Part shown: positions 1 to 64,000 of the stretch, in pieces | Layout of the letters: each line of letters begins with the position of its first letter | Numbering within the stretch: the stretch's first letter is position 1 | Assembly: GCA_020072965.1 (NCBI GenBank) | Contig: JAIQFY010000005.1 | Coordinates: 124,001-188,000, forward strand | Origin: Terriglobia bacterium | GTDB taxonomy: Bacteria; Acidobacteriota; Terriglobia; JAIQFV01 | Direction: 5' to 3' | DNA: 64,000 bases | Translations under genes and position numbers: made by a program | The notes under the pieces: generated by a model | What the model was told of the DNA's origin: nothing | Seen by the model: only the letters and a program-made list of their open reading frames with translations | Database searches by the model: none

Positions 1-937
1 GACCCGCGAAGCTTCAGGCAAGGTGCTTAATGCGGTCGCCCTGATCCTCCCATGGCTGGTGGGTGGGTCCGGGGATTTGGCGCCTTCAACGGAGACGCTC
101 TTGAAAGGCTACGGGGATTTTGAAAAAGGGAATTACCAGGGGCGGAACTTCCATTTCGGAGTGCGTGAGCATGCCATGGGGTCGATTACCAACGGGATTG
201 CCCTGAGTGGATTGATCCCCTTCAGCGCCACGTTTTTGCAGTTTTCCGATTACATGCGCCCACCCATCCGGTTGGCTGCATTCAGCGAGTATCCCTCGAT
301 TTTTGTTTTCACCCATGATTCTCTGGGACTGGGAGAAGATGGTCCCACGCATCAGCCCGTCGAGCACCTGGCTGCCTTGCGGGCAATTCCGAACCTGACC
401 GTGATTCGGCCAGCCGATGGAGACGAAACGGGCCAGGCCTGGAAATTTGCCCTCGAGAACCGGAAGTCACCTACAGCCTTAGTTCTCACGCGTCAGAAAC
501 TCCCTCCCATTGATCGAGCAAAGTACGCGCCGGCGATGGGCCTTCTGAATGGCGCCTATGTCCTGGCAGAGGCGGAAGGAGGAGCTCCCGATATTATTCT
601 GATTGCGACTGGGTCTGAGGTGTCTCTTGCCATCGAGAGTCGGCTCGAACTGGCAAAGAGGGGAATTCGAGCACGAGTCGTCTCCATGCCTAGTTGGGAA
701 CTATTTGAGCAACAATCGCAGGCTTACCGTGATTCAGTGTTGCCCCCGGCGGTGAGATTGCGGTTGGCCGTCGAAATGGCGGGACCCATGGGTTGGCGGA
801 AATGGATCGGAGAGGCCGGGGACATGATCTGTGTTGATGGGTATGGTATCTCGGCCCCACTCAAGGCGATCCTGGAGACCTTTGGATTCACTGTCGATAA
901 CGTGGTGACTCGAGCTCGGAAACTGGTCAGCCGCTGA
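1..937 (+). CDS. tkt: Transketolase, C-terminal part (5' end outside window)
   Basis: Thiamine-diphosphate enzyme of the non-oxidative pentose phosphate pathway that moves two-carbon ketol units between sugar phosphates. The reading frame is open from base 2 and starts mid-protein with TREASGKVLNA, the conserved lead-in to the pyrimidine-binding domain. GGSGDLAPST, NFHFGVREHAMG (with the catalytic Glu), FSATFLQFSDYMR and DGPTHQPVEHLA are all present, followed by the C-terminal domain (IATGSEVSLA). About 310 residues are visible, so roughly the first half of the usual 650 lies upstream. It is followed on the same strand by zwf, opcA and pgl. The family call is firm; only the N-terminus is unseen. 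Confidence 0.96.
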   Translation, partial: TREASGKVLNAVALILPWLVGGSGDLAPSTETLLKGYGDFEKGNYQGRNFHFGVREHAMGSITNGIALSGLIPFSATFLQFSDYMRPPIRLAAFSEYPSIFVFTHDSLGLGEDGPTHQPVEHLAALRAIPNLTVIRPADGDETGQAWKFALENRKSPTALVLTRQKLPPIDRAKYAPAMGLLNGAYVLAEAEGGAPDIILIATGSEVSLAIESRLELAKRGIRARVVSMPSWELFEQQSQAYRDSVLPPAVRLRLAVEMAGPMGWRKWIGEAGDMICVDGYGISAPLKAILETFGFTVDNVVTRARKLVSR

Positions 938-1154
938 GGACTGCACGATGAATCGGGCGGCGGACACGCCGTGAAGGCTGCGACAAAATGATTCCGAGGG
1001 ATTGAAGCACGCAGCTCCGAGCCCGGAGAATGGTCATGGGGTGGCGGAATGAAGCCCATCCTGCAGGAACAGGATACCGCCCTCAAGGGAGCCTCGTCCG
1101 CCGAGTTGTGGGGGCGGTCCCTGCAAGTGGACCCGTGTGGTCGCCGGCACTTTG

Positions 1155-1190
1155 AAAAAGGATCGATTTATCCGATCTTTTTTCCTTTTT
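1155..1190 (+). terminator. Possible intrinsic terminator or attenuator between tkt and zwf
   Basis: A run of five A plus GGATCG (1155..1165) can pair with CGATC followed by six T (1173..1183), giving an 11-bp stem with one G-U pair and a 7-nt loop. More T follow (1186..1190). It sits just upstream of the zwf ribosome binding site at 1199..1203, so it could end tkt transcripts or attenuate zwf. The stem is AT-rich and weak. Confidence 0.35.
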
Positions 1191-1206
1191 GATTCCCGAG
1201 GAGATC

Positions 1207-2742
1207 ATGACATCTACAACACTACTGACTAATCCCCTTCGCGAGGGATTACAGGTGGAGCGTTCGGCGGACCCGTGCGTCGTTGTCATTTTCGGGGCAA
1301 CCGGAGATCTTACCAAGCGGAAATTGATCCCGGCCCTTTTCAGTCTGGCGGAACATCAATTGCTCCCTCCCTCGTTTGGCATCGTGGGTTTCTCGCGTAA
1401 AGCCTGGACCGACGACGGGTTCCGCCAGGCGCAGCGCGAGTTCATTGAAGACGAACGGCTCAACACACCTGTATGGAAGTCCTTTGAAGAGGGGATGTTC
1501 TATTGCCCCTCCGAATTCTCGGATGCTTCGGGATATAGAAAGCTGGGCGAGCTCCTTGCCCGAATCGATCGTGAGAGAGGGACACAGACCAACCGTTTGT
1601 TTTATCTCTCGACTCCGCCCGACGCCTATTCAGAAATTATTCGACAGTTAGGGGCGGCCAGGTTGGTGGCCGGAAGCGGATCCAAGAACTGGACCCGGAT
1701 TATTATTGAAAAACCCTTCGGGCGAGATACTGAAAGCGCCCATGCCTTGAACGAGGAAGTCAACAGTGTCTTCAGAGAAGATCAGGTGTATCGCATTGAT
1801 CATTACCTGGGCAAGGAGACTGTCCAGAACATTATGGTCTTTCGCTTCGCCAACGGAATTTTCGAGCCGATCTGGAACCGGCGGTACATCGATCATGTAC
1901 AAATCGCCGTGGCCGAGACCCTGGGAGTGGAACATCGTGCCTCCTATTACGAAAGATCGGGGGCCGCGCGCGACATGATCCAAAACCATATGCTGCAAGT
2001 GTTGAACCTCGTGGCGATGGAGCCGCCCGCAGCGATGGATGCGGACGCCATCCGGGATGAGAAAACCAAGGTTCTGCGAGCCATCCGGCCGGTCTCGGTG
2101 GAAGAGGCCCGAAAATACTCGGTGCGAGCGCAATATTCCCAGGGGTTTGTTGCCGGGAAGCAGGTGCCCGCCTATCGCCAGGAGGAAGGTGTTGATCCCG
2201 CATCCCTGACAGAAACGTATTGCGCATTCAAATTGCTCATCGATAACTGGCGCTGGGCGGGCGTCCCATTCTATTTACGCTCGGGAAAACGACTGCCCAA
2301 GCGAGTTTCCGAGATTGCGATCCAATTCAAGAGTGTGCCGCACCTGCTTTTCGGACAGACGGCCGATGATCAGCTTGAGCCCAACATCCTGGTCTTGAAG
2401 ATTCAGCCCGACGAAGGAATCACCCTTCGTTTTGGGGCGAAACTTCCAGGCCAATCCATGCATATCCGCTGGGTGAACATGGAATTCCGGTACGGCACCT
2501 CATTTGGAGTCAAGACGCCTGAAGCCTACGAACGATTGCTTCATGACTGCATGCGCGGCGATGCCACGCTGTTTGCTCGCCGTGATGCCGTTGAAACGGC
2601 CTGGAAAGTGATCATGCCCTATCTCACGGCCTGGCGCCAATCGCCGGAGAAGGACTTGCCCCTGTACGAGGCCGGATCCCAGGGTCCGGTTGAGGCCGAT
2701 GCTTTGATTTCCAAAGATGGACACAGGTGGCGGCGTTTGTAA
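1207..2742 (+). CDS. zwf: Glucose-6-phosphate 1-dehydrogenase
   Basis: Oxidises glucose 6-phosphate to 6-phosphoglucono-lactone with reduction of NAD(P)+, the entry step of the oxidative pentose phosphate pathway. The 511-residue length is normal. The Rossmann fingerprint IFGATGDLTKRK lies at about residues 28-39 and the active-site signature RIDHYLGKE at 196-204. The ATG at 1207 is chosen over an upstream in-frame TTG (1189) because GAGGAG lies directly before it. The next genes are opcA, whose product acts on this enzyme, and pgl, which hydrolyses its product, so 1207..4856 reads as one pathway unit. Confidence 0.97.
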   Translation: MTSTTLLTNPLREGLQVERSADPCVVVIFGATGDLTKRKLIPALFSLAEHQLLPPSFGIVGFSRKAWTDDGFRQAQREFIEDERLNTPVWKSFEEGMFYCPSEFSDASGYRKLGELLARIDRERGTQTNRLFYLSTPPDAYSEIIRQLGAARLVAGSGSKNWTRIIIEKPFGRDTESAHALNEEVNSVFREDQVYRIDHYLGKETVQNIMVFRFANGIFEPIWNRRYIDHVQIAVAETLGVEHRASYYERSGAARDMIQNHMLQVLNLVAMEPPAAMDADAIRDEKTKVLRAIRPVSVEEARKYSVRAQYSQGFVAGKQVPAYRQEEGVDPASLTETYCAFKLLIDNWRWAGVPFYLRSGKRLPKRVSEIAIQFKSVPHLLFGQTADDQLEPNILVLKIQPDEGITLRFGAKLPGQSMHIRWVNMEFRYGTSFGVKTPEAYERLLHDCMRGDATLFARRDAVETAWKVIMPYLTAWRQSPEKDLPLYEAGSQGPVEADALISKDGHRWRRL

Positions 2743-2813
2743 GCCCGGTTTCCAGGCTTCCTACAAGAGGAGGTCCCTGGATCAATCGCGCTGATTCTCA
2801 CGTGGAGGCACCT

Positions 2814-3995
2814 ATGGACGCATCCCTGAACCCGTTAGATGGAGTATTGAAGGGGCAACCGCTAGAGGTGGACATCCCGGCAATCGAGGAAGAGCTGCGT
2901 GAACTCTGGAAGGGAGCCGCACAGGAGGATTCCCCGGATCCGGAATCCGCGGGCCCTGTGGCGCGAGCGAGTGTCCTGAACCTGATTGTCTATACCGAAG
3001 ATGTTACACAGGAGTCAGGGGTATCGGAAACCATCAGCGAATTGACGGTCCAGAATCCGTGTCGTGCGATCGTGGTCATTGCCGTTGCAGGGCAGGATAA
3101 CCTCAAAATGGAGGCCTGGATCTCCGCGCATTGCCACCGGCTCTCTCCGGCCAGTAAAGTGATGTGTTGTGAGCAAATTTCGCTTCGAGGGTCGAGAGGA
3201 GCGGCGAAGGAGTTGGCTGCCACAACGATCCCGTTCCTCATATCCGATTTGCCGGTGTTCGTGTGGTGGAAAGGGAGCCGTTTTTTCGACAGTGAGTTTC
3301 TCGCGGCCATCTCCGGCGTTTGCGACCGCTTGATTCTGGATTCGAAAAATTTTGCGTCGCCTGAGTCTGATTTCGCGCAGTTAGAGGAATATATCAAGGC
3401 CCATCGGGGCCGGTTGGCAGTCAGCGATGTCGCTTGGCATCGGCTGATGCAATGGCGTGAGCTGGCCTCCCAGTTCTTCGATCCCCTGGTGCTCCGGGGC
3501 CATTTGGAGCACATCGAAAACGTTACGGTGGAGTACAACAAACGCTCTGTGGATGGCTCCATCGTGCCTCCGCAGGCTTACCTCCTTTTGGGATGGCTTG
3601 GCAGCCGGCTCCAATGGGAAGTGCTCGGTGCGGAAGCTGGGAATGAGGAACGTCGCTTTCATCTGTGCCCTAAAGCAGGAGGACATGGCATCACTGCGGT
3701 GATTCGCCCCGCGGATGCGCGGTTGGAACTGTCAGGCCACCTGGTCTCATTTGAAATGGTTACAGGAGAGGAGTGGGCTACAACCTTTCGCATAGCCAAG
3801 GGAGAGGATCCAAATTGCGCGCGGACGGAAATTGCATTCGCAAAGTTGCCTCCATTCCGTCGTGCAGTGCCTCTGCGAATCTACAACGATGCGGAGCTGA
3901 TCGCCCGCCAGTTGGAAATCTTTGGCCACGACCGAATTTACGAAGAATCGATTGAAATGGCGGCGGACCTGGTGAGAGCATTGAAGCAGCCCTGA
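2814..3995 (+). CDS. opcA: Glucose-6-phosphate dehydrogenase assembly protein OpcA
   Basis: OpcA-family protein of 393 residues. In cyanobacteria and actinobacteria this family promotes oligomerisation or activation of glucose-6-phosphate dehydrogenase. Visible landmarks are an N-terminal half with CRAIVVIA, a Cys-rich patch (HCHRLSPASKVMCCEQ) and the family motif SDLPVFVWW near residue 155. The frame is open back to 2727 and overlaps the zwf end, but the ATG at 2814 preceded by GTGGAGG is a better start. Its place 71 nt after zwf supports the assignment. The Cys patch may relate to redox control known for cyanobacterial OpcA; that is inference. Confidence 0.9.
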   Translation: MDASLNPLDGVLKGQPLEVDIPAIEEELRELWKGAAQEDSPDPESAGPVARASVLNLIVYTEDVTQESGVSETISELTVQNPCRAIVVIAVAGQDNLKMEAWISAHCHRLSPASKVMCCEQISLRGSRGAAKELAATTIPFLISDLPVFVWWKGSRFFDSEFLAAISGVCDRLILDSKNFASPESDFAQLEEYIKAHRGRLAVSDVAWHRLMQWRELASQFFDPLVLRGHLEHIENVTVEYNKRSVDGSIVPPQAYLLLGWLGSRLQWEVLGAEAGNEERRFHLCPKAGGHGITAVIRPADARLELSGHLVSFEMVTGEEWATTFRIAKGEDPNCARTEIAFAKLPPFRRAVPLRIYNDAELIARQLEIFGHDRIYEESIEMAADLVRALKQP

Positions 3996-4079
3996 AAGGT
4001 ACGACTCACGTAGGTACAGGAGGGTCGTCCCGGCGCGAGACAATTTTGCGAAACGAGAGGAATTCGGATACCTGAGTTT

Positions 4080-4856
4080 ATGTCCGCACAACAACCATCG
4101 AACGCCTTGAGGCGTGCGATCGAAATCTACAACAGCCTAGAAGAGTTGAGTCAGGCCGCCGCCGAACGTTTTATCGCCGCCTCGGATGTGGCGATCCAGG
4201 CCCGGGGCCGGTTTACCGTCGTCCTCTCTGGCGGTTCGACCCCCAGGAGTCTTTATTCTCTTCTGGCGACCGAACCCTACTCCACACGGATCGATTGGCA
4301 GAAAGTCCATTTTTTCTGGGGCGACGAGCGGTCGGTCCCGCCCATCCACAAGGACAGTAATTTTCGCATGGTCCGCGAAACCTTGCTAAGCAAGGTGAAT
4401 CCTCCTCTGACCAATATTCATCGTATCCCCGCTGAGAAGACCGTCGCGTCTGAAGCGGCGAAGGCTTATGTGGAGGAGTTGAAATCCTTCTTCAGCCTCC
4501 GCGAGGGTGAGTGGCCACGGTTTGATCTTGTTCTCTTGGGGATGGGGCCGGATGGGCATACCGCCTCCCTATTTCCCGACACGTTGGTGCTACACGAGGC
4601 GACATCGCTGGTCGCTGCGCCGTGGGTCGACAAACTTAAGTGCTATCGCATCACGCTGACACCTCCAGCGCTGAACCACGCTTCTCAGATCGTGTTCTTT
4701 GTGGCCGGTCCCGACAAAGCCCCGTCCCTCCGCGAAGTTCTGGAAGGCAGTTTTCGGCCTGAGACCTATCCCGCACAACTCATCCGCCCTCTCGATGGGA
4801 AAGTCACCTGGATGGTGGATCGAGAGGCCTCGGCTGAGCTTCGCCCGGAAAAATGA
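4080..4856 (+). CDS. pgl: 6-phosphogluconolactonase
   Basis: Hydrolyses 6-phosphoglucono-1,5-lactone to 6-phosphogluconate, the second oxidative pentose phosphate step. It is 258 residues long, normal for the DevB/Pgl family of the NagB fold. Signature segments are VVLSGGSTPRSLYSLL (phosphate loop, around residues 44-59), FFWGDERSVPP with DSNFRM, and LLGMGPDGHTASLFP. It lies 84 nt after opcA and is probably cotranscribed. A 6-phosphogluconate dehydrogenase gene, the next step, is not in this window. Confidence 0.96.
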   Translation: MSAQQPSNALRRAIEIYNSLEELSQAAAERFIAASDVAIQARGRFTVVLSGGSTPRSLYSLLATEPYSTRIDWQKVHFFWGDERSVPPIHKDSNFRMVRETLLSKVNPPLTNIHRIPAEKTVASEAAKAYVEELKSFFSLREGEWPRFDLVLLGMGPDGHTASLFPDTLVLHEATSLVAAPWVDKLKCYRITLTPPALNHASQIVFFVAGPDKAPSLREVLEGSFRPETYPAQLIRPLDGKVTWMVDREASAELRPEK

Positions 4857-5336
4857 AGGGGCTCTCCCGTAGGGGTGACCTCAAAAGACATCGAACCCTC
4901 AGCGCCCTCCCTTTGAGAGTTTTGATCGAAGCTGTCACAATCTCCCCCCGATGTCCATCACCATCTGCCCCATCCACGACCTGTAGCGCTTGCCATTAGA
5001 AAGTCCATCCCATATTTTGCCTATGGATGATGATCAAAGGTAGTGGCACTCGTCCCCCATTAATGTTGAGTTGCACGGGTTTTTCCATGCCGGTCGTAAA
5101 AGCCCGTGATCCACGGAAAAGCGAGCAGATCGCGGCTAGCCAAGCGTACCCCTTCGAGAGTCACTGTCATTCGTCACTTTTTTCTATTATCCTCCGTAGA
5201 AAGACAAATTCGGCCATGTTATGCATCTCACGGTGCGCAGGCGAGCGGATGTGGGATAATGAACGGGGGTTGGACAGTCATTCGGTCGAGTGTCGATGAT
5301 TCTTTGAACGCCCGTGGTGTTAAGCCAGGAGAGGTT
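4857..5336. other. Intergenic stretch between pgl and the bc-complex genes
   Basis: About 480 nt without a convincing gene. Short open frames here lack ribosome sites and family resemblance. The bc-complex promoter should be here. TATTAT near 5188 and GGGATAAT near 5253 are possible -10 elements, but no good -35 partner stands out. No repeat or terminator-grade hairpin was seen. Confidence 0.5.
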
Positions 5337-5861
5337 ATGTCTAAACCGTCAAACTCAGCGCACGTTTCTGATCGCCGCTCCTTTTTGGGGAAGATTACGG
5401 GATTGATTGCAGCCTTTGTCGCCGCGGTGGTGGGAGTCGCGACCGGCAAATATGCGCTGTATCCGGCCTTTCGAAAGATGTCCGAAGAGCAGAATTGGCA
5501 GGTCGTGTGCCCCCTGGAGGACATTCCCGAACATGAGCCCGTCAAGCGGAGCGTTGTCATCTCCCAGGATGCGGGGTGGGGAAGATTCAACTCGCAACGC
5601 CTCATCTGGATTCTGCGCGATGGATCCAGAGTGGTAGTTTTCTCAGCCACCTGCCCTCATCTGGGATGCACTGTCAATGCAGCGTCGAATGGGTTCATGT
5701 GCCCGTGTCACGGGAGTGCGTGGACTGGTGACGGGCAACGCCTGGGTGGTCCCACTCTTCGCGCGCTGGACACACTCGATCATCGGATCGAAGAGGGGGT
5801 CCTCAAAGTGAAGTATGAGTTTTTCAAACAAAGTATTGCAGAGAAAGAGATCATTTCATGA
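5337..5861 (+). CDS. qcrA: Rieske [2Fe-2S] iron-sulfur protein of a cytochrome bc complex
   Basis: Electron carrier that takes an electron from quinol at the Qo site and passes it to c-type haem. It is 174 residues long. A twin-arginine-like SDRRSFLGK (11-19) precedes a single hydrophobic segment (about 20-37), typical of a Tat-inserted membrane anchor. Cluster ligands are in CPHLGC (C106, H108) and CPCHGS (C122, H125), with C111 and C124 placed for the usual disulfide. The start at 5337 follows AGGAGAGG; the frame runs open to 5106, but that extension has no ribosome site. The partner cytochrome b-c fusion starts 128 nt downstream. Confidence 0.95.
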   Translation: MSKPSNSAHVSDRRSFLGKITGLIAAFVAAVVGVATGKYALYPAFRKMSEEQNWQVVCPLEDIPEHEPVKRSVVISQDAGWGRFNSQRLIWILRDGSRVVVFSATCPHLGCTVNAASNGFMCPCHGSAWTGDGQRLGGPTLRALDTLDHRIEEGVLKVKYEFFKQSIAEKEIIS

Positions 5862-5989
5862 ACCGGGAGGGCTCCTGGGCACCCGGATCCGCGGTGACCA
5901 GCACCCCTGAAATCTGATCTTCAAAGCTCAGGAGAGTATTCTTGGCACTCCATTTTATTTCCTAAATCCATTCGAGTCGACGGCGAGCC

Positions 5990-7768
5990 ATGTGGAAAAA
6001 ACTTTATTCCTGGTTAGATGAGCGGACGGGCGTGGAAGGCCTGATCCGGAAAATTAACGACGAACCGATCCGGGGCGGCGCACGCTGGTCTTATGTGTTT
6101 GGTAGTGGAATTCTTTTGCTGCTGGTACTCCAGTTTTTTACTGGAATCTTTTTGACGATGTACTACGCCCCCACCAGTGACCATGCGCATGCCAGTGTCG
6201 CTTTCATTCAGAAGGCCGTATCCGGTGGAGCGTTGTTGCGGGGGCTTCATTATTACGGTTCCAGTGCGATCATCATTCTGGCCATCCTTCATTTCGCGCA
6301 AACATTCCTGTTTGGGGCGTACAAAGAAAGGCGCGAACTACTTTGGATCAGCGGTCTCCTCATGTTGTTGCTCGTGTTGGCTTTTGGTTTTACCGGATAC
6401 CTGCTGCCCTGGACCCAAGAAGCTTATTTCGGGACCAAGGTGGGAACGTCGATCATGGGCGAGGTGCCCGCGGGCGGTCCCTTGATGCAGCGCATCATGC
6501 TGGGGGGGCGGGAAATTACAACCCTCACGCTCTCGCGTTTTTTCACGCTCCACGTGTGGCTCCTCCCGCTGCTCCTGATTCTTTTGGCGGGCTCTCACGT
6601 GGCTTTCTTCCGGAGGTCCGGTCCGGCAGGTCCCTACCACCATCGTGATGATGCTCGCACCGAGCTGTTTTACCCAAGGCAGGTTTTCTTAGATGCCTTG
6701 GTTTTTCTGCTTATCTTTATTGTGTTGATCGTTCTCTCTTTGAACCTGAAGGCGCCCCTTGGCCAACAAGCGGATCCCACGACTGATTATCTCGCCCGGC
6801 CCCCCTGGTACTTTTTGCCGTTGTTTGAGTTGCTGAAATACTTCCCTGGCAACATGACCCTTGTTCCGGCGGTGGTGTTGCCCGGGATTGCATTCATTGT
6901 CCTGGCAGTACTCCCATTCTTCGACCGCAAAGAAGAGCGTCACCCCCTGCGGCGGCCTGTTGCCACAGTACTGATGCTGTTGGGACTCTTCGGGTCCGGT
7001 GGCCTGGTGATTCTGTCCAAGTATCAAGATGGCATGAACCCGGATCTCCGCGCGAAGATTGAGAGCCAGAGGCGAGAGGAGTTGGCTTACCTCGATGCGC
7101 CCTTCCAACCTGAGGAGATTGGACGCTCACTTCCCATCGAGGTTCCCATGGTGCAGGTCGAAGGCAACATGCGAAATCCTGTTCTGAAAATCTACTTTGC
7201 CAATTGCGCCAACTGTCATGGTCGTGATGCCTCCGGAGGGGCCTTGGGGCCATCGTTAATCCGGCTTGCCTCGTCACGCCATCTCTCCAGGGACTTCCTT
7301 CTGAAATATATCTCCGGGCATGTGAGAGAGCCCTCCCCGGATTCCATGCCCCGGTTCCAACAACTCAGCCTGGATCAGCGCGGCGAACTGGCGGACTGGC
7401 TGCTCAATTTGCGCTCACCGGACCAGTTGAGTGAACCGGGAGAGACTGCGGCCCAAAGTTCATTGCCCTCCGTCCCGAAGCCCGCTGCCGCACCTTCACA
7501 AGGGCCCAAGAAGGCAGCTGAAATACCACGTGCTCCCGAGGCTTTTTTGAAAACCTGCGCGTTCTGCCATGGCAATGATGCCGGTGGTAATATTGGCCCG
7601 TCGCTGGTGGGCATTACAGCCAAGCCGGAGCGATCGCCGGAGGATCTGTTGAAATTGCTGGATGATTCCCGTGCTTACGGACTGAAAGATCCGATGCCGG
7701 CAAATTTTCCGAAATTGAGCGTCGACGACAAAAAGGCGATCGTCGATTGGTTGTCGAAGTTGCAATAG
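5990..7768 (+). CDS. Cytochrome b fused to two c-type haem domains (bc complex core)
   Basis: A 592-residue quinol-oxidising subunit. Residues about 1-345 are cytochrome b. The haem ligands are H87/H101 (helix B, 13 residues between) and H188/H203 (helix D, 14 between), the cytochrome b6 spacing rather than the mitochondrial one. The Qo motif is PPWY (271-274). The residue matching the haem-cn cysteine of b6 (Cys35) is Val36 by eye, so no extra covalent haem is expected. After the membrane part come two cytochrome c domains with CANCH (406-410) and CAFCH (523-527), joined by a Pro/Ala-rich linker (about 480-515). No separate cytochrome c1 gene is present, so these domains likely replace it. 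Confidence 0.93.
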   Translation: MWKKLYSWLDERTGVEGLIRKINDEPIRGGARWSYVFGSGILLLLVLQFFTGIFLTMYYAPTSDHAHASVAFIQKAVSGGALLRGLHYYGSSAIIILAILHFAQTFLFGAYKERRELLWISGLLMLLLVLAFGFTGYLLPWTQEAYFGTKVGTSIMGEVPAGGPLMQRIMLGGREITTLTLSRFFTLHVWLLPLLLILLAGSHVAFFRRSGPAGPYHHRDDARTELFYPRQVFLDALVFLLIFIVLIVLSLNLKAPLGQQADPTTDYLARPPWYFLPLFELLKYFPGNMTLVPAVVLPGIAFIVLAVLPFFDRKEERHPLRRPVATVLMLLGLFGSGGLVILSKYQDGMNPDLRAKIESQRREELAYLDAPFQPEEIGRSLPIEVPMVQVEGNMRNPVLKIYFANCANCHGRDASGGALGPSLIRLASSRHLSRDFLLKYISGHVREPSPDSMPRFQQLSLDQRGELADWLLNLRSPDQLSEPGETAAQSSLPSVPKPAAAPSQGPKKAAEIPRAPEAFLKTCAFCHGNDAGGNIGPSLVGITAKPERSPEDLLKLLDDSRAYGLKDPMPANFPKLSVDDKKAIVDWLSKLQ

Positions 7769-7820
7769 TCATATTGATCCACAGATGTGCGCAGATGGAC
7801 ACAGATAAGGTGGCGAGCCC

Positions 7821-8084
7821 ATGAGCAAAACAGTGGCAATGAAGGAACTTCAAGAGATACCGGGCGTGGGGAAGAGTATTGCCCGGGATTTATGGAATCT
7901 GGGTTTTCGATCCGCTCAGGGTTTGAAGGACCAGAATCCGGAAAAGCTATATCTCAGACATTGCAGGCAGAAAGGAATGAAGGTGGACCGGTGCATGTTG
8001 TATGTCTTTCGCTGCGCCGTGTACTACGCTTCCAACAATCGACATCAGCCCCGGCTCTTGAAATGGTGGAACTGGAAAGACTGA
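7821..8084 (+). CDS. Small helix-hairpin-helix protein (Cdd1/pathogenicity-locus family)
   Basis: An 87-residue protein with one helix-hairpin-helix motif, LQEIPGVGKSIARDLWNLGF (residues 10-29), followed by conserved-looking DQNPEKLYLRHC and DRCMLYVFRCAVYYA. The layout matches the small family annotated as pathogenicity locus or Cdd1, a name that does not establish function. The HhH motif suggests DNA contact. Cys residues at the C-terminal half (CRQKG, DRCM, RCAV) could bind a metal. It lies 52 nt after the cytochrome gene on the same strand with no obvious functional tie. Confidence 0.8.
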   Translation: MSKTVAMKELQEIPGVGKSIARDLWNLGFRSAQGLKDQNPEKLYLRHCRQKGMKVDRCMLYVFRCAVYYASNNRHQPRLLKWWNWKD

Positions 8085-8221
8085 GAACGACCCGATTCAT
8101 CGGGGTTGAGGTCCTCGCGGCAACCCATTTCAGAGAGTCGCCCGGACTTTTCACGAAGGCCTGTCCCAACAACAGCCCCTTTTTCTCAACCCCATCATCC
8201 GTCTGTTCAGGAGGACGAACC

Positions 8222-8605
8222 ATGACCACAAAACCTTCTTCGGTATCAAGCAGTGCAAACCCGGACGATCAGTTTTTTCGTCGCTCGATATTCCGGTCCT
8301 GGCTTTTCTGGGTCGCGACGATCCCCCTTGCATTGGGGCTCATCAATGGTGGAACCATTCTAGCCCGTCGCAGGCTTGATACCAGCGCAGTATTCGGGGC
8401 GGTGGTGATGATGCTCGTGTCGGTCTCCTTCTGGATTAGAATCTTGGTTATCCACCGCAAGACCCGAGAACTGGTTCCTGGATCCCCGTCTCCTGAAACG
8501 GCGCTCGTTCTCCAGATCCTGGCGCAAACCTTGGTCACCGCATTGCTGATTACGTCCGGCCTGTTGCTGCTGGCACTTTCGCGCGTGACGAATGCACCGC
8601 GGTAA
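8222..8605 (+). CDS. Small membrane protein of unknown function
   Basis: A 127-residue protein with three probable transmembrane helices: WLFWVATIPLALGLINGG, VFGAVVMMLVSVSFWIRILV and a C-terminal TALLITSGLLLLAL. The start at 8222 is supported by AGGAGG eight bases upstream; the frame is open much further 5' but that part overlaps the preceding gene. I do not recognise a family. It lies between the helix-hairpin-helix gene and a palindrome-rich intergenic patch and may be the end of a transcript. Confidence 0.7.
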   Translation: MTTKPSSVSSSANPDDQFFRRSIFRSWLFWVATIPLALGLINGGTILARRRLDTSAVFGAVVMMLVSVSFWIRILVIHRKTRELVPGSPSPETALVLQILAQTLVTALLITSGLLLLALSRVTNAPR

Positions 8606-8769
8606 GACACAAGAGTCCGTGTCGGGGGGACCCCCTTGCCCGTCCCTGGGACAGCCCCTTTTTCCCTCCCAATTGAACCTGCGGTGTAGGCGGGGTCTTC
8701 CCACCGGATGGTTTGGTTTGAGCTACAGGCCGCATAGATTTGGCCCTCATCCCCCAAGGGGATACCTCC

Positions 8770-8968
8770 ACTAGCCCAGGGTTGTGCTTTTTGCAACCCT
8801 GGGTGAAAGCGCGTCTCGACAGATTTTTTTGAACTCCAACGGAGTTCTGGAATCTCCGTGATCCTCCGTGAGCCCTTCAGGGTCGGAGATCCACTGAATC
8901 GATGGGTGCCCCAGGGTAGGCCGCATGGCGGCCAACCCTGGGCTGTAGAGTGCAACCCCTGCGGGGTA
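8770..8968. repeat. Cluster of short intergenic palindromes (REP-like patch)
   Basis: Several perfect stems are packed in 200 bp. CCCAGGGTTG (8775-8784) pairs with CAACCCTGGG (8794-8803). GAACTCC (8831-8837) pairs with GGAGTTC (8841-8847). CCCAGGGT (8910-8917) pairs with ACCCTGGG (8935-8942). ACCCC (8955-8959) pairs with GGGGT (8963-8967). The CCCAGGGT arm occurs in two of them. The larger gene-free stretch 8606..9225 also begins with G/C-rich stems near 8620-8665 and otherwise holds nothing I can name. The style resembles dispersed repetitive palindromes; no transposase gene is here. Confidence 0.65.
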
Positions 8969-9225
8969 GAGGATGATTGGTCGAACGCGAAGAGCTATCC
9001 CTCAAACGCTAGAGCATTCGACGTATTCGCCGGACTTTTCTTGGTTTGGGCAACGGCTGTGAACATTTTGAGGTCACCTCTCGTTAATCCAACATTCGTG
9101 GCGAATTTGAACGCAGATGCTCCTTTTCAATAGCCGCTAGGTGCGCTTTGCGAACTTGGCGATTTTCCTATCGGTCTTTTCCAGGAGAGTCAAGCATCTC
9201 TGGTGCTCGCGAAACCATGGAGAGG

Positions 9226-10233
9226 TCAATCGGACTTCCTGAGTTGAGGGAAGACTTCATCGGGCAAGGCGGGGCACTCTTCGGCCGGCAACAAAGCTTC
9301 TTTGCTTGTGACGCCGGCTTCTTTGGCGCGGAAAGTGGTGATGAGCACGACGGCCGTGACAATGACCGCGGTGGACAGAAGCGTTCTCAGGGTAAGCGGC
9401 TCTCCCGCAAACGCCCTGCCGACCAGAACAGCGATCACCGGATTAATGTAAGCGTAGGTTGAGACATGGGCGGGGGTCGAAACGCGCAGTATCCAGATAT
9501 AGGCAGTGAAACCGACCAATGAACCGAAGGTGATCAAGTAGATGAGGGCTAGAAATGACCTGGCCGATAGGGCTTCGAGATGCAACCGGGTCCACTCACC
9601 CGTGGCGCCACCCATAACAAGCAACAGCGCGCCCCCCGCGAGCATCTCCATTGCCGTTGCCAGCAGGGGTGAAGGAGGAAGGTGAGCCCTGCGGGAGTAA
9701 AGCGAGCCGCCGGCCCATGAAATAGAGGCGACCATGAGCACCACGGCGCTCAATGGATCGACGTGACCTCCGCCTGCTCCTCCCGACGGGACAACAAGCA
9801 TGGCGGTCCCGACGAACCCCATCACCAATCCGATCGAAAGCCCAAGGCCCGGCCGTGGGGACCGGTGCCACAGCCAGCTCAGGAGCACCATCCAGAGTGG
9901 AATGGTCGCGACCATCAGGGCGGCAATGCCGGATGGAACACGCTGCTCCGACCAAACCACACCTCCATTCCCGACACAGAGCAGGAGAACGCCCACGACC
10001 GCCGCCGATTTCCAGTGGGCACCGGTCGGACGAGGAGCGCCACGGAGACGAGACCATACATAAAGGATCACACCCGCCACAAAGTGACGCGTGCCCGCCA
10101 TGAAAAAAGGGGGTAGCGTTTCAATGGCGAAGCGGATCGCGAGGAAGGTTGCACCCCAGAAGAAGTACACCGATCCGAACGCAGCCAAGAGCAAAGCCTT
10201 CGATGGGTGTGGTGATCTTTGATCTTCAAGCAT
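9226..10233 (-). CDS. EamA/DMT-family transporter
   Basis: Drug/metabolite-type exporter of 335 residues with about ten hydrophobic helices arranged as two EamA repeats. The first begins AAFGSVYFFWGATFLAIRFAIETLPPFF, typical of the YedA-like group, and the second repeat lies in the C-terminal half (MVASISWAGGSLYSRR, then GFTAYIWILR and VSTYAYINPVIAVLVG). Export of an amino acid or similar small metabolite from the inner membrane is likely, but the substrate cannot be read from sequence. The C-terminal tail after the last helix is about 35 residues and polar. It is transcribed divergently from the preceding + strand genes. Confidence 0.88.
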   Translation of the reverse strand: MLEDQRSPHPSKALLLAAFGSVYFFWGATFLAIRFAIETLPPFFMAGTRHFVAGVILYVWSRLRGAPRPTGAHWKSAAVVGVLLLCVGNGGVVWSEQRVPSGIAALMVATIPLWMVLLSWLWHRSPRPGLGLSIGLVMGFVGTAMLVVPSGGAGGGHVDPLSAVVLMVASISWAGGSLYSRRAHLPPSPLLATAMEMLAGGALLLVMGGATGEWTRLHLEALSARSFLALIYLITFGSLVGFTAYIWILRVSTPAHVSTYAYINPVIAVLVGRAFAGEPLTLRTLLSTAVIVTAVVLITTFRAKEAGVTSKEALLPAEECPALPDEVFPQLRKSD

Positions 10234-10431
10234 TGTCCGGGTCCATGGAGAATCATCAACAAGGATGCGCAGGGTGTACAGGGAAGGTCCAAGGCTCGAG
10301 ACTCCGTTGGGTCAAACGTCCAATCTCCACAGGGCGACTGACCTGACGTACCGAGGAACCCATTGACACGGTGTCAAAGCCCTTACCCCAAACCTCCTCG
10401 AAGGCATGTGGCGTAGGGAAGCCGACTACCT

Positions 10432-11814
10432 TCACAGGTTGAAATACAACTTGTATTCGAACGGGTGAGGCATCGTCCCGATGGATTTGATATCCTGCTG
10501 TTTGATCTTCACCCACTGATCGAGCAACTCATCGGTGAAGATTCCTCCGCGCCTGAGAAAATCATGGTCAATGGCCAGGGCATCGAGCGCTTCCTCAAGG
10601 TTTCGGGGCAGGAAGTGGATGTGCTCTTTCAATGTCTGCGGTGAGAGATCCTCATCGAAGGGTCCAAATCCTTCCTCAACCGGATCAATCTTGTTTACGA
10701 CCCCATCAATCCCCGCCAACAGCATGGCGCTCAGGCAGAGGTATGGGTTGGCCGTGGCATCCGGCGGGCGATATTCAAACCGAGTTTCCTGCGGGTTGGT
10801 CACGTACTTGGGGATCCGGATGGCGGAGGCGCGATTTCCCTGGGCGTACGTCAAAGCCACGGGGGCCTCAAACCCGGGGACCAGTCTCTTGTAGGAATTG
10901 GTGCTGGGATTCGTAAAGGCTGAGAGCGCGGCCCCGTGCTTCAGCATCCCGCCGATAAAGAACCGTCCCAGTTCGTTCACGTTCCCGTACTCGCCCTTCT
11001 TGTAGAACGCATTCTTGCCGTTCCGGGTGAGATAAAGGTGCAGATGGAGGCCGTTGCCGGACTGTTGATACATGGGTTTGGGCATAAACGTAATGAATAA
11101 ATCCCGCTGGCGTGCGAAGTTGAAGAGAATATACTTCGCCGTCACGACGTTGTCCGCTGTCGTTAAGAGATCAGTGAAATAGGTTTCAATTTCCTGCTGT
11201 CCTCGCTCTCCAGCCTCATGATGATGGTACTTGACCTCGATGCCGAACTGCTTGAGCAGCTTGCTGGCCTCGTCCCGGAAGTCATCGTAGACATCGAAAG
11301 GATTGACGGCGTGATACGCATTCCGAAAGAACTCTTCGGCATGCTCGACTTCATAGAACGAGGACGCGGTTCGGGTATCGAAGCGGACCTTGGAAAAGAT
11401 GTAGAACTCAAACTCCGGGCCCCACCACGATTTGTCGGCTGGAACCATTTCTTTAAGAAGCCGTTCGGCCTTGCGAGCCAGCATCCTGCTGTCTTGCGAG
11501 AAGGAAGTGCGCTTTTCGTCGGTCAGAAATACGTTGGAATAAAAACTCAACGTGGGCGCATCGCGGAAGGGATCGACGACTGCGGTCGCCAGGTCGGGAA
11601 TCAGAATCATGTCGCTGTTCTCGACCTTGCGAAAGCCATAACTTGATCCATCGAATCCGACCCCTTCCTCGATCAACTTCGTTAGGATGTTTGGAAAGAC
11701 CGGCAGGGAAATATGGTGCAAATGTCCCACCAGGTCGATGCACTTGATGTCGATGACTTCGATTTTCTTGCTCTTGATTAGATTATTGCAGGTTTGCAGA
11801 TACCCGACTCCCAT
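10432..11814 (-). CDS. glnA: Glutamine synthetase, type I
   Basis: ATP-dependent synthesis of glutamine from glutamate and ammonia. It is 460 residues, with GFDGSS (54-58), GPEFEFY (132-138, metal ligands E134/E136), GNGLHLHL (253-260, His257), NPSTNSYKRLVPGFEAP (302-318) and RFEYRPPD (345-352). The NLYDLPPEE segment that carries the adenylylated Tyr in GSI-beta enzymes is replaced by DEDLSPQTLKEH, so control by adenylylation is unlikely and the protein looks GSI-alpha-like. The ATG at 11814 follows TGGAGG; an in-frame TTG at 11829 is less likely. A small gene 112 nt upstream probably shares its transcript. Confidence 0.95.
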   Translation of the reverse strand: MGVGYLQTCNNLIKSKKIEVIDIKCIDLVGHLHHISLPVFPNILTKLIEEGVGFDGSSYGFRKVENSDMILIPDLATAVVDPFRDAPTLSFYSNVFLTDEKRTSFSQDSRMLARKAERLLKEMVPADKSWWGPEFEFYIFSKVRFDTRTASSFYEVEHAEEFFRNAYHAVNPFDVYDDFRDEASKLLKQFGIEVKYHHHEAGERGQQEIETYFTDLLTTADNVVTAKYILFNFARQRDLFITFMPKPMYQQSGNGLHLHLYLTRNGKNAFYKKGEYGNVNELGRFFIGGMLKHGAALSAFTNPSTNSYKRLVPGFEAPVALTYAQGNRASAIRIPKYVTNPQETRFEYRPPDATANPYLCLSAMLLAGIDGVVNKIDPVEEGFGPFDEDLSPQTLKEHIHFLPRNLEEALDALAIDHDFLRRGGIFTDELLDQWVKIKQQDIKSIGTMPHPFEYKLYFNL

Positions 11815-11926
11815 GAAAACCTCCAACAATGTGAATGAGCAGTTCCATCCAGAATTTGTTGCGGAATCTGGCGGAAAGCATTGGTTCCACGGAGGACCAT
11901 CAACGTGGTTTCAGATCTTGAATTCC

Positions 11927-12208
11927 TTACCCGGGGATCCAGATGCTCCGAGCCTTGATGAGCTCACAGCGATTTCCAAGCTCCACGGGGATTGGAGACT
12001 TCGTATAAAAAATGAGTCCCTTATACGCGCTCAGATACTGGTAGTTCCTTTTCAGAAATCCCCCTTCCGCGGCAACGACCAGGGGGTTTTCTGTCTTCCA
12101 AATGATTGCTGTGAAGACGGATGGTTCTACGCGAACGATGGCCCCGGACGCCTTGATGGCCTCCGCAGTCGCTGCTTGAGCGGCTACGACGGCTCCTGCG
12201 CTACTCAT
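11927..12208 (-). CDS. Small conserved-looking protein preceding glnA
   Basis: A 93-residue protein with a clear AGGAGG 5 nt before the ATG at 12208. The N-terminal half is Ala-rich and helical (SSAGAVVAAQAATAEAIKAS), followed by a strand-rich part (GAIVRVEPSVF, NPLVVAAEGG, YQYLSAYKGLIFYTKS). I recognise no named domain. I have an impression of similar small proteins next to glnA in acidobacterial genomes but cannot check it. The position 112 nt upstream of glnA on the same strand suggests a role linked to glutamine synthetase expression or activity; this is inference only. Confidence 0.72.
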   Translation of the reverse strand: MSSAGAVVAAQAATAEAIKASGAIVRVEPSVFTAIIWKTENPLVVAAEGGFLKRNYQYLSAYKGLIFYTKSPIPVELGNRCELIKARSIWIPG

Positions 12209-12481
12209 GGGAACCTCCTGGTCACACCCACGTGAATTGTGCCTCAATGTTCATAATCATCCCCGGGCCCCTCAGGGCTCGATGGCAGGAAGAAGGGACA
12301 CATGAGAATATCACAATTCTCTGATGAATAGCTTTGTCAGCGGGAGTGCGAGGACAGGAATTTCAGGATCGTTTGTTGAAGTCTTGCAGAGTTAAAGTTG
12401 AAACCTGTCGTTGGCTGCGATGGTGGAATGCTTGCAGCCAGGATCAGCGATTTACGCTTTTTTCCACGGGGAACATGTTCC

Positions 12482-12961
12482 CTACAATTCCAATTCCATG
12501 AAAATCGCTCCCTCGACCGGATTGTAGCGGTAGGGTTCAATCTCTTTGAAGCCTAAGGAAAGGTAAAGGGGGATGGCTTGCTTCATCGAGGGGAGGGTAT
12601 CGAGGCGCATGCGGCGATAACCGCGTTTCCTGGCTTCTTCGATGATTCTCTTGGCAAGTGTGCGGCCGATTCCTTGTCCCCTGAACTCAGGTCGCGCAAA
12701 CAGCCTTTTCATTTCGCAGACGACGTCGGAGATTTTTCTTAAGGCGACGCACCCTGCCAAATCCGGTCCTTGGAATGCCAGTAGCAGAACGCCCTCGGGG
12801 GACGAATACTCGCCCGGCAGTTCGCGAAGCTCCTGGTCGAAGTTCTGAAAACAAAGATCGACTCCCAGGGATGTTGCATATTCCTTGAAGAGCGTTCTGG
12901 CCTGTTCAATCTCCTCCGCGGATTCTGCCGGAACAAAGGTTAGCTTCGCACAATCACTCAT
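12482..12961 (-). CDS. GNAT-family N-acetyltransferase
   Basis: An acetyl-CoA-dependent acyltransferase of about 159 residues from the ATG at 12961. The acetyl-CoA pyrophosphate loop is in [23 protein letters not shown] (the R/Q-x-x-G-x-G/A motif), followed by [30 protein letters not shown], a typical GNAT motif B. The arrangement resembles small GNATs with an N-terminal segment like [16 protein letters not shown]. An earlier ATG at 12979 is equally possible; neither has a strong ribosome site. The substrate is unknown. It is followed on the - strand by the glnA pair, but the 270-nt gap argues against cotranscription. Confidence 0.88.
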
Positions 12962-13255
12962 GAAGAATTTATGCCACATTCCGGGAAGACTCGGGTCTTC
13001 GGCTCTCCAATTAGAGACTGGCAATTGGGATCGGGTTGGTTTTCTCGTATGGCCGTTCAAGTCATGGAGCTTTCACGCGTTCCGACGCTCTCCGGAACTC
13101 CTTGCGTTGAGAGACCGGTCATGAATCTTACTCATAACGCGACAAGATCCTTTGCTCGTGTGGTCTCCACCGGCCGCCGGGCTTCGAGCACGACATCGGC
13201 GTTCCTCCAGGCCGCCACCAAGCGCGGAGTATGGCAGGACTTGAATCGTTTGACT

Positions 13256-13693
13256 TCAGGCTGCCTTTAATTCAGAAGTGCAATTGGGGCAACGGGTCGC
13301 CTTGATGGGGATGGTCGACACGCAGTAATTGCACTCCTTGGTACTTGCGGGTGCCGGCTCGGGCTGCCGTTTCATTCGATTGATCTGCCGAATGAGGAGA
13401 AAAATCACGAAGGCCACAATGAGAAAGTCAATAATCGTGTTGATGAACAAACCGTAATTCAGGGTCGCGGCCCCCGCAGCCTTTGCTTCGGAAAGTTTGG
13501 CGAAGTGTTGGCCGGAAAGATCGAAAAACATGTTCGTAAAATCCACCTTGCCGAGCAGCAGTCCGATGGGGGGCATCAGGACGTCGCCGACGAATGAGGT
13601 AATGATTTTGCCAAAGGCCGCACCGATGATGATGCCGATAGCCATGTCGAGCACATTCCCCCGCATTGCAAATTCCTTGAATTCTTTCAACAT
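13256..13693 (-). CDS. mscL: Large-conductance mechanosensitive channel MscL with C-terminal zinc ribbon
   Basis: Homopentameric emergency valve in the inner membrane that opens under osmotic downshock. Residues 1-108 are a normal MscL: amphipathic N-terminus [26 protein letters not shown] (TM1), a periplasmic loop, and TM2 ([22 protein letters not shown]). In place of the usual short helical tail, residues 118-145 contain C121-x2-C124 and C135-x2-C138, a compact zinc-ribbon or rubredoxin-like knuckle. The start at 13693 follows GGAGG. The extension is the only odd part; the channel call itself is firm. Confidence 0.95.
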
Positions 13694-14112
13694 GTGGAAC
13701 CTCCATTTGCGGATTTGGGTCAGGCGGGGTCCCGGAGGTCGGTCACCAGAGCCTTCGCCTACGGTCGAGTGGAACCCTTTTGAATGACAGTGATGGAGAA
13801 CGAATACAATCGATGGGAATACCATTTCATTCTACCATAATTTTCCTAGTCTGTTGGAGGAGAGGGGCACGCCATCTCCTTCGGATCTGCGAATCTTCCT
13901 ACATTGGGTTCGGCCACACTTTCTCCACTCATGAATGCCAGTTCGATATTGTACTTTTCCCTTGGATGATTTAGATTTTGCAATCCTTGTAACAGGTAGG
14001 GTGTGAATATCGATGCCTGTTGACACGCCGGAGGGTGCAATTCCACTCACCACTCCTCAACGCATTTGACCTTCGTTCTGAACAGAAACATGAAACTGGA
14101 GGATGACCCTGA
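13694..14112. other. Intergenic stretch between mscL and a small hypothetical gene
   Basis: About 420 nt between divergent genes with no gene, repeat or terminator that I can support. It should contain the mscL promoter on the - strand and a promoter for 14113 on the + strand. Confidence 0.45.
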
Positions 14113-14343
14113 ATGATCATTGCCTTTAAAGATATTCAGCCGCTGATTCCCAGTTATATTTTTAATGAATTCGGTCAGTTGACAGGGCAATTTGTCCATG
14201 CGGATCAAATCGTGTGCGAATCAGAAAATGGGCGGGTTCGAATCTGGCTGAACCGGGAGGCTTTTGAGATGAAGGACCCGGAGAGGCTTATTTGTGATTA
14301 TGATCAGGAAGAGTTACAACGATACAACGGGGGCCGGGGCTAG
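14113..14343 (+). CDS. Small hypothetical protein
   Basis: A 76-residue acidic protein with no signal peptide or membrane segment. The ATG at 14113 follows GGAGG about 10 nt upstream. The sequence has alternating strands (MIIAFKDIQPLIPSYIF, QFVHADQIVCESENGRVRIWLN) and a Glu/Asp/Arg-rich tail. No family is recognised. It converges with the leuCD-type operon on the other strand, 54 nt away. Confidence 0.5.
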   Translation: MIIAFKDIQPLIPSYIFNEFGQLTGQFVHADQIVCESENGRVRIWLNREAFEMKDPERLICDYDQEELQRYNGGRG

Positions 14344-14397
14344 GCCGGAAGAGGGCGATCCCCCCTTCAATAGCGAGGACCGCCCGGTTCGTCGCGA

Positions 14398-14934
14398 TCA
14401 GTTTTTTCCCACCTTTTCCAATAATCTCTTTCGCGTGAAAGGAATCAAACCTCCCGCATTAATGATCGCCTGGCGAGCTTTTGGCAGAGAGACAATCGGA
14501 TAGCTCTTCAGGGTTGTCCGGTTCACGACTCGTCCTTCTGAGACTTCCAAATCATCTCCTTCCGAGGCTTCCAGTTCCGGACACACAATGGTTCTCAGGC
14601 CCAGGTTGATGGCGTTTTGCAAAAAGATCCGTGCAAAGCCTCTCGCAACAATCACCAGTTCATGCCCTTTGAGCGTCGAGGCAGCCTGTTCGCGGGAGGA
14701 CCCGCATCCAAAATTGTTGCCGCCGACAAGGATGCTGTGGGGCGGAAAAGTTTTCTTTTTCAATTGGGTGTTGAATTCCGCGAGATCGGCAAAAGCATAC
14801 TGCGGGGTCTCTGCTGGTAACACAGTTGCCATAAAGCGACCGGGATAAATAACGTCGGTTGAGACGTCATTGCCCAGTTTGAGAATGACCCTGCCTACTA
14901 ACGTGGAGGTCTGGACTTTCATTTGAGTCGTCAT
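14398..14934 (-). CDS. LeuD-type hydro-lyase small subunit (3-isopropylmalate dehydratase family)
   Basis: Swivelling small subunit of an aconitase-superfamily (de)hydratase, 178 residues and similar in length to archaeal-type LeuD/HacB. Landmarks are GNDVSTDVIYPGRFM (about 22-36) and GGNNFGCGSSREQAASTLKG with the FGCGSSRE signature. In this family the residues after the P-[AG]-R loop help set substrate: YLRT in methanogen homoaconitases, YLVY/YLVM-like in isopropylmalate isomerases. Here the loop reads FMAT, which fits neither. The gene starts one base after the stop of the large-subunit gene, so translation is coupled. The role depends on the cluster (see findings). Confidence 0.9.
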   Translation of the reverse strand: MTTQMKVQTSTLVGRVILKLGNDVSTDVIYPGRFMATVLPAETPQYAFADLAEFNTQLKKKTFPPHSILVGGNNFGCGSSREQAASTLKGHELVIVARGFARIFLQNAINLGLRTIVCPELEASEGDDLEVSEGRVVNRTTLKSYPIVSLPKARQAIINAGGLIPFTRKRLLEKVGKN

Positions 14935-14935
14935 G

Positions 14936-16228
14936 TCAATTGGCTCCTTTGCCCGGATCAGTGATGACCCCGGTAATAGCACTCGCCGCCGCTACAGCAG
15001 GAGAGCAGAGATAGACCTCTGATTTCGGATTCCCCATTCTTCCCACGAAATTGCGATTGGTCGTGGAAAGGGCCACATCGCCGTCGGCCAGGGCCCCCTG
15101 ATGGACGCCCAGGCAACAACCACAGCCCGGGTTCATCACCACGGCGCCGGCATCGATCAAGTCGGTCAGATATCCCCGTGCCAACGATTCCTTGTAAATT
15201 CGCCAGGAGGCAGGGAAGATGAGCATGCGCACGCCTTTCGCCACTTCTCGGCCTTTGAGGATTTTGGCGGCAATGGCAAGGTCATCGAGGCGGCCGTTCG
15301 TGCAAGAGCCGATAACAATCTGATGGACCGCGGTACCTTGCACCGAGAGGACCGGTCTCACATTATCAACCGTGTGCGGACAGGCCACGGTAACGACAAG
15401 CTGGGATGCATCAATCTCGATGACCCGCTCGTATTCCGCATCGGGATCGGGCGAAACCATATCCAGGGATTCCCCGACCCCGGCTTCCTCTCTCAGATAC
15501 CGTCGCGTTTCTTCGTCGGCCGGGACAATTCCCGAGGTGGCCCCTGCCTCCACGGCCATATTGCAGAGCACGAGCCGGCCGGAAGTCGACATCTTTCGAA
15601 TCGTCTCCCCGTGAAACTCGATGACCTTGAAGTTGGCGCCTTCGGCAGAAAGCTTCCCAATGAGATGGAGAATAAGATCCTTTGGAGAAACAAAGGAAGC
15701 GAATTCCCCGTTCACCACGACCTTGATGGTTCCCGGAACCTCGACGTTCAAAACTGTTCCCAGCGTCCAGATGCTGGCCATCTCCGTCGCGCCGACCCCG
15801 AACGCAAAAGCGCCCAGCGCCCCGTGGCTGGTGGTGTGGCTGTCGGTGCCGACCACCACAGCGCCCGGACGCACATAACCATTCTCCGGGAGGATCTGGT
15901 GGCAAATCCCGCCTTCATCCCCCCGGATGTCGTGAAATTTGGTGATGCCCTGCGCCTGGATAAATTCGCGCACTTTCTTTTGATTTGTCGCGGTCTTGGA
16001 GGTTTCAGCCGGGACGCGGTGATCAAATACAATGGCGATCTTGGATGGATCCCAGACTCGAGAGGGCAACCCCGTGCCCTGGTAAATTTCAGTGAATTGA
16101 TTGATGACCAGCGCCGCATTCTCATGTGACATCGCCAGGTCGACTGCGGGCTCGACGACATCCCCGACATTGACCGAGGCTTGCCCTGTGGCGCGGGCAA
16201 GTATTTTTTGAACAACTGTCATAGACAT
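14936..16228 (-). CDS. LeuC-type hydro-lyase large subunit (3-isopropylmalate dehydratase family)
   Basis: Catalytic [4Fe-4S] subunit of 430 residues, the shorter length of archaeal-type LeuC/HacA/DmdA rather than the 470 of enterobacterial LeuC. Cluster cysteines lie in IGSCTNGR and in NPGCGCCLG. Also visible are FDHRVPAETSKTATNQ, VGTDSHTTSHGALGAFAFGVGATEMA and GNPKSEVYLCSPAVAAASAITG. The start ATG at 16228 lies 10 nt after AGGAGG; a second ATG at 16222 is possible. Hydration of isopropylmalate, homoaconitate, citraconate or dimethylmaleate-type acids is possible for this family. Neighbours (CoA-transferase, lyase, dehydrogenase) point away from simple leucine synthesis, since no leuA is nearby. 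Confidence 0.92.
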   Translation of the reverse strand: MSMTVVQKILARATGQASVNVGDVVEPAVDLAMSHENAALVINQFTEIYQGTGLPSRVWDPSKIAIVFDHRVPAETSKTATNQKKVREFIQAQGITKFHDIRGDEGGICHQILPENGYVRPGAVVVGTDSHTTSHGALGAFAFGVGATEMASIWTLGTVLNVEVPGTIKVVVNGEFASFVSPKDLILHLIGKLSAEGANFKVIEFHGETIRKMSTSGRLVLCNMAVEAGATSGIVPADEETRRYLREEAGVGESLDMVSPDPDAEYERVIEIDASQLVVTVACPHTVDNVRPVLSVQGTAVHQIVIGSCTNGRLDDLAIAAKILKGREVAKGVRMLIFPASWRIYKESLARGYLTDLIDAGAVVMNPGCGCCLGVHQGALADGDVALSTTNRNFVGRMGNPKSEVYLCSPAVAAASAITGVITDPGKGAN

Positions 16229-16253
16229 AATCTTCATTCCTCCTTTAAGCCAA

Positions 16254-16396
16254 TTCGGTGATGGAAATTCCAAATTCCAGTCCGCCGCGGCGGACAAATT
16301 CCAAATAAATTCCAAGCTCCAATGATCAAACTCCAAAACGGGCAAATTAATTTACTTTCATCGGTTCTTTTTGGATTCTGGAAATTGGAGTTTTTG
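16254..16396. repeat. Intergenic degenerate repeat built on GGAATT/AATTCC words
   Basis: The gap between the CoA-transferase and LeuC-type genes is filled by repeated AAATTCCAA and CTCCAA words (16265..16340) and, at the other end, TTCTGGAAATTGGAG (16376..16390), the reverse complement of the same words. A central CCGCCGCGGCGG palindrome lies at 16281..16292. The whole can fold as a long imperfect hairpin. The style is like the two other word repeats at 17686 and 43502, although the word differs. Confidence 0.5.
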
Positions 16397-16402
16397 CGCC
16401 TC

Positions 16403-17596
16403 CTAAATGATTTTCTCATCCTTAAATGATTTAATTTCATCCTGGCTATACCCGAGCTCTCTCAGTATCTCTTGCGTGTGCGCTGAGAGCCGTGGCGGTG
16501 GACAACAAATGTCTCCGGGCGTCTTTTCGAACTTTGCGGTCAAGTTGAAGAGCTTGAGATCTCCGAGCTGCTCGTCTTTGATGCTCTTAATGGTCTGGCG
16601 GTGGGTGATTTGAGGAGCGTTCAGAGAAGCTTCCAGGGTCAGGATCTCACCGGAGGGAATCCCCCGCTTATTCAGCTCTTCCACCCAGTGAGCGGTGCTT
16701 TGACTTTTCAACCTGGCTTCGACAAGCGGGGTCAGCTCTTTGCGATTCTTTTTGCGTGTGTCGCGTTCCTGAAAACGGGGATCCGTTTTCAGTTCGGGAA
16801 CGCCAAGAACTTCAGTCAGGGCCTCCCACTGGTCCTGTTGATTGGCGGCGATGTTAATGTAGCCGTCACCCGTCACAAAGGTACCCGAGGGCGCTGCGGT
16901 GAAATTATCGTTTCCCAAAAGGGCGGGCTGTTGGTTTCCGATCAAGAGATTGGCGGCGACCCATCCCATGAGCGGCATGATGGAGTCGAGCAAGGCCACA
17001 TCGATGAATTGACCTTCGTCAGTCCGTTCCCGGTGGTAAAGCGCGGCCATGATGGCGAATGCTGCGTTGAGACCGCCGACCGTGTCGCACACCGGAAAGC
17101 CGCACCTCAAGGGGTTCAGTCGCTCGTCCCCATTAATCGCCATGACTCCGCTCAGCCCTTGAATGATCTGATCATAAGCGGGTTTAGATGCATCCGGGCC
17201 GGTCTGACCGAATCCCGAAATGGCACAGTAAATCAGCCTTGGATTGAGTTTCCGCAGGGTGTCGTAAGAAAGACCCAGGCGATCCATGACTCCAGGTCTG
17301 AAATTTTCGACCAGGACATCCGCTGTCGCTGCCAACTTCCTGAAAATCTCTTTCGCCTTGTTTCCCTTGAGATTTAAGGTGAGCGATTTCTTGTTGGCAT
17401 TCTGAGCGAGGAAACTCGTTCCCATCAGCTGCTGGTTGAGTTTAGGGACATTACCCAGTTTGCGTGCCAAATCGCCGCCCGCAGGGTTCTCGATCTTGAT
17501 GACTTCGGCTCCGAGCAAAGCTAGATGCACGGTTGCAAATGGCCCCGCCAGGACATTGGTCATGTCCAAGACCCGTACGCCGGACAATAGCTTCAT
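16403..17596 (-). CDS. Class III (CaiB/BaiF family) CoA-transferase
   Basis: Moves CoA between a donor acyl-CoA (often succinyl-CoA) and a carboxylic acid through an aspartyl-CoA thioester. It is 397 residues. The N-terminal signature GVRVLDMTNVLAGPFATVHLALLGAEVIKIE is typical, and the probable nucleophile is Asp142 in KPAYDQIIQGLSG. VENFRPGVMDRLGLSYDTL and GFGQTGP also match the family. The substrate cannot be read directly. Succinyl-CoA:citramalate and itaconate/mesaconate CoA-transferases belong to this family, and here the gene is next to an HMG-CoA-lyase homologue and a LeuCD-type hydratase, which favours a C5 hydroxy or unsaturated diacid. Confidence 0.93.
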   Translation of the reverse strand: MKLLSGVRVLDMTNVLAGPFATVHLALLGAEVIKIENPAGGDLARKLGNVPKLNQQLMGTSFLAQNANKKSLTLNLKGNKAKEIFRKLAATADVLVENFRPGVMDRLGLSYDTLRKLNPRLIYCAISGFGQTGPDASKPAYDQIIQGLSGVMAINGDERLNPLRCGFPVCDTVGGLNAAFAIMAALYHRERTDEGQFIDVALLDSIMPLMGWVAANLLIGNQQPALLGNDNFTAAPSGTFVTGDGYINIAANQQDQWEALTEVLGVPELKTDPRFQERDTRKKNRKELTPLVEARLKSQSTAHWVEELNKRGIPSGEILTLEASLNAPQITHRQTIKSIKDEQLGDLKLFNLTAKFEKTPGDICCPPPRLSAHTQEILRELGYSQDEIKSFKDEKII

Positions 17597-17685
17597 GATT
17601 GCGGACTCCGTGTGTAAATCAATCTAAGGAGACGTGAAATTGTTGTGGCCTCTGGCTTAGTCGAATGAATTTCCTTCTGGATATT

Positions 17686-17816
17686 GAAGTCAGCAGTCAG
17701 AAGTCAGAAGTCGGATGTCGGAATTCAATTCCTGATTCCCCCGTTTGAAGATATGGGCGCAGAGCACATGCCCTCCTTCTAATTTCTGACGTCTGACCTC
17801 CGACTTCTGACTTCGG
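17686..17816. repeat. Inverted word repeat (GAAGTCAG family), copy 1
   Basis: The gap between the lyase and CoA-transferase genes holds a left arm of tandem CAGAAGTC/GTCGG words (17686..17722) and a right arm of their reverse complement, TTCTGACGTCTGACC then CCGACTTCTGACTTC (17784..17816). The arms can form a long interrupted hairpin. The same words occur at 43502..43590, so this is a dispersed family in the genome. Confidence 0.65.
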
Positions 17817-17845
17817 TAGCATGGTCATCAAGAATTGCACTGAAC

Positions 17846-18781
17846 CTAACTCGTCGTGGTTAGTTCCGCAGGTCTGGAAGCAGGAATGGCCCCTGTCTTA
17901 TAGATCGTCCCGGGAAGATCTCGTTTGAAGAATTGGCTAACTTGTTTGGCCGTTTCAATGAGGCGATCCAGACGGATATCCTGGCGCCGGCCCAACAGGT
18001 GGAATAAATGAACGAGATCCTCGGTGCACACATTGCCTCCAGCGACCGCAGTGAAAGGGCAACCTCCGAGTCCGGCCACGGCAGATTCGAAGTACTTCAC
18101 GCCGGTTTTCAAAGCAGCATAACAGTTGGCCATCGCCAGCCCGTACGTATCATGAAAGTGGCACGCGCAATCAATCGCTGGATCAAGGGCCAAGATGGCT
18201 CCAAAGAGTCGTTCGACCTGTCGAGGGTTGGCATGACCCGCCGTGTCAGCCAGGCTGACCGTCCTCAAGCCCGCATCGATAAATCGCTTGACGATGTCGA
18301 GGACCCTTTGTTCAGGGACGATCCCCTCGTAACCACAGCCAAAAGCTGACTGAACCGACACCTGGACAAGGTTGTTCTGTTCGAAGGCTTTCCTGGCCAT
18401 GGCAATGATGCGGGGGATTGCCTCGTCTGTCCCCATCCCGGTGTTTTTCCGGCTGTGGGTGTCGCTTGCAGATACTCCCATGCAAAACTGCTCGACCCCG
18501 CACGCCATTCCACGATCGAGGCCCTTCTCATTCAAGACGAGCCCCGAAAGAATGACGGGCCGGGATTTCTTGCCGGGTTGGTTGAAGTAGGTAAAAAGCT
18601 TGTCGGTGTCGGCCATTTGGGGAACTTTCCCGGGATGAACAAATGACCCCAGTTGGATGGCATCAACACCTGCCTCAATCAGACCTTCGATCCATTTGAT
18701 TTTCTCTTCAGTGGGAACGATCTGTTTTTCAACTTGCAGTCCGTCACGGGGACCGACTTCATGAATGATGATCGGGGTCAT
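17846..18781 (-). CDS. HMG-CoA lyase family C-C lyase (possible citramalyl-CoA lyase)
   Basis: TIM-barrel lyase of the HMGL-like/DRE-metallolyase superfamily, 311 residues. Key residues are in HEVGPRDGLQ (R12/D13), the metal-binding HFHDTYG (H208/H210), the active-site loop VAGLGGCPF with catalytic Cys241, and GGNVCTEDLVH (N250). These match 3-hydroxy-3-methylglutaryl-CoA lyase, which gives acetyl-CoA and acetoacetate. The (R)-citramalyl-CoA lyase of Chloroflexus is in the same family and is paired with a class III CoA-transferase, as here. The ATG at 18781 after AAGGAAC is preferred over an in-frame GTG at 18811. Family certain, substrate open. Confidence 0.92.
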   Translation of the reverse strand: MTPIIIHEVGPRDGLQVEKQIVPTEEKIKWIEGLIEAGVDAIQLGSFVHPGKVPQMADTDKLFTYFNQPGKKSRPVILSGLVLNEKGLDRGMACGVEQFCMGVSASDTHSRKNTGMGTDEAIPRIIAMARKAFEQNNLVQVSVQSAFGCGYEGIVPEQRVLDIVKRFIDAGLRTVSLADTAGHANPRQVERLFGAILALDPAIDCACHFHDTYGLAMANCYAALKTGVKYFESAVAGLGGCPFTAVAGGNVCTEDLVHLFHLLGRRQDIRLDRLIETAKQVSQFFKRDLPGTIYKTGAIPASRPAELTTTS

Positions 18782-18856
18782 GGATTGTTCCTTGGTAGGG
18801 GCGTCCTCCACGGCGGACTATGTGCCCCTACGACTGAGGTCAAGCTGTCTTGTGAC

Positions 18857-20002
18857 TTACTGCGTGCCGATAACTACTCCCACTTCCAGTTTCTCAGCGA
18901 TAGCTTCAGCCATCTCGAGAGTCTTACTCGTTCCTCTCATGTCGTAAGTCCTCACTTGACCTTCCTTAATCACATGCGCAACGGCCCTCTCCAATTTTCC
19001 GGCTTTCTCTGTTTCTCCAAGCCAATCAAGCATCATCTTAGCGGCCAAAATCGTGGCGATGGGGTTGACCTTGTATTGACCTGCGTATTTGGGGGCTGAG
19101 CCATGGGTCGGCTCGAACACAGCGAGCTTGTCCCCAATATTTCCGGAACATCCAAACCCGAGTCCGCCCACCATCTGGGCGCACAGATCGGAAATGATAT
19201 CTCCGTAGAGATTAGGGGCGACGAGCACGTCGTAATTGAATGGATTCTTGAGTAACCACATGGTCATAGCATCAATATTGGCATCGTCCATCGCGATCTC
19301 GGGATAGCCTTTGGCAACCTCCTTGGCAGTCTCGAGAAACAGCCCATCGGTCGCCCGTACTACATTCGCCTTGTGGACGATGGTGACTTTCTTGCGTTTG
19401 AATCGTCGCGCGAATTCGAAGGCCGAGCGCACGATCCGTTCCGAGCCTTTCCGCGTATTAATTTTACAGGAGACTGCATACTGGTCTTCCGGGAGGTCTT
19501 TGAAGGCCGCAAACGGCTTTGAGAGCCTTGCTAAGGTGTCCGATAATTCCTTTGGTACGGTATTGAACTCCACGCCGGAATAGAGGTCTTCGGTGTTTTC
19601 TCGAAATACCACCAGGTTGATTCCTTCTTTGAAGTTCAGAGGATTTCCGGGATAGGCAATACAAGGTCGCAGGCAAATATAGAGATCAAACAGTTGCCGC
19701 ATCCGGACAATGGGGGATCGATAAACCAGGCTTTTCCCCTTGAGCCCTGGGACGAGTTCAGCCTCCGCCGCCTTTCCCGGCTTTGAGGTGATGGCCCCGA
19801 ACATAGCGGCATCGACATTCTTAAGCAAGTCGATGGTTCGCTGCGGAAAAGCGTCTCCTTCCTTGCACCAGAACTCCCATCCGATGTCCCCGTGAATGTA
19901 ATCGGCATCCAATGCCAATGCGTCCAGAACGATCTTTGCCGCTTCCAGGACTTCGACGCCGATTCCATCTCCCGGCAACCATGCGATTTTGTATTTGGAC
20001 AT
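18857..20002 (-). CDS. Isocitrate/isopropylmalate-family beta-decarboxylating dehydrogenase
   Basis: Oxidises and decarboxylates a 2-hydroxy-3-carboxy acid. It is 381 residues, starting at an ATG with AAGGAG before it. WLPGDGIG opens the fold. The substrate loop RSPIVRMRQLFDLYICLRP (95-113) aligns with E. coli isocitrate dehydrogenase but has Ile98 where that enzyme has Asn115. FRENTEDLYSGVE and APNLYGDIISD (metal Asp) follow. The cofactor loop HGSAPKYAGQ...KVNP keeps the Lys-Tyr and Val pattern of NADP+-dependent isocitrate dehydrogenases. An NADP+ enzyme is therefore likely, but the missing Asn makes isocitrate uncertain; methylmalate or a homologue is possible. It is the first gene of the five-gene operon. 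Confidence 0.9.
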   Translation of the reverse strand: MSKYKIAWLPGDGIGVEVLEAAKIVLDALALDADYIHGDIGWEFWCKEGDAFPQRTIDLLKNVDAAMFGAITSKPGKAAEAELVPGLKGKSLVYRSPIVRMRQLFDLYICLRPCIAYPGNPLNFKEGINLVVFRENTEDLYSGVEFNTVPKELSDTLARLSKPFAAFKDLPEDQYAVSCKINTRKGSERIVRSAFEFARRFKRKKVTIVHKANVVRATDGLFLETAKEVAKGYPEIAMDDANIDAMTMWLLKNPFNYDVLVAPNLYGDIISDLCAQMVGGLGFGCSGNIGDKLAVFEPTHGSAPKYAGQYKVNPIATILAAKMMLDWLGETEKAGKLERAVAHVIKEGQVRTYDMRGTSKTLEMAEAIAEKLEVGVVIGTQ

Positions 20003-20505
20003 AACGACTCCTTATTCAATTCGGTAGTTTGGCTTGGTTGAAAATAATGTCCGGTTCCTGGTTTTGGGATATTGGTCAAAAACCGACTTCACTTTTCAGA
20101 GGGCGGTAAGCATTCGGGGATAATTTGAAATTCAGAGCGTAAACAGCCTCTTTAAGCGCCTCCAGCCTTGCCAAACCTTGGAAACCTCTCCTCTTAAAGC
20201 CTCAAGCCATTCCGAATCTCGTTTCTTCCACTCAGCGAAGGCTCGCCTTGTGCAAGAATTCACACGAATCTTACCACTAACGGTCAGTTGAATTCAAACT
20301 CTATCTCCAGGTAACAATTTTCTTGGGACGAACACATCAATTTTCTGGCACTAATGAGTGATAAAAATTGGCCGCGAAAGCTGAATTCCGTGCAATATCC
20401 ATTGAGGATGAGCAAAGATATAGACAGGAAATAATGCGAATGGTGAATCACCTGAATGTGCGGCTTCGCCACCGATTATTGCGGAAAGGCTTGCCGTCCC
20501 GCAAG
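20003..20505. other. Upstream region of the dehydrogenase operon
   Basis: About 500 nt with no gene I can support; the operon promoter should lie here. On the - strand a frame of about 50 codons ending at 20132 is rich in Arg, Trp and Lys, but it has no ATG and no clear ribosome site, so it is not called. The right end (from about 20490) already belongs to the imperfect outer part of the inverted-repeat element at 20506. Confidence 0.45.
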
Positions 20506-20787
20506 GCGCATACGCGTCAACCTAAGACCGGAGTAACGAGCGTCCATAATCCCCCCGGCGGAAGCCGGGGGATGATTCAGCTACAACCTACAGCAGCGAT
20601 CCCATTTTCATTATCTTATCTCACCCCCCCCATCCCGCTTCGCGGGATGGGGGGGGTGTAGTTTATTTTTGGAGTCTGTGTTTGTGGGCTGTACTTGAAC
20701 TTTCCCCCAGCTTCCGCTGGGGGGATTCGACAGAACCGTCCCCCTCCCCCTTTAAAATCAATCCTCTTTAGGTTGACGCATATGCGC
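20506..20787. repeat. 282-bp hairpin-rich element with terminal inverted repeats (MITE-like)
   Basis: The ends are 20-bp inverted repeats, GCGCATACGCGTCAACCTAA (20506-20525) against the complement of 20768-20787, with one mismatch. Weaker pairing continues outward by about 15 bp on each side (CCGTCCCGC... against GGCGGGAGGCGG). Inside are three perfect GC-rich hairpins: 20552-20571 (8-bp stem), 20622-20658 (17-bp stem, 3-nt TTC loop) and 20704-20723 (8-bp stem). There is no coding capacity. A non-autonomous mobile element or a structured RNA fits; no target-site duplication is obvious. Confidence 0.65.
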
Positions 20788-20923
20788 AAGGCGGGAGGCG
20801 GCAGAGCCGCTGCGCCTCACCAGAATTCTTGAAGCCATTACCACATCTGCTTAGCATCGAATGGTTCCTTGGGAAAATGCGCTGGGATTGTCACGTCTGA
20901 ATGATGCAATGGCGTTGTTAAGG

Positions 20924-20957
20924 AAAAAAGGCTGGGGCGAGCGGACTCGCCCCAGCC
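20924..20957 (-). terminator. Intrinsic terminator of the CxxCH/IPT protein gene
   Basis: GGCTGGGGCGAG (20930-20941) pairs perfectly with CTCGCCCCAGCC (20946-20957) around a 4-nt loop. Read on the - strand the stem is followed by six T (20924-20929). It lies 18 nt past the stop codon at 20976. Confidence 0.92.
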
Positions 20958-20975
20958 GAAGACAAGGTCAAGGAA

Positions 20976-23888
20976 TTACTTGAACGTCGCACCCCCCTTG
21001 GAGGGAATGTTAAAGATGAAAGAGCCGCTGACCTGATCATTCAGAGGCAAGGCCAGGGGAGAACCCGTGTCGCTGAAGAACGTCAGCGTGCCAGACGAAG
21101 CAGAGGACCCCGACGGGTTCAACAGGATCAATTGAGTCTGGTAGCCACCAAAAGCAACTAGCTGCGGGAAGAAGACCGGAGCGGTCGAGGAGGATTCTGT
21201 CGCCACGGGCAGTGTGGTCAACAACGCATCCCCGCGTTGATTGTTCGTTGCAAGGAGGGTCAACGCGGAAATGCCGTCGGTACTGGGGGTCTCGATGGAA
21301 AGTGCCCCGGTTAAATTTTTGGCCTCATTGTTTGTGAAGATCTGATCCACGAATAAGGCGTCGTGACCATGTGGCGGCAAGGCACTATGCCCGGCAACTT
21401 GACTCAGATTCTTGCTGGCGATCACCGAGCCATCACTAAGCCTTCGAAGTTTGAATGAGACGTCTGCACTCTGAGTGCCTGAAGGGTTTGCCAGGGCGAC
21501 GCCGGTATCCTGGGCAAGTCCACTCACGTTGGGATTCGTGTCCGCCAGAATCAATCCTTCCCGAATCACTGGGGATGCCGGGACACCCGCCGTAGTGAAT
21601 GTGAACCCGTTCTGTGTCTGCGTGAAGAGTCCCGTCCCGACTGGCGTAGCCTTGCCTGCATCCGGAACGACAAGGGCAAACCCCGTGGTCAGTGCTCCTG
21701 TTCCCACGGAGAGTGCGGAGAATTCACCTCGCGAAGAGATGCTGTAAGGGAGCTGGGTGACAGGTCCGCTGCCATTCATATTAAAGCTGGCTGGGGATCC
21801 ATCATCCTTGAAGAACAGAATGTTGCCGCTGATCACATTGCCGGTGGTGTTCAAGAGAATGATTCGGGTTTGATATCCCGCTCCATCCACCAGTTGAGCG
21901 AACACCAGGTTCCCGCTGGGAGGGGGCACCGTAAGATCGGCTACCGGAAAGGAGGTAAACAAGGCTTCATTTCGGGGGGCCTGATTGTTTGTGAGTTGGA
22001 GCGTCAGGGCGCTGATAGCAACATCACTATCTACCTTGAGGGTTCCCGTGAAGTTGTTTACCCCGGAGCCGAAGAAATCAGTAATGAATCCCTGGTCGTG
22101 GGCTCCCGGAGCCAGGTTTTTGAAAACCGGAGCCATGGCTGAGGTGCCATCGGGATTAAGCAGGGTGTACGTCAAGTGAGCCGTGCTGCCCGACTGGTTG
22201 ATAACGGCCACGCCCGTGTTGTTCTGGAGCGCACAGTTGGGCAGGGAACAAGCGAACGGCTTGGAGTCCGCAAACATGAGCAATGATGAGGTGGGGGTTG
22301 CCGAGGCGGTTCCCACCGTGGTGACCAGGACGTTGTTCTGGGAGAAGCTGAAAATACCACTGCCCGCCGGGGCTTCACTGGTGGCGGCAAGCTCCGCCGA
22401 TTTCAACCTTCCATCAATCAGCATTGGATCCGTTCCCGAATCCAGTGATTCGGCCCTCTTGCTGGCTGCAACTGTGGCGACCGCATAGGCGGTCTTAAGT
22501 TGGGTGTCATCGAAGTACGAAAATGCACCGGGCAGAGTTGCCGACTGGCCATCCGGATTCTGCACCTTCAGGTCCACGGTTCCCGCGCTGCTCGCCGGTG
22601 GGGAAACAACGGTTAGTTGCGAGGAACTAACGAATGTGGTGTCAGCCTGACTGGTTCCGAAGATCATTTTCGCCCCGCTCACAAAGTTTGAACCGTTGAT
22701 AGTAATTACGGCGCCTCCATGAATGCTGCCGATGTGAGGGAAGCTAGCGTTTGAGGATGCAAATTGAGGCGCCGACGAAGCAGGTGACTGGTTATAGGTG
22801 AATCCCCCTGGAAGCGTTGCAGACTGTCCGTCCGGGTTTTGAATCCTCAATGTGATTGCCCCGGCCACTGCGGCGGGAGGTGATATGGCCGTGAGTTGGG
22901 ACGAACCCACAAAAGTTGTAGTGGCCGCCGTGCTCCCGAAGGAAACCACAGCCCCCGTGACAAAATTGGATCCGTTAATCGTGACGGTCGTTCCCCCCGC
23001 GGTGCTGCCGGTGTTGGGCGAAACTGGATTCGAAACGGCAAAGAGGGGGGCTGGCGCTGCAGCCTGCGTGTACGTGAATCCCCCGGGAAGGGTCGTTGAT
23101 TGTCCATCTGGATTTTGAACTTTGAGAGTGACCGCCCCTGTCGCGGACGCAGATGGTGACACGGCCTTAAGTTGAGACGAACTCACAAAGGTTGTACTAG
23201 CTGCCGTGCTCCCGAAGGAAACCACAGCCCCCGTGACAAAATTGGATCCGTTAATCGTGACGGTCGTTCCTCCCGCCGTGCTCCCGCTGCTGGGTGAAAC
23301 CGGATTGGAGGAGGCGAATTGAGGTGCAGGTTGCGAAGCCTGCGGAGTGGCGGTGACTGAATTTTGCGCGAAATAATCACCTCGATATCCGGAGACGGAG
23401 GCAACGTCGAATTGAACTGTGCCGGCCGTTGCTGCGGGCGCGGTCCAGCTCACACTCCAACTGCATGAACTCGCTCCGGAACATCCGGCTGTGGTCTGTC
23501 CAACATAGGTGACTCCGCCGCTGGTGCCGTTGATTCCGGTGCCGGCACTTTGTCCCGCCAGGGTCCCGGCCTGGGCGCCGCCGGGTGTTGAGCGTGATGA
23601 AATCTGAAATCCATATCCTGAACCCGGGCTGGGAGGAGCCATCGTGACCGTGATTGTATACTGCTGTCCGGGCGTATAGTTCGAAGGAGTTCCCGAGACA
23701 CTCAGTGAAGTGTTGCTGGTGGTCAAAGAGGAGTGACATGAAGTACAAGTACTGGAACTCATCCCTCCCGTTCTTCCCGCGGGAGCTCCACTGGGGTAAC
23801 CAGATAGGAAGGTTGCGGTGGCGAAAAAGATCGTGAATATCGTCACAAATATCCATAAAGAAAATTGAGATTGCTTCACAAGTTTCAT
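20976..23888 (-). CDS. Secreted CxxCH-containing protein with three IPT/TIG domains
   Basis: A 970-residue exported protein. Residues 1-30 are a signal peptide (LWIFVTIFTIFFATATFLSG). A CTSCH motif (48-52) lies in a segment like the choice-of-anchor V/reeler-like domains (PSNYTPGQQYTITVTM, GFQIS), so one covalent haem c is possible. Three IPT/TIG beta-sandwich repeats follow at about 190-460, each with the GGTTVTINGSNFV-like core. The C-terminal half (about 490-965) has two related 200-residue repeats marked by DTGVALANPSG or NTGVAVINQSG, ISALTL.L.TNNQ and GYQT.(I/L)ILLN. A surface or extracellular role is likely; the ligand is unknown. The start follows a GGAGA site. Confidence 0.8.
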   Translation of the reverse strand: MKLVKQSQFSLWIFVTIFTIFFATATFLSGYPSGAPAGRTGGMSSSTCTSCHSSLTTSNTSLSVSGTPSNYTPGQQYTITVTMAPPSPGSGYGFQISSRSTPGGAQAGTLAGQSAGTGINGTSGGVTYVGQTTAGCSGASSCSWSVSWTAPAATAGTVQFDVASVSGYRGDYFAQNSVTATPQASQPAPQFASSNPVSPSSGSTAGGTTVTINGSNFVTGAVVSFGSTAASTTFVSSSQLKAVSPSASATGAVTLKVQNPDGQSTTLPGGFTYTQAAAPAPLFAVSNPVSPNTGSTAGGTTVTINGSNFVTGAVVSFGSTAATTTFVGSSQLTAISPPAAVAGAITLRIQNPDGQSATLPGGFTYNQSPASSAPQFASSNASFPHIGSIHGGAVITINGSNFVSGAKMIFGTSQADTTFVSSSQLTVVSPPASSAGTVDLKVQNPDGQSATLPGAFSYFDDTQLKTAYAVATVAASKRAESLDSGTDPMLIDGRLKSAELAATSEAPAGSGIFSFSQNNVLVTTVGTASATPTSSLLMFADSKPFACSLPNCALQNNTGVAVINQSGSTAHLTYTLLNPDGTSAMAPVFKNLAPGAHDQGFITDFFGSGVNNFTGTLKVDSDVAISALTLQLTNNQAPRNEALFTSFPVADLTVPPPSGNLVFAQLVDGAGYQTRIILLNTTGNVISGNILFFKDDGSPASFNMNGSGPVTQLPYSISSRGEFSALSVGTGALTTGFALVVPDAGKATPVGTGLFTQTQNGFTFTTAGVPASPVIREGLILADTNPNVSGLAQDTGVALANPSGTQSADVSFKLRRLSDGSVIASKNLSQVAGHSALPPHGHDALFVDQIFTNNEAKNLTGALSIETPSTDGISALTLLATNNQRGDALLTTLPVATESSSTAPVFFPQLVAFGGYQTQLILLNPSGSSASSGTLTFFSDTGSPLALPLNDQVSGSFIFNIPSKGGATFK
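22927..23270. repeat. Identical 68-bp blocks inside the IPT-repeat gene
   Basis: Bases 22927-22994 and 23203-23270 are identical over 68 bp and encode the same part of IPT domains 2 and 1. The flanks differ, so this is a local recent duplication or gene conversion between tandem domains. Confidence 0.85.
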
Positions 23889-25327
23889 GTTGAGTCTCCT
23901 GTTGTGTGTGGATTTAGCCTTGAGAAAACTCGAAAGAGTGATTAGATTCCGACGATCAAAGTGGCCCGAGTTAGAAATTTACAGCACGTGAAGGGCAACC
24001 TTTCCCGTTTGGTGTTTTCGTGTAAAGTTCCACCGGGGGCTCCATCAAAGGGAGCCCTATCAAATTGAGGTCTTCCCGTCTCCTGTGTTTTGTCAATTCA
24101 GCAATTCGACCGAAGCCGAGTCACCGAGCAATGCCGATGTGGGAAATTGAAAGAGTGTTTATCCGGAATCACTAAACTGCGGTTTTATTCAGCCCTTGCG
24201 AGCACTTTGGATTTGCCTTTTGAGTTTTCTCGAAGGTCCTCCTTGAATTTCAATCTTTGTGTTGAATTGCCTCCTCAATCAAAGCCTCGTTGAAATGGAA
24301 TTGTCCATCCATGGCGCGGATCCCGTGTTGTTTCCACAGAGTGGTAACACCGAGGAGATAGACCAAGCTCCGGTTAGTTTGAATTCCTAATCTGACATTC
24401 ACGTTAGGTTTCGCTTTCCCGCGCCATTACAATTCACGCCTCTGAGTTAAGCACCCTCGATTCCAATGAGAGAGAAATCTTAACTGGTTGAAATGGTCAT
24501 GGATGTGGATTTCCATGGCTGCGAGCCCTGGACCCTGCGAGAAGAAACTGGGGAAAAACTACCTGATTCGTAGAATTGGTTGCGCGTTAGAAAAAGGTTA
24601 AGGGGAGATTTCGCGCATTCAGTAAAGTTTGAGTTGCGGATTCCTGCGAATGTTCCGTGGTGTATTTGGAGGGCTAATGTGTCTACCCATGTACTCCAGG
24701 TCGAGACAAGTTTCTCCTGAAACTGTGGAACACACGACCGAACGATCGACCCTCTCAAAAAGCCTAAATCTAATTCCCGGAGAGGAGGCACTGCCCCACG
24801 GACGCTCCCTTTTCAAATTAGGGGGTATTTTCCGCCATCTATGGAGAATCGGACCCGGATCCTGAAGAGGCCTACCAAAAACTGTAGAGCAATTCCGAAT
24901 TTGTGAATTTTCTCGTTAGTTGAAGGAAATGTTCTTTTGTTCCTGCGGTATTTTCCGGGCCCCAAAGTCCCTTTTCCCACGGACTTGTGGTGACTTAAGT
25001 CACTTATAAATAATGACTTGCTTGGTCACTATGTTTGGCAAAAAATCCTCAGTGTCTATTGATTGAGTTGGATGACAGCTTTGGTCTCATAACTGCAGCA
25101 TAATTTACCTGCGCATTGAAGATGTTGGGGACGGGTCTTCAATTACCACCATTAGCCATCACTTCCTACTACGTTCCAGCCAGTGTTACCAGGTGATGGT
25201 GTAGGTTTCCGGATTTCTTCACTGTGACTTACCCAACTCAAGACTGGGTGTCTGTTGTTCAATCAAGCATCGCATTTATTCCTAAATCAAATCAACTAGT
25301 TTGTTTTCAATATTCAGGAGGTAGTTT
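23889..25327. other. Long gene-free region between divergent surface-protein genes
   Basis: About 1.4 kb with no supported gene; the small open frames here lack ribosome sites and family features. It must hold the promoters of the CxxCH/IPT gene (-) and of the TonB-dependent receptor (+). Two structures stand out: a 7-bp hairpin GGGCTCC/GGAGCCC at 24037..24057 in the leader of the - strand gene, and the palindrome at 24990. The region is visibly more AT-rich than its surroundings. Confidence 0.55.
24990..25003. promoter_or_regulatory. 14-bp perfect palindrome, possible operator for the TonB-receptor gene
   Basis: GTGACTTAAGTCAC is a perfect palindrome. A further TGACTT half follows at 25014..25019, so AAGTCA/TGACTT words occur three times within 30 bp around TTATAAATAAT. 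It lies about 330 nt before the receptor ATG. A regulator site is plausible but no cognate regulator is identified. Confidence 0.35.
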
Positions 25328-28300
25328 ATGCAAAAAAGAATGGTAGTGCTCGTTGCCGGCTTGGTTCTTCTGTTATGGGCTACAGCGAGTTTTGGTCAAG
25401 AGGTTACCGGATCGATTCTCGGTACGGTGAAGGATCCCTCGGGGGGTGTTATCCCCGGGGCGACGGTGACTTTTACCAGCACCGAAAAGAATGTGGTGAT
25501 TCGAACAGCAACCACCGGCACTGCCGGTGACTACGTGGCCTCACTACTCCCAATCGGCCACTACTCAGTAAGCGTGGAAGCTGCTGGGTTTAAGAAATCC
25601 ATTCAGACTGATGTTGAACTGCACGTCAATGACAAGCTCACGATGAACTTCATGATGGAGGTCGGAAACGTTTCCCAGGAAGTCACCGTGGAAGCCAGTC
25701 CACTTCAGGTCGAATTGCAGACTCCGACATCATCCGGCCTGATATCCGGAACTCAGGTCCGGGAGCTTTCGCTCAACAACCGCAATTATGAACAGTTGGT
25801 GAGCTTGATGCCGGGAGTCACGTCGAGTGCTTCCGACCAGATCTACATTGGTACGACGAACCCTGCTGGTCAGACGAACACGGTGAGTTTCTCGATCAAC
25901 GGCAATCGAAACAGCACGAACAATTGGACGGTCGACGGTGCTGATAATGTTGACCGCGGCTCCAACCTCACCTTATTGACCTATCCGAGCGTGGATGCGA
26001 TCGCGGAGTTCAAGGTGCTCCGGGGCCAATACAACCCAGAGTTCGGGCGTGCCGCCGGCGGTCAAATCAACGTCATCACGAAATCGGGGTCGGGCCAGTT
26101 CCACGGGGGAGCCTATGAGTTCTTCCGCAATGACGTCCTGAACGCGAACTCGTTCTTCAACAATGCGAACAACATTAAACGTCCACCGGTCCGATACAAT
26201 GATTTTGGTTACACCATCGGCGGCCCAATTTATATTCCCGGGCATTACAACGTGAACAAGGACAAGACCTTTTTCTTCTTTTCGCAGGAATTTCGGCGTC
26301 AGATTGCCAGCGCGACGGTGACGGCGACCGTCCCGACTGCAGCGGAAAAGGCGGGAAATTTCCAGACTCCTGTCTGTACCGCCTTTTCGGGAACAACTTG
26401 CACCCAGACCGGGACAAGCGTTACCCGTATCGATCCTACGGCTGCAGCTTACATTAAGGACATTTGGTCTCAGATCCCGGGTCCGCAGGATCCGACAACG
26501 CACCAGCTCTTCACGCCGTTCAGAAGCGTCTTTAATGCTCGTCAGGAGTTAATCCGTATCGATCAGCTCTTCAGTCCCAAACTGCAGATCTTTGGGCGGT
26601 ACATCCATGATGCCATCCCGACCGAGGAGCCGGGGGGCTTATTCACTGCGAGCGGATTGCCGGGAGTATCCAACACCAGTACCAACTCTCCGGGGTACAG
26701 CTTGGTTTTCCGCGGGACTTCCACCTTCTCTCCCACTCTGTTAAATGAATTTGGCTATGCCTTTTCCTACGGGGCCATCGTCAGTGATCCCACCGGACTG
26801 ATCAATCCCGCTAATTCCCCGGACATCAACCCCACCTTGCCTTTTGCTTCGACTCTGGCGCGAATTCCAGCAAACAGTTACACCAGTGGGCCTTCGGGAA
26901 TCGCCGGCTTTGGTCAATATCGGGACTATAATCGAAACCACAATTTCTACGACAACATGACGAAGATCATGGGTCGGCATTCGCTCAAGTTTGGGTTCAC
27001 ATACTTCCATTATCAGAAAACTGAGAATGCCAGTGGGAATAACGCCGGGACCTTCAATTTCACCACCACCGGCAGACCCGTTAACAATACTTTGACGAAT
27101 TTCTCGCAGACATGGGCGAATTTCTTATTGGGGAATGTTAACCAATTCACCCAAGCTTCGCTCGACCTGACACCGGACATCCGGACGCACCAATACGAGA
27201 TTTACTTCCAGGATGAATTCCGTGTCCGGTCCAACCTGACCCTCACTTACGGACTCCGCTATTCGCAGTTCCGTCAACCGGTCGACAAGGCGGGCTTCCT
27301 GACGAATTTTGACCCGTCGCGCTATAACCCATCCAACGCCGTGAAGATCAACCCTTCGAACGGTAACATTATTCCGGGTAGCGGGGATCCGCTGAACGGG
27401 ATCATCATCGCTGACAATAACTCTCCTTTTGGATCCAAGGTGGCGAACGAGAGCAACAAGAACTTTGCCCCGCGGATTGGCCTGGCATGGGATCCTTTCG
27501 GAAATGGAAAGACCTCGATCCGGGCCGGCTATGGGATGTTCTATGACTCGGTGCTGTTTGGAGTCTACGAACAAAATATCTTCACCAACCCACCTTTCGT
27601 CCAGAGCATTACGCTCAGCAACACGTCATTTGCAAACCCCGGTGCCGGAACCCCGGTCATCTCGGCGGCACCGAAAAGCGTCCGGGGAACCCCCAATCCC
27701 ATGAGCACGCCGTATGCCCAGAACTGGAGCTTCGATATCCAGCGGCAGCTGACTCCGACCTTCCTGATTGACGTCGGTTATTTTGGAAACAAGGGAACGC
27801 ACCTGCTGGGGATCGTAGATTTGAATGAGGTTCCGCCTGGTGTGGTGTACTCCTCTGGATTGCTCCCGGCGGGAACACCCGTCACCAGCGCTAACACGCC
27901 GCAGATGAATGCCATTCGCCCCTACCAGGGTTACGTCGCGGTGAATACACTCGAGACGTGGTTCAACTCCAATTACAACTCATTGCAAATCAGTGCGCAG
28001 AAGCGTTTCGCGGAGGGTTCTTTCATCAATGTTGCGTACACCTGGTCGAGAGCTTTGACGAACAACCAGACGGATCGCAGCTCTGCGCCTCAAAACGTGT
28101 ATAACATTACAGGGGGCGAGTACGGTTATTCCTCACTCGATCGCACTCAGGTTCTCACCGTCAATTACGTCTACGAGTTGCCCTGGATGAAGACACAGCA
28201 GGGCTTCGTCGGGCATGTAGCCGGTGGCTGGCAGGTCTCTGGAATTACAACCTTCTTTACGGGCCTGCCACTGACCGTAACCACCACTGCGGTTGATCCG

Positions 28301-28681
28301 GGCGGGTTGGGGCTCTTGGGAGCGAGTGCCGCAAGCGGACGACCCGATATGGTGGGTGATCCGAACAGCGGCCCCAAGACGATCGGGCAATTCTTCAATG
28401 CCTCAGCGTTCGCCTTTGTTCCAACAGGGGTCGTCCGACCGGGCAATGCCGGCCGCGGTGTGGTTCGTGGGCCGGGAGTGGGGCGTTGGGACTTCTCGAT
28501 CTTCAAGAACTTCAAGGTTCGAGAAGCGATGAATTTCCAATTCCGTGCCGAGATGTTTAACATATTCAATCACACGAATTTCGACGGGATCGGGACGACC
28601 TTTGGATCCACCACGTTCGGACGGGTGACCAGTACCCGCGACCCCCGAAATATTCAGTTCGGCTTGAAGTTCAATTTCTAA
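25328..28681 (+). CDS. Oar-like TonB-dependent outer-membrane receptor
   Basis: Outer-membrane beta-barrel of 1117 residues. A signal peptide (about 1-23) is followed by a carboxypeptidase-regulatory-like domain (VTGSILGTVKDPSGGVIPGA, about 25-105). Then comes a plug (YPSVDAIAEFKVLRGQYNPEFGRAAGGQINVITKSG) and a long barrel ending in Phe (IQFGLKFNF). Such receptors are very numerous in Acidobacteriota and import unknown, often carbohydrate-linked, substrates with energy from TonB/ExbBD. The ATG follows CAGGAGG. It is monocistronic by its own terminator and divergent from the CxxCH/IPT protein across a 1.4-kb regulatory gap. No SusD-type partner is adjacent. Confidence 0.92.
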   Translation: MQKRMVVLVAGLVLLLWATASFGQEVTGSILGTVKDPSGGVIPGATVTFTSTEKNVVIRTATTGTAGDYVASLLPIGHYSVSVEAAGFKKSIQTDVELHVNDKLTMNFMMEVGNVSQEVTVEASPLQVELQTPTSSGLISGTQVRELSLNNRNYEQLVSLMPGVTSSASDQIYIGTTNPAGQTNTVSFSINGNRNSTNNWTVDGADNVDRGSNLTLLTYPSVDAIAEFKVLRGQYNPEFGRAAGGQINVITKSGSGQFHGGAYEFFRNDVLNANSFFNNANNIKRPPVRYNDFGYTIGGPIYIPGHYNVNKDKTFFFFSQEFRRQIASATVTATVPTAAEKAGNFQTPVCTAFSGTTCTQTGTSVTRIDPTAAAYIKDIWSQIPGPQDPTTHQLFTPFRSVFNARQELIRIDQLFSPKLQIFGRYIHDAIPTEEPGGLFTASGLPGVSNTSTNSPGYSLVFRGTSTFSPTLLNEFGYAFSYGAIVSDPTGLINPANSPDINPTLPFASTLARIPANSYTSGPSGIAGFGQYRDYNRNHNFYDNMTKIMGRHSLKFGFTYFHYQKTENASGNNAGTFNFTTTGRPVNNTLTNFSQTWANFLLGNVNQFTQASLDLTPDIRTHQYEIYFQDEFRVRSNLTLTYGLRYSQFRQPVDKAGFLTNFDPSRYNPSNAVKINPSNGNIIPGSGDPLNGIIIADNNSPFGSKVANESNKNFAPRIGLAWDPFGNGKTSIRAGYGMFYDSVLFGVYEQNIFTNPPFVQSITLSNTSFANPGAGTPVISAAPKSVRGTPNPMSTPYAQNWSFDIQRQLTPTFLIDVGYFGNKGTHLLGIVDLNEVPPGVVYSSGLLPAGTPVTSANTPQMNAIRPYQGYVAVNTLETWFNSNYNSLQISAQKRFAEGSFINVAYTWSRALTNNQTDRSSAPQNVYNITGGEYGYSSLDRTQVLTVNYVYELPWMKTQQGFVGHVAGGWQVSGITTFFTGLPLTVTTTAVDPGGLGLLGASAASGRPDMVGDPNSGPKTIGQFFNASAFAFVPTGVVRPGNAGRGVVRGPGVGRWDFSIFKNFKVREAMNFQFRAEMFNIFNHTNFDGIGTTFGSTTFGRVTSTRDPRNIQFGLKFNF

Positions 28682-28714
28682 ATTCTGTAACAGCAACATA
28701 GAATCACTTCTGAG

Positions 28715-28746
28715 GGCCTGGAGAGATTGAACTCCAGGCCTTTTTT
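28715..28746 (+). terminator. Intrinsic terminator of the TonB-receptor gene
   Basis: GGCCTGGAG (28715-28723) pairs perfectly with CTCCAGGCC (28732-28740) and is followed by six T (28741-28746), 34 nt after the stop codon. Confidence 0.93.
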
Positions 28747-28953
28747 GTTGCTGTGTGGGTTCGTATGCGTTCCGCCTCGGCGGGGATCAGAATCGAAAGC
28801 CAAACCGGCAACAGCGGAGGCGGGAATTACCCCGTGAGTTCCGGATCTTCTGGGCGGCACAGAGTGGCCCGTTGTCAGTGTCCTTTCCCGCTACCTTCTG
28901 TGCTATTCTTGGCGGCGTTTGAGCGGACCCTAGACCATCTCTCAAGGGAATCA

Positions 28954-30336
28954 ATGGACCAGGTTGTGGAAAGGGTGTCGGTGATTGTCCCTTGTTTCAA
29001 TGAGGGGGACCGGATCCGGAAGAATCTCTGTGAGATCTGCGATTTCCTGGCAGCTTTTGCGCCGGATTACGAACTGATTGCGGTAGATGATGGAAGCTCC
29101 GATGACACCCGCGCCGAGATTCAAGCGGCGTCGGCGGCCTATCCTGCCATCCGGCCGGTTTATTACGATGAGAACATCGGCAAAGGTTACGCTCTGCGTG
29201 AAGGCTTCGAACGAGCGACCGGGCGATATGTCATCTTCCTGGATGCCGATTTAGATTTGCCCCCGCGCCAGATCGCCCTGTTTTTCGAAATCATGCGGCG
29301 CGAGAATGCCGACGTCGTCATTGGCAATAAGCGGCACCCGGCCTCACGGGTTGAATATCCCCGAAGACGGGCGATTATTAGCTGGATTTACAGTGTCTCC
29401 CTCCGATTGCTTTTCCATCTGCCGCTGCACGATACACAGGCCGGTCTGAAGCTCTTCAAATCCGAGGTGCTTGAGAAGGTTTTTCCCAAGATTGTCTGCA
29501 AACGGTTTGCGTTCGATGTAGAACTTCTCGCTAACGTCCACCGCCTGGGATACAAGATTTTGGAGGCGCCTATCGAGCTTAATTTTTCCCGGGTTCTTCG
29601 TCTTGGTCGGCTCACGCTCGGGGATCTATGGAAAACGGGATGGGACACCCTGGCGATCTTCTATCGTCTTCGGGTCGTGAGATACTACGATCGGGAGCAC
29701 CTGACCCCACGCGAGTTTCCGAGAATTTCCATCGTCATCACGGCGAGAGGGGAGGAGGCGACGCTGGAAGAATGCCTCGAAAGATGCTTGACTCAAACTT
29801 ATCCCGCTGGGTTTGAAGTGATCCTGGTAGCTAATCACAAAGGAAACATTGTACAAAGACCCCCATTGAAGGTGATCGAAACCGGGGATCAACGGCTCAG
29901 CGAGAAGCGGGATTCAGGCAGAAAACTCGCGCAATATGAGATCATCGCTTTTCTTGATGGTTCAGTAGTCCCCGCACGAAACTGGATGGCTCGCGCCGCA
30001 CGAAACTTCGGGGACCCGCAGATCGCTGCCGTCAGCGGACCGCGTCTGAATTCACCCCAAGTGGACCTGCCTCGTCAACCCGTCTGGCGATGGGTCGGGA
30101 CATTGTTGGGCAGCGACTCTCTGCGCTACCGCTATATCTCCAAGGCGCCGCGGGCAGGAGGGGATGGCATGGGGAACAACCTCTTTGTTCGACGGGTAGT
30201 CCTCGATCAGATTGTCAATGATTCCGCCCCACCGGAATGTTTCGAAGGGTCAGCCCTGGCTTGGACAATCACAAGACGACTGAAGCAGATCATCGCTTAC
30301 GATCCGGAAGTCATCGTGTATCGATCTGCCGGATGA
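28954..30336 (+). CDS. Two-domain family 2 glycosyltransferase (dolichyl-phosphate glucosyltransferase-like)
   Basis: A 460-residue protein with two GT-A domains. The first (about 1-240) has SVIVPCFNEGDRI, AVDDGSSDDT and the metal-binding FLDADLDLPP, and resembles polyprenyl-phosphate glycosyltransferases such as Alg5 (NIGKGYALREGF, DTQAGLKLF). The second (from about 255) begins ISIVITARGEEATLEECLERCLTQTYP, a GT2 start, but carries FLDGSVVPARNWM where a DxD would be, so it may be degenerate. No membrane helices are seen. The ATG at 28954 follows AAGGGAA; the frame is open to 28753. A role in cell-envelope glycan or glycolipid synthesis is inferred. Confidence 0.85.
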   Translation: MDQVVERVSVIVPCFNEGDRIRKNLCEICDFLAAFAPDYELIAVDDGSSDDTRAEIQAASAAYPAIRPVYYDENIGKGYALREGFERATGRYVIFLDADLDLPPRQIALFFEIMRRENADVVIGNKRHPASRVEYPRRRAIISWIYSVSLRLLFHLPLHDTQAGLKLFKSEVLEKVFPKIVCKRFAFDVELLANVHRLGYKILEAPIELNFSRVLRLGRLTLGDLWKTGWDTLAIFYRLRVVRYYDREHLTPREFPRISIVITARGEEATLEECLERCLTQTYPAGFEVILVANHKGNIVQRPPLKVIETGDQRLSEKRDSGRKLAQYEIIAFLDGSVVPARNWMARAARNFGDPQIAAVSGPRLNSPQVDLPRQPVWRWVGTLLGSDSLRYRYISKAPRAGGDGMGNNLFVRRVVLDQIVNDSAPPECFEGSALAWTITRRLKQIIAYDPEVIVYRSAG

Positions 30337-30513
30337 CGATCCTGCTTGGACGTTCTCTCCCGGAGGGGTGTTTTCCGCGCAGTGAGCCCCCTGTGCGAAC
30401 AAATCTTGATAATTGGAGGCATTAGGGGCAAAATAGCGTTTTTCCCGCGGCAGCTTCAAGCGGACCTGGATGCCAGGTCGCATTCTCCAACCCACTGTGA
30501 CGAAGGAGCCCTG

Positions 30514-31800
30514 ATGAATAAGGACGAAATCATTCTTGCCCAGAAGGAATTCATTTTCCCTGCGGTCTTTACTTATTACCAAAAGCCCCTCGTCGTCGAT
30601 CACGCCAAAGCACAGTTTGTGTACGACATCGACGGCAAGCAGTATCTCGATTTCTTTGGCGGCATCGTCACCGTGAGCGTGGGACACTGCAACGAACAGG
30701 TGAACGCCAAGGTACACCGCCAGATGGACAAACTGCAGCACGTTTCGACGGTGTTTGCCAATGAGCCTCAAGTAGCGCTGGCGAAACGGTTGTCGGAGAT
30801 TACCCCCAACCGGAGGCTCACCAAGACCTTCTTCACCAACAGCGGGACTGAGGCGAATGAGACCGCCATCGTGACGGCGCGCTGCGCCACCGGGAATTCG
30901 GATGTTATCGCCCTGCGACACTCCTATCACGGACGATCGGCTTTGGCCATGACCCTGACGGCCCATGCTGCCTGGAAACTCGGCGGGGTCATGAATCCGG
31001 GAATCGTCCACGCCGTAAATGCTTATTGCTATCGATGTCCGTTCGGGTTGACTTACCCCAGTTGCGAGGTGAAGTGCGCCCAGGACATGGAAGAGACGAT
31101 CCGGACCACGACGTCAGGGAAGATTGCCGCTTTTATTGCGGAGCCCATCCAGGGGGTGGGAGGGTTCATCACTCCTCCAAAAGAGTATTTCAAAATCGCC
31201 ACCGACATTGTTCGGAAGTACGGCGGCCTGTTTATCAGTGACGAGGTCCAGACCGGCTGGGGCCGCACTGGGGGCAAATGGTTTGGCATTGAGCATTGGG
31301 AGGTGGAGCCCGATCTGATCACCAGTGCAAAAGGCCTGGGCAATGGAGCCCCGGTGGGTGTGACCATCGCGAAGCCGGAGATTGCTGACTCCCTGAAGGG
31401 CCTGACCATTTCGACGTTCGGTGGAAACCCTGTCACCACGACTCAGGCCAAGGCGGTGCTGGATTTCATCGAGGAAAACAAATTAAAGGAGAACTGCACG
31501 GTGGTCGGGGCGCACCTCCGCGACCGTTTGCTCGAATTGCAGAAAAAGTACCCGATGATCGGAGAAGTGCGGGGGATGGGACTTCTTCAAGGACTTGAAT
31601 TGGTGCGCGATCCCAAGACGAAAGAGCCTGCCACAAAAGAGATCGGCGCGCTGATGGAACGGACCCGTGAGAATGGCATTCTGGTTGGCAAGGGAGGTCT
31701 CTATGGAAACGCATTGCGGATTTCCCCTCCCATGAATATTGGGAAATCGGACGTAGACGATTTCATCAAGGCTTTGGATAAGAGTTTCTCGGAAATTTAG
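30514..31800 (+). CDS. Class III pyridoxal-phosphate aminotransferase (AGXT2/omega-transaminase type)
   Basis: Transfers an amino group between an omega- or beta-amino acid and pyruvate or glyoxylate. It is 428 residues. The PLP lysine is K273 in SAKGLGNGAPVGV and the pyridine-nitrogen Asp is D243 in SDEVQTGWGRTG; TFFTNSGTEANETA binds the phosphate. The sequence style matches the AGXT2 or beta-aminoisobutyrate/beta-alanine-pyruvate group. The ATG at 30514 follows AAGGAG. Downstream lie an aldehyde dehydrogenase and PreT/PreA, so beta-alanine or beta-aminoisobutyrate from pyrimidine reduction is a sensible substrate. No dihydropyrimidinase gene is in the window. Confidence 0.9.
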   Translation: MNKDEIILAQKEFIFPAVFTYYQKPLVVDHAKAQFVYDIDGKQYLDFFGGIVTVSVGHCNEQVNAKVHRQMDKLQHVSTVFANEPQVALAKRLSEITPNRRLTKTFFTNSGTEANETAIVTARCATGNSDVIALRHSYHGRSALAMTLTAHAAWKLGGVMNPGIVHAVNAYCYRCPFGLTYPSCEVKCAQDMEETIRTTTSGKIAAFIAEPIQGVGGFITPPKEYFKIATDIVRKYGGLFISDEVQTGWGRTGGKWFGIEHWEVEPDLITSAKGLGNGAPVGVTIAKPEIADSLKGLTISTFGGNPVTTTQAKAVLDFIEENKLKENCTVVGAHLRDRLLELQKKYPMIGEVRGMGLLQGLELVRDPKTKEPATKEIGALMERTRENGILVGKGGLYGNALRISPPMNIGKSDVDDFIKALDKSFSEI

Positions 31801-31921
31801 AGAATTGGAAAAGATCTTTAACCGTGGACGCAGAGGCACGGAGAGGGAATCTGGAAGATAGATAATCTTCAGCATGAAACTCCCCACAGCGCCTTTGGGT
31901 CTTTGCTTTTGACTTCTTGCC

Positions 31922-33421
31922 ATGACCAAATCAAAGGTTGCGCTCACCACCTACAAGAACTTTATCGATGGACAATGGGTTGAGTCCCGGTCGGCGGGCC
32001 GCGTCTCGAACATCAATCCCGCGAACACGGAGGAGATTCTCGGCGAAGTGATCCTGTCGACCCGGGACGAGGCGCGACAAGCAGTTGAGTCCGCCGAAAA
32101 GGCATTGGAAGGATGGCGTAATACGCCGGCGCCGGTTCGCGGAAACCTCGTGATGAAGGCGGCCCAACTCATGTCGGCTCGCAAGAACGAGCTTGCCCGC
32201 GCGCTCACGCTGGAGGAGGGCAAGACGCTCTCCGAGTCAATGGGCGAGCTGGCCCGGGGGATCAACTGCGTGGAATTCGCGGCGGCCGAGGGGCGGAGGC
32301 TCAACGGCGAGACCATCCCCTCAGAACTTCCCAGCAATTTCTGCTACACCCTGCGTCAGCCGATTGGTGTGGTGGCTTGTATCACGCCCTGGAACTTTCC
32401 CGTGTGTATCCCGGCCTGGAAGATAGCCCCGGCGTTGGTGTGTGGCAACACGATCGTCTTCAAACCGGCGACGCTGACTCCTTGGACGGCCACCCTGGTA
32501 ACCGAGATTTTTGCTGAAGCCGGCCTCCCCCCCGGCGTTCTGAACCTGGTTTTAGGCAGCGGCGGGGAAGTGGGCGAGGAATTGGTCAATAACAACAAGG
32601 TTCGCGCCATTTCTTTCACAGGATCAAACGACATTGGCAGCCGCCTTTACAATCAGGGGGCGGCGCGCGGAATTAAATGCCAATGCGAAATGGGAGGGAA
32701 AAATCCCATCGTGATACTCGAGGATGCCGATCTGCCGCTGGCCGTTGAGTCGACCGTGACCGGGGCTTTTGGTTCCACGGGACAACGTTGCACGGCCACC
32801 TCACGTGCCATCGTCGTTGAGAAAATTGCCGACACCTTCGTAGAGAGATTGGTGGAGCGGACAAAGAAGGTGATGGTCGGAAATGGGGTGGAATCCGGAA
32901 TCACCATGGGGCCTTCTGTCGATAAGAGTCAGATGGAGACGGTCCTCAAGTACCTTGACATCGGAAGGGGCGAGGGAGCCAAGCTCAGAATCGGAGGGAA
33001 GCGATGTGAGGGCGAAAAGTACTCCAAGGGTTATTTCGTGGAGCCGACGATCTTCGATCATGTCAAGCCGGACATGCGCATCGCCCAGGAAGAGATCTTC
33101 GGTCCTGTTCTGAGTGTGATTCGGGTGAAGGACTTCGAGGAGGCCTTGGCGGTGGCCAACGGAGTGAAATATGGATTGTCCTCCGCCCTCTACTCCAACG
33201 ACGCCTCCAGGATCTTCAAGTTCATTGAACGCATTGAATCAGGGATTACGCATGTCAATTCTGGAACGCCCGGCGGCGAAGCCCAACTCCCGTTTGGAGG
33301 AATCAAGGCGACCGGCGTGGGGGCCCGCGAAATGGGTTCCACCGCCGTTGAGTTTTGGAGTGAATTAAAGACCGTTTACATTGATTTTACTGGCGTGAAG
33401 CGCGAGGGAAATTTGTACTAG
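31922..33421 (+). CDS. NAD(P)+-dependent aldehyde dehydrogenase (semialdehyde type)
   Basis: A 499-residue ALDH-superfamily enzyme that oxidises an aldehyde to its acid. The nucleophile is Cys290 in [11 protein letters not shown] and the general base is Glu256 in [27 protein letters not shown] and [10 protein letters not shown] form the cofactor site. The GQRCTATSR form is common in 2-oxoglutarate-semialdehyde and succinate-semialdehyde dehydrogenases. It follows the aminotransferase by 121 nt, so it may oxidise the semialdehyde made by that enzyme. The lack of CoA-binding features argues against an MmsA-type acylating enzyme. Confidence 0.92.
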
Positions 33422-33507
33422 CCCGTGGTCTCCGGCGTCCCGGCCATCGAGGGAGAAAATAGAAATTCCTCCCTGCCCCGACACCGTCTCGATCACCCCG
33501 ATGGATC

Positions 33508-33954
33508 ATGGTCCTGTTCAAGTATCTTCTCACGCTGGTGACCGTAGGGTTCCTGTTTGTCGGGCTCATTTACTTGATTACGTTCGTCGTGCTGGGCTTA
33601 TTCCAAGCCGTCATCGGCTACAGTGCTAAGAAAAGCTCTGAAGAACGAAAACAACAACTGATCAGGCGAAGTGAGCCGGTTCTCTTAGTGATCAACAGTT
33701 ATCTTTATGCGACCTGCGTGGCGGCCCTCACGCGGGGGACGCTGGCAGCTCGGCCTGTGGGCCGGCCGTGGATCTATTATTTGCTTTCGTTTGCTTTTCT
33801 TCTGGGGATCAGTTCGCTGCCTCACGAGAAGAAGGCCGGAGACTCGACGGCACGCATGCGATACTTCCTCTTGACCTTTCTCGCCGCCGGTTATCTTTTT
33901 CCGGACTTCATTGCGCCTTTCTGGAAAAATCTGTGGGGATGGTGGTTCACATAA
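33508..33954 (+). CDS. Hypothetical inner-membrane protein
   Basis: A 148-residue protein with about four hydrophobic helices: residues 4-40, a Ser/Glu/Lys-rich cytoplasmic piece, a short pair around PWIYYLLSFAFLLGISSL, and a C-terminal YFLLTFLAAGYLFPDF. No family is recognised and no motif is catalytic-looking. It lies between the aldehyde dehydrogenase and preT on the same strand, so it may be cotranscribed with the catabolic genes; a transport or assembly role would be guesswork. Confidence 0.65.
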   Translation: MVLFKYLLTLVTVGFLFVGLIYLITFVVLGLFQAVIGYSAKKSSEERKQQLIRRSEPVLLVINSYLYATCVAALTRGTLAARPVGRPWIYYLLSFAFLLGISSLPHEKKAGDSTARMRYFLLTFLAAGYLFPDFIAPFWKNLWGWWFT

Positions 33955-34028
33955 GACCGCATTGACCGCGGAGCACGCTGAGAAAGCCGAGAATCTCTGG
34001 GCCTCGCGTCTCAATAGAAAACTTAATC

Positions 34029-35429
34029 ATGGCGATCAAAAACAAGTACGTGCAGATCTCCCCGGAAGAATTCGATCGTAATTTTGCCGATATCCACCCT
34101 CCACTCACCCCCAATGCGGCCGTCATCGAAGCCTCGCGATGCCTGTTTTGCTTCGATGCCCCATGTACCATCGCCTGTCCCACGCACATCGACGTCCCCA
34201 AGTTCATCAAGAAAATAGCCACAAGGAATCTCCGGGGCAGTGCGCGGACCATTCTGGAGGCCAACATCCTGGGGGCAAGCTGCTCCAAGGTGTGCCCCGT
34301 CGAGGTGTTGTGCGAGGGGGCGTGTGTCATGAATCATCACAACGAAAAGCCGATCCAAATCGCGCTCCTGCAGCGGCACGCGATGGATTGGGCGCATGAT
34401 CACCAGTTTCAGCCTTTCGTGCCCGGGACTGCGAATGGAAAGAAGGTGGCCTGTATTGGCGGCGGCCCTGCTTCACTGGCCTGCGCTGCGGAACTCGCCC
34501 AATTGGGCTATGCGGTGACCATTTTTGAGCGCAAGCCCCTCGCCGGCGGATTGAATACATATGGGATAGCCGAATACAAGCTGACCCCGGAGGATGCGCT
34601 TCGGGAAGTCGAGAGCGTCCGGAAGCTGGGTGTTAAATTCGAATGTAAGGTCGAGATCGGGGGCCAGAGCAGCAGCGGGAAATTGGATTCGATCCCCAAC
34701 CCGACTCTCAGGAGCGTCTCACTTCAATCGCTTGAACGGGATTTTGACGCCATCTTCGTCGGGATCGGACTTGGCGACACCACTGATTTGGAGGTCCCTG
34801 GAGAGCACCTCGAAGGGGTGGTGGATGCGTTGACCTTCATTGAGGATTACAAAACGAAACGAACGAAGTGCAAGGTGGGAAGGCGCGTGGCCGTTATTGG
34901 CGCGGGGAATACCGCCATTGATGCGGCCACTGCGGCCGTCCGCCTGGGCGTCCCGGAAGTGCGCATGGTGTATCGCCGCAGTGAGGCAGAGATGCCGGCC
35001 TTCGCATATGAATACGAGCTCGCCAAAGGGGATGGGGTTATTTTCAATTGGCGGACACAGCCCGTCAAGATCCATGGTAAGAAAGCGGTTGAAAAACTTG
35101 AGTGTGTGAGCATGCGCCTGGGAAAGCCGGACAAGACGGGGCGCCGTCGACCTGAGCCGGTGCCGCGATCGAAATTCTTCATCGAATGCGACATGGTCAT
35201 CAAATCACTGGGCCAGACCAAACATGATGATTTTCTGAAGGCCGTCCCGCTCTTAAAGCGATCCAGAGATGGCCGTGTCCTTGTGGATGAGAAGACCTGC
35301 CAGACCTCGAATCCGAAATTCTTTGCAGGCGGGGATTGTGTTAATGGGGGCCGGGAGGTTGTGGACGCCGTCGCCGATGGAAAGAAAGCGGCCCATGGAA
35401 TTGAAACGTGGATTCGAAGGAATGGGTAG
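34029..35429 (+). CDS. preT: Dihydropyrimidine dehydrogenase (NAD+) subunit PreT
   Basis: Electron-input subunit of NAD-dependent dihydropyrimidine dehydrogenase, related to the GltD/NuoF-like iron-sulfur flavoproteins. It is 466 residues. The N-terminal region carries eight cysteines for two [4Fe-4S] clusters (C38, C41, C46, C50 and C85, C89, C95, C99). GGGPASLACAAELAQLG binds FAD and GAGNTAIDAATAAVRLG binds NAD(P)H. It reduces uracil/thymine, or runs in reverse, through PreA, whose gene begins 48 nt downstream. An NfnB- or GltD-like function is possible from this sequence alone; the adjacent preA decides the call. Confidence 0.9.
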   Translation: MAIKNKYVQISPEEFDRNFADIHPPLTPNAAVIEASRCLFCFDAPCTIACPTHIDVPKFIKKIATRNLRGSARTILEANILGASCSKVCPVEVLCEGACVMNHHNEKPIQIALLQRHAMDWAHDHQFQPFVPGTANGKKVACIGGGPASLACAAELAQLGYAVTIFERKPLAGGLNTYGIAEYKLTPEDALREVESVRKLGVKFECKVEIGGQSSSGKLDSIPNPTLRSVSLQSLERDFDAIFVGIGLGDTTDLEVPGEHLEGVVDALTFIEDYKTKRTKCKVGRRVAVIGAGNTAIDAATAAVRLGVPEVRMVYRRSEAEMPAFAYEYELAKGDGVIFNWRTQPVKIHGKKAVEKLECVSMRLGKPDKTGRRRPEPVPRSKFFIECDMVIKSLGQTKHDDFLKAVPLLKRSRDGRVLVDEKTCQTSNPKFFAGGDCVNGGREVVDAVADGKKAAHGIETWIRRNG

Positions 35430-35477
35430 AGACGATCCGGGGGGCAGTCTCCACGGGAATGAGAATGTGAGGTGGAA

Positions 35478-36974
35478 ATGGCAGATTTATCGGTTACTTT
35501 TGCGAAAACCATCAAATCGCCCAACCCATTCTGGCTGGCCTCGGCACCGCCGACCAACTCCGGGTTCCAGGTGATGCGCGCCTTTGATGCTGGCTGGGGG
35601 GGCGCCGTCTGGAAAACGATCGGGGAACCGATCGTCAACACCACTTCCCGCTATTCCTCGATCGATTACAACGGCGTCCGCATGATGGGATTGAATAACA
35701 TTGAACTCATCACCGACCGTCCCATCGAAGATAATCTGCGTGAGATTTACGAAGTGAAGAAACGATTTCCACACCATGCGGTGATTGCGTCGCTGATGGT
35801 GGATTCGAAACGGGAAACCTGGCATGACATTGTCAAGCGCACGGAGGACGCCGGTGCCGACGGGCTGGAACTCAACTTCGGTTGTCCCCATGGCATGAGC
35901 GAGCGTGGGATGGGCAGTGCCGTCGGACAGGTGCCGGAGTATTGTGAAATGATCACCGCCTGGGTCAAGGAAGTCGCCAGGACGCCGGTGCTGATCAAGC
36001 TCACGCCTAATGTGACCAACATTGCGCTGATCGGACGCGCCGCCCGCAAGGGTGGCGCGGATGGTCTTTCCGCGATCAACACCTTTAACTCCATCACCTC
36101 CATCGATCTCGACGATCTGGCCCCTCGACCCAAGGTGTCGGGTAAGAGCGCCCATGGGGGCTATTGCGGCCCTGCGGTCAAACCGATCGCTCTGAACATG
36201 GTGCACACCCTCAATGCCGACCCCGAAATCCGCATCCCGGTCAGCGGGATTGGCGGGATTGCAACGTGGCAGGACGCCGCGGAATTCATCCTCCTCGGCT
36301 GTTCTTCCGTCCAGGTGTGCACGGCGGTGATGCATTACGGCTTTCGAATCGTCGAGGACATGATTGACGGGCTTTCCAACTGGATGGATGAGAAAGGGTT
36401 CAAGACCCTCGATGATTTTCGTGGGGCCTCGATTGCAAGGTTGGAGGATTGGGGCAATCTGGATCTCAACTACAAGATCATCGCGTCAATCGATCCGGAG
36501 AAGTGCATCGGTTGCGATCTCTGTCACATCGCCTGCTGGGATGCGGCCCATCAGTGCATTCACATCGAGGGGGAAGGCAGGGAGGCGCCCACGCGGGTCG
36601 AGAAGGAATCGGCCATGAATTTCCTGGCGCCTCCTGCACATCATCCCCTCCACGTGCATGAGCCTGTTCTCCATTCCCGGGGAATTACGACCCGGTACGT
36701 CGGGCTGAGCGGCAATGGCAGGCAAGGTCAGGCCCCTCCACCGACGACATCCTTGCATTCCTCGACTGAGGATGCTCCCCCTGCATTGCGGTCGAACCGC
36801 GTTCCCTATGTGGACGAGGAGGAATGCGTTGGATGCAACCTTTGCTGGCTGGTCTGCCCCGTGGACAGTTGCATCACCATGAAGGAGGTGCGTACGGGGC
36901 TGCCATTCGAGTCCTTTAATGATCGAACTAAAAGGCTTGCCAAAGTGAGCACTTGCGAGCCGCCGAGCACCTAG
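35478..36974 (+). CDS. preA: Dihydropyrimidine dehydrogenase (NAD+) catalytic subunit PreA, with insertion
   Basis: FMN TIM barrel of the dihydroorotate dehydrogenase family that carries the pyrimidine site. It is 498 residues against about 410-440 usual. Residues 1-335 are the barrel (FWLASAPPTNSG, ELNFGCPHGMSERGMG, LIKLTPNVT, SGIGGIATWQDA). The ferredoxin tail has C343/C346/C349/C353 and C450/C453/C456/C460. About 65-70 residues (372-440, His/Pro/Ser-rich, no Cys) separate the two clusters where the family normally has only a short link. The ATG at 35478 follows GAGGTGG. With preT it forms the reductive pyrimidine pathway's first enzyme. Confidence 0.9.
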   Translation: MADLSVTFAKTIKSPNPFWLASAPPTNSGFQVMRAFDAGWGGAVWKTIGEPIVNTTSRYSSIDYNGVRMMGLNNIELITDRPIEDNLREIYEVKKRFPHHAVIASLMVDSKRETWHDIVKRTEDAGADGLELNFGCPHGMSERGMGSAVGQVPEYCEMITAWVKEVARTPVLIKLTPNVTNIALIGRAARKGGADGLSAINTFNSITSIDLDDLAPRPKVSGKSAHGGYCGPAVKPIALNMVHTLNADPEIRIPVSGIGGIATWQDAAEFILLGCSSVQVCTAVMHYGFRIVEDMIDGLSNWMDEKGFKTLDDFRGASIARLEDWGNLDLNYKIIASIDPEKCIGCDLCHIACWDAAHQCIHIEGEGREAPTRVEKESAMNFLAPPAHHPLHVHEPVLHSRGITTRYVGLSGNGRQGQAPPPTTSLHSSTEDAPPALRSNRVPYVDEEECVGCNLCWLVCPVDSCITMKEVRTGLPFESFNDRTKRLAKVSTCEPPST

Positions 36975-37117
36975 ACACTATGGGCAAGCATGAGAAGGAA
37001 GTCAGAGGTTCCGAGCTTTCCGGGACTTGGCAACGGTTCTGCAAACTCTCACCCTTTCTGCCTCCGCAACTTGTCCTATTTGAGGATTGAAGAGTTCAGC
37101 ATTTAGAGAGAAACCCT

Positions 37118-37639
37118 TTGACCGACTCCATCGAAATCACCCGCGCCACCCGTGGGGATGGGCCTATCCTGCTCACGCTAATCGACGCTCTGGCCGATTT
37201 TGAGAAGCTCCAAAAACCTTCGGGGGAAGCCCGCGTTCGATTGCTGGAACACGGTTTTGGTGAGCGGCCCAGATTCGAAACGTGGCTGGCCCGGGTGGAG
37301 GGTAAAGCGGTCGCTTACGCCCTGGCATTCGAAACCTACTCCTCCTTCTTGGCCCTGCCCACCTTCTACCTGGAGGATCTTTTTGTCCTCCCGGAGTACC
37401 GCAAAAGAAAAATTGGACTCGCCCTTTTTACGTACCTCGTCGAGGAGGCACAACACCGTGGCTGCGGCCGCATGGAATGGGCGGTACTAGATTGGAATAC
37501 AGGGGCCCTCCGTTTTTATGAACGGCTGGGTGCACGCTGGCTGAATGATTGGAAGGTCTATCGGCTCACGCGGGACGACTTTGCGGCAATCGTTGGAACT
37601 TCCCCGCGGGAGATCCCTGGTGCCCGCGGTGATCCCTAA
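37118..37639 (+). CDS. GNAT-family acetyltransferase (diamine acetyltransferase-like)
   Basis: A 173-residue GNAT protein. The layout resembles spermidine/spermine (diamine) acetyltransferases: an N-terminal EITRATRGDGPILLTLIDALADFEKL, then FYLEDLFVLPEYRKRKIGLALFTYLVEEA (acetyl-CoA loop) and RMEWAVLDWNTGALRFYERLGA. No ATG is placed suitably; the start is taken as the TTG at 37118, with AGAGAAA before it. Its stop overlaps by four bases the stop of the converging phosphatase gene. The amine substrate is inferred only from family. Confidence 0.85.
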   Translation: MTDSIEITRATRGDGPILLTLIDALADFEKLQKPSGEARVRLLEHGFGERPRFETWLARVEGKAVAYALAFETYSSFLALPTFYLEDLFVLPEYRKRKIGLALFTYLVEEAQHRGCGRMEWAVLDWNTGALRFYERLGARWLNDWKVYRLTRDDFAAIVGTSPREIPGARGDP

Positions 37640-38868
37640 GAGCGCTTGATGTTCATCAGCGTCATGTCGTCATGAGGTTTCGCATTTCCACAGAACGAGA
37701 GCACGTCGGCAATGAGAGCGTGAATGAGTTGATCTTCTGACAAATCGCGCCGTGCTTTGAGGAACGCCGTCAGTCTCGTCTCACCGTATTCAACGTCCTC
37801 CGTATTAAATGCCTCAGTGACACCATCAGTGAAGAGAAGCAGGCGATCTCCGGATGCCAGTTGGGCGGGGCTGTCAGAGAAAGAGGACTGACGATTGATT
37901 CCCAGGGGAATGGATGTGGCGGGGAGGCGTTCCATGGACTGGTCATGACGGATCACAAACGGCGGGTTATGGCCGGCGTTGACGTAGCGAATCTCGCCGG
38001 TTGCCGGGGTGAGTTCACCGTAGAAGAAGGTCACCAGGCTGTTGGAGGGTATATTGGTGCAGAGATACTCGTTGAGTTTTGAGATCAAATTGGAGCCGCG
38101 GAACCCCGCCGTAATGAGCGTGCGAAGACTGCCTTGCAGGAGGGCCATGAGTAACGCGGCCGGCATCCCCTTGCCCGCCACATCACCAATGACAAAGCCT
38201 ATGGTGTTTTTGTCCAGTTCAATAATATCGAAATAGTCCCCACCGACCGTGTTTGCAGGCCGCATGTGACAATGAATGGAAATGCCCTCCTGTGCGTAGG
38301 GTTTCGACGGGACAAGGCCCAGTTGGATCTGCCTCGCAATCTCCAGGTCGCCTTTAAGGTCCAGCTTGTCCCGTAATTCCATGCACAGGAGAGCGATCAG
38401 AAGCACGATCGAGATGAACCACCAGGCCTTCCCCGAAGTCCCGGGCACAAGAACGGCAACCCTGCCGTTGCTTATGGTTTCGACGAGGCCCAGGAGCAGG
38501 GTGAGGATTGCGACGGCAAAGGCAATTCGTCGAGGCGGACTGAGCCGGTAGGCCAGTGCCTGGAAGATTCTCCAAAAAGCCGTTGGGTAACGTTTGTACC
38601 AGCGAAGAGGCCGCAGGGAATCAAAGTCGATCTCCCGGGTAAAATAGTTGAACGTCTCGCGAGTGTCGTGTTGAACCAGTTTACGAAGGTCATGGCCAGT
38701 GACATCCTTGGTGAAAAGGTCCCTGAGATTCCAGTACGCTGTATCCACGCGGCGATTCCCGGTCGGGCCCTTTCGCTCCCTTTTCGGAGCCCTTACCGTC
38801 TCTTTGAATTGACCGGCAAAGTCCGAAAGCCGTTGTCGCATGTCCGCAAATTCATCTTTGAAGGTCAT
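37636..38868 (-). CDS. SpoIIE/RsbU-type serine phosphatase with membrane segment
   Basis: PP2C-like phosphatase that probably dephosphorylates an anti-sigma-factor antagonist. It is 410 residues. A charged N-terminal region (1-115) is followed by two hydrophobic helices (about 120-170: IAFAVAILTLLLGLVETI and WWFISIVLLIALLCMEL). The catalytic domain is next, with GDYFDIIELDKNTIGFVIGDVAGKGMPAALLMA and LLLFTDGVTEAFN supplying metal-binding Asp residues. No HAMP, PAS or receiver domain is present. The ATG at 38868 is chosen over a TTG at 38898. No anti-sigma partner lies next to it. Confidence 0.92.
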   Translation of the reverse strand: MTFKDEFADMRQRLSDFAGQFKETVRAPKRERKGPTGNRRVDTAYWNLRDLFTKDVTGHDLRKLVQHDTRETFNYFTREIDFDSLRPLRWYKRYPTAFWRIFQALAYRLSPPRRIAFAVAILTLLLGLVETISNGRVAVLVPGTSGKAWWFISIVLLIALLCMELRDKLDLKGDLEIARQIQLGLVPSKPYAQEGISIHCHMRPANTVGGDYFDIIELDKNTIGFVIGDVAGKGMPAALLMALLQGSLRTLITAGFRGSNLISKLNEYLCTNIPSNSLVTFFYGELTPATGEIRYVNAGHNPPFVIRHDQSMERLPATSIPLGINRQSSFSDSPAQLASGDRLLLFTDGVTEAFNTEDVEYGETRLTAFLKARRDLSEDQLIHALIADVLSFCGNAKPHDDMTLMNIKRS

Positions 38869-39140
38869 GTTCTGCCTCAAACGAGAAAAGGACCCCAATC
38901 TTGAAGTATTCGCCCAATTGTGATTAGATTAACAAAGGGAGTCAATCGAATTGGAGAGGATGGGCGCCTATCGACAAACAGAGAGCAATGTCAATTTTGT
39001 AGGAATTAGACGATCTTGTCCTGCTTAAACTTTCTCACCTCCCTCCTGTATAAAGCCATAGAGAGTCAACACGTCTCAAGAGTGAAGTGTATTTCCGTTT
39101 CGCTCTATGAATCTTCAGGCTGGGGACAAGGAGGCTGACA

Positions 39141-40964
39141 ATGAGATTTACTTCCCTTCTTAAATATGCCGTGATTGTGGGCTTTCTTTGCACATTACTT
39201 CCTTCAATCCAATTCCTCCGCGGCCGCGAACTTCAGCAGCCCACGCCCCCGGGGACTATTCGCATCCGCGTGACCCTGATTCCGGTCAACGTCCGGGTGA
39301 CCGACAAGGATGATCATCCTGTCCTCGATCTGAAGAAAGAGGATTTCATCGTGCTGGAGAACGGGGTGCGCCAGGACATCCGGCACTTCTCTCTGGAAAC
39401 GTTCACGGCGGCTGCGCCCCAGGCCTCGGAGAAACCTCTCCTTCGAAAAGTTCCCCGGCTGGAACTGGCGCCCCAGACGGCAAGAACATTTTTGATCCTG
39501 CTCGGCCGGGGTCGGCTGGAACGGCCTTTCAAGGGTGTTGATGCCCTGATCCAGTTCGTGCGAAACGATCTTCTGCCTTCGGATCGCGTGGCGGTGTTTG
39601 CCTACAATCGCGCCACCGATTTTACGACCGACCACGAACAGATCGCCCAGGTGCTCGAGCGCTTTAAGAAGATCCATGAAAGGATCGAATCGCACCTGGA
39701 ACTTCGTTTCAGCGGGCTCGCCGCCATATACGGAAGCAAGGAGATTCCGAAATCGTTTCAGCCCGATATCGACAAGATCTTTGAGGTTCCCGGGGCCCTC
39801 GCTTCCCGGCAGGTTCCACCGGGGCGCATAACTGAATCGGGCCAGCTGGCGAAGGATTCAAGCCAGACGAGCGATACCCTGCAGCGGATCGAGGCGAACA
39901 ACGCCGTTGGAGCCACCGTTTCCCCGGTGTCACCCTTCGACCAACTTCTGGCCAATGCCCTCACTGACCTGCCCTTCGAGGAGTACGTGAGTACGAACGC
40001 CATGACTATGCAGGATCTCCAGAACATGTACACATCGATCGAATACCTCCGGTACATTGAAGGGGAGAAGCACCTGCTGTTTTTCTCGGAGAACGGGCTA
40101 TTCCTTCCCCGCATGGAAAATGATAAGAGCATCGCCGCCATGGCGAATGATGCCCGCGTGTCGATCGACACCTTCCAGACCGGCGGGGTGTATCTCAATC
40201 CCAGTTTTGGCGCGAGCACTGGGGCTTTACCGCGCCGTATCCAGGGTCCGGGCAATGCGAATCCGCAGCAAATGAACCTAGGGAGTGCCAGCCGGACCTT
40301 TGCACTCTCCTCACTGCGCAATATTTCCCAAATGACCGGGGGTCTGGCCTCCATTCATGAAAACATCTCCAACGCCCTGGCACGCGTGAATGAAGTGACC
40401 CGGGGGGAATATCTGTTAGGATACTATCCCCAAAACAACAACTGGAACGGACAGTACCGGCGCATCACTGTGCGGGTTAACCGTCCTGATATAAAAGTCT
40501 CCTTCCGGCACGGGTACTATGCCCACGAGACCCTGGAGCCGTTTGACCGCGAGGCATTTCTTTCTTACAGCCGCATCACAGCGGCCGCCGGGTACTCCCA
40601 GGATGTCAAGGACCTTCCATTCAAGGTGGAGACAAGAGAAGACAGGTCTACGCCGGATTACCCGCAGGTCTTGATCAATATGAAGGTTGATGCGTCACGG
40701 GTTCCATTCCAAACCGTGAACGGTCTCCACAAAGGAAAACTTTACATTACCATTTTTTATGGGGATTCGAAGGGGAGGACCCTGGGGGACCAGTGGGAAA
40801 CTCTGGAAATGAACCTGCGCGAAGAAACCTATCAGCGGGTCATGAAAGAAGGCATCCCGTTCTCGATGCGCGTTCCGATAGAGGTTCCCAACCAGAACCT
40901 CCGGGTCATCGTCTACAACTACAACAACGACAAGGTAGGAAGTTTATTTGCGAAGGTCCGTTAG
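39141..40964 (+). CDS. Acidobacterial VWFA-related secreted protein
   Basis: A 607-residue exported protein with a signal peptide (about 1-28) and the opening IRVRVTLIPVNVRVTDKDDHPVLDLKKEDFIVLENGVRQDI, the hallmark of the VWFA-related acidobacterial domain family. A VWA-like region follows (FLILLGRGRLERPFKGVDAL, then RVAVFAYNRATDF). The canonical DxSxS metal site is not intact (it reads LGRGRLE). The C-terminal 100 residues look like a beta-rich domain (LYITIFYGDSKGRTLGDQW). The ATG follows AAGGAGG. Function is unknown; the family is a useful taxonomic sign for Acidobacteriota. Confidence 0.85.
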   Translation: MRFTSLLKYAVIVGFLCTLLPSIQFLRGRELQQPTPPGTIRIRVTLIPVNVRVTDKDDHPVLDLKKEDFIVLENGVRQDIRHFSLETFTAAAPQASEKPLLRKVPRLELAPQTARTFLILLGRGRLERPFKGVDALIQFVRNDLLPSDRVAVFAYNRATDFTTDHEQIAQVLERFKKIHERIESHLELRFSGLAAIYGSKEIPKSFQPDIDKIFEVPGALASRQVPPGRITESGQLAKDSSQTSDTLQRIEANNAVGATVSPVSPFDQLLANALTDLPFEEYVSTNAMTMQDLQNMYTSIEYLRYIEGEKHLLFFSENGLFLPRMENDKSIAAMANDARVSIDTFQTGGVYLNPSFGASTGALPRRIQGPGNANPQQMNLGSASRTFALSSLRNISQMTGGLASIHENISNALARVNEVTRGEYLLGYYPQNNNWNGQYRRITVRVNRPDIKVSFRHGYYAHETLEPFDREAFLSYSRITAAAGYSQDVKDLPFKVETREDRSTPDYPQVLINMKVDASRVPFQTVNGLHKGKLYITIFYGDSKGRTLGDQWETLEMNLREETYQRVMKEGIPFSMRVPIEVPNQNLRVIVYNYNNDKVGSLFAKVR

Positions 40965-40976
40965 TTGAAATAAGGT

Positions 40977-42095
40977 CTAACGTTTCCGGGAACCAGAAGG
41001 CCTGGATCCGTGACGGGAGGAAGGCTTCCTGACCTTTTTGGGCTCCGAAGTCGGGGCCTTGGCCGCCTTCAGCGCGTCGACGTCCGCCTTGAGTTTTGGA
41101 AGTCCACGCCAGAGGGCGTTGATCACCTTGTACTCGTCGAGTGGGATGGCCGGAATTCCCCAGACTACTTGTCCTTCGCGGATGATCTTGCCGGGAAGGA
41201 TCCCGCCTTTGCTTCCCACCACGGCCCCGCGTTTGACCCGGGCATGATCTCCCATCCCGACCTGACCACCAATGACACAGTGATCTTCAATGACCGTTCC
41301 GCCTGAAATCCCGGTCTGCGCGGCGATGACTACATCTTCGCCGATTTCTACGTTGTGGGCAATTTGGACGAGATTATCGATCTTGGTCCCGCGGCCGATG
41401 CGAGTGGCATCGAGCGCCCCGCGGTCGATGGTAGTGTTCGCGCCGATTTCCACATCATCTCCGATCACCACAGTCCCCACCTGGGGAAACTTCTCGTAAC
41501 GTCCTTCGTGCGGGACAAATCCGAACCCATCGCTGCCGATGACTGCGCCGGCATGCACCACGCACCGGGCGCCGAGAGTAACGTCGTGGTAAAGCATCAC
41601 GCCGGGGAAGATCCGGCACTCTTCTCCCAGGGTCACACCTGCTCCCACAAAGGTTCCCGCCCCAATCTCACATCGCCGGCCAATGAAGGCCCCATCATCA
41701 ATGACCACGTGGGCCCCGACGGCCACATTCGCGCCCAGTCGGACCGTGGGGGCGATCTGAGCAGTCGGATTAATCCCTTTACATATCGCGGGCCTGGGAT
41801 GAAACAAAGCGACGGCTTGCGCAAATGCCAGCCGGGGGTTGCGGACCAGGATAAGGGCCTTTGGCATTCCATCCGATTTCGAAGAGCTGGGAATCCTGTC
41901 CGTCAAGGATTCAGCCAGGATGACCGCCCCGGCTGTCCCCCCGAGGGCTCGCCCCAGATTCTTCTCTGAATCAACCCACACTACCGTGCCGGATTTGGGA
42001 TTTTCCAGCGAGGAAACGCCATCCACCGTTTGGGAAGCAAGGCCCAAGACTTTCCCCCTGACTCGGTCAGCGAGCTCTCTAACAGTTATTCTCAC
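40977..42095 (-). CDS. lpxD: UDP-3-O-acylglucosamine N-acyltransferase
   Basis: Adds the N-linked hydroxyacyl chain to UDP-3-O-acylglucosamine in lipid A synthesis. It is 372 residues. An N-terminal uridine-binding domain (1-100) is followed by left-handed beta-helix hexapeptide repeats (about 105-310) that include the catalytic His in [12 protein letters not shown] and the family's GSDGFGF. A 40-residue basic tail ([20 protein letters not shown]) extends beyond the usual end. With lpxC at 56390 it shows a lipid A-bearing outer membrane. It converges with the VWFA gene, 12 nt apart. Confidence 0.95.
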
Positions 42096-42302
42096 CGGGA
42101 CCTCTCAAAGTCGTTAGGGATTCGGTTGAGAACTGGTGAAGGTCATGTTCACGCAGGATCAATGGGATGAGAGAGTGGATCCAGAGGAGATGTCATTCCG
42201 CCACAATGACACAGCTGGAAATGGAAGAATTGTTCAGAGATTTCCAAACCCATCCCGCGATGTAGACCCTGTCCCTCCTGGAGCGGGCCTTGTTGGAACT
42301 TG

Positions 42303-42875
42303 CTATTTCTTCTTTGCGACCCCGGGTTCGAAGCACCGCCGGCATCTGGCCTCGTACATGCCCTTGGCCCCCACCACGACGCGTTCGTCGCTCTCGATCA
42401 AGCGCTGCGTATGCATGGCAGGGTTTCCGCATCGCATACAGATGGCTAGCGTTTTGGTGACCTCCTCGGAAATGGCCATCAGGATCGGCATCGGCTCGAA
42501 CGGTTTGCCGAGATAGTCGGTGTCCAATCCCGCGACGATGACTCGCTTGCCCATATCAGCCAGCGTATCGGCCACCCGGGGCAGGTCATCGCCAAGGAAC
42601 TGCCCTTCATCGATTCCTACGACCTCGGTCCTGGCATCAGTTCGTTGAAGAATCTCCTTGGCATCACTCACGAGTTCGGCCCGGATCCTCACATCACTGT
42701 GGGAGTATATGTGTTCTTCGCTGTACCGCGCATCGATCTTCGGCTTGAAAATCTGAACACGCTGTTGGGCAATTTCAGCGCGACGGAGCCTCCGGATCAG
42801 TTCCTCGCTCTTGCCTGAAAACATGCACCCGCAGATGACTTCAATCCAACCGATATTTCCTTTGGTAACGTTCAT
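42303..42875 (-). CDS. tdk: Thymidine kinase
   Basis: Phosphorylates thymidine with ATP for salvage. It is 190 residues, the type II (bacterial/human TK1-like) form. The P-loop is [11 protein letters not shown] (about 16-26), the Walker B-like/DEGQFL segment carries the catalytic Glu ([13 protein letters not shown]), and the C-terminal zinc site uses CMRCG and CRRC. Twelve bases separate it from the DUF84 gene upstream on the same strand, and a deoxyribosyltransferase-like gene follows that, so the three form a nucleotide-salvage group. Confidence 0.96.
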
Positions 42876-42887
42876 TTAGGAAGCCTC

Positions 42888-43460
42888 TCATAAGTAAGCG
42901 CGCGGATTATAAAACGGTGCAAACGCATTCAGCAATGCTATTTTGAAGGCGTCTTTGCGGGAGATCAGGTTCCGGGTCAGAATCCCCCATGTCCCTTCAT
43001 TGCTGCGGACATCACGACGGTTCGAAAATTCGTCGATCACCTCTGCCAGCTCGCGTCCTTCGTCGACCACTTCACGGGCGATGGAGGTGGGAAGGACAAT
43101 CATCCCACTGGCACCGAACGCTCCACGCGTGCCGTCGCTCACGTAAGCCCAGTTTTGGAGAAAGCAATGCCGGCCTTCGTTTTCCCGGACGATCAGAAGA
43201 CCTCCCTCCATACCCAGGTAGTAGTCCGCCCGGATATTCTCCAAGCGGAGCATGTGGCCCAGGTTCTGGGTTCGATTGCGGGCGCCCTCCATCAACTCAT
43301 CGTGGGTAAGAGGCATGGCCGAGACGCCACTGGGCGTCTCCCGCTCGAGGAATTCCAACTCACCCCTGTTGTCAATTAGACGCCGGCTGTTCAAGACGCC
43401 GCATACTTCCCTGGCCGCCTCAACCTTGGGTGCGCGAGTGGATCCGATGGCAATCAACAT
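42888..43460 (-). CDS. DUF84/YjjX-type inosine/xanthosine triphosphatase
   Basis: House-cleaning NTPase that hydrolyses non-canonical purine triphosphates such as ITP and XTP. It is 190 residues from the ATG at 43460. It begins MLIAIGSTRAPKVEAAREV, the ITPase-fold opening. Later come PLTHDELMEGARNRTQN (typical P-x-x-x-x-E-x-x-x-G-A-xx-R), YYLGMEGGL and NEGTWGILTRNLISRKDAF (the G-x-x-T-x-x-x-x-R-x-x family ending). The frame is open upstream to 43547, but that part is repeat-derived (43502..43590) and is not counted. Confidence 0.88.
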   Translation of the reverse strand: MLIAIGSTRAPKVEAAREVCGVLNSRRLIDNRGELEFLERETPSGVSAMPLTHDELMEGARNRTQNLGHMLRLENIRADYYLGMEGGLLIVRENEGRHCFLQNWAYVSDGTRGAFGASGMIVLPTSIAREVVDEGRELAEVIDEFSNRRDVRSNEGTWGILTRNLISRKDAFKIALLNAFAPFYNPRAYL

Positions 43461-43501
43461 GGGATGAGCATGGTTCGTGATCAATTTTCTCCCGGTGGGG
43501 G

Positions 43502-43590
43502 AGTCAGAAATCAGAAGTCGGAAGTCAGAAATCAGAAGTCTGAACATCGCTCATTTCTCGTCTGACATCGGACTTCTGACATCGGACTTC
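43502..43590. repeat. Inverted word repeat (GAAGTCAG family), copy 2
   Basis: Left arm of tandem AGTCAGAAATCAGAAGTCGG words (43502..43541) and right arm of TCTGACATCGGACTTC words (43561..43590), able to fold into a long hairpin. It uses the same words as 17686..17816 and fills the gap between the DUF84 gene and the gene before it. Confidence 0.65.
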
Positions 43591-43593
43591 AAT

Positions 43594-44091
43594 TCATTTA
43601 CTGGAAAACTCCTTCAAATCTAGTCTCGGCTCCCCGTACTTCTTTTGGAGGAACCTTCGCAATTCAGAAAAATTCGGAAGGATCAACTCGGCACAGCCAA
43701 GAATCCAACCACTGATATTTTCCAACGGAAGGTGGGTGACCAGATATATGGGAATGGACCGGTTAAATGCCACCGTCAATTCTCCCTGCGTGCCTCCCCC
43801 CTTGACCACGTGCTCATCCCAGTTGCAGATGACGTAGCTTGCCCGGCTGGTCAAAACCTCGAGATCATGCGCGATGATTCGACGCACCGTGGCCCGAAAC
43901 CGATCGGGATCGCTGGTTTTCCATGCACGAAACGATTCATAGGTCTCTGCCCCCACCAACTGCGGGGTCGCTTCAGCGGGATCATAAACTTCGTGTCGGA
44001 GGGTCTCGGCCAGAAACGGTTTTAACGCAGCACGCCAGGCACGGCCGCCGTCAGGAGAGTTTTCGATTGAGCCAGAAAGGTAAGCAAGCAT
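43594..44091 (-). CDS. Nucleoside 2-deoxyribosyltransferase-like protein
   Basis: A 165-residue protein. It starts MLAYLSGSIENSPDGGRAWRAALKPFL, like nucleoside deoxyribosyltransferase-fold proteins (A/G-x-x-G-S-I). Further on, VICNWDEHVVKGGGTQGELTVAF resembles the D...GT.xE segment in which a Glu acts as nucleophile. The middle part RIIAHDLEVLTSRASYVIC also fits that fold. The substrate is unclear; phosphonucleotide or cytokinin-type hydrolysis is also possible for relatives. It lies upstream of the DUF84 and thymidine kinase genes on the same strand, which supports nucleotide metabolism. Confidence 0.65.
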   Translation of the reverse strand: MLAYLSGSIENSPDGGRAWRAALKPFLAETLRHEVYDPAEATPQLVGAETYESFRAWKTSDPDRFRATVRRIIAHDLEVLTSRASYVICNWDEHVVKGGGTQGELTVAFNRSIPIYLVTHLPLENISGWILGCAELILPNFSELRRFLQKKYGEPRLDLKEFSSK

Positions 44092-44424
44092 CGGGGTGTG
44101 TCAGACCGTCGCGAGAAGGTTGCACAACAAAGCAATTGATTCTCGCCCGCCCCTAGAATACTGAAGTGCATTGTTTCTGTAAACTGGAACTTCGACGGAA
44201 ACACGCGATGCTCATGCGGCCACGGAGATCGCAATCCCCAAGGGAGCGAACTAACAGAATGCTTCACCGAAATGTCTTTTTGCGGTGTCCGTCTTGCCTC
44301 CGAACGATGATCTTTCCGCGGCGGATCAGAACCCATCCGATCAGGGTATTGTTCTTAGGGAAGCCCACTTTTCGCTTCAGTGATTGCAGCTTGCGGGAGG
44401 GAAGCTTTGATTCCCGAATCAAGT
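44092..44424. other. Intergenic stretch downstream of the threonine synthase-like gene
   Basis: About 330 nt with no firm gene. A - strand frame of about 55 codons (44264..44431) reads as a basic peptide (LIGWVLIRRGKIIVRRQ) and overlaps the end of the preceding gene, but it could only start at TTG and has no ribosome site, so it is noted and not called. Confidence 0.4.
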
Positions 44425-45657
44425 TCAACAAATGTTCAATTGCTTGACCGCTCCGAGGGTGGGTTCGATGATCGTTCCCGCGCCCGCGACCTTCATGGCG
44501 CTCGCGATGTCTTTCAAGCCGTTACCAGTCAGCATGCACACGATTGTCTCATCCGATTGTACGAGACCCTGGTGGACTGCTTTCTTTAATCCGGCGTAGA
44601 CGGCCGAAGCGGCAGGCTCGCAAAAAATTGCTTCGCCTCGCGCGAGTTCCGGAATCGCTGCGAGAATTTCATCGTCGGTCACGGTAAGGTAGGCGCCGCC
44701 GGTTTCACGGACGGCTCGCACGGCACGCACACCATCACGCGGCAGATCGGCGCTGATGGAATCGGCGACAGTGTGCGCGCTCACGGGGGTGATCGTTTCT
44801 GTTCCGGCTTTCCAAGCGTTATAGCATGCCGCCGAGCCTTCCGCCTGGATGCCCAGCAGCCTCGGCATTCTATCGATCCATCCCAGGGTGAGCAAATCGC
44901 GCAGGCCTTTCCATAAGCCGCTGATGACATTGCCGTCGCCGACCGAAACAACGAGGGCATCGGGGGCCTTCCATCCGAGCTGTTCGCACAGTTCAATGGA
45001 CGCGGTTTTCTTTCCTTCAACGGTATACGGATTGAAAGCCGTGTTTCGACAATACCAGCCGAATTCTTTGGATGCTTCCAGGCAGAGATCAAAGGCCTGG
45101 TCGTATGTTCCTTTGACCAGGAGGACGCGCGCCCCGAAAACCAGCAGTTGCGCGATTTTCGCCGGGGGTGCGGTTTGCGGCACGAAAATGACTGCCGGCA
45201 TTTTCGCGGCGGCGGCCAGACCGGCGAGTGCCGCGCCCGCGTTGCCGGTGCTCGCGGTCGTGATGATTTTCACCCCCAGTTCGCGTGCCCTGGCGACGAC
45301 GACCGCACTCGCGCGATCTTTGAAGGACGCCGTCGGATTGCGGCCATCGTCCTTGAAATACAAATGGCTCAATCCCAGCCGCGTTCCAAGTGTCGTTGAA
45401 CAATAGAGGGGCGTCCAACCGACCTGGAGGGGTGGTGCAGATTCCCGCGGATTTTCGAGCGGGAGGAGCGGGGTGTATCGCCACACCGAGAAATCGGCCG
45501 AACCGGTGATTGCACGGGGCGAAGTTATTTGGTTGATCTCTCGGGAATCGAAAATCGTATCGAGAATACCTTCGTCGCCGTGTTTGGGACACACGTAGCG
45601 CGTCGTCTCCGGGTCATATTCGGAACCACAGAGGATGCATTTAAAATGATAGTTCAT
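44425..45657 (-). CDS. thrC: Threonine synthase-like fold-type II PLP enzyme
   Basis: A 410-residue enzyme that in the known family converts O-phosphohomoserine to threonine. An N-terminal zinc-ribbon-like piece uses C7, C10, C23 and H26 (CILCG...CPKHG). The PLP lysine is K113 in NPTASFKDRASAVV, and TTASTGNAGAALAGLAA holds the phosphate. The ATG at 45657 follows GGAG; the longer open frame to 45732 is not used. It is the last gene of the carbamoyl-transfer cluster, not beside hom or thrB, so a lyase role on another amino acid is possible. The symbol is by family resemblance. Confidence 0.85.
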   Translation of the reverse strand: MNYHFKCILCGSEYDPETTRYVCPKHGDEGILDTIFDSREINQITSPRAITGSADFSVWRYTPLLPLENPRESAPPLQVGWTPLYCSTTLGTRLGLSHLYFKDDGRNPTASFKDRASAVVVARARELGVKIITTASTGNAGAALAGLAAAAKMPAVIFVPQTAPPAKIAQLLVFGARVLLVKGTYDQAFDLCLEASKEFGWYCRNTAFNPYTVEGKKTASIELCEQLGWKAPDALVVSVGDGNVISGLWKGLRDLLTLGWIDRMPRLLGIQAEGSAACYNAWKAGTETITPVSAHTVADSISADLPRDGVRAVRAVRETGGAYLTVTDDEILAAIPELARGEAIFCEPAASAVYAGLKKAVHQGLVQSDETIVCMLTGNGLKDIASAMKVAGAGTIIEPTLGAVKQLNIC

Positions 45658-45889
45658 CAGATCTCCAGACTTAAATGGCGGGGTTGAGACTGAGAGCATT
45701 GAACTGGGTGCACGTACCGGAGGGCCGGGCAAACATGCGGATTTCAGGAACCCACCTTTTATTCGTGGGGAGTGGCGTCGATGGCAACGGGGCGCAGGAG
45801 AAGGGAGAGGCTATGACGAATCCTATGCCAGAGTTCCGTTCATCCCACTCCCCAAGGACCCCTCAATGCGGGATGCGTACCGAAAGGAC

Positions 45890-46909
45890 CTAATTCCTGA
45901 GAATGTGCGTTCCGGTTTCATCCCGCAGCGCGCGGCCGATGTTTTCAGGATTCGTGATGATCGCGTGTTTGCCGCCCGCTTCAAGAAAGGACAGGATTGC
46001 CCGGATCTTGGGCTCCATCGAGCCTTTGGCAAAATGCGTCCCTTCGGCAAGGTACTGTTTGGCCTCGGCCATGGTCATCCGGTCGAGCCACTGCTGATTC
46101 GGTTTGCCAAAATTGATGGCCACCCTTTCAACAGCCGTCGCAATCAGGAACAAATCCGCTTTGACTTGGCGTGCCAGCAGACTGCTTGCGAAATCCTTGT
46201 CAATCACTGCGGCAGTGCCGCGATATTCGCCATGACCGACATCCACGACGGGAATACCGCCACCCCCGACCGTGATGACGATGATCCCCTGGTTCAATAC
46301 AGCCTGAATGGTTTCCAGCTCGACAATTTCTTGAGGGAGAGGCGAAGGTACCACGCGGCGCCATCCTCGTCCTGCATCTTCGACGACGCTCCATTCCATT
46401 TCAGTCTTGCGCCGCCTCGCTTCGACTTCATCCATGAACCCGCCGATCGGCTTGGAAGGATGCTTAAATGCGGCGTCGTTTTGATTCACCAGCACCTGTG
46501 TAATGATCGTGGCACAATTTTTCCTGATCCCACGATGGTGCAACTCGTTCTGCAGCGCCTGCTGGAGTTCATACCCGATCGCCCCCTGCGTATCCGCGCC
46601 ACACACATCGAGTGGAACTTCATGCATGCCCTCGACCTTGGCGGCGATTTCGGAGCGGCGCAGAATGAAGCCGACCTGCGGCCCGTTGCCATGGCCGATC
46701 GCGACATCCCAGCCCTGCTCGATCATATCGGCGATGTGTCGTGCGGTTTCACGTAACGCGCTTTCCTGATCCTCAACTGTCTGATGATGCGAGTCTTTGA
46801 TCAGTGAATTGCCGCCGATCGCGATGACAGCGAGCTTGCGTTTGGGCGCACGCCCGGCAGATTTCTTTGTGGCTGGCCGGCCTGTCTTCCGGATGACTGT
46901 TTTTTTCAT
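45890..46909 (-). CDS. arcC: Carbamate kinase
   Basis: Reversible transfer of phosphate from carbamoyl phosphate to ADP, yielding ATP, CO2 and ammonia. It is 339 residues. The amino-acid-kinase fold opens with AVIAIGGNSLI; GHGNGPQVGFILRRSE, CGADTQGAIGYELQQAL and VTVGGGGIPVV are typical of carbamate kinase. A 24-residue Lys/Arg-rich N-terminal extension (ending RAPKRK) is unusual. Without it the protein would start near the LAVIAIGG segment, but no better start codon is visible there. In the cluster it would harvest ATP from carbamoyl phosphate made by the two carbamoyltransferases. Confidence 0.95.
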   Translation of the reverse strand: MKKTVIRKTGRPATKKSAGRAPKRKLAVIAIGGNSLIKDSHHQTVEDQESALRETARHIADMIEQGWDVAIGHGNGPQVGFILRRSEIAAKVEGMHEVPLDVCGADTQGAIGYELQQALQNELHHRGIRKNCATIITQVLVNQNDAAFKHPSKPIGGFMDEVEARRRKTEMEWSVVEDAGRGWRRVVPSPLPQEIVELETIQAVLNQGIIVITVGGGGIPVVDVGHGEYRGTAAVIDKDFASSLLARQVKADLFLIATAVERVAINFGKPNQQWLDRMTMAEAKQYLAEGTHFAKGSMEPKIRAILSFLEAGGKHAIITNPENIGRALRDETGTHILRN

Positions 46910-46987
46910 TGGTGTCGTTTGTCTCCTCAAGTCTTGGATACGCGGCCTGAACAATCGAACAGCAGCATCATCAGACGCTGTCACCGC

Positions 46988-47968
46988 CTAGCTCATGGTC
47001 AACGCCATCACGGCTTTTTGCACGTGCATGCGGTTTTCGGCTTCGTCATACACCACCGAGTTGGGCCCATCTATTACCTCGTCCGTGACTTCGATGTTGC
47101 GGTCAGCGGGAAGGGGGTGCATGTAGATCGCGTCGGGCTTCGCCAGCTTCAATCGTCGCTCATCGGTAATCCACGAGGAGTACTTGCTGATGATTCGAGC
47201 CCCTTCCTTCTCGTCCGACGTGTGCACCATCGCGCCCCAGGACTTGGCGTAGACGACATCGGCGTCCTTGAACGCTGCATCCATGTCGTCCACGACGTCG
47301 AACCCCGTCCTGTATTTCCTCGCCTGCTCGCGCGCCTGATCCATGATCTCGGGCATCAGCTTGAACTCGGGCGGATGCGCCAGAACGACATCCAGTCCGA
47401 AACGCGGCATTTGCAGGATGAGCGACTGCGGGACGGACATCGGTTTCTGGTACGAGGAGGCGTAAGCCCACGAGACCACCATCTTTCTCTGGCGCAAGTC
47501 CCGCCCCTTCTTCTCGATGACCGTCATCAGGTCAGCAAGGATCTGGAAGGGGTGGTAGATGTCGCACTGCATGTTCAGCACCGGCACGCGGGAATGTTTG
47601 GCCACCTCGTGGATGTACTTGTTGCCGATCTTCCAGTCCACGTGACGAATTGCGATCCCGTCGAAGTAACGGCCGAAAATCTCGCCGATTTCCTTGGGAG
47701 TGTCGCCGTGCGCGATCTGCGTCGAACGCGATTCGATGAAGGCGCCGTGCCCGCCAAGCTGTGCCATCCCGGCTTCGAACGATCCGCGCGTGCGAGTACT
47801 GGAGAAGAAAAACATCATGGCAAGGACTTTATCTCGCAGAAGCGCGTGCGGTTCGTTCAGGGCGCGCTTGCGTTTCAGGTCGAAGGCGACCTCAAGCGCC
47901 GTTTCAACCTCTTCCCGGCTGAAATCGAGATCGCCGATCAGATCGCGGCCGTGTAAATATGTCTGCAT
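46988..47968 (-). CDS. Knotted carbamoyltransferase (YgeW-like)
   Basis: A 326-residue transcarbamylase. Carbamoyl-phosphate binding uses SSTRTR (56-61), YHPFQILADL (138-147) and HPLPADR (284-290, normally HCLP). The segment SWAYASSYQKPMSVPQS (166-182) with RFGLDVVLAHP matches the knot-forming proline-rich loop of YgeW, N-acetylornithine and N-succinylornithine carbamoyltransferases. It is about 70 residues shorter than YgeW, mainly in the region before HPLP. The amino-acid substrate is unknown. The gene is 79 nt upstream of carbamate kinase, which favours catabolic use (phosphorolysis of a carbamoylated compound). Confidence 0.88.
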   Translation of the reverse strand: MQTYLHGRDLIGDLDFSREEVETALEVAFDLKRKRALNEPHALLRDKVLAMMFFFSSTRTRGSFEAGMAQLGGHGAFIESRSTQIAHGDTPKEIGEIFGRYFDGIAIRHVDWKIGNKYIHEVAKHSRVPVLNMQCDIYHPFQILADLMTVIEKKGRDLRQRKMVVSWAYASSYQKPMSVPQSLILQMPRFGLDVVLAHPPEFKLMPEIMDQAREQARKYRTGFDVVDDMDAAFKDADVVYAKSWGAMVHTSDEKEGARIISKYSSWITDERRLKLAKPDAIYMHPLPADRNIEVTDEVIDGPNSVVYDEAENRMHVQKAVMALTMS

Positions 47969-48016
47969 GATTGCTGTTTCCCTTTCCTGTTTGGTTTGAT
48001 AGTGCGATGTTATGCA

Positions 48017-48160
48017 TCACACAACCCGCACACCTTGAATCTGATCCCATAAACGGAAGTCCTTGGCGAAACGTGGCTGCTCTGTAAGATCGTAGACTGC
48101 TTTAGCCAACTGACGCGCCTTTCGCCAACTTGGCAAATCCTCAAATCGCTGGATCTTTGC
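48017..48160 (-). pseudogene. Fragment of a four-helix-bundle (rRNA intervening-sequence type) protein
   Basis: Read from 48160 downward, the frame gives AKIQRFEDLPSWRKARQLAK, then AVYDLTEQPRFAKDF and LWDQIQ. This is a close match to the conserved N-terminal part of small four-helix-bundle proteins first seen in 23S rRNA intervening sequences. It then runs into GVRVV and a stop (48017-48019) where the family continues with an RRAAVSI-like segment. There is no start codon: a TAA lies in frame just upstream (48179-48181). So both ends are lost and it is a decayed copy. It sits between the two carbamoyltransferase genes and is absent from any longer reading. Confidence 0.72.
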
Positions 48161-48223
48161 CCTGGAAGCCCTCCGTCCTTACAACTATGCAACCATCCAA
48201 CTCTCCAACAATCTAGCCGGGAA

Positions 48224-49204
48224 CTACTCGACAGCGCCCAGGACGAGCGCGAACAACCCCATTTTCAGGACGACGCCGTAGAAGGCCTCCTGCCAGTAAC
48301 GCGACCAGCGGGTGATGTCCACATCCGGCGGAATCTCGTCCATGCGGGGGAGCGAGTGGAGCAACACCATATCGCTCTTCGCCTTGCTCATCAACAGTTC
48401 GCGGGTGATCTTGAAATTCACCGGTGTGAGCGGTCTTTCCTTGGGGGCTTCCTGTCGCGACTGCGAATAATCGGCCTGAATCACCGGCTCGACCAGAATC
48501 ACATCGGCAGTCGCGATCGCTTGCTCAACGTGCTCCGCTTCGTTAAAGTTCAGCCCGTACTGGCGAAAATCCGCCTTGTACTCCTCCGGCATTCGCATAT
48601 CGGGAGAGGTGGGGAAGAGCGCATTCGCGGGGGGGCCGACGAAGGTGACCGGGCAATCGAATTGGGTCAGCGCATATCCGAGTGAGTGCATCGTCCGCAT
48701 TCGCATATCCCCCAGGGCGAGCCACCGCAACCCGTCAATGCGGCCCCGTTCGCGCAGCACGGTGTAAAGGTCGGTGAGAATTTGGGTTGGGTGTTCGCCC
48801 CAGCCATCGCCGCCATTGATGACCGGTACAGAGGACCATTTGGCAGCTTCCTGGGGGGCCCCTTTCTGGAAATGGCGCATGGCGATCACATCGCCGTAGA
48901 ACTCAAGCATCTTGACGGTGTCCTTGATGCTCTCCTGATAATAATCGCCGGCCCGCGTCATCTTCGCGTCTGAAAAGCCGGTCACGTGCCCGCCGAGGCG
49001 GTGCATGGCGGCTTCGTGGGAAAGACGCGTGCGGGTGCTGGGTTGGTAGAACGCCGTCACGAGCGTCTTGTGCTTGAGCATGTCGCTGTTGCGGCGATCG
49101 CGCGCGATAGGCTCCAGACGTTGCGCAACTTCAAAGATGCGCAAGAACTCGCTCCGTTCGAATTCCTTCAGCGACAGGATGTCGCGACCCATAAAACTGC
49201 GCAT
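48224..49204 (-). CDS. Aspartate carbamoyltransferase-like protein with altered active site
   Basis: A 326-residue transcarbamylase closest to ATCase catalytic chains. It has PSTRTRLSHEAAMHRLGG (55-72), GDGWGEHPTQILTDLYTV (132-149) and LHSLPRMDEI (282-291, normally LHPLPR). Two hallmark ATCase features are changed. The 80s-loop Lys that enters the neighbouring active site is replaced by Tyr in AGDYYQES (85-92). The aspartate-binding RVQxER of the 240s loop is replaced by a different sequence (VIQADYSQSRQEAPKER). It may therefore use another amine, or work in reverse. The ATG follows AAGGAG; M5 is an alternative. No pyrI or pyrC is adjacent. Confidence 0.85.
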   Translation of the reverse strand: MRSFMGRDILSLKEFERSEFLRIFEVAQRLEPIARDRRNSDMLKHKTLVTAFYQPSTRTRLSHEAAMHRLGGHVTGFSDAKMTRAGDYYQESIKDTVKMLEFYGDVIAMRHFQKGAPQEAAKWSSVPVINGGDGWGEHPTQILTDLYTVLRERGRIDGLRWLALGDMRMRTMHSLGYALTQFDCPVTFVGPPANALFPTSPDMRMPEEYKADFRQYGLNFNEAEHVEQAIATADVILVEPVIQADYSQSRQEAPKERPLTPVNFKITRELLMSKAKSDMVLLHSLPRMDEIPPDVDITRWSRYWQEAFYGVVLKMGLFALVLGAVE

Positions 49205-49300
49205 TGTGAATGTCTCCTTGTGTTTGAGTGAATCCTGATTTCAGCCGGGACCGCCCGTCCTTCCCCTCATGCAGCCATTGGAACGAAGGCCGCAAGATCG

Positions 49301-50758
49301 TCACGCACGAGCGACCGTGTCGTTGAATTCATCGATCAGCTTATCAAACTCCACCACTTCATCTTCCAGCAGCTTCCGCCAGTACTCCGGATTCCACTGG
49401 GCATCCAGCTCCTCCACGGTTTTTCCCTGCTGCTCGACCCAGGTAAAGTACTTGAGATTGTGGATTGCCTTCCGTTCGTAGTGCGTCAGTTCCTTGTAGT
49501 GATCGGTGCCCTGGTGCAGGAGGAAGGCTGTGTGGTCTTTCGCCGCATCGATCGTCGAATACTTCCCGCGTTCGCGTTCGAGCTCCTTGAGGCGGGATCC
49601 GTACAACTCGACCGAGTCGGTGAAGATCGTAAACACAACGTCCTGCTCGTTGAGCTCAAAATACTTTGCCGTCTTGATGGACGCGAGCAGGTTTCCGATC
49701 GATGAGATGCCAAGGAGCGGCAACATGGCGACCTCGGAGCCTGATAGGCCGGCGGCGTCCAAGTACTTCCGGCCGGCGGCCTCATTGAAGAGGCGCAAGA
49801 CGCGCATGCAGTCCTCATCGTCTATCGCGGCAATAGCATCGGTATTTCGAGCGTTGTGCACCCACGGCACGTGCTTGTCACCAATTCCCTCGATGCGATG
49901 CCCGCCGAAGCCGTTCATAAGCAGGGTCGGGCACTGGAGAGCCTCGCTCGCAACCACTTTCAGATGGGGAAACTGCTTCTTCAGGTGATCGCCGGCAGCG
50001 ATCGTTCCAGCGGAACCGGTCGCCGAGATAAACGCTGTGGCGCGCTTCCCCTCGAGCCTCAGACTGTTGAAGACTTCCTCGATCGCAGGACCGGTCACAT
50101 TGTAGTGCCAGATCGGGTTGCCAAATTCCTCGAACTGGTTGAAGATGATGTTTTTGGGATCCTTTTTCAACTCCCAGCACTTGTCGTAAATCTCCTTCAC
50201 ATTCGATTCGCAGCCGGGTGTAGCGATCACCTCAGCGCCGATCTTCCTCAGCCACGTGAAGCGTTCCTTCGACATCTCTTCCGGCAGAATCGCCACCCCC
50301 CGGCATCCAAGAAGCGCCGAGTTGAATGCGCCGCCGCGGCAGAAGTTGCCCGTTGAGGGCCAGACGGCCTTATTTTTGTCCGGATCGAACTCGCCGCTCA
50401 CCAACCGCGGCACGAGGCATCCGAAGGACGCGCCCACTTTGTGCGCCCCGGTCGGAAAGTACTTGCCGACCAGCCCAATGATGCGTGCCTTCACGCCCGT
50501 GATCGCCTGCGGTATCTCGAGGTAGTTCACACCGCCGTACAATCCCGACTTGACGTCATTCTTCCAGGTGATGCGGAACAGGTTGACCGGATTGACATCC
50601 CACAGTCCGACCTTCGGAAGTTTCTTCAGCACCGTCTGGGGGACCTGACTCGGATCCCTCATCTGGGCAAAGGTGGGAATGACGATACTCCGTGCCCGGC
50701 ACCGGGCGGCAGTCTTCTTGATGATAGATGGATTGAGTTTATGGATGATTTGCGACAT
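49301..50758 (-). CDS. Fold-type II PLP-dependent enzyme of unknown substrate
   Basis: A 485-residue enzyme of the tryptophan synthase beta/cysteine synthase superfamily. The PLP lysine is K107 in FPTGAHKVGAS and the phosphate loop is STGNFCRGGAFNSALLG (135-151). A second Gly-rich loop is SATGSAGTIAAGDHLKK. The N-terminal 90 residues (VGLWDVNPVNLFRITW) and the C-terminal 100 (KELTHYERKAIHNLKYFTWVEQQ) are extensions beyond a minimal cysteine synthase. Such proteins are usually annotated only as PLP-dependent protein subunit beta. As first gene of the carbamoyl cluster it is a candidate ammonia-lyase or beta-replacing enzyme, like YgeX in the E. coli ygeWXY group. The ATG follows GGAGA. Confidence 0.88.
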   Translation of the reverse strand: MSQIIHKLNPSIIKKTAARCRARSIVIPTFAQMRDPSQVPQTVLKKLPKVGLWDVNPVNLFRITWKNDVKSGLYGGVNYLEIPQAITGVKARIIGLVGKYFPTGAHKVGASFGCLVPRLVSGEFDPDKNKAVWPSTGNFCRGGAFNSALLGCRGVAILPEEMSKERFTWLRKIGAEVIATPGCESNVKEIYDKCWELKKDPKNIIFNQFEEFGNPIWHYNVTGPAIEEVFNSLRLEGKRATAFISATGSAGTIAAGDHLKKQFPHLKVVASEALQCPTLLMNGFGGHRIEGIGDKHVPWVHNARNTDAIAAIDDEDCMRVLRLFNEAAGRKYLDAAGLSGSEVAMLPLLGISSIGNLLASIKTAKYFELNEQDVVFTIFTDSVELYGSRLKELERERGKYSTIDAAKDHTAFLLHQGTDHYKELTHYERKAIHNLKYFTWVEQQGKTVEELDAQWNPEYWRKLLEDEVVEFDKLIDEFNDTVARA

Positions 50759-51326
50759 AGTTAGTCTCCCGCGTGAATCTACTGTCTAGAATTGTACTAT
50801 TATTTTCGTCTATTCATCCGTCTGGCACGCATGCTACCCGAGGCTGCGGCTGCTTTTCCTTGCGCACGTTCGCCGCGCTGATCGCATCCGCCCTCTGTAG
50901 GAAACCGGTGCAATGGCGGGATTGACGGAGATCGCCGTTCGGATTAACCGCTGATCGTAGGGTATGCCGACTGGCGCACTACGGTTCGATGAAAGACGCG
51001 AGGAATGCGGTCCTGGCAGATCTATGACTCGTCGGCAGATGCTCTGTCCAGGGTGACATGTTGTCGGTGATCAGTTAGTCTTCTCGTCCTGTGCTTCCTC
51101 TCTGGCATTTTCAGACGGCAAACCTCGAAATTCAAGGCTGTGAACTATATCAAACTTCTTGCATCAACATAAACCTAAAACTCCAATTCACCAGAAGGGG
51201 ATTAGTCGGCTCGGCAACCGGAATTGAATGGCAGAGGTCCTTGTCCGCGAACCGATCGTATACTTTCAACTATCTTTGAATGGTGCGGCCAATCCAGTAG
51301 AAAAAAACAGCTCCAGGTCACCGTGT
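50759..51326. other. Intergenic stretch upstream of the carbamoyl-transfer cluster
   Basis: About 570 nt without a supported gene. On the - strand TACAAT at about 50795..50800 could be a -10 for the PLP-enzyme operon, but a matching -35 is not clear. The part 50830-51080 is more GC-rich and may be decayed coding sequence; no family resemblance was found in any frame. Confidence 0.45.
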
Positions 51327-51689
51327 TCAGCGGTTCCCGGACCGGATGTAATCATCCGTGCCATTCACCCAGTCCCATCGAACCGGGCTGAAGATGTCGA
51401 GGTCAATGGTATCCTCCAGCGCCTTGGCCGCGTGCGGGACATTGGAAGGGATAACCATGGACTCCCCTGTTCGAACTACAATCGTTTGATTATTAATCTC
51501 GAATTCAAGGGCGCCTTCGATGACCGAGGTGATTTGTTCGCTCTCGTGGGAGTGTTGCGGCACGATGCACCCTTTCTTGAGCCGGACAATGGCAACGGTT
51601 TGATGTTCACTTGAGAGCATCTGCCGGGTGAGCAGGGGAGTCAACTGCTCAACCTTGATATCCGACCACTTTTGAATTTTAATGTCCAT
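51327..51689 (-). CDS. Cupin-domain protein
   Basis: A 120-residue single-domain cupin. Motif 1 is CIVPQHSHESEQITSVIEGALEFEI (metal ligands His, His, Glu) and motif 2 is GESMVIPSNVPHAAKAL with the third His. That is a complete metal-binding set, so an enzyme (dioxygenase/isomerase) or a small-molecule sensor are both possible. The ATG at 51689 is used; AAGGAGA lies 15 nt before it, somewhat far. It is followed on the other side by uvrC on the same strand (75 nt), with no clear functional link. Confidence 0.88.
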   Translation of the reverse strand: MDIKIQKWSDIKVEQLTPLLTRQMLSSEHQTVAIVRLKKGCIVPQHSHESEQITSVIEGALEFEINNQTIVVRTGESMVIPSNVPHAAKALEDTIDLDIFSPVRWDWVNGTDDYIRSGNR

Positions 51690-51764
51690 ACGATGAAATG
51701 ATATCTCCTTCAAGGTTTTCGCACAGCCTCGTGCGATATGGGCTCTGGCCGTTCGGGCATAATC

Positions 51765-53567
51765 TCACCGGCCCCGGAAATGCTCAACAATTTTCTTGGT
51801 GACTGATGGTCCCACCACTTCGCTCAGTGCCTCGAACGATGACTGCTTGATCCCAGCGACACTCCCGAACTTACGCAACAGACGTTGAGCGGTTTTGGCC
51901 CCCACGCCCGGGATGGCAACCAGCTCCGTGGTCAATGTTCGTCCGGCCCGGCGTTTCCGGTGGAAGGTCACTGCGAATCGGTGCGACTCGTCCCGGATCT
52001 GCTGAATCAAGTGAAGGACGGGACTGCTTTTTTCCAGCGCTACGGGTTCGTTCTCACGGCCGCGGATGAAGACAATTTCCTCGCGCTTGGCGATGGACGC
52101 CAGCGGCTGGGCCACCAGGTCCAGGGAATCCAGTGCCGAGGCCGCGGCATGAAGCTGGCCCAGCCCGCCGTCCACGAGCACCAGGTCCGGCAGCTTCTTT
52201 TTTTCGTCCAGCAGGCGCCGGTAACGCCGCGTCACCACCTCCCGCATGGAGGCAAAGTCATCGGCCCCGACGACGGTCTGGATGAGGAACTTCCGGTAGT
52301 CGCTTTTCTTCATCCGGCCATCCTCCCAGACCACGCAGGAGGCCACACTGTCAGTCCCCTGGATGTTGGAAATATCAAAGCACTCGATGCGTCGGGGGGA
52401 GGCCTCCAAATCCAGGGCATCCTGTAAGGCCGTGCTGATGGTCTTTGAGGAAGGCGTCAGGGTCCGAAAGCGCTGGTCGAATGAGATCTTGGCGTTGCGC
52501 TCAACCAGCTCCACGAACTGTCTCTTGGCCCCCCGCTGCGGGGTGATGATTTCAACTCTCCTTCCCCGTTTTTCGCTCAGGATCTCCTCAAGCACGGCGC
52601 GGTCTTCAAAGTCCAGCGGGACAAAGATCTGGGCGGGCGTAAACGATTCGTTCAGATAGAACTGCTTGAGGAACGCCCCCAGGAATTCGGACGGATCGTA
52701 GAGGCTGACATCCTCCCAGAAGTACTCGCGCCGTTCGACCACCCGCCCGCTCCGCATATGAAAGAGATTCAAGGCGGCGAGCGGCGGCTCGGCGTGGACG
52801 GCCACAATGTCAAGATCATCACTGCGCGTGGAGGCCAGCTTTTGTCGTTCTCCCAGTTCCGCCACAGTGTGGGCCAAGTCACGGTATTTGGCCGCCGCTT
52901 CGAATCGCTCCTCCTGAGCGGCCTCCTCCATGCGCGACTGAAGCTGCTCCGCCAGGTTGGAGGTGCGTCCCTCCAGGAGCATTTTGACGTCATTGACCGC
53001 GGCATCGTAGCGCTCCCGGGTACAAAGCTCGGCAACGCAAGGACCCAAACAACGTTTGATGTGGTATTGAAGGCAGGGCCGCGGCAGGCCCGCGTCGATG
53101 TCGATGGAACAGGATCGTATCCCGAAGTACTGATGCGCCAGTTTCTTGGAACGAATGCCCAGACTGGCGGGGAAATAGGGCCCGAAATAATGAGCACCAT
53201 CATTGCGGAGGCGGCGGGTGTAAATGAGCCGGGGAAATTTTTCTTGAATGGTCAGCTTGAGGTAAGGGTACGTCTTGTCGTCTCTCAGGAGAATGTTGTA
53301 ACGCGGCTTGTTTTGCTTGATGAAATTGTTCTCGAGGGCAAGGGCCTCATGTTCGTTGTCGACCACAACGGTGCGGAGGTCAGCAATCTCCTGGACCAGA
53401 CGGCTGGTCTTGTCATCGCGTCCACGGGACTCCTGGAAGTAGCTGCGGACACGGCTGCGCAGCGATTTTGCCTTCCCCACATAGATGATTTCACCTGTGG
53501 CGCTCAGAAACAGGTACACGCCCGGCTCGGTGGGAAGACTGCTGAGATTTTCATCCGAGAGGATCAT
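51765..53567 (-). CDS. uvrC: UvrABC excinuclease subunit C
   Basis: Makes both incisions around bulky DNA lesions recognised by UvrAB. It is 600 residues. The GIY-YIG 3'-nuclease domain is at the N-terminus (PGVYLFLSATGEIIYVGKAKSLRSRV), followed by a Cys cluster (CLQYHIKRCLGPC) and a UVR domain (around 195-230, for UvrB contact). The RNase H-like 5'-nuclease domain comes next (ECFDISNIQGTDSVASCVVWEDG, VLVDGGLGQL). A C-terminal helix-hairpin-helix pair (LVAIPGVGAKTAQRLLRKFGS) completes it. No upstream ribosome site is strong. All domains are complete. Confidence 0.97.
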   Translation of the reverse strand: MILSDENLSSLPTEPGVYLFLSATGEIIYVGKAKSLRSRVRSYFQESRGRDDKTSRLVQEIADLRTVVVDNEHEALALENNFIKQNKPRYNILLRDDKTYPYLKLTIQEKFPRLIYTRRLRNDGAHYFGPYFPASLGIRSKKLAHQYFGIRSCSIDIDAGLPRPCLQYHIKRCLGPCVAELCTRERYDAAVNDVKMLLEGRTSNLAEQLQSRMEEAAQEERFEAAAKYRDLAHTVAELGERQKLASTRSDDLDIVAVHAEPPLAALNLFHMRSGRVVERREYFWEDVSLYDPSEFLGAFLKQFYLNESFTPAQIFVPLDFEDRAVLEEILSEKRGRRVEIITPQRGAKRQFVELVERNAKISFDQRFRTLTPSSKTISTALQDALDLEASPRRIECFDISNIQGTDSVASCVVWEDGRMKKSDYRKFLIQTVVGADDFASMREVVTRRYRRLLDEKKKLPDLVLVDGGLGQLHAAASALDSLDLVAQPLASIAKREEIVFIRGRENEPVALEKSSPVLHLIQQIRDESHRFAVTFHRKRRAGRTLTTELVAIPGVGAKTAQRLLRKFGSVAGIKQSSFEALSEVVGPSVTKKIVEHFRGR

Positions 53568-53905
53568 TCTTGAAATACCCGAATCATCCGGTCGACGGAC
53601 CTAAGATTGTGTGTCTTGCGACTTAACACGAGCTATTATAAGGGAAAAGAACAGTCCTAGATAAAATCGGATACCTCTTCGGAATTTGAATCCCCGCATC
53701 GAGGGTCACGACCCCCGCCTTTTTCGACCGAATCCGTGTGCCGGAGCAGTTCTTGAAGGAAGGCTCCGGGGTCACTTACTCCCTTAATGGTACGACAGCA
53801 ACCCGTGCGGGGGCCATGCCTATTGCATTTCCCGTGTGGCCTGTGATAACCTTTGTGCGCTTACTTATCATTACCTTGAGAGGGACAAAGAAAGAAGGAG
53901 ACTCT

Positions 53906-54607
53906 ATGTCGTTTGCAAAGTCGGCGTTGCGGTGTGGCACGATGCTGCTACTCGCGTTCGTCAGCGTGTTAGCGGTCAGTGGTTGCGCCACCAAGAAATA
54001 CGTTAAGCAACAAGTTGATCCACTGACAGGCAAAGTCGCGGAGATCGAATCCATCACGAAGAAGAACACTGAGGATATTCGCGACGTCGATAGCCGTGCC
54101 CAGGCGGGCATTCAAGCGGCCACTGCCAAGGCCGAAGCCGCCGATGCCAAGGCCGCGACGGCCAACCAGAAGGCGGACGGAGCACAGTCAGCGACGGACC
54201 AGATTGCAAAGAACGTGAAGGATGTTGAATCAAAGCTGGGGAATCTCGACACCTACAAGCTTGCCGAATCAACCGAAGTAACCTTCAAAAGCGGCCAATT
54301 TGAACTCAGCGAGGAAGCAAGAGAGAGTTTGGATTCGATAGCCTCGAAGGTCAAGGATCAAAAGGGCTACATCCTTGAAATTAAAGGATTTACCGACGAC
54401 CGCGGGAGTGAGTCATCCAATCTGCAGTTGAGTGAAAAACGGGCCGAGACCGTCAAGCGGTACCTGGCAACCCAGCACAATATCCCCCTGTTCCGGATCT
54501 CCGTAATTGGGATTGGCGAGGCCAAACCGGCAGAGGATAATAAGACCAGGGAAGGACGTGCTCGCAACCGCCGTGTCGAAGTTCGACTGCTTCGAAGCAC
54601 GGTTTAG
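53906..54607 (+). CDS. OmpA-family peptidoglycan-binding lipoprotein (Pal-like)
   Basis: A 233-residue envelope protein. A signal peptide ends in the lipobox VSGC (Cys27), giving a lipidated N-terminus. Residues 40-115 form an Ala/Lys/Asp-rich coiled coil. The OmpA C-terminal domain follows (about 120-230) with EIKGFTDDRGSESSNLQLSEKRAETVKRYL and the ARNRRVEV ending that contact peptidoglycan. The ATG at 53906 follows AAGGAG; the longer open frame to 53738 lacks a ribosome site. The coiled-coil linker makes it longer than a simple Pal. No tol genes are adjacent. It ends at a bidirectional terminator. Confidence 0.92.
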   Translation: MSFAKSALRCGTMLLLAFVSVLAVSGCATKKYVKQQVDPLTGKVAEIESITKKNTEDIRDVDSRAQAGIQAATAKAEAADAKAATANQKADGAQSATDQIAKNVKDVESKLGNLDTYKLAESTEVTFKSGQFELSEEARESLDSIASKVKDQKGYILEIKGFTDDRGSESSNLQLSEKRAETVKRYLATQHNIPLFRISVIGIGEAKPAEDNKTREGRARNRRVEVRLLRSTV

Positions 54608-54854
54608 GGTCATCCTTCAAAGGCAGCTTGTGAGGACGGGCCGCGGGATCTACGGACCCTTGGTGTTGCAATCTGTCAAAAACGAGTCCTAAGATTTCTT
54701 ACGGCACCCCTTTTGGTTGGAGATTGCGGATTTCGGAATGCGGAATGGAAACGTGAAACTTCGGTTCCAGTCCCCGTGAACTTGTGATAATCCGAAGCGG
54801 AATCGAAGATTGAAAGGGATTTACGTCCAACTCTCTTTCTGAACATTTCTCTTG

Positions 54855-54909
54855 TCATAAAAAAGGCGCCCGAAGAGACCAGCCTGGTCTCAGGGCGCCT
54901 TTTTTATGA
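54855..54909. terminator. Bidirectional intrinsic terminator between the OmpA-like gene and gdh
   Basis: TCATAAAAAAGGCGCCC (54855-54871) pairs perfectly with 54893-54909, and GAGACC/GGTCTC extends the inner stem (54875-54880 with 54886-54891). The A-run on the left and T-run on the right make it work for both converging genes. Confidence 0.93.
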
Positions 54910-54939
54910 TAATCTGCGAACGAGCCTGACAATCTGAAG

Positions 54940-56205
54940 CTAAGCGTAAATGCCGCGCAGCTTGGTGGTGTAGGCGACACGGTCGATCGCCAGCATATAA
55001 GAGGCGATCCGCATGTTCACTCTGTGCTTGTCCGCGTAGGCGGCCACCGCGTTAAAGCTGTCCACCATGATCCGCTCCAATTCGGAATTCACCACCGCCT
55101 CGGTCCAGAAGTAACCCTGCCGGTCTTGCACCCATTCAAAATAGGAAACGGTCACACCCCCTGCGTTTGCCAGGATATCGGGGATCACGAGGATCCTCTT
55201 GGATTCGAGGATATCATCGGCGGCCGCGGTGGTTGGGCCGTTGGCACCTTCACAAATAATCTTGCAATGGAGCTTATCGGCGTTCTGGCTGGTGATTTGG
55301 TTTTCGGTCGCCGCCGGGACGAGGATGTCGCACTGGGCTTCCAGCAGGGCCTCGTTGGTGCATGGAGTCGTTCCAGGCAAGGACTCGAGTGTCCGGGTTT
55401 CCTGGTAATGCTTTATGGCCGCATGCACATCAATCCCATGATCATTCAAAATTCCCCCGTTAATATCAGATAGACCGACGATTCGATATCCTGCCTCAAA
55501 CAGCAGGCGGGCCCCTATGGAACCTACATTCCCGAATCCCTGCACGGCCACGCGGGTCTCTTCGCGCTTCATGCCGATCCGCTTGATGGCTTGGTCGCAA
55601 CAAATCATGACGCCTCGCCCCGTTGCGTCGTGGCGTCCCTGGGATCCTCCCAATTCGATGGGTTTGCCGGTGACGACACCCGTGACGGTGTGGCGCTGAT
55701 GCATGGAATAGGTATCCATCACCCACGCCATGACTTGCTCATTCGTGTTCATATCCGGGGCTGGAACGTCGCGCTCGGGACCGAGGACATCGATCAGCAT
55801 GGCCGTATATCGGCGAGTCAGCTTCTCCTTCTCGCCCATGCTCATGTGTGCAGGATCGCAGATAATGCCGCCCTTGGCCCCTCCGAAGGGAATATTCACG
55901 ACGGCACACTTCCAGGTCATCCAGGCGGCCAGGGCACGCACTTCATCCAGGGAAACATTCGGGGCAAACCGGATGCCTCCCTTGCACGGTCCGCGCGCAA
56001 TGTTGTGTTGCACGCGATACCCTGTAAACACTTTCAGTTGGCCATTGTCCATCATGATGGGAATGGACACCGTGATCTCCCGGTCGGGAGATCTGAGAAT
56101 CTGATAAAGGCCTGGATCAAGCTTCAATTTTTCAGCGGCAATGTCGAACCGTGACATCATGGATTCAAACGGATTTGTTTCTTTATCCTGCAGGATTGCT
56201 GTCAT
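54940..56205 (-). CDS. gdhA: Glutamate dehydrogenase (Glu/Leu/Phe/Val family)
   Basis: Reversible oxidative deamination of glutamate to 2-oxoglutarate and ammonia. It is 421 residues from the ATG at 56205. The substrate-binding region has [39 protein letters not shown], including catalytic Lys residues, and [20 protein letters not shown] follows. The Rossmann fold is [17 protein letters not shown]. The length and these motifs fit the hexameric NAD(P)-dependent Glu dehydrogenase of thermophile/clostridial type. An Asp/Glu after the second strand was not examined closely, so cofactor choice is left open. It complements glnA (10432) in nitrogen assimilation. Confidence 0.94.
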
Positions 56206-56389
56206 TTCAGCCCCCACACTAAATTTGAGACACGAAGTGTTCAAAAAGTATATTGAAACCCACCCGTATTATCAAGGGGAAAACGGGTTGGGATCGGCCC
56301 CGAGGGGGTGGGACGCCCCGCATCGGGCACGCCTGGCGCGACACAATTTTCACCGGGAAGGGAATAAGGGGTGGCGGAATAACTCCGTG

Positions 56390-57319
56390 TTAGAAGGAAA
56401 CGGGAGCAGGGTCTCTCTGATTCCGGTTTTTCCACAAGGCCTCGGAAGTGCTAGCTTCGTCGCTGCTTCCAAGCTCTACCAACTCCCACAGGGTACGATC
56501 CTTAAGGATTCTTGAGACCAGGGCGGTGTGCAGGGCGTGACCCGCCCGGTGGGCGTTTACACGAGCCAGCATGGGTGAGCCCAACAAAGCGAGATCGCCG
56601 ATCAAATCGAGCACCTTGTGGCGGACAAACTCATCCTTGAACTGCAGAGTCGCTTCGTTCATCATCCCGTCACGAGTCAGCACGATCGCATTCTCGAGAG
56701 AGCCTCCGCGGATCAAACCGTTGCGCCGCAGCATCTCCACTTCATCATAGAAACCAAAGGTCCGCGCAATGCCGACCTCTGTGCGGTAACTTCGAGGAGT
56801 CATGGTGCACTCAAAGTGCTGCCGGCCGATCAGGGGATGGGTAAAATCGATATCGTAGCAAAGCTGAAATTGATTGGCGGGGGCGATCGAAATCATTTTC
56901 TGGCCGTCTCTCAATTGAAATTCCCGCCTGATCTTCAGAAACTTCTGCGGCCGGTCCTGAAATGTGATTCCCGCGGAATCAATTGCTTCCATGTAAAAAC
57001 GCGCGCTTCCATCCAGGATAGGAGTTTCCAGGTTGTCAATCGCCACGATGGCGTTCGTGACGCCGCACCCGTGCAGGGCCGAGAGTACGTGCTCAACCGT
57101 GTAAATCAATACACCTTTTTTCATGAGCGTGGTCGCATAGCTTACCTTGGCCACATTGGTCGCTGAGGCCTCTATAATGAAATTGTCAAGATCAGTGCGC
57201 TGAAAAACGACCCCCGTATCGACAGGGGCGGGCAGAAGACGGAGGGTGACCTTTTGACCGGTATGCAAGCCTATCCCGGAGAGTTCAGAAGAAGAACTCA
57301 ATGTCGTTTGTAACTGCAT
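56390..57319 (-). CDS. lpxC: UDP-3-O-acyl-N-acetylglucosamine deacetylase
   Basis: Zinc hydrolase for the committed step of lipid A synthesis. It is 309 residues from the ATG at 57319. Zn and catalytic residues sit in YTVEHVLSALHG (His) and in FVRHKVLDLIGDLALLG (His and Asp), with the general acid His in NAHRAGHALHTALV. TLSSSSELSGIGLHTGQKVTLRLLPA is the typical opening. An in-frame TTG at 57322 adds one residue. It pairs functionally with lpxD (40977), although the two are not neighbours. Confidence 0.96.
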   Translation of the reverse strand: MQLQTTLSSSSELSGIGLHTGQKVTLRLLPAPVDTGVVFQRTDLDNFIIEASATNVAKVSYATTLMKKGVLIYTVEHVLSALHGCGVTNAIVAIDNLETPILDGSARFYMEAIDSAGITFQDRPQKFLKIRREFQLRDGQKMISIAPANQFQLCYDIDFTHPLIGRQHFECTMTPRSYRTEVGIARTFGFYDEVEMLRRNGLIRGGSLENAIVLTRDGMMNEATLQFKDEFVRHKVLDLIGDLALLGSPMLARVNAHRAGHALHTALVSRILKDRTLWELVELGSSDEASTSEALWKNRNQRDPAPVSF

Positions 57320-57360
57320 CAAAACAAATTCTCCTTATGTTCCGAAAATGATTTCTGCCG

Positions 57361-57445
57361 CCTGACGGGAGATAAAGGCACTCCCTCTTATATGGAGGGG
57401 TAGCAACTCTCAGGCCATCTGACGATGGACTTCCTATCTCTTTGA
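57361..57445 (+). promoter_or_regulatory. Candidate structured leader, glycine-aptamer-like
   Basis: The segment can fold as a three-way junction: GAGATA (57370-57375) with TATCTC (57435-57440), CCCTC with GAGGG (about 57383-57399), and CCATC with GATGG (57415-57428). The stretch AGCAACTCTCAGGCC followed by GGAC resembles the 3' half of glycine riboswitch aptamers, but the CCGAAGG core of that family is absent. It lies about 340 nt upstream of the LOG-family gene and is antisense to the lpxC leader. A covariance-model search would settle it. Confidence 0.3.
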
Positions 57446-57785
57446 AGTAAGGTTATTTAGTAGCGGGTGATTCAAGGGAGAACGAGGCGAGAGTGTTGTT
57501 AAATGAACACACTTAATCAACGCCACGAGGCAAAAGTGGGACGATGGGACCGTGTCCACATGAGCCGACTTATTTGCTTTAATGTATGAGAGTTATGGTA
57601 TTTTAGTGCGGCGCCTGTTGTGAAACGTTGCGAATCCAGACTCTGACGAGATCTTCGATGAGCACGCTGGCGAAAGAGGGCGTTAGGATAAGGCAACGCC
57701 TGTGAGGAAAGAAGACGGGTTTTTCCGGGGCTGGGTGAGTGGACATGATGAGACGATAATTTCCTGAAGAGGATGTCCGAAAACG

Positions 57786-58511
57786 ATGACAAAGAAAATT
57801 CTCGAAAGGCAGTACCTGATTGACGACTTTGCACCTAAAGAATCCTGGCGGCTGTTTCGAATTATGGCCGAATTCGTTGAAGGATTTGAAACCCTGGCGC
57901 AAGTCAGCCAGGCGGTCACCATGTTTGGGTCTGCGCGGGCGAAGCCCGGGTCGCATGAGTACGAGACCGCACGGGCCATCGCCTCACTGCTGGCTCAGAA
58001 CGGGTACGCAGTCATTACAGGCGGGGGTCCCGGGGTCATGGAGGGGGCCAACCGCGGCGCCTTTGAAGCAAGTGGGGAGTCCATTGGGTTGAACATCGAA
58101 CTGCCATTCGAACAGAAATCGAACTTCTTTATTACAACCTTGCTGAACTTCCGTTATTTTTTCGTTCGGAAGGTAATGTTCGTAAAATACTCCCAGGCCT
58201 TTGTAATCCTCCCGGGCGGTTTTGGGACCATGGATGAGCTCTTTGAATCCCTCACCTTGATCCAGACGAAAAAAATTAAGCCATTCCCGGTGATCCTGAT
58301 CGGGCGCGACTACTGGAAAGGGCTCATCGAGTGGCTTCGAAACACCATGGTCGCGGAGGGGAAGATCTCGCCCCATGATCTTGAACTCTTCAAAGTAGTG
58401 GACACTCCGGGAGAGGTCCTCACGGCCATCAAGGAAAAATTCATCCCCGAATGTGTCAGGGTCCCGGTCGTCAATGGCGAGGATGCCGTCGATGGACCCC
58501 TTTCCAAGTGA
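57786..58511 (+). CDS. LOG-family (TIGR00730) phosphoribohydrolase
   Basis: A 241-residue Rossmann-like protein. The two signatures of the family are GGGPGVMEGANRGAFEAS (PGGxGxxxE-type nucleotide site) and ILPGGFGTMDELFESLTLIQT. In plants and some bacteria these enzymes release cytokinin base from its riboside monophosphate; in many bacteria they act as nucleotide 5'-monophosphate nucleosidases. An extra 40-residue N-terminal region (FAPKESWRLFRIMAEFVEGFETLAQ) marks the longer subgroup. It follows a 460-nt leader region shared with lpxC and converges with the pspA gene. Confidence 0.92.
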   Translation: MTKKILERQYLIDDFAPKESWRLFRIMAEFVEGFETLAQVSQAVTMFGSARAKPGSHEYETARAIASLLAQNGYAVITGGGPGVMEGANRGAFEASGESIGLNIELPFEQKSNFFITTLLNFRYFFVRKVMFVKYSQAFVILPGGFGTMDELFESLTLIQTKKIKPFPVILIGRDYWKGLIEWLRNTMVAEGKISPHDLELFKVVDTPGEVLTAIKEKFIPECVRVPVVNGEDAVDGPLSK

Positions 58512-58566
58512 ACCTCGACTAGCGTTCTCCTGACCCTACCCCGATGGATGCCGCTCCGAGTTTAAC

Positions 58567-59235
58567 TTAAGCGGTTTTCAATTTGCGGCGCTCCTTGAGG
58601 TCTTGCAGCAGGCGCTCAACCTCGTTCTCTTTCTCCAATTTGGCAAACTGATCGTCGATGTTATCCCCCAGCAGTTCCGCCTTTGCCTCGCTGACCGCCT
58701 CCCCATGCGTCACCTTGTCTTTCATCCGCTCAAACGTGGCCACTTTAGATTGGTCCCCCATCGAGGCCTGGGCGTCCATGGCCTTGGAGGCCGCTCGTGC
58801 GCGACGGTGGCGCGCGATCAGGATATCTTTCTTCGATTCCGCCTCGGTGAGCTTCTCCTCCAGCTTGTGGAAGGCGCTCTTAAGGTTTTCCACCTGACCT
58901 TTCTGGTTTGCCACCTGCTGCTTGAAGCTCTCGGATAATTCCTGAAAGCTCTGGTGCCGCGCCAGGGCCGCCCGCGCGAGGTCGTCTTGATTCTTGTCCA
59001 CAGCCAGCTCGGCTTTTCGCATCCACTCTCTTATCTTCTCCTCATGCTCGGTCTGCTTTTTCTCGAGCAGGTGCAGATCGGCGATGGATACGGCCACTTG
59101 CGTCTTCACCTGGATCAGTTGGTTTTGCATGTCGAGGATGACTTGCTTGATCATTTTTTCGGGATCTTCAGCCTTGTCAATCAGGTCGTTCAGATTCGCG
59201 CGAATCAATGTTGATACACGGTCCAGTAATGCCAT
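58567..59235 (-). CDS. pspA: Phage shock protein A / IM30 family
   Basis: Membrane-associated ESCRT-III-like coiled-coil protein that stabilises the inner membrane under stress. It is 222 residues and almost entirely helical. The opening ALLDRVSTLIRANLNDLIDKAEDPEKMIKQVILDMQ is the typical amphipathic helix 0 and hairpin start. The ATG at 59235 follows AAAGGAG; upstream codons are excluded. It is the last gene of an operon with flotillin, an NfeD-like protein, a miniprotein and an XRE regulator, rather than with pspBCF. Confidence 0.95.
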   Translation of the reverse strand: MALLDRVSTLIRANLNDLIDKAEDPEKMIKQVILDMQNQLIQVKTQVAVSIADLHLLEKKQTEHEEKIREWMRKAELAVDKNQDDLARAALARHQSFQELSESFKQQVANQKGQVENLKSAFHKLEEKLTEAESKKDILIARHRRARAASKAMDAQASMGDQSKVATFERMKDKVTHGEAVSEAKAELLGDNIDDQFAKLEKENEVERLLQDLKERRKLKTA

Positions 59236-59404
59236 GGGTTTGCTCCTTTCTTTATCAAAACAGCAGAATCCAAATCGAGACTCAGTCCAGCCTTGGATGG
59301 CTTGGAAGCAGACCACATCCCCTTGAGGATCACCTCAAACCGCCGGTCTGCCTCCATTCATCCGAAGCGCCGGGCTTCAAGTCCTGTTCACAACCGCACG
59401 CCGC

Positions 59405-60826
59405 TCATGGGTGCTCCGACTTCTCACTCTTCTCTCCAATTGTGCGCACCTTTGACATCAGGTCAGAGAGCTTCATCCCTGTGAGGGTTTCAAAGAGGGC
59501 AGGCACCTGGGCGACCATTTTTGTCATGTCGCCAGTTACCTTATTGATGCCTGCCGCATCGCCATTACCAGTCGAGACGATGGTGATCCTATCAACCTTT
59601 GAGAGCGGCTCTGCGAGCGCCCGGACGACTTCCGGCAGGCCCGTCAGCAATTTGTCGAAAACCGCGGCCTGGTTATACTCCTGGAAGGCCTCGGCCTTGA
59701 CGTTCATGGCCTTCGCCTCGGCTTCACCCTTTTTGAAGATAATATCGGCCTCAGCCTCACCTTGCGCCCGGATGGCGCTGGCATGACCCTCGGCTTCGGC
59801 GATAAGCTTCTGCCTTTCGGCGGCCGCGAGGGTCTCGATGCGTTGACGCTCGACTTCCGCCTGCTTCAATACCGTGGCGATGAGTTGTTTTTCCATGCGC
59901 AGGATTTCGGCTTCCTGAACCTTGATTTGCTGCTCCTTTTCCACCTGTTGAATTTTGACAGACTCGGTCGTCACTTGTTGTTGCATGATGTTGGTCTGAA
60001 TCTCGTACGCTTTGTCAGCCTGCGCCTGCTGTTTCTTGACGGATTCCAGAAACGCTGCCTTCTTAACTTCGAGATCGCGCTGGGCTTCAGCCTGTTTGGC
60101 GAGCGACAGGGTCTCCGCCAGGACGCGTTCCTGATCGGCCTGGGCGCGCGCGATGGCCGCTTCCCGCTGGGCCAGGGCTCGCTTGATCGTAGTATCGCGA
60201 TCGGCCTCCGCCGACGCCACGTCCGCATCCCGGCGAATGCGCGCCACGTCCGGCTTTCCCATGTTCGAGATGTATTCGTTTTTGTCGCGCACTTCCTTGA
60301 TCGTGAAGGAAATGACTTCCAATCCCATTTTGTTCATGTCGTCAGCGCAGGTGGATCGCATGCGGTCGGCCACCATTTCGGGTTGCTTGACGATCTCTTC
60401 CACAGTGAGCTGGCCGATGATGCCGCGGAGATGGCCTTCCATCACGAGTCGAATGAGACTCTCGCGCTCGGTGGGGGTTTTCGTCAGGAATTGTTCGGCC
60501 GCGGTGCGGACCGATTCGGGATCGGATTTCACCTTGATCTGCGCCACGGCTTCAACCGTCACCGCCACCCCCTGCTTCGTGTAGAGGTCCTGCTGTGGCG
60601 CCACGTCGAAGGACATCAATTCCAAAGAAAGGTCCCGGCAGTTTTCAACCATCGGGAAAATGATGGTGCCGCCACCCTGCACAATCCTAGTTCCCCGAAA
60701 GCCATAGACGATGAGCGCCTGGTTCGGTCCCACCTTTCGAAACATGGAGGCCACGACCCCCATGATAATGACCAGCGCCATGATGCCCATTCCCACAAAG
60801 ACCCATAACCCTATTGAGCCTTCCAT
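59405..60826 (-). CDS. Flotillin (YqiK/FloT type) SPFH-domain protein
   Basis: Inner-membrane scaffold of functional microdomains. It is 473 residues. One N-terminal membrane helix (LWVFVGMGIMALVIIMGVVASMF) leads into an SPFH domain (KVGPNQALIVYGFRGTRIVQGGGTIIFP, about 31-190). A long coiled coil rich in Ala/Glu/Gln repeats (EAE...AQRE, 200-370) and a C-terminal piece (PEVVRALAEPLSKVDRITIV) complete it. The ATG follows AAAGGAGG. It lies between the NfeD-like gene (168 nt upstream) and pspA (169 nt downstream), matching the known pairing of flotillin with NfeD-family proteins. Confidence 0.95.
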   Translation of the reverse strand: MEGSIGLWVFVGMGIMALVIIMGVVASMFRKVGPNQALIVYGFRGTRIVQGGGTIIFPMVENCRDLSLELMSFDVAPQQDLYTKQGVAVTVEAVAQIKVKSDPESVRTAAEQFLTKTPTERESLIRLVMEGHLRGIIGQLTVEEIVKQPEMVADRMRSTCADDMNKMGLEVISFTIKEVRDKNEYISNMGKPDVARIRRDADVASAEADRDTTIKRALAQREAAIARAQADQERVLAETLSLAKQAEAQRDLEVKKAAFLESVKKQQAQADKAYEIQTNIMQQQVTTESVKIQQVEKEQQIKVQEAEILRMEKQLIATVLKQAEVERQRIETLAAAERQKLIAEAEGHASAIRAQGEAEADIIFKKGEAEAKAMNVKAEAFQEYNQAAVFDKLLTGLPEVVRALAEPLSKVDRITIVSTGNGDAAGINKVTGDMTKMVAQVPALFETLTGMKLSDLMSKVRTIGEKSEKSEHP

Positions 60827-60994
60827 AAATCTTCCTCCTTTGGATTTTTTGAGAATCGTTGAGGTTGATGTTCCACTGCTGCCCCTGCCGGCTTTAGCCG
60901 CAGGCCCAACCCGAGGGGACCGTCACCGAACTCCAATTCCGTCACCTCTCCGGGCTGCGTCCGGAGGAAACAGCGTCGAAGTGTTCGGCGCACT

Positions 60995-61585
60995 TCACTT
61001 GGTGAACTCCTCCCATCGTTGAACATAGGCAATCCCTTTTTCATACTTCGTAATGACAACCTCTGTCCCCTTTTCGAGGGCGCCGGCGTCCACACTCCGG
61101 GCCCCCGAGGTTTTTCGCGCCCCGGCCTGCGAGTAGATGATCTCACCCGTCCCATTGGCGCGAACGGGGCTCGAAATCCTGGCCAGCGTTCCCACCAGGT
61201 CGTAGTCTTCGGGATCGAGCTGGCTCTGGCGTGGAGCCAGAACCTTTATCATAAACAGGAAGACGACAGCCCCTCCACCGAGCCCGCTGAGGGTGGCCAT
61301 CAGAAGTCCCAACAAGAGCCAGAAATGGTAGTAGTGACTCAACAGATATCCCATTCCCCCGAACCAGGTGAGAAACGCCATGACGCTGGAGGAATTGATC
61401 GGCGAGATTCCAGTGTTGCTTCCAGTGGACGAGCCGTGATGGAGGTGGCCTAACCCTTGATGCAGCCCGTGCGCAGAGGCGTCGAAGGGGTGGAGATGGA
61501 AATGGAGATTGAGGTGCCCCATCAGCAGCGAGAGAATGGTCAGCGTAAATCCAACTACAAAACAGATCAAGTAAAACGTCGTCAT
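60995..61585 (-). CDS. NfeD/YqiJ-like membrane protein
   Basis: Flotillin partner of 196 residues. Two or three hydrophobic helices (TTFYLICFVVGFTLTILSLLMG; SVMAFLTWFGGMGYLLSHYYHFWLLLGLLMATLSGLGGGAVVFLF) surround a His-rich loop (HLNLHFHLHPFD...HGLHQGLGHLHHG). A C-terminal OB-like NfeD domain (LVGTLARISSPVRANGTGEIIY, to the end) faces the cytoplasm. The His-rich loop could bind metal; that is inference. It is immediately downstream of the XRE regulator and the 24-codon gene. Confidence 0.88.
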   Translation of the reverse strand: MTTFYLICFVVGFTLTILSLLMGHLNLHFHLHPFDASAHGLHQGLGHLHHGSSTGSNTGISPINSSSVMAFLTWFGGMGYLLSHYYHFWLLLGLLMATLSGLGGGAVVFLFMIKVLAPRQSQLDPEDYDLVGTLARISSPVRANGTGEIIYSQAGARKTSGARSVDAGALEKGTEVVITKYEKGIAYVQRWEEFTK

Positions 61586-61725
61586 GAAAATCCCCCCCTC
61601 ATGTGAGAAAGAATTTTCTGTCGGTTCCCCCCAGAACGGGTCCCATCGGCCTGCATCTACGCCTGTCTGAATCCAGCCTGTCAGCCCTTTTGCACCTCAC
61701 CGCATGCCGGGATGTTGCCATCCGG

Positions 61726-61800
61726 TTAAGCCAGCAGCCGGACCAACTGGATGAGCAGATAGAAGATCACCAGGACAAGAATCCAAAGGCGGTGCAGCAT
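61726..61800 (-). CDS. 24-residue single-helix membrane miniprotein
   Basis: A 25-codon frame, ATG at 61800 and TAA at 61726-61728, with AGGGAGG 5 nt before the ATG. It encodes MLHRLWILVLVIFYL and then LIQLVRLLA, a complete transmembrane helix flanked by His/Arg at the start and Arg near the end. It lies between the XRE regulator stop (29 nt) and the NfeD-like gene on the same strand. Its position resembles that of short PspB/PspD-type proteins in stress operons, but the sequence is not theirs. It is too short for automatic gene calling. Confidence 0.68.
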   Translation of the reverse strand: MLHRLWILVLVIFYLLIQLVRLLA

Positions 61801-61828
61801 AAATCCTCCCTGACTTCCAATCCACCGG

Positions 61829-62311
61829 TTATCGCTTTTCCCCTGCCCGGGGCTTCAAGACCTCGAGAAGCCGGTCGGGGAGTTGGGGTGTTTCCATGAT
61901 GGCGCCCATCAGGAGCAGGAGATTCCGTGAGTCATCTCGTTGGGCGATCTGGAGCAGCACCTGGCTCAGGTCGACATCCTCCCGAAACCGCTCGGCTCCA
62001 TCAATGAGCCATAGATCCAGCTGGTCCTCCGCGACCCTCAGGTCGGAGGTGAGCTCGGTGTGATATCCCGCCGGGTCATCCACCAAATACCCGGGATGAA
62101 CCTTGAAGAATTGAGCCAGCAACATGCGGGTCTTGTTGGTCAAATGAGGGCGGACCCCTCTTTCGATTTGAGAGAGGTAGGCCTGGCTGAGCGTTTTCCC
62201 CTGATGCTTCTTGATGGCACGCACCGTCTCGGTCTGAGTCATCGGCCGTCCCAGCCCCCGGAGCGTCCCCTCAACTGACCGCAAGTAGCGAATTTTATTT
62301 CCAAGTTTCAT
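61829..62311 (-). CDS. XRE-family transcriptional regulator
   Basis: A 160-residue regulator with an N-terminal helix-turn-helix: KLGNKIRYLRSVEGTLRGLGRPMTQTETVRAIKKHQGKTLSQAYLSQIERGVRPHLT (about 2-60), where LSQAYLSQIERG is the recognition helix region typical of Cro/CI proteins. The C-terminal half (VAEDQLDLWLIDGAERFREDVDLSQVLLQIAQRDDSRNLLLLMGA) is helical and could dimerise or sense a signal; no ligand domain is named. It starts the membrane-stress operon. A promoter with an inverted repeat inside it lies directly upstream, so it probably regulates its own operon. Confidence 0.9.
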   Translation of the reverse strand: MKLGNKIRYLRSVEGTLRGLGRPMTQTETVRAIKKHQGKTLSQAYLSQIERGVRPHLTNKTRMLLAQFFKVHPGYLVDDPAGYHTELTSDLRVAEDQLDLWLIDGAERFREDVDLSQVLLQIAQRDDSRNLLLLMGAIMETPQLPDRLLEVLKPRAGEKR

Positions 62312-62335
62312 GATAGTATAACTAATTGCAATTTA

Positions 62336-62365
62336 TATATAGCATTTAGCTATATTCTTTGTCAA
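62336..62365 (-). promoter_or_regulatory. Promoter with operator-like inverted repeat for the stress operon
   Basis: On the - strand TTGACA (62365-62360) and TATATA (62341-62336) are 18 nt apart, a near-consensus sigma-70 pair. The spacer contains the inverted repeat ATATAGC-N5-GCTATAT (62337-62355). It lies 25-50 nt before the XRE start. Such placement would let a bound repressor block RNA polymerase. Confidence 0.75.
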
Positions 62366-62521
62366 GCAAAATCGGTAAGCGTGTAGCCTTTATAAAAACA
62401 AGACGGGAGGAGACTCACCCGGGCAAGCCGATTCAGCGAATTCTGTGAATCCTCAAAGCTTGGAACGGGGCTTCCCGGTCATCATGAGGGAGGGGATCAG
62501 GTGGATCCGGGCCATGGGGAA

Positions 62522-63571
62522 TTAGGCCGGGGTCTTTTGGGTAAGAACGGATCCAACGATCTGAATCGTTTTTTCGATGTCGTCCCGCGAGACATCGTAG
62601 TGGGTCACCATCCGCATGTGGGTGGAGTCGATGCCATTCGCCAGGACACCCTGATCCTTCAGTCGTCTTGAGAATTCGGCGGTGTCCAGGCCGGCGGGGG
62701 AGATATCAAACACCAGTATATTGGTTTGGACTTTGGCAGGATTGATCTTGATTCCCGGAAGGGCAGCGAGTGCCGCAGCCAGCCGTTTGGCATTGGCGTG
62801 ATCTTCGGAAAGCTTGGAGGGGTGTTTCTCCAGGGCAATCAAACCCGCGGCAGCGAGGACGCCGACCTGTCGCATCCCTCCTCCCAGTGCCTTGCGATAG
62901 ACGCGGGCCTTCTCAATGAAGGTCTGACTGCCCACCAGCATCGATCCGACCGGCGCGCCCAGACCCTTGGAGAGACAGAACATGATGCTGTCGAACTTCC
63001 GGCTTAAGTCGGCGACGGACTTTCCGGTGGCCACGGATGCGTTGAAGATGCGGGCCCCGTCGAGGTGAACCGGCAAGCGTGCCTCGTGAGCATGGCCGCA
63101 GATCTCTTCTGCCTCGGCTTGCGGATAAATCGTTCCTCCCGCCATGTTGTGCGTGTTCTCCAGGGTAATCAGGCTGGTGGGGGCCACATAATAAATATTA
63201 GGTCGGATGTGTTTCTTGATCTGGTTCCAGGTGATGGCGCCATCCTCACCGTGGATGGGCCGGGCGAGTGAACCCGAGAAAGAAGACATGGTCGCCATCT
63301 CATAATTAAAGATGTGGCTGGATTCTTCTACAATGATCTCACTGCCGGGTTGGCTGTGAATCTTCACGGCAATCTGGTTTCCCATGGTTCCCGTGGGAAC
63401 GAACAGGGCCGCCTCCCGTTCGAATATCTCCGCGGCCCGCTCTTGAAGACGGTTAACCGTAGGGTCTTCCATGTAGACATCATCGCCCACTTCGGCGTTC
63501 AGCATGGCCTCCCGCATCTCGCGGGTCGGCCGGGTGACCGTGTCACTTCTTAAATCGATCCAAGAGTTCAT
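62522..63571 (-). CDS. ltaE: Low-specificity L-threonine aldolase
   Basis: PLP enzyme cleaving L-threonine (or allo-threonine) to glycine and acetaldehyde. It is 349 residues. It begins [21 protein letters not shown], the family opening. [14 protein letters not shown] holds the cofactor, [13 protein letters not shown] supplies the Asp pairing the PLP ring, and the Schiff-base lysine is in [15 protein letters not shown]. All expected regions are present. The ATG at 63571 has no strong ribosome site. It is separated by 210 nt from the stress operon. Confidence 0.95.
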
Positions 63572-63690
63572 AAGGGTTCACCGCCATGAGAATTTTGGCC
63601 AGGAGGAGAAGGCCGCATTCTGACAAAAAGCCAAAGGGAATTCAAGAGAAGACGAGAAAACGAATATCAGACTGGAGCGCGTCGACGGAA

Positions 63691-64000
63691 CTAAGTCTCC
63701 AGCGGCACGGCATCCAGGAAACGTCCAAAGATTTCATTGGAAACCAGGAGCGTCTTGGGAGCCAGACGCAGCGTGTCGCCCTGCTCGATCAACCAGCCCT
63801 CCGCCAGAAGGGGATTGATGATCGGGCGAAACAGCGTGCCCGCCTCCCGGCCCAAGAGGTCCGAAAGTGACCGGTATTGAATTCCGTCAATTTGCCGGAG
63901 GCCAAAAATAAAAGCATCCTCGGCGAGACGCGCCGGGGTGATCTCTTCAATTTCGCGTCGAGGATCATTCTCCGAAAACAAGGCTTGAATGTATCCTTCC
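63691..64000 (-). CDS. hemW: HemW-like radical SAM protein, C-terminal fragment (window edge)
   Basis: The frame is open to the window end on the - strand, so the N-terminal part lies outside. The visible 103 residues, from EGYIQAL at the edge through EEITPARLAEDAFIFGLRQIDGI to LAPKTLLVSNEIFGRFL, match the C-terminal domain of HemW (haem chaperone; often misnamed oxygen-independent coproporphyrinogen III oxidase). The radical SAM Cys motif cannot be seen here. A true coproporphyrinogen dehydrogenase is less likely from this tail. Confidence 0.82.
   Translation of the reverse strand, partial: EGYIQALFSENDPRREIEEITPARLAEDAFIFGLRQIDGIQYRSLSDLLGREAGTLFRPIINPLLAEGWLIEQGDTLRLAPKTLLVSNEIFGRFLDAVPLET

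Follow-up and report, generated by a model that had tools for sequence, protein, structure and literature searches.

What is the palindromic patch that lies between two genes in this DNA? The window, which is the whole stretch of 64,000 nucleotides that was analysed, carries it between an isocitrate/isopropylmalate dehydrogenase gene (18857-20002, minus strand) and a TIG-domain gene (20976-23888, minus strand). An earlier note, made from the letters of the window, had considered a MITE-like element, a REP-type composite and a structured RNA. The analysis indicated that the element is a MITE, neither a unique patch nor mainly a structured RNA. It is quite likely that this MITE is non-autonomous and is moved, or was once moved, into the loops of GC-rich hairpins by an IS4-family transposase with IS231-like ends.

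Boundaries and structure of the element

The proposed 20-bp ends with one mismatch were confirmed, as 20506-20525 and 20768-20787 differ at a single base. The proposed boundaries at 20506-20787 (282 bp) enclosed a real element and were too wide by 3 bp on each side. The aligned copies concur from CAT to ATG, and the bases beyond vary between copies yet repeat on both sides. The outer 3 bp, GCG/CGC, belong to the target duplication in the copies. Therefore, the element spans 20509-20784 and its true size is 276 bp. Its parts and its target are as follows.

20509..20784, strand arbitrary (imperfect palindrome): MITE of 276 bp; alignment of 21 copies with sharp ends, target duplication directly outside
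20509..20525, + strand: left terminal inverted repeat CATACGCGTCAACCTAA; copy alignment, fit to the printed IS231-subgroup end signature
20768..20784, - strand: right terminal inverted repeat CATATGCGTCAACCTAA; end-pattern matches, copy alignment
20500..20508, + strand: left copy of the 9-bp target duplication CGCAAGGCG; perfect match to the right copy
20785..20793, + strand: right copy of the 9-bp target duplication CGCAAGGCG; perfect match to the left copy
20497..20499, + strand: TCC, outer part of the left arm of the target hairpin split by the insertion; sequence, 6-bp stem in the empty site
20794..20796, + strand: GGA, outer part of the right arm of the target hairpin split by the insertion; sequence, 6-bp stem in the empty site
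20552..20571, + strand: inner hairpin 1, 8 bp, loop GGAA; by reading, consensus pairing with inner hairpin 3
20622..20658, + strand: central hairpin, 17 bp, 3-nt loop; arms 20622-20638 and 20642-20658, 100% paired
20704..20723, + strand: inner hairpin 3, 8 bp, loop TTCC; by reading, consensus pairing with inner hairpin 1

The three GC hairpins described earlier as perfect are real, with full pairing in the central one and 8 perfect pairs in each of the flanking two. Inner hairpins 1 and 3 also pair mutually (45-nt arms, 80%), and the terminal arms lengthen to 29 nt at 86% identity in inverted-repeat detection. The tip of the central hairpin, TCCCGC-TTC-GCGGGA (20633-20647), has the same form as the element's own target. 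The element had been described as abutting the upstream region of an operon. This was loose, as the facing gene, that of the dehydrogenase, starts about 500 bp off. The TIG-domain gene on the other side has a terminator-like hairpin at 20930-20957. The same gene contains two tandem direct repeats of 276 nt with 78% identity (window 22788-23339).

Copies of the element and spread of its ends

The own genome (5.92 Mb, 108 contigs) was searched with a 331-bp stretch and 85 matches were obtained. Manual reading of these matches gave at least 36 separate places of at least 108 bp. Beyond the 36 places, an intron interrupts the element at two ends and two matches are fragments; the remaining matches are palindromic self-matches and pieces. 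The alignment of 21 two-ended copies (285 columns, lengths of 262-279 bp) had conserved ends and a mean column identity of 90%. Pairwise identities were from 85.8 to 97.8%, the latter being that of the closest pair. The end pattern matched 23 times forward and 29 times in reverse, and the reversed-pattern control gave 0 matches in both directions. The placement is intergenic: at 21 of the 22 own sites no open frame of at least 200 aa spans the insertion point, compared with 78% of random window positions lying within one. The site list of this test, like that of the end and target table given below (4 versus 20), is without at least copy L014. The element is short and non-coding, has terminal inverted repeats and is present in many copies with target duplications, as a MITE should be. 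The guess of a MITE-like element was thus right. A unique palindromic patch, the other outcome foreseen by the earlier note, is excluded since the genome-wide search found other copies, with target duplications.

Two copies (L099 1-173 and L100 1-174, at the first bases of contigs C29 and C6) are broken beside inner hairpin 1. The interrupter is the end of a group II intron (Rfam RF00029, 53.7 bits each), and this intron, which prefers hairpins, seems to land at those of the element. In copies L012, L016, L019, L026, L028 and L029, the CATACG tip is exchanged for a GC palindrome, e.g. CCCGCCGCGGCGGG, which gives the impression that another small palindrome took the place of the tip or converted it.

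Outside the own genome, the exact 20-bp end was found in 68 stretches of 15 other genomes. The bins with the end are labelled Verrucomicrobia, Kiritimatiellae, Lentisphaerae, Bacteroidetes, KSB1, PVC group and uncultured, and such metagenome-bin labels may be wrong. The same ends enclose other interiors, which differ among the genomes inspected and are mostly 42-600 bp long; some short interiors in one bin contain runs of N, so the lengths there are uncertain. The exact end plus G is rare in the window's class, being present in 2 of 299 genomes with the own one included; it is present in 2 of the 3 genomes of the family, the sole same-genus genome being without it. Plasmids and phages gave no match to the element. 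Viral contigs gave 0 matches for two end patterns and 0 relatives of the transposase piece of locus L077 described below.

A rival reading is a structured RNA or attenuator family, in which a long hairpin transcript would be under selection and the copies would spread passively. The fold is indeed very stable (z-scores against shuffles of -8.05 for the single strand as DNA and -12.66 as RNA with flanks), and the central hairpin followed by T-rich DNA has a terminator-like score on the + strand. The RNAalifold fold of the copies is also strong, but covariation contributes just -0.59 of its -101.49 kcal/mol, and of the 70 consensus pairs only 7 show two-sided changes. These changes concentrate in the central hairpin, as would suit an RNA; they could also be explained by palindrome correction during replication. 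In the whole window, 0 Rfam matches reached the gathering threshold and the hits were sub-threshold only. Moreover, the ends persist while the interiors vary across the other genomes, and target duplications and empty sites exist. We regard such an RNA family as improbable. A structured RNA, raised by the earlier note, is not supported as the main explanation; the element may have an RNA function but does not need one.

Hairpin targets and their duplications

The window site minus one duplication reads GTCC-CGCAAGGCG-GGAG and forms the hairpin TCCCGC-AAG-GCGGGA with a 6-bp stem. A survey of targets was carried out with 67 two-ended copies pooled from the own genome (25) and other genomes (42), after one row was removed as a duplicate. 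The pairing of ends was restricted to 40-900 bp. A duplication of 9-11 bp with at most one mismatch was found in 43 of the 67 copies (29 exact), and the control with right flanks shuffled among copies gave 3.5% (1.25% exact). The duplication was 9 bp in 18 copies, 10 bp in 21 and 11 bp in 4. The own genome contributed 19 of them, 13 with 9 bp, three with 10 bp and three with 11 bp. Of the 43 duplications, 40 are bounded by CC at the left side and by GG at the right side. A stem of at least 6 bp was found at 22 of the 29 exact sites, against 0.3% of 20,000 random positions. Stems of at least 8 bp were found at 13 of the 29, against 8.7% with right flanks swapped between sites. Since these longer stems exceed the swapped-flank control, the palindrome reaches past the shared core. 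The insertion sites are mostly hairpins of the form CC^CGC-N3/4-GCG^GG. The boundaries are fixed at CC^CGC and GCG^GG, and a loop of 3 nt goes with a duplication of 9 bp, one of 4 nt with a duplication of 10 bp. A duplication that follows the loop is expected if the place of the cut depends on the two half-stems or on an extruded hairpin. The REP-type composite of the earlier note was partly right, as the element sits within REP-like palindromes; those are the target, not the element itself.

Direct duplications are absent from 24 of the 67 copies. In 18 of these neither a direct duplication nor an inverted loop is seen; several of them probably stem from ends paired wrongly or from decay of the copy, and all are kept in the count. 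In the other 6 the loop is inverted between the two sides, which is what template-switch correction predicts. From this, the hairpin arms could be taken as part of the element that varies through palindrome self-correction in replication, with no choice of target. We consider this very unlikely in view of the direct duplications of the 43 copies, the existence of related sites without the element, and the arms, which run on into unique flanks. Four loops in the set of 22 own sites are self-complementary and hence uninformative.

Two related empty sites were found in the comparison of joined flanks. Those of copy L004 matched locus L319 over 137 bp at 87%, and those of L014 matched L322 over 141 bp at 89%. 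The joined flank of the window copy matched L325 over 64 bp at 78%, which is a weaker case. The own genome has 45 occurrences of TCCCGC-N3-GCGGGA and 0 of the same pattern backwards, also a palindrome. According to the coordinates, 26 of the 45 are central hairpins of element copies and 19 are elsewhere, and the related empty sites are among the 19. Host palindromes of the form AGCCCAGGG...CCCTGGGT were seen at the own loci L311, L312 (C12), L020, L024 and L107, and they look like a repeat family doubling as target.

Four own copies form a subfamily with altered ends, T-AACC at both sides. All four are in GGGC-N3-GCCC sites with 11-bp spacing, whereas such sites were found for 0 of 20 other copies (Fisher p 9.4e-5). 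The difference suggests a coupled evolution of ends and target. One of the four copies is without a clean duplication. All four are a related group, and the association may be a single evolutionary event.

For the understanding of the insertion, the following pathway is proposed for the MITE. The transposase would bind the 17-bp ends and excise the element, probably by cut-and-paste. The element would then be inserted into the loop of a GC-rich REP-like hairpin, CC^CGC-N3/4-GCG^GG. Staggered cuts at a constant position of the stem would leave a duplication of 9 bp at a 3-nt loop or 10 bp at a 4-nt loop. The target may be read as duplex half-sites or as an extruded hairpin. A tentative and rather doubtful extension is that an extruded hairpin or half-stems are recognised in place of a fixed-length duplex, that the element's own central hairpin seeds landing sites, and that the T-AACC ends coevolve with their target.

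REPINs are short, intergenic and built of hairpins, and the element is likewise. A target duplication is generally not expected of REPINs, whereas the element has one; size and ends also differ. A REPIN-like origin would mean copying by a REP-associated tyrosine transposase (RAYT) acting on single-stranded hairpins. This would suit a hairpin-rich, intergenic and multi-copy element, and the excerpt of PMC3733652 reports a Verrucomicrobium with GTAG-type REPs and proposes RAYTs as the movers of these. Target duplications of 9-11 bp and DDE-type ends argue against such copying, and we hold it to be highly improbable. Movement by RAYTs is not known to produce duplications of this kind.

Mobilising transposase and related systems

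The IS231-subgroup ends are printed as CAT-------AA--TAA in Table 1 of PMC2266710, and the ends of the element agree with 8 of the 8 fixed positions of this signature. In the excerpt of the same paper, the duplication of the IS4 family spans roughly one helix turn and ranges from 7 to 13 bp among the subgroups, and the duplications of 9, 10 and 11 bp here fall within this range. That of the IS231 subgroup is 10-12 bp (excerpt of PMC2266710), and the own genome mostly has 9 bp. Since 9 bp is the common length, the element is not filed in the IS231 subgroup. The likeness to IS231 lies in the end signature, in a duplication of about one helix turn and in target specificity, which the excerpt also gives for IS231 (PMC2266710). 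The element differs in its mainly 9-10-bp duplications, its hairpin-loop targets, the lack of a transposase aboard and its hosts, which are outside the Bacillus cereus group. The target of IS231A is GGG-N5-CCC, which equals the 11-bp class here, GGGC-N3-GCCC. Transposase-less IS231 cassettes (MIC231) are known.

A Verrucomicrobiales bin (L077) has an identical 17-bp end, followed after 170 bp by an IS4-type transposase fragment at which the contig stops. The fragment is a 79-aa front piece (NF033592, E 4.3e-10, 39 bits with the cut-off at 115) and has an in-frame stop just upstream. IS4-family enzymes are DDE transposases with the signature Y(2)R(3)E(6)K, and of this candidate the assembly covers the front piece only. 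On three other contigs of the same bin (L073, L081 and L090), the end stands directly after a short C-terminal-like frame. This frame resembles the one adjoining an end in L094 (44% over 27 aa, E 0.03), and the L094 C-terminal piece had no match in plasmids, Pfam or NCBIfam. Relatives of the L077 fragment were found in Bacillaceae plasmids with 27-34% identity. The three relatives inspected have the ends CATGCCCATCAACTTAAG or CATGCCCATCAAGCTAA, and by manual count CATGCCCATCAACTTAAG shares 14 of 18 positions with the end in the window. Indirectly, these sequence matches point to an IS4-type transposase as the putative mover. The own assembly contains 4 PF01609 hits, none with these ends, and assemblies may miss repeats. 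A search of 396 genomes from the window's phylum gave no match to the L077 fragment, and among the 15 other genomes carrying the ends the fragment matched its own genome only. No paired ends around a transposase were found at the PF01609 loci of these 15 genomes (30 loci and 38 further stretches), and inward walks from single ends in 40 stretches gave no full element.

According to the excerpt of PMC1525189, IS elements from five families target REPs; the IS4 case is ISRm22 of Sinorhizobium meliloti, every copy of which is in REP palindromes. The element shares with ISRm22 the IS4 family and the placement in REP palindromes; ISRm22 differs as a full-length IS of subgroup IS4Sa, not a MITE, described from one species. 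IS1397 and ISKpn1 (IS3) and IS621/ISPpu9 (IS110) also insert into REP sequences according to this excerpt (PMC1525189), and they differ in transposase family and chemistry and are not miniature. REP targeting by IS elements is a known precedent on which the element varies. The literature on MITEs in hairpin or REP targets, or of this kind, yielded no account of the element, which is not proof of absence. Matches of the end motif in the literature look like chance primer matches, as judged from the listing alone.

Transposons that target hairpins strike intergenic repeats and spare genes, and such a safe haven may explain their persistence. A stem-set duplication that follows the loop, if true, would mean that target structure dictates the cut spacing of a DDE transposase, which is rarely seen. 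The family also supplies one common end motif for searching poorly studied phyla. GxxExxY (PF13366) was rejected as the mover, as it is between these ends at only 1 of 35 loci (5 own and 30 from 11 other genomes). The one case is an 840-bp element with these ends (L185 1243-2082, G014:C262), in which the GxxExxY gene lies between inner inverted repeats and is regarded as cargo or a nested case.
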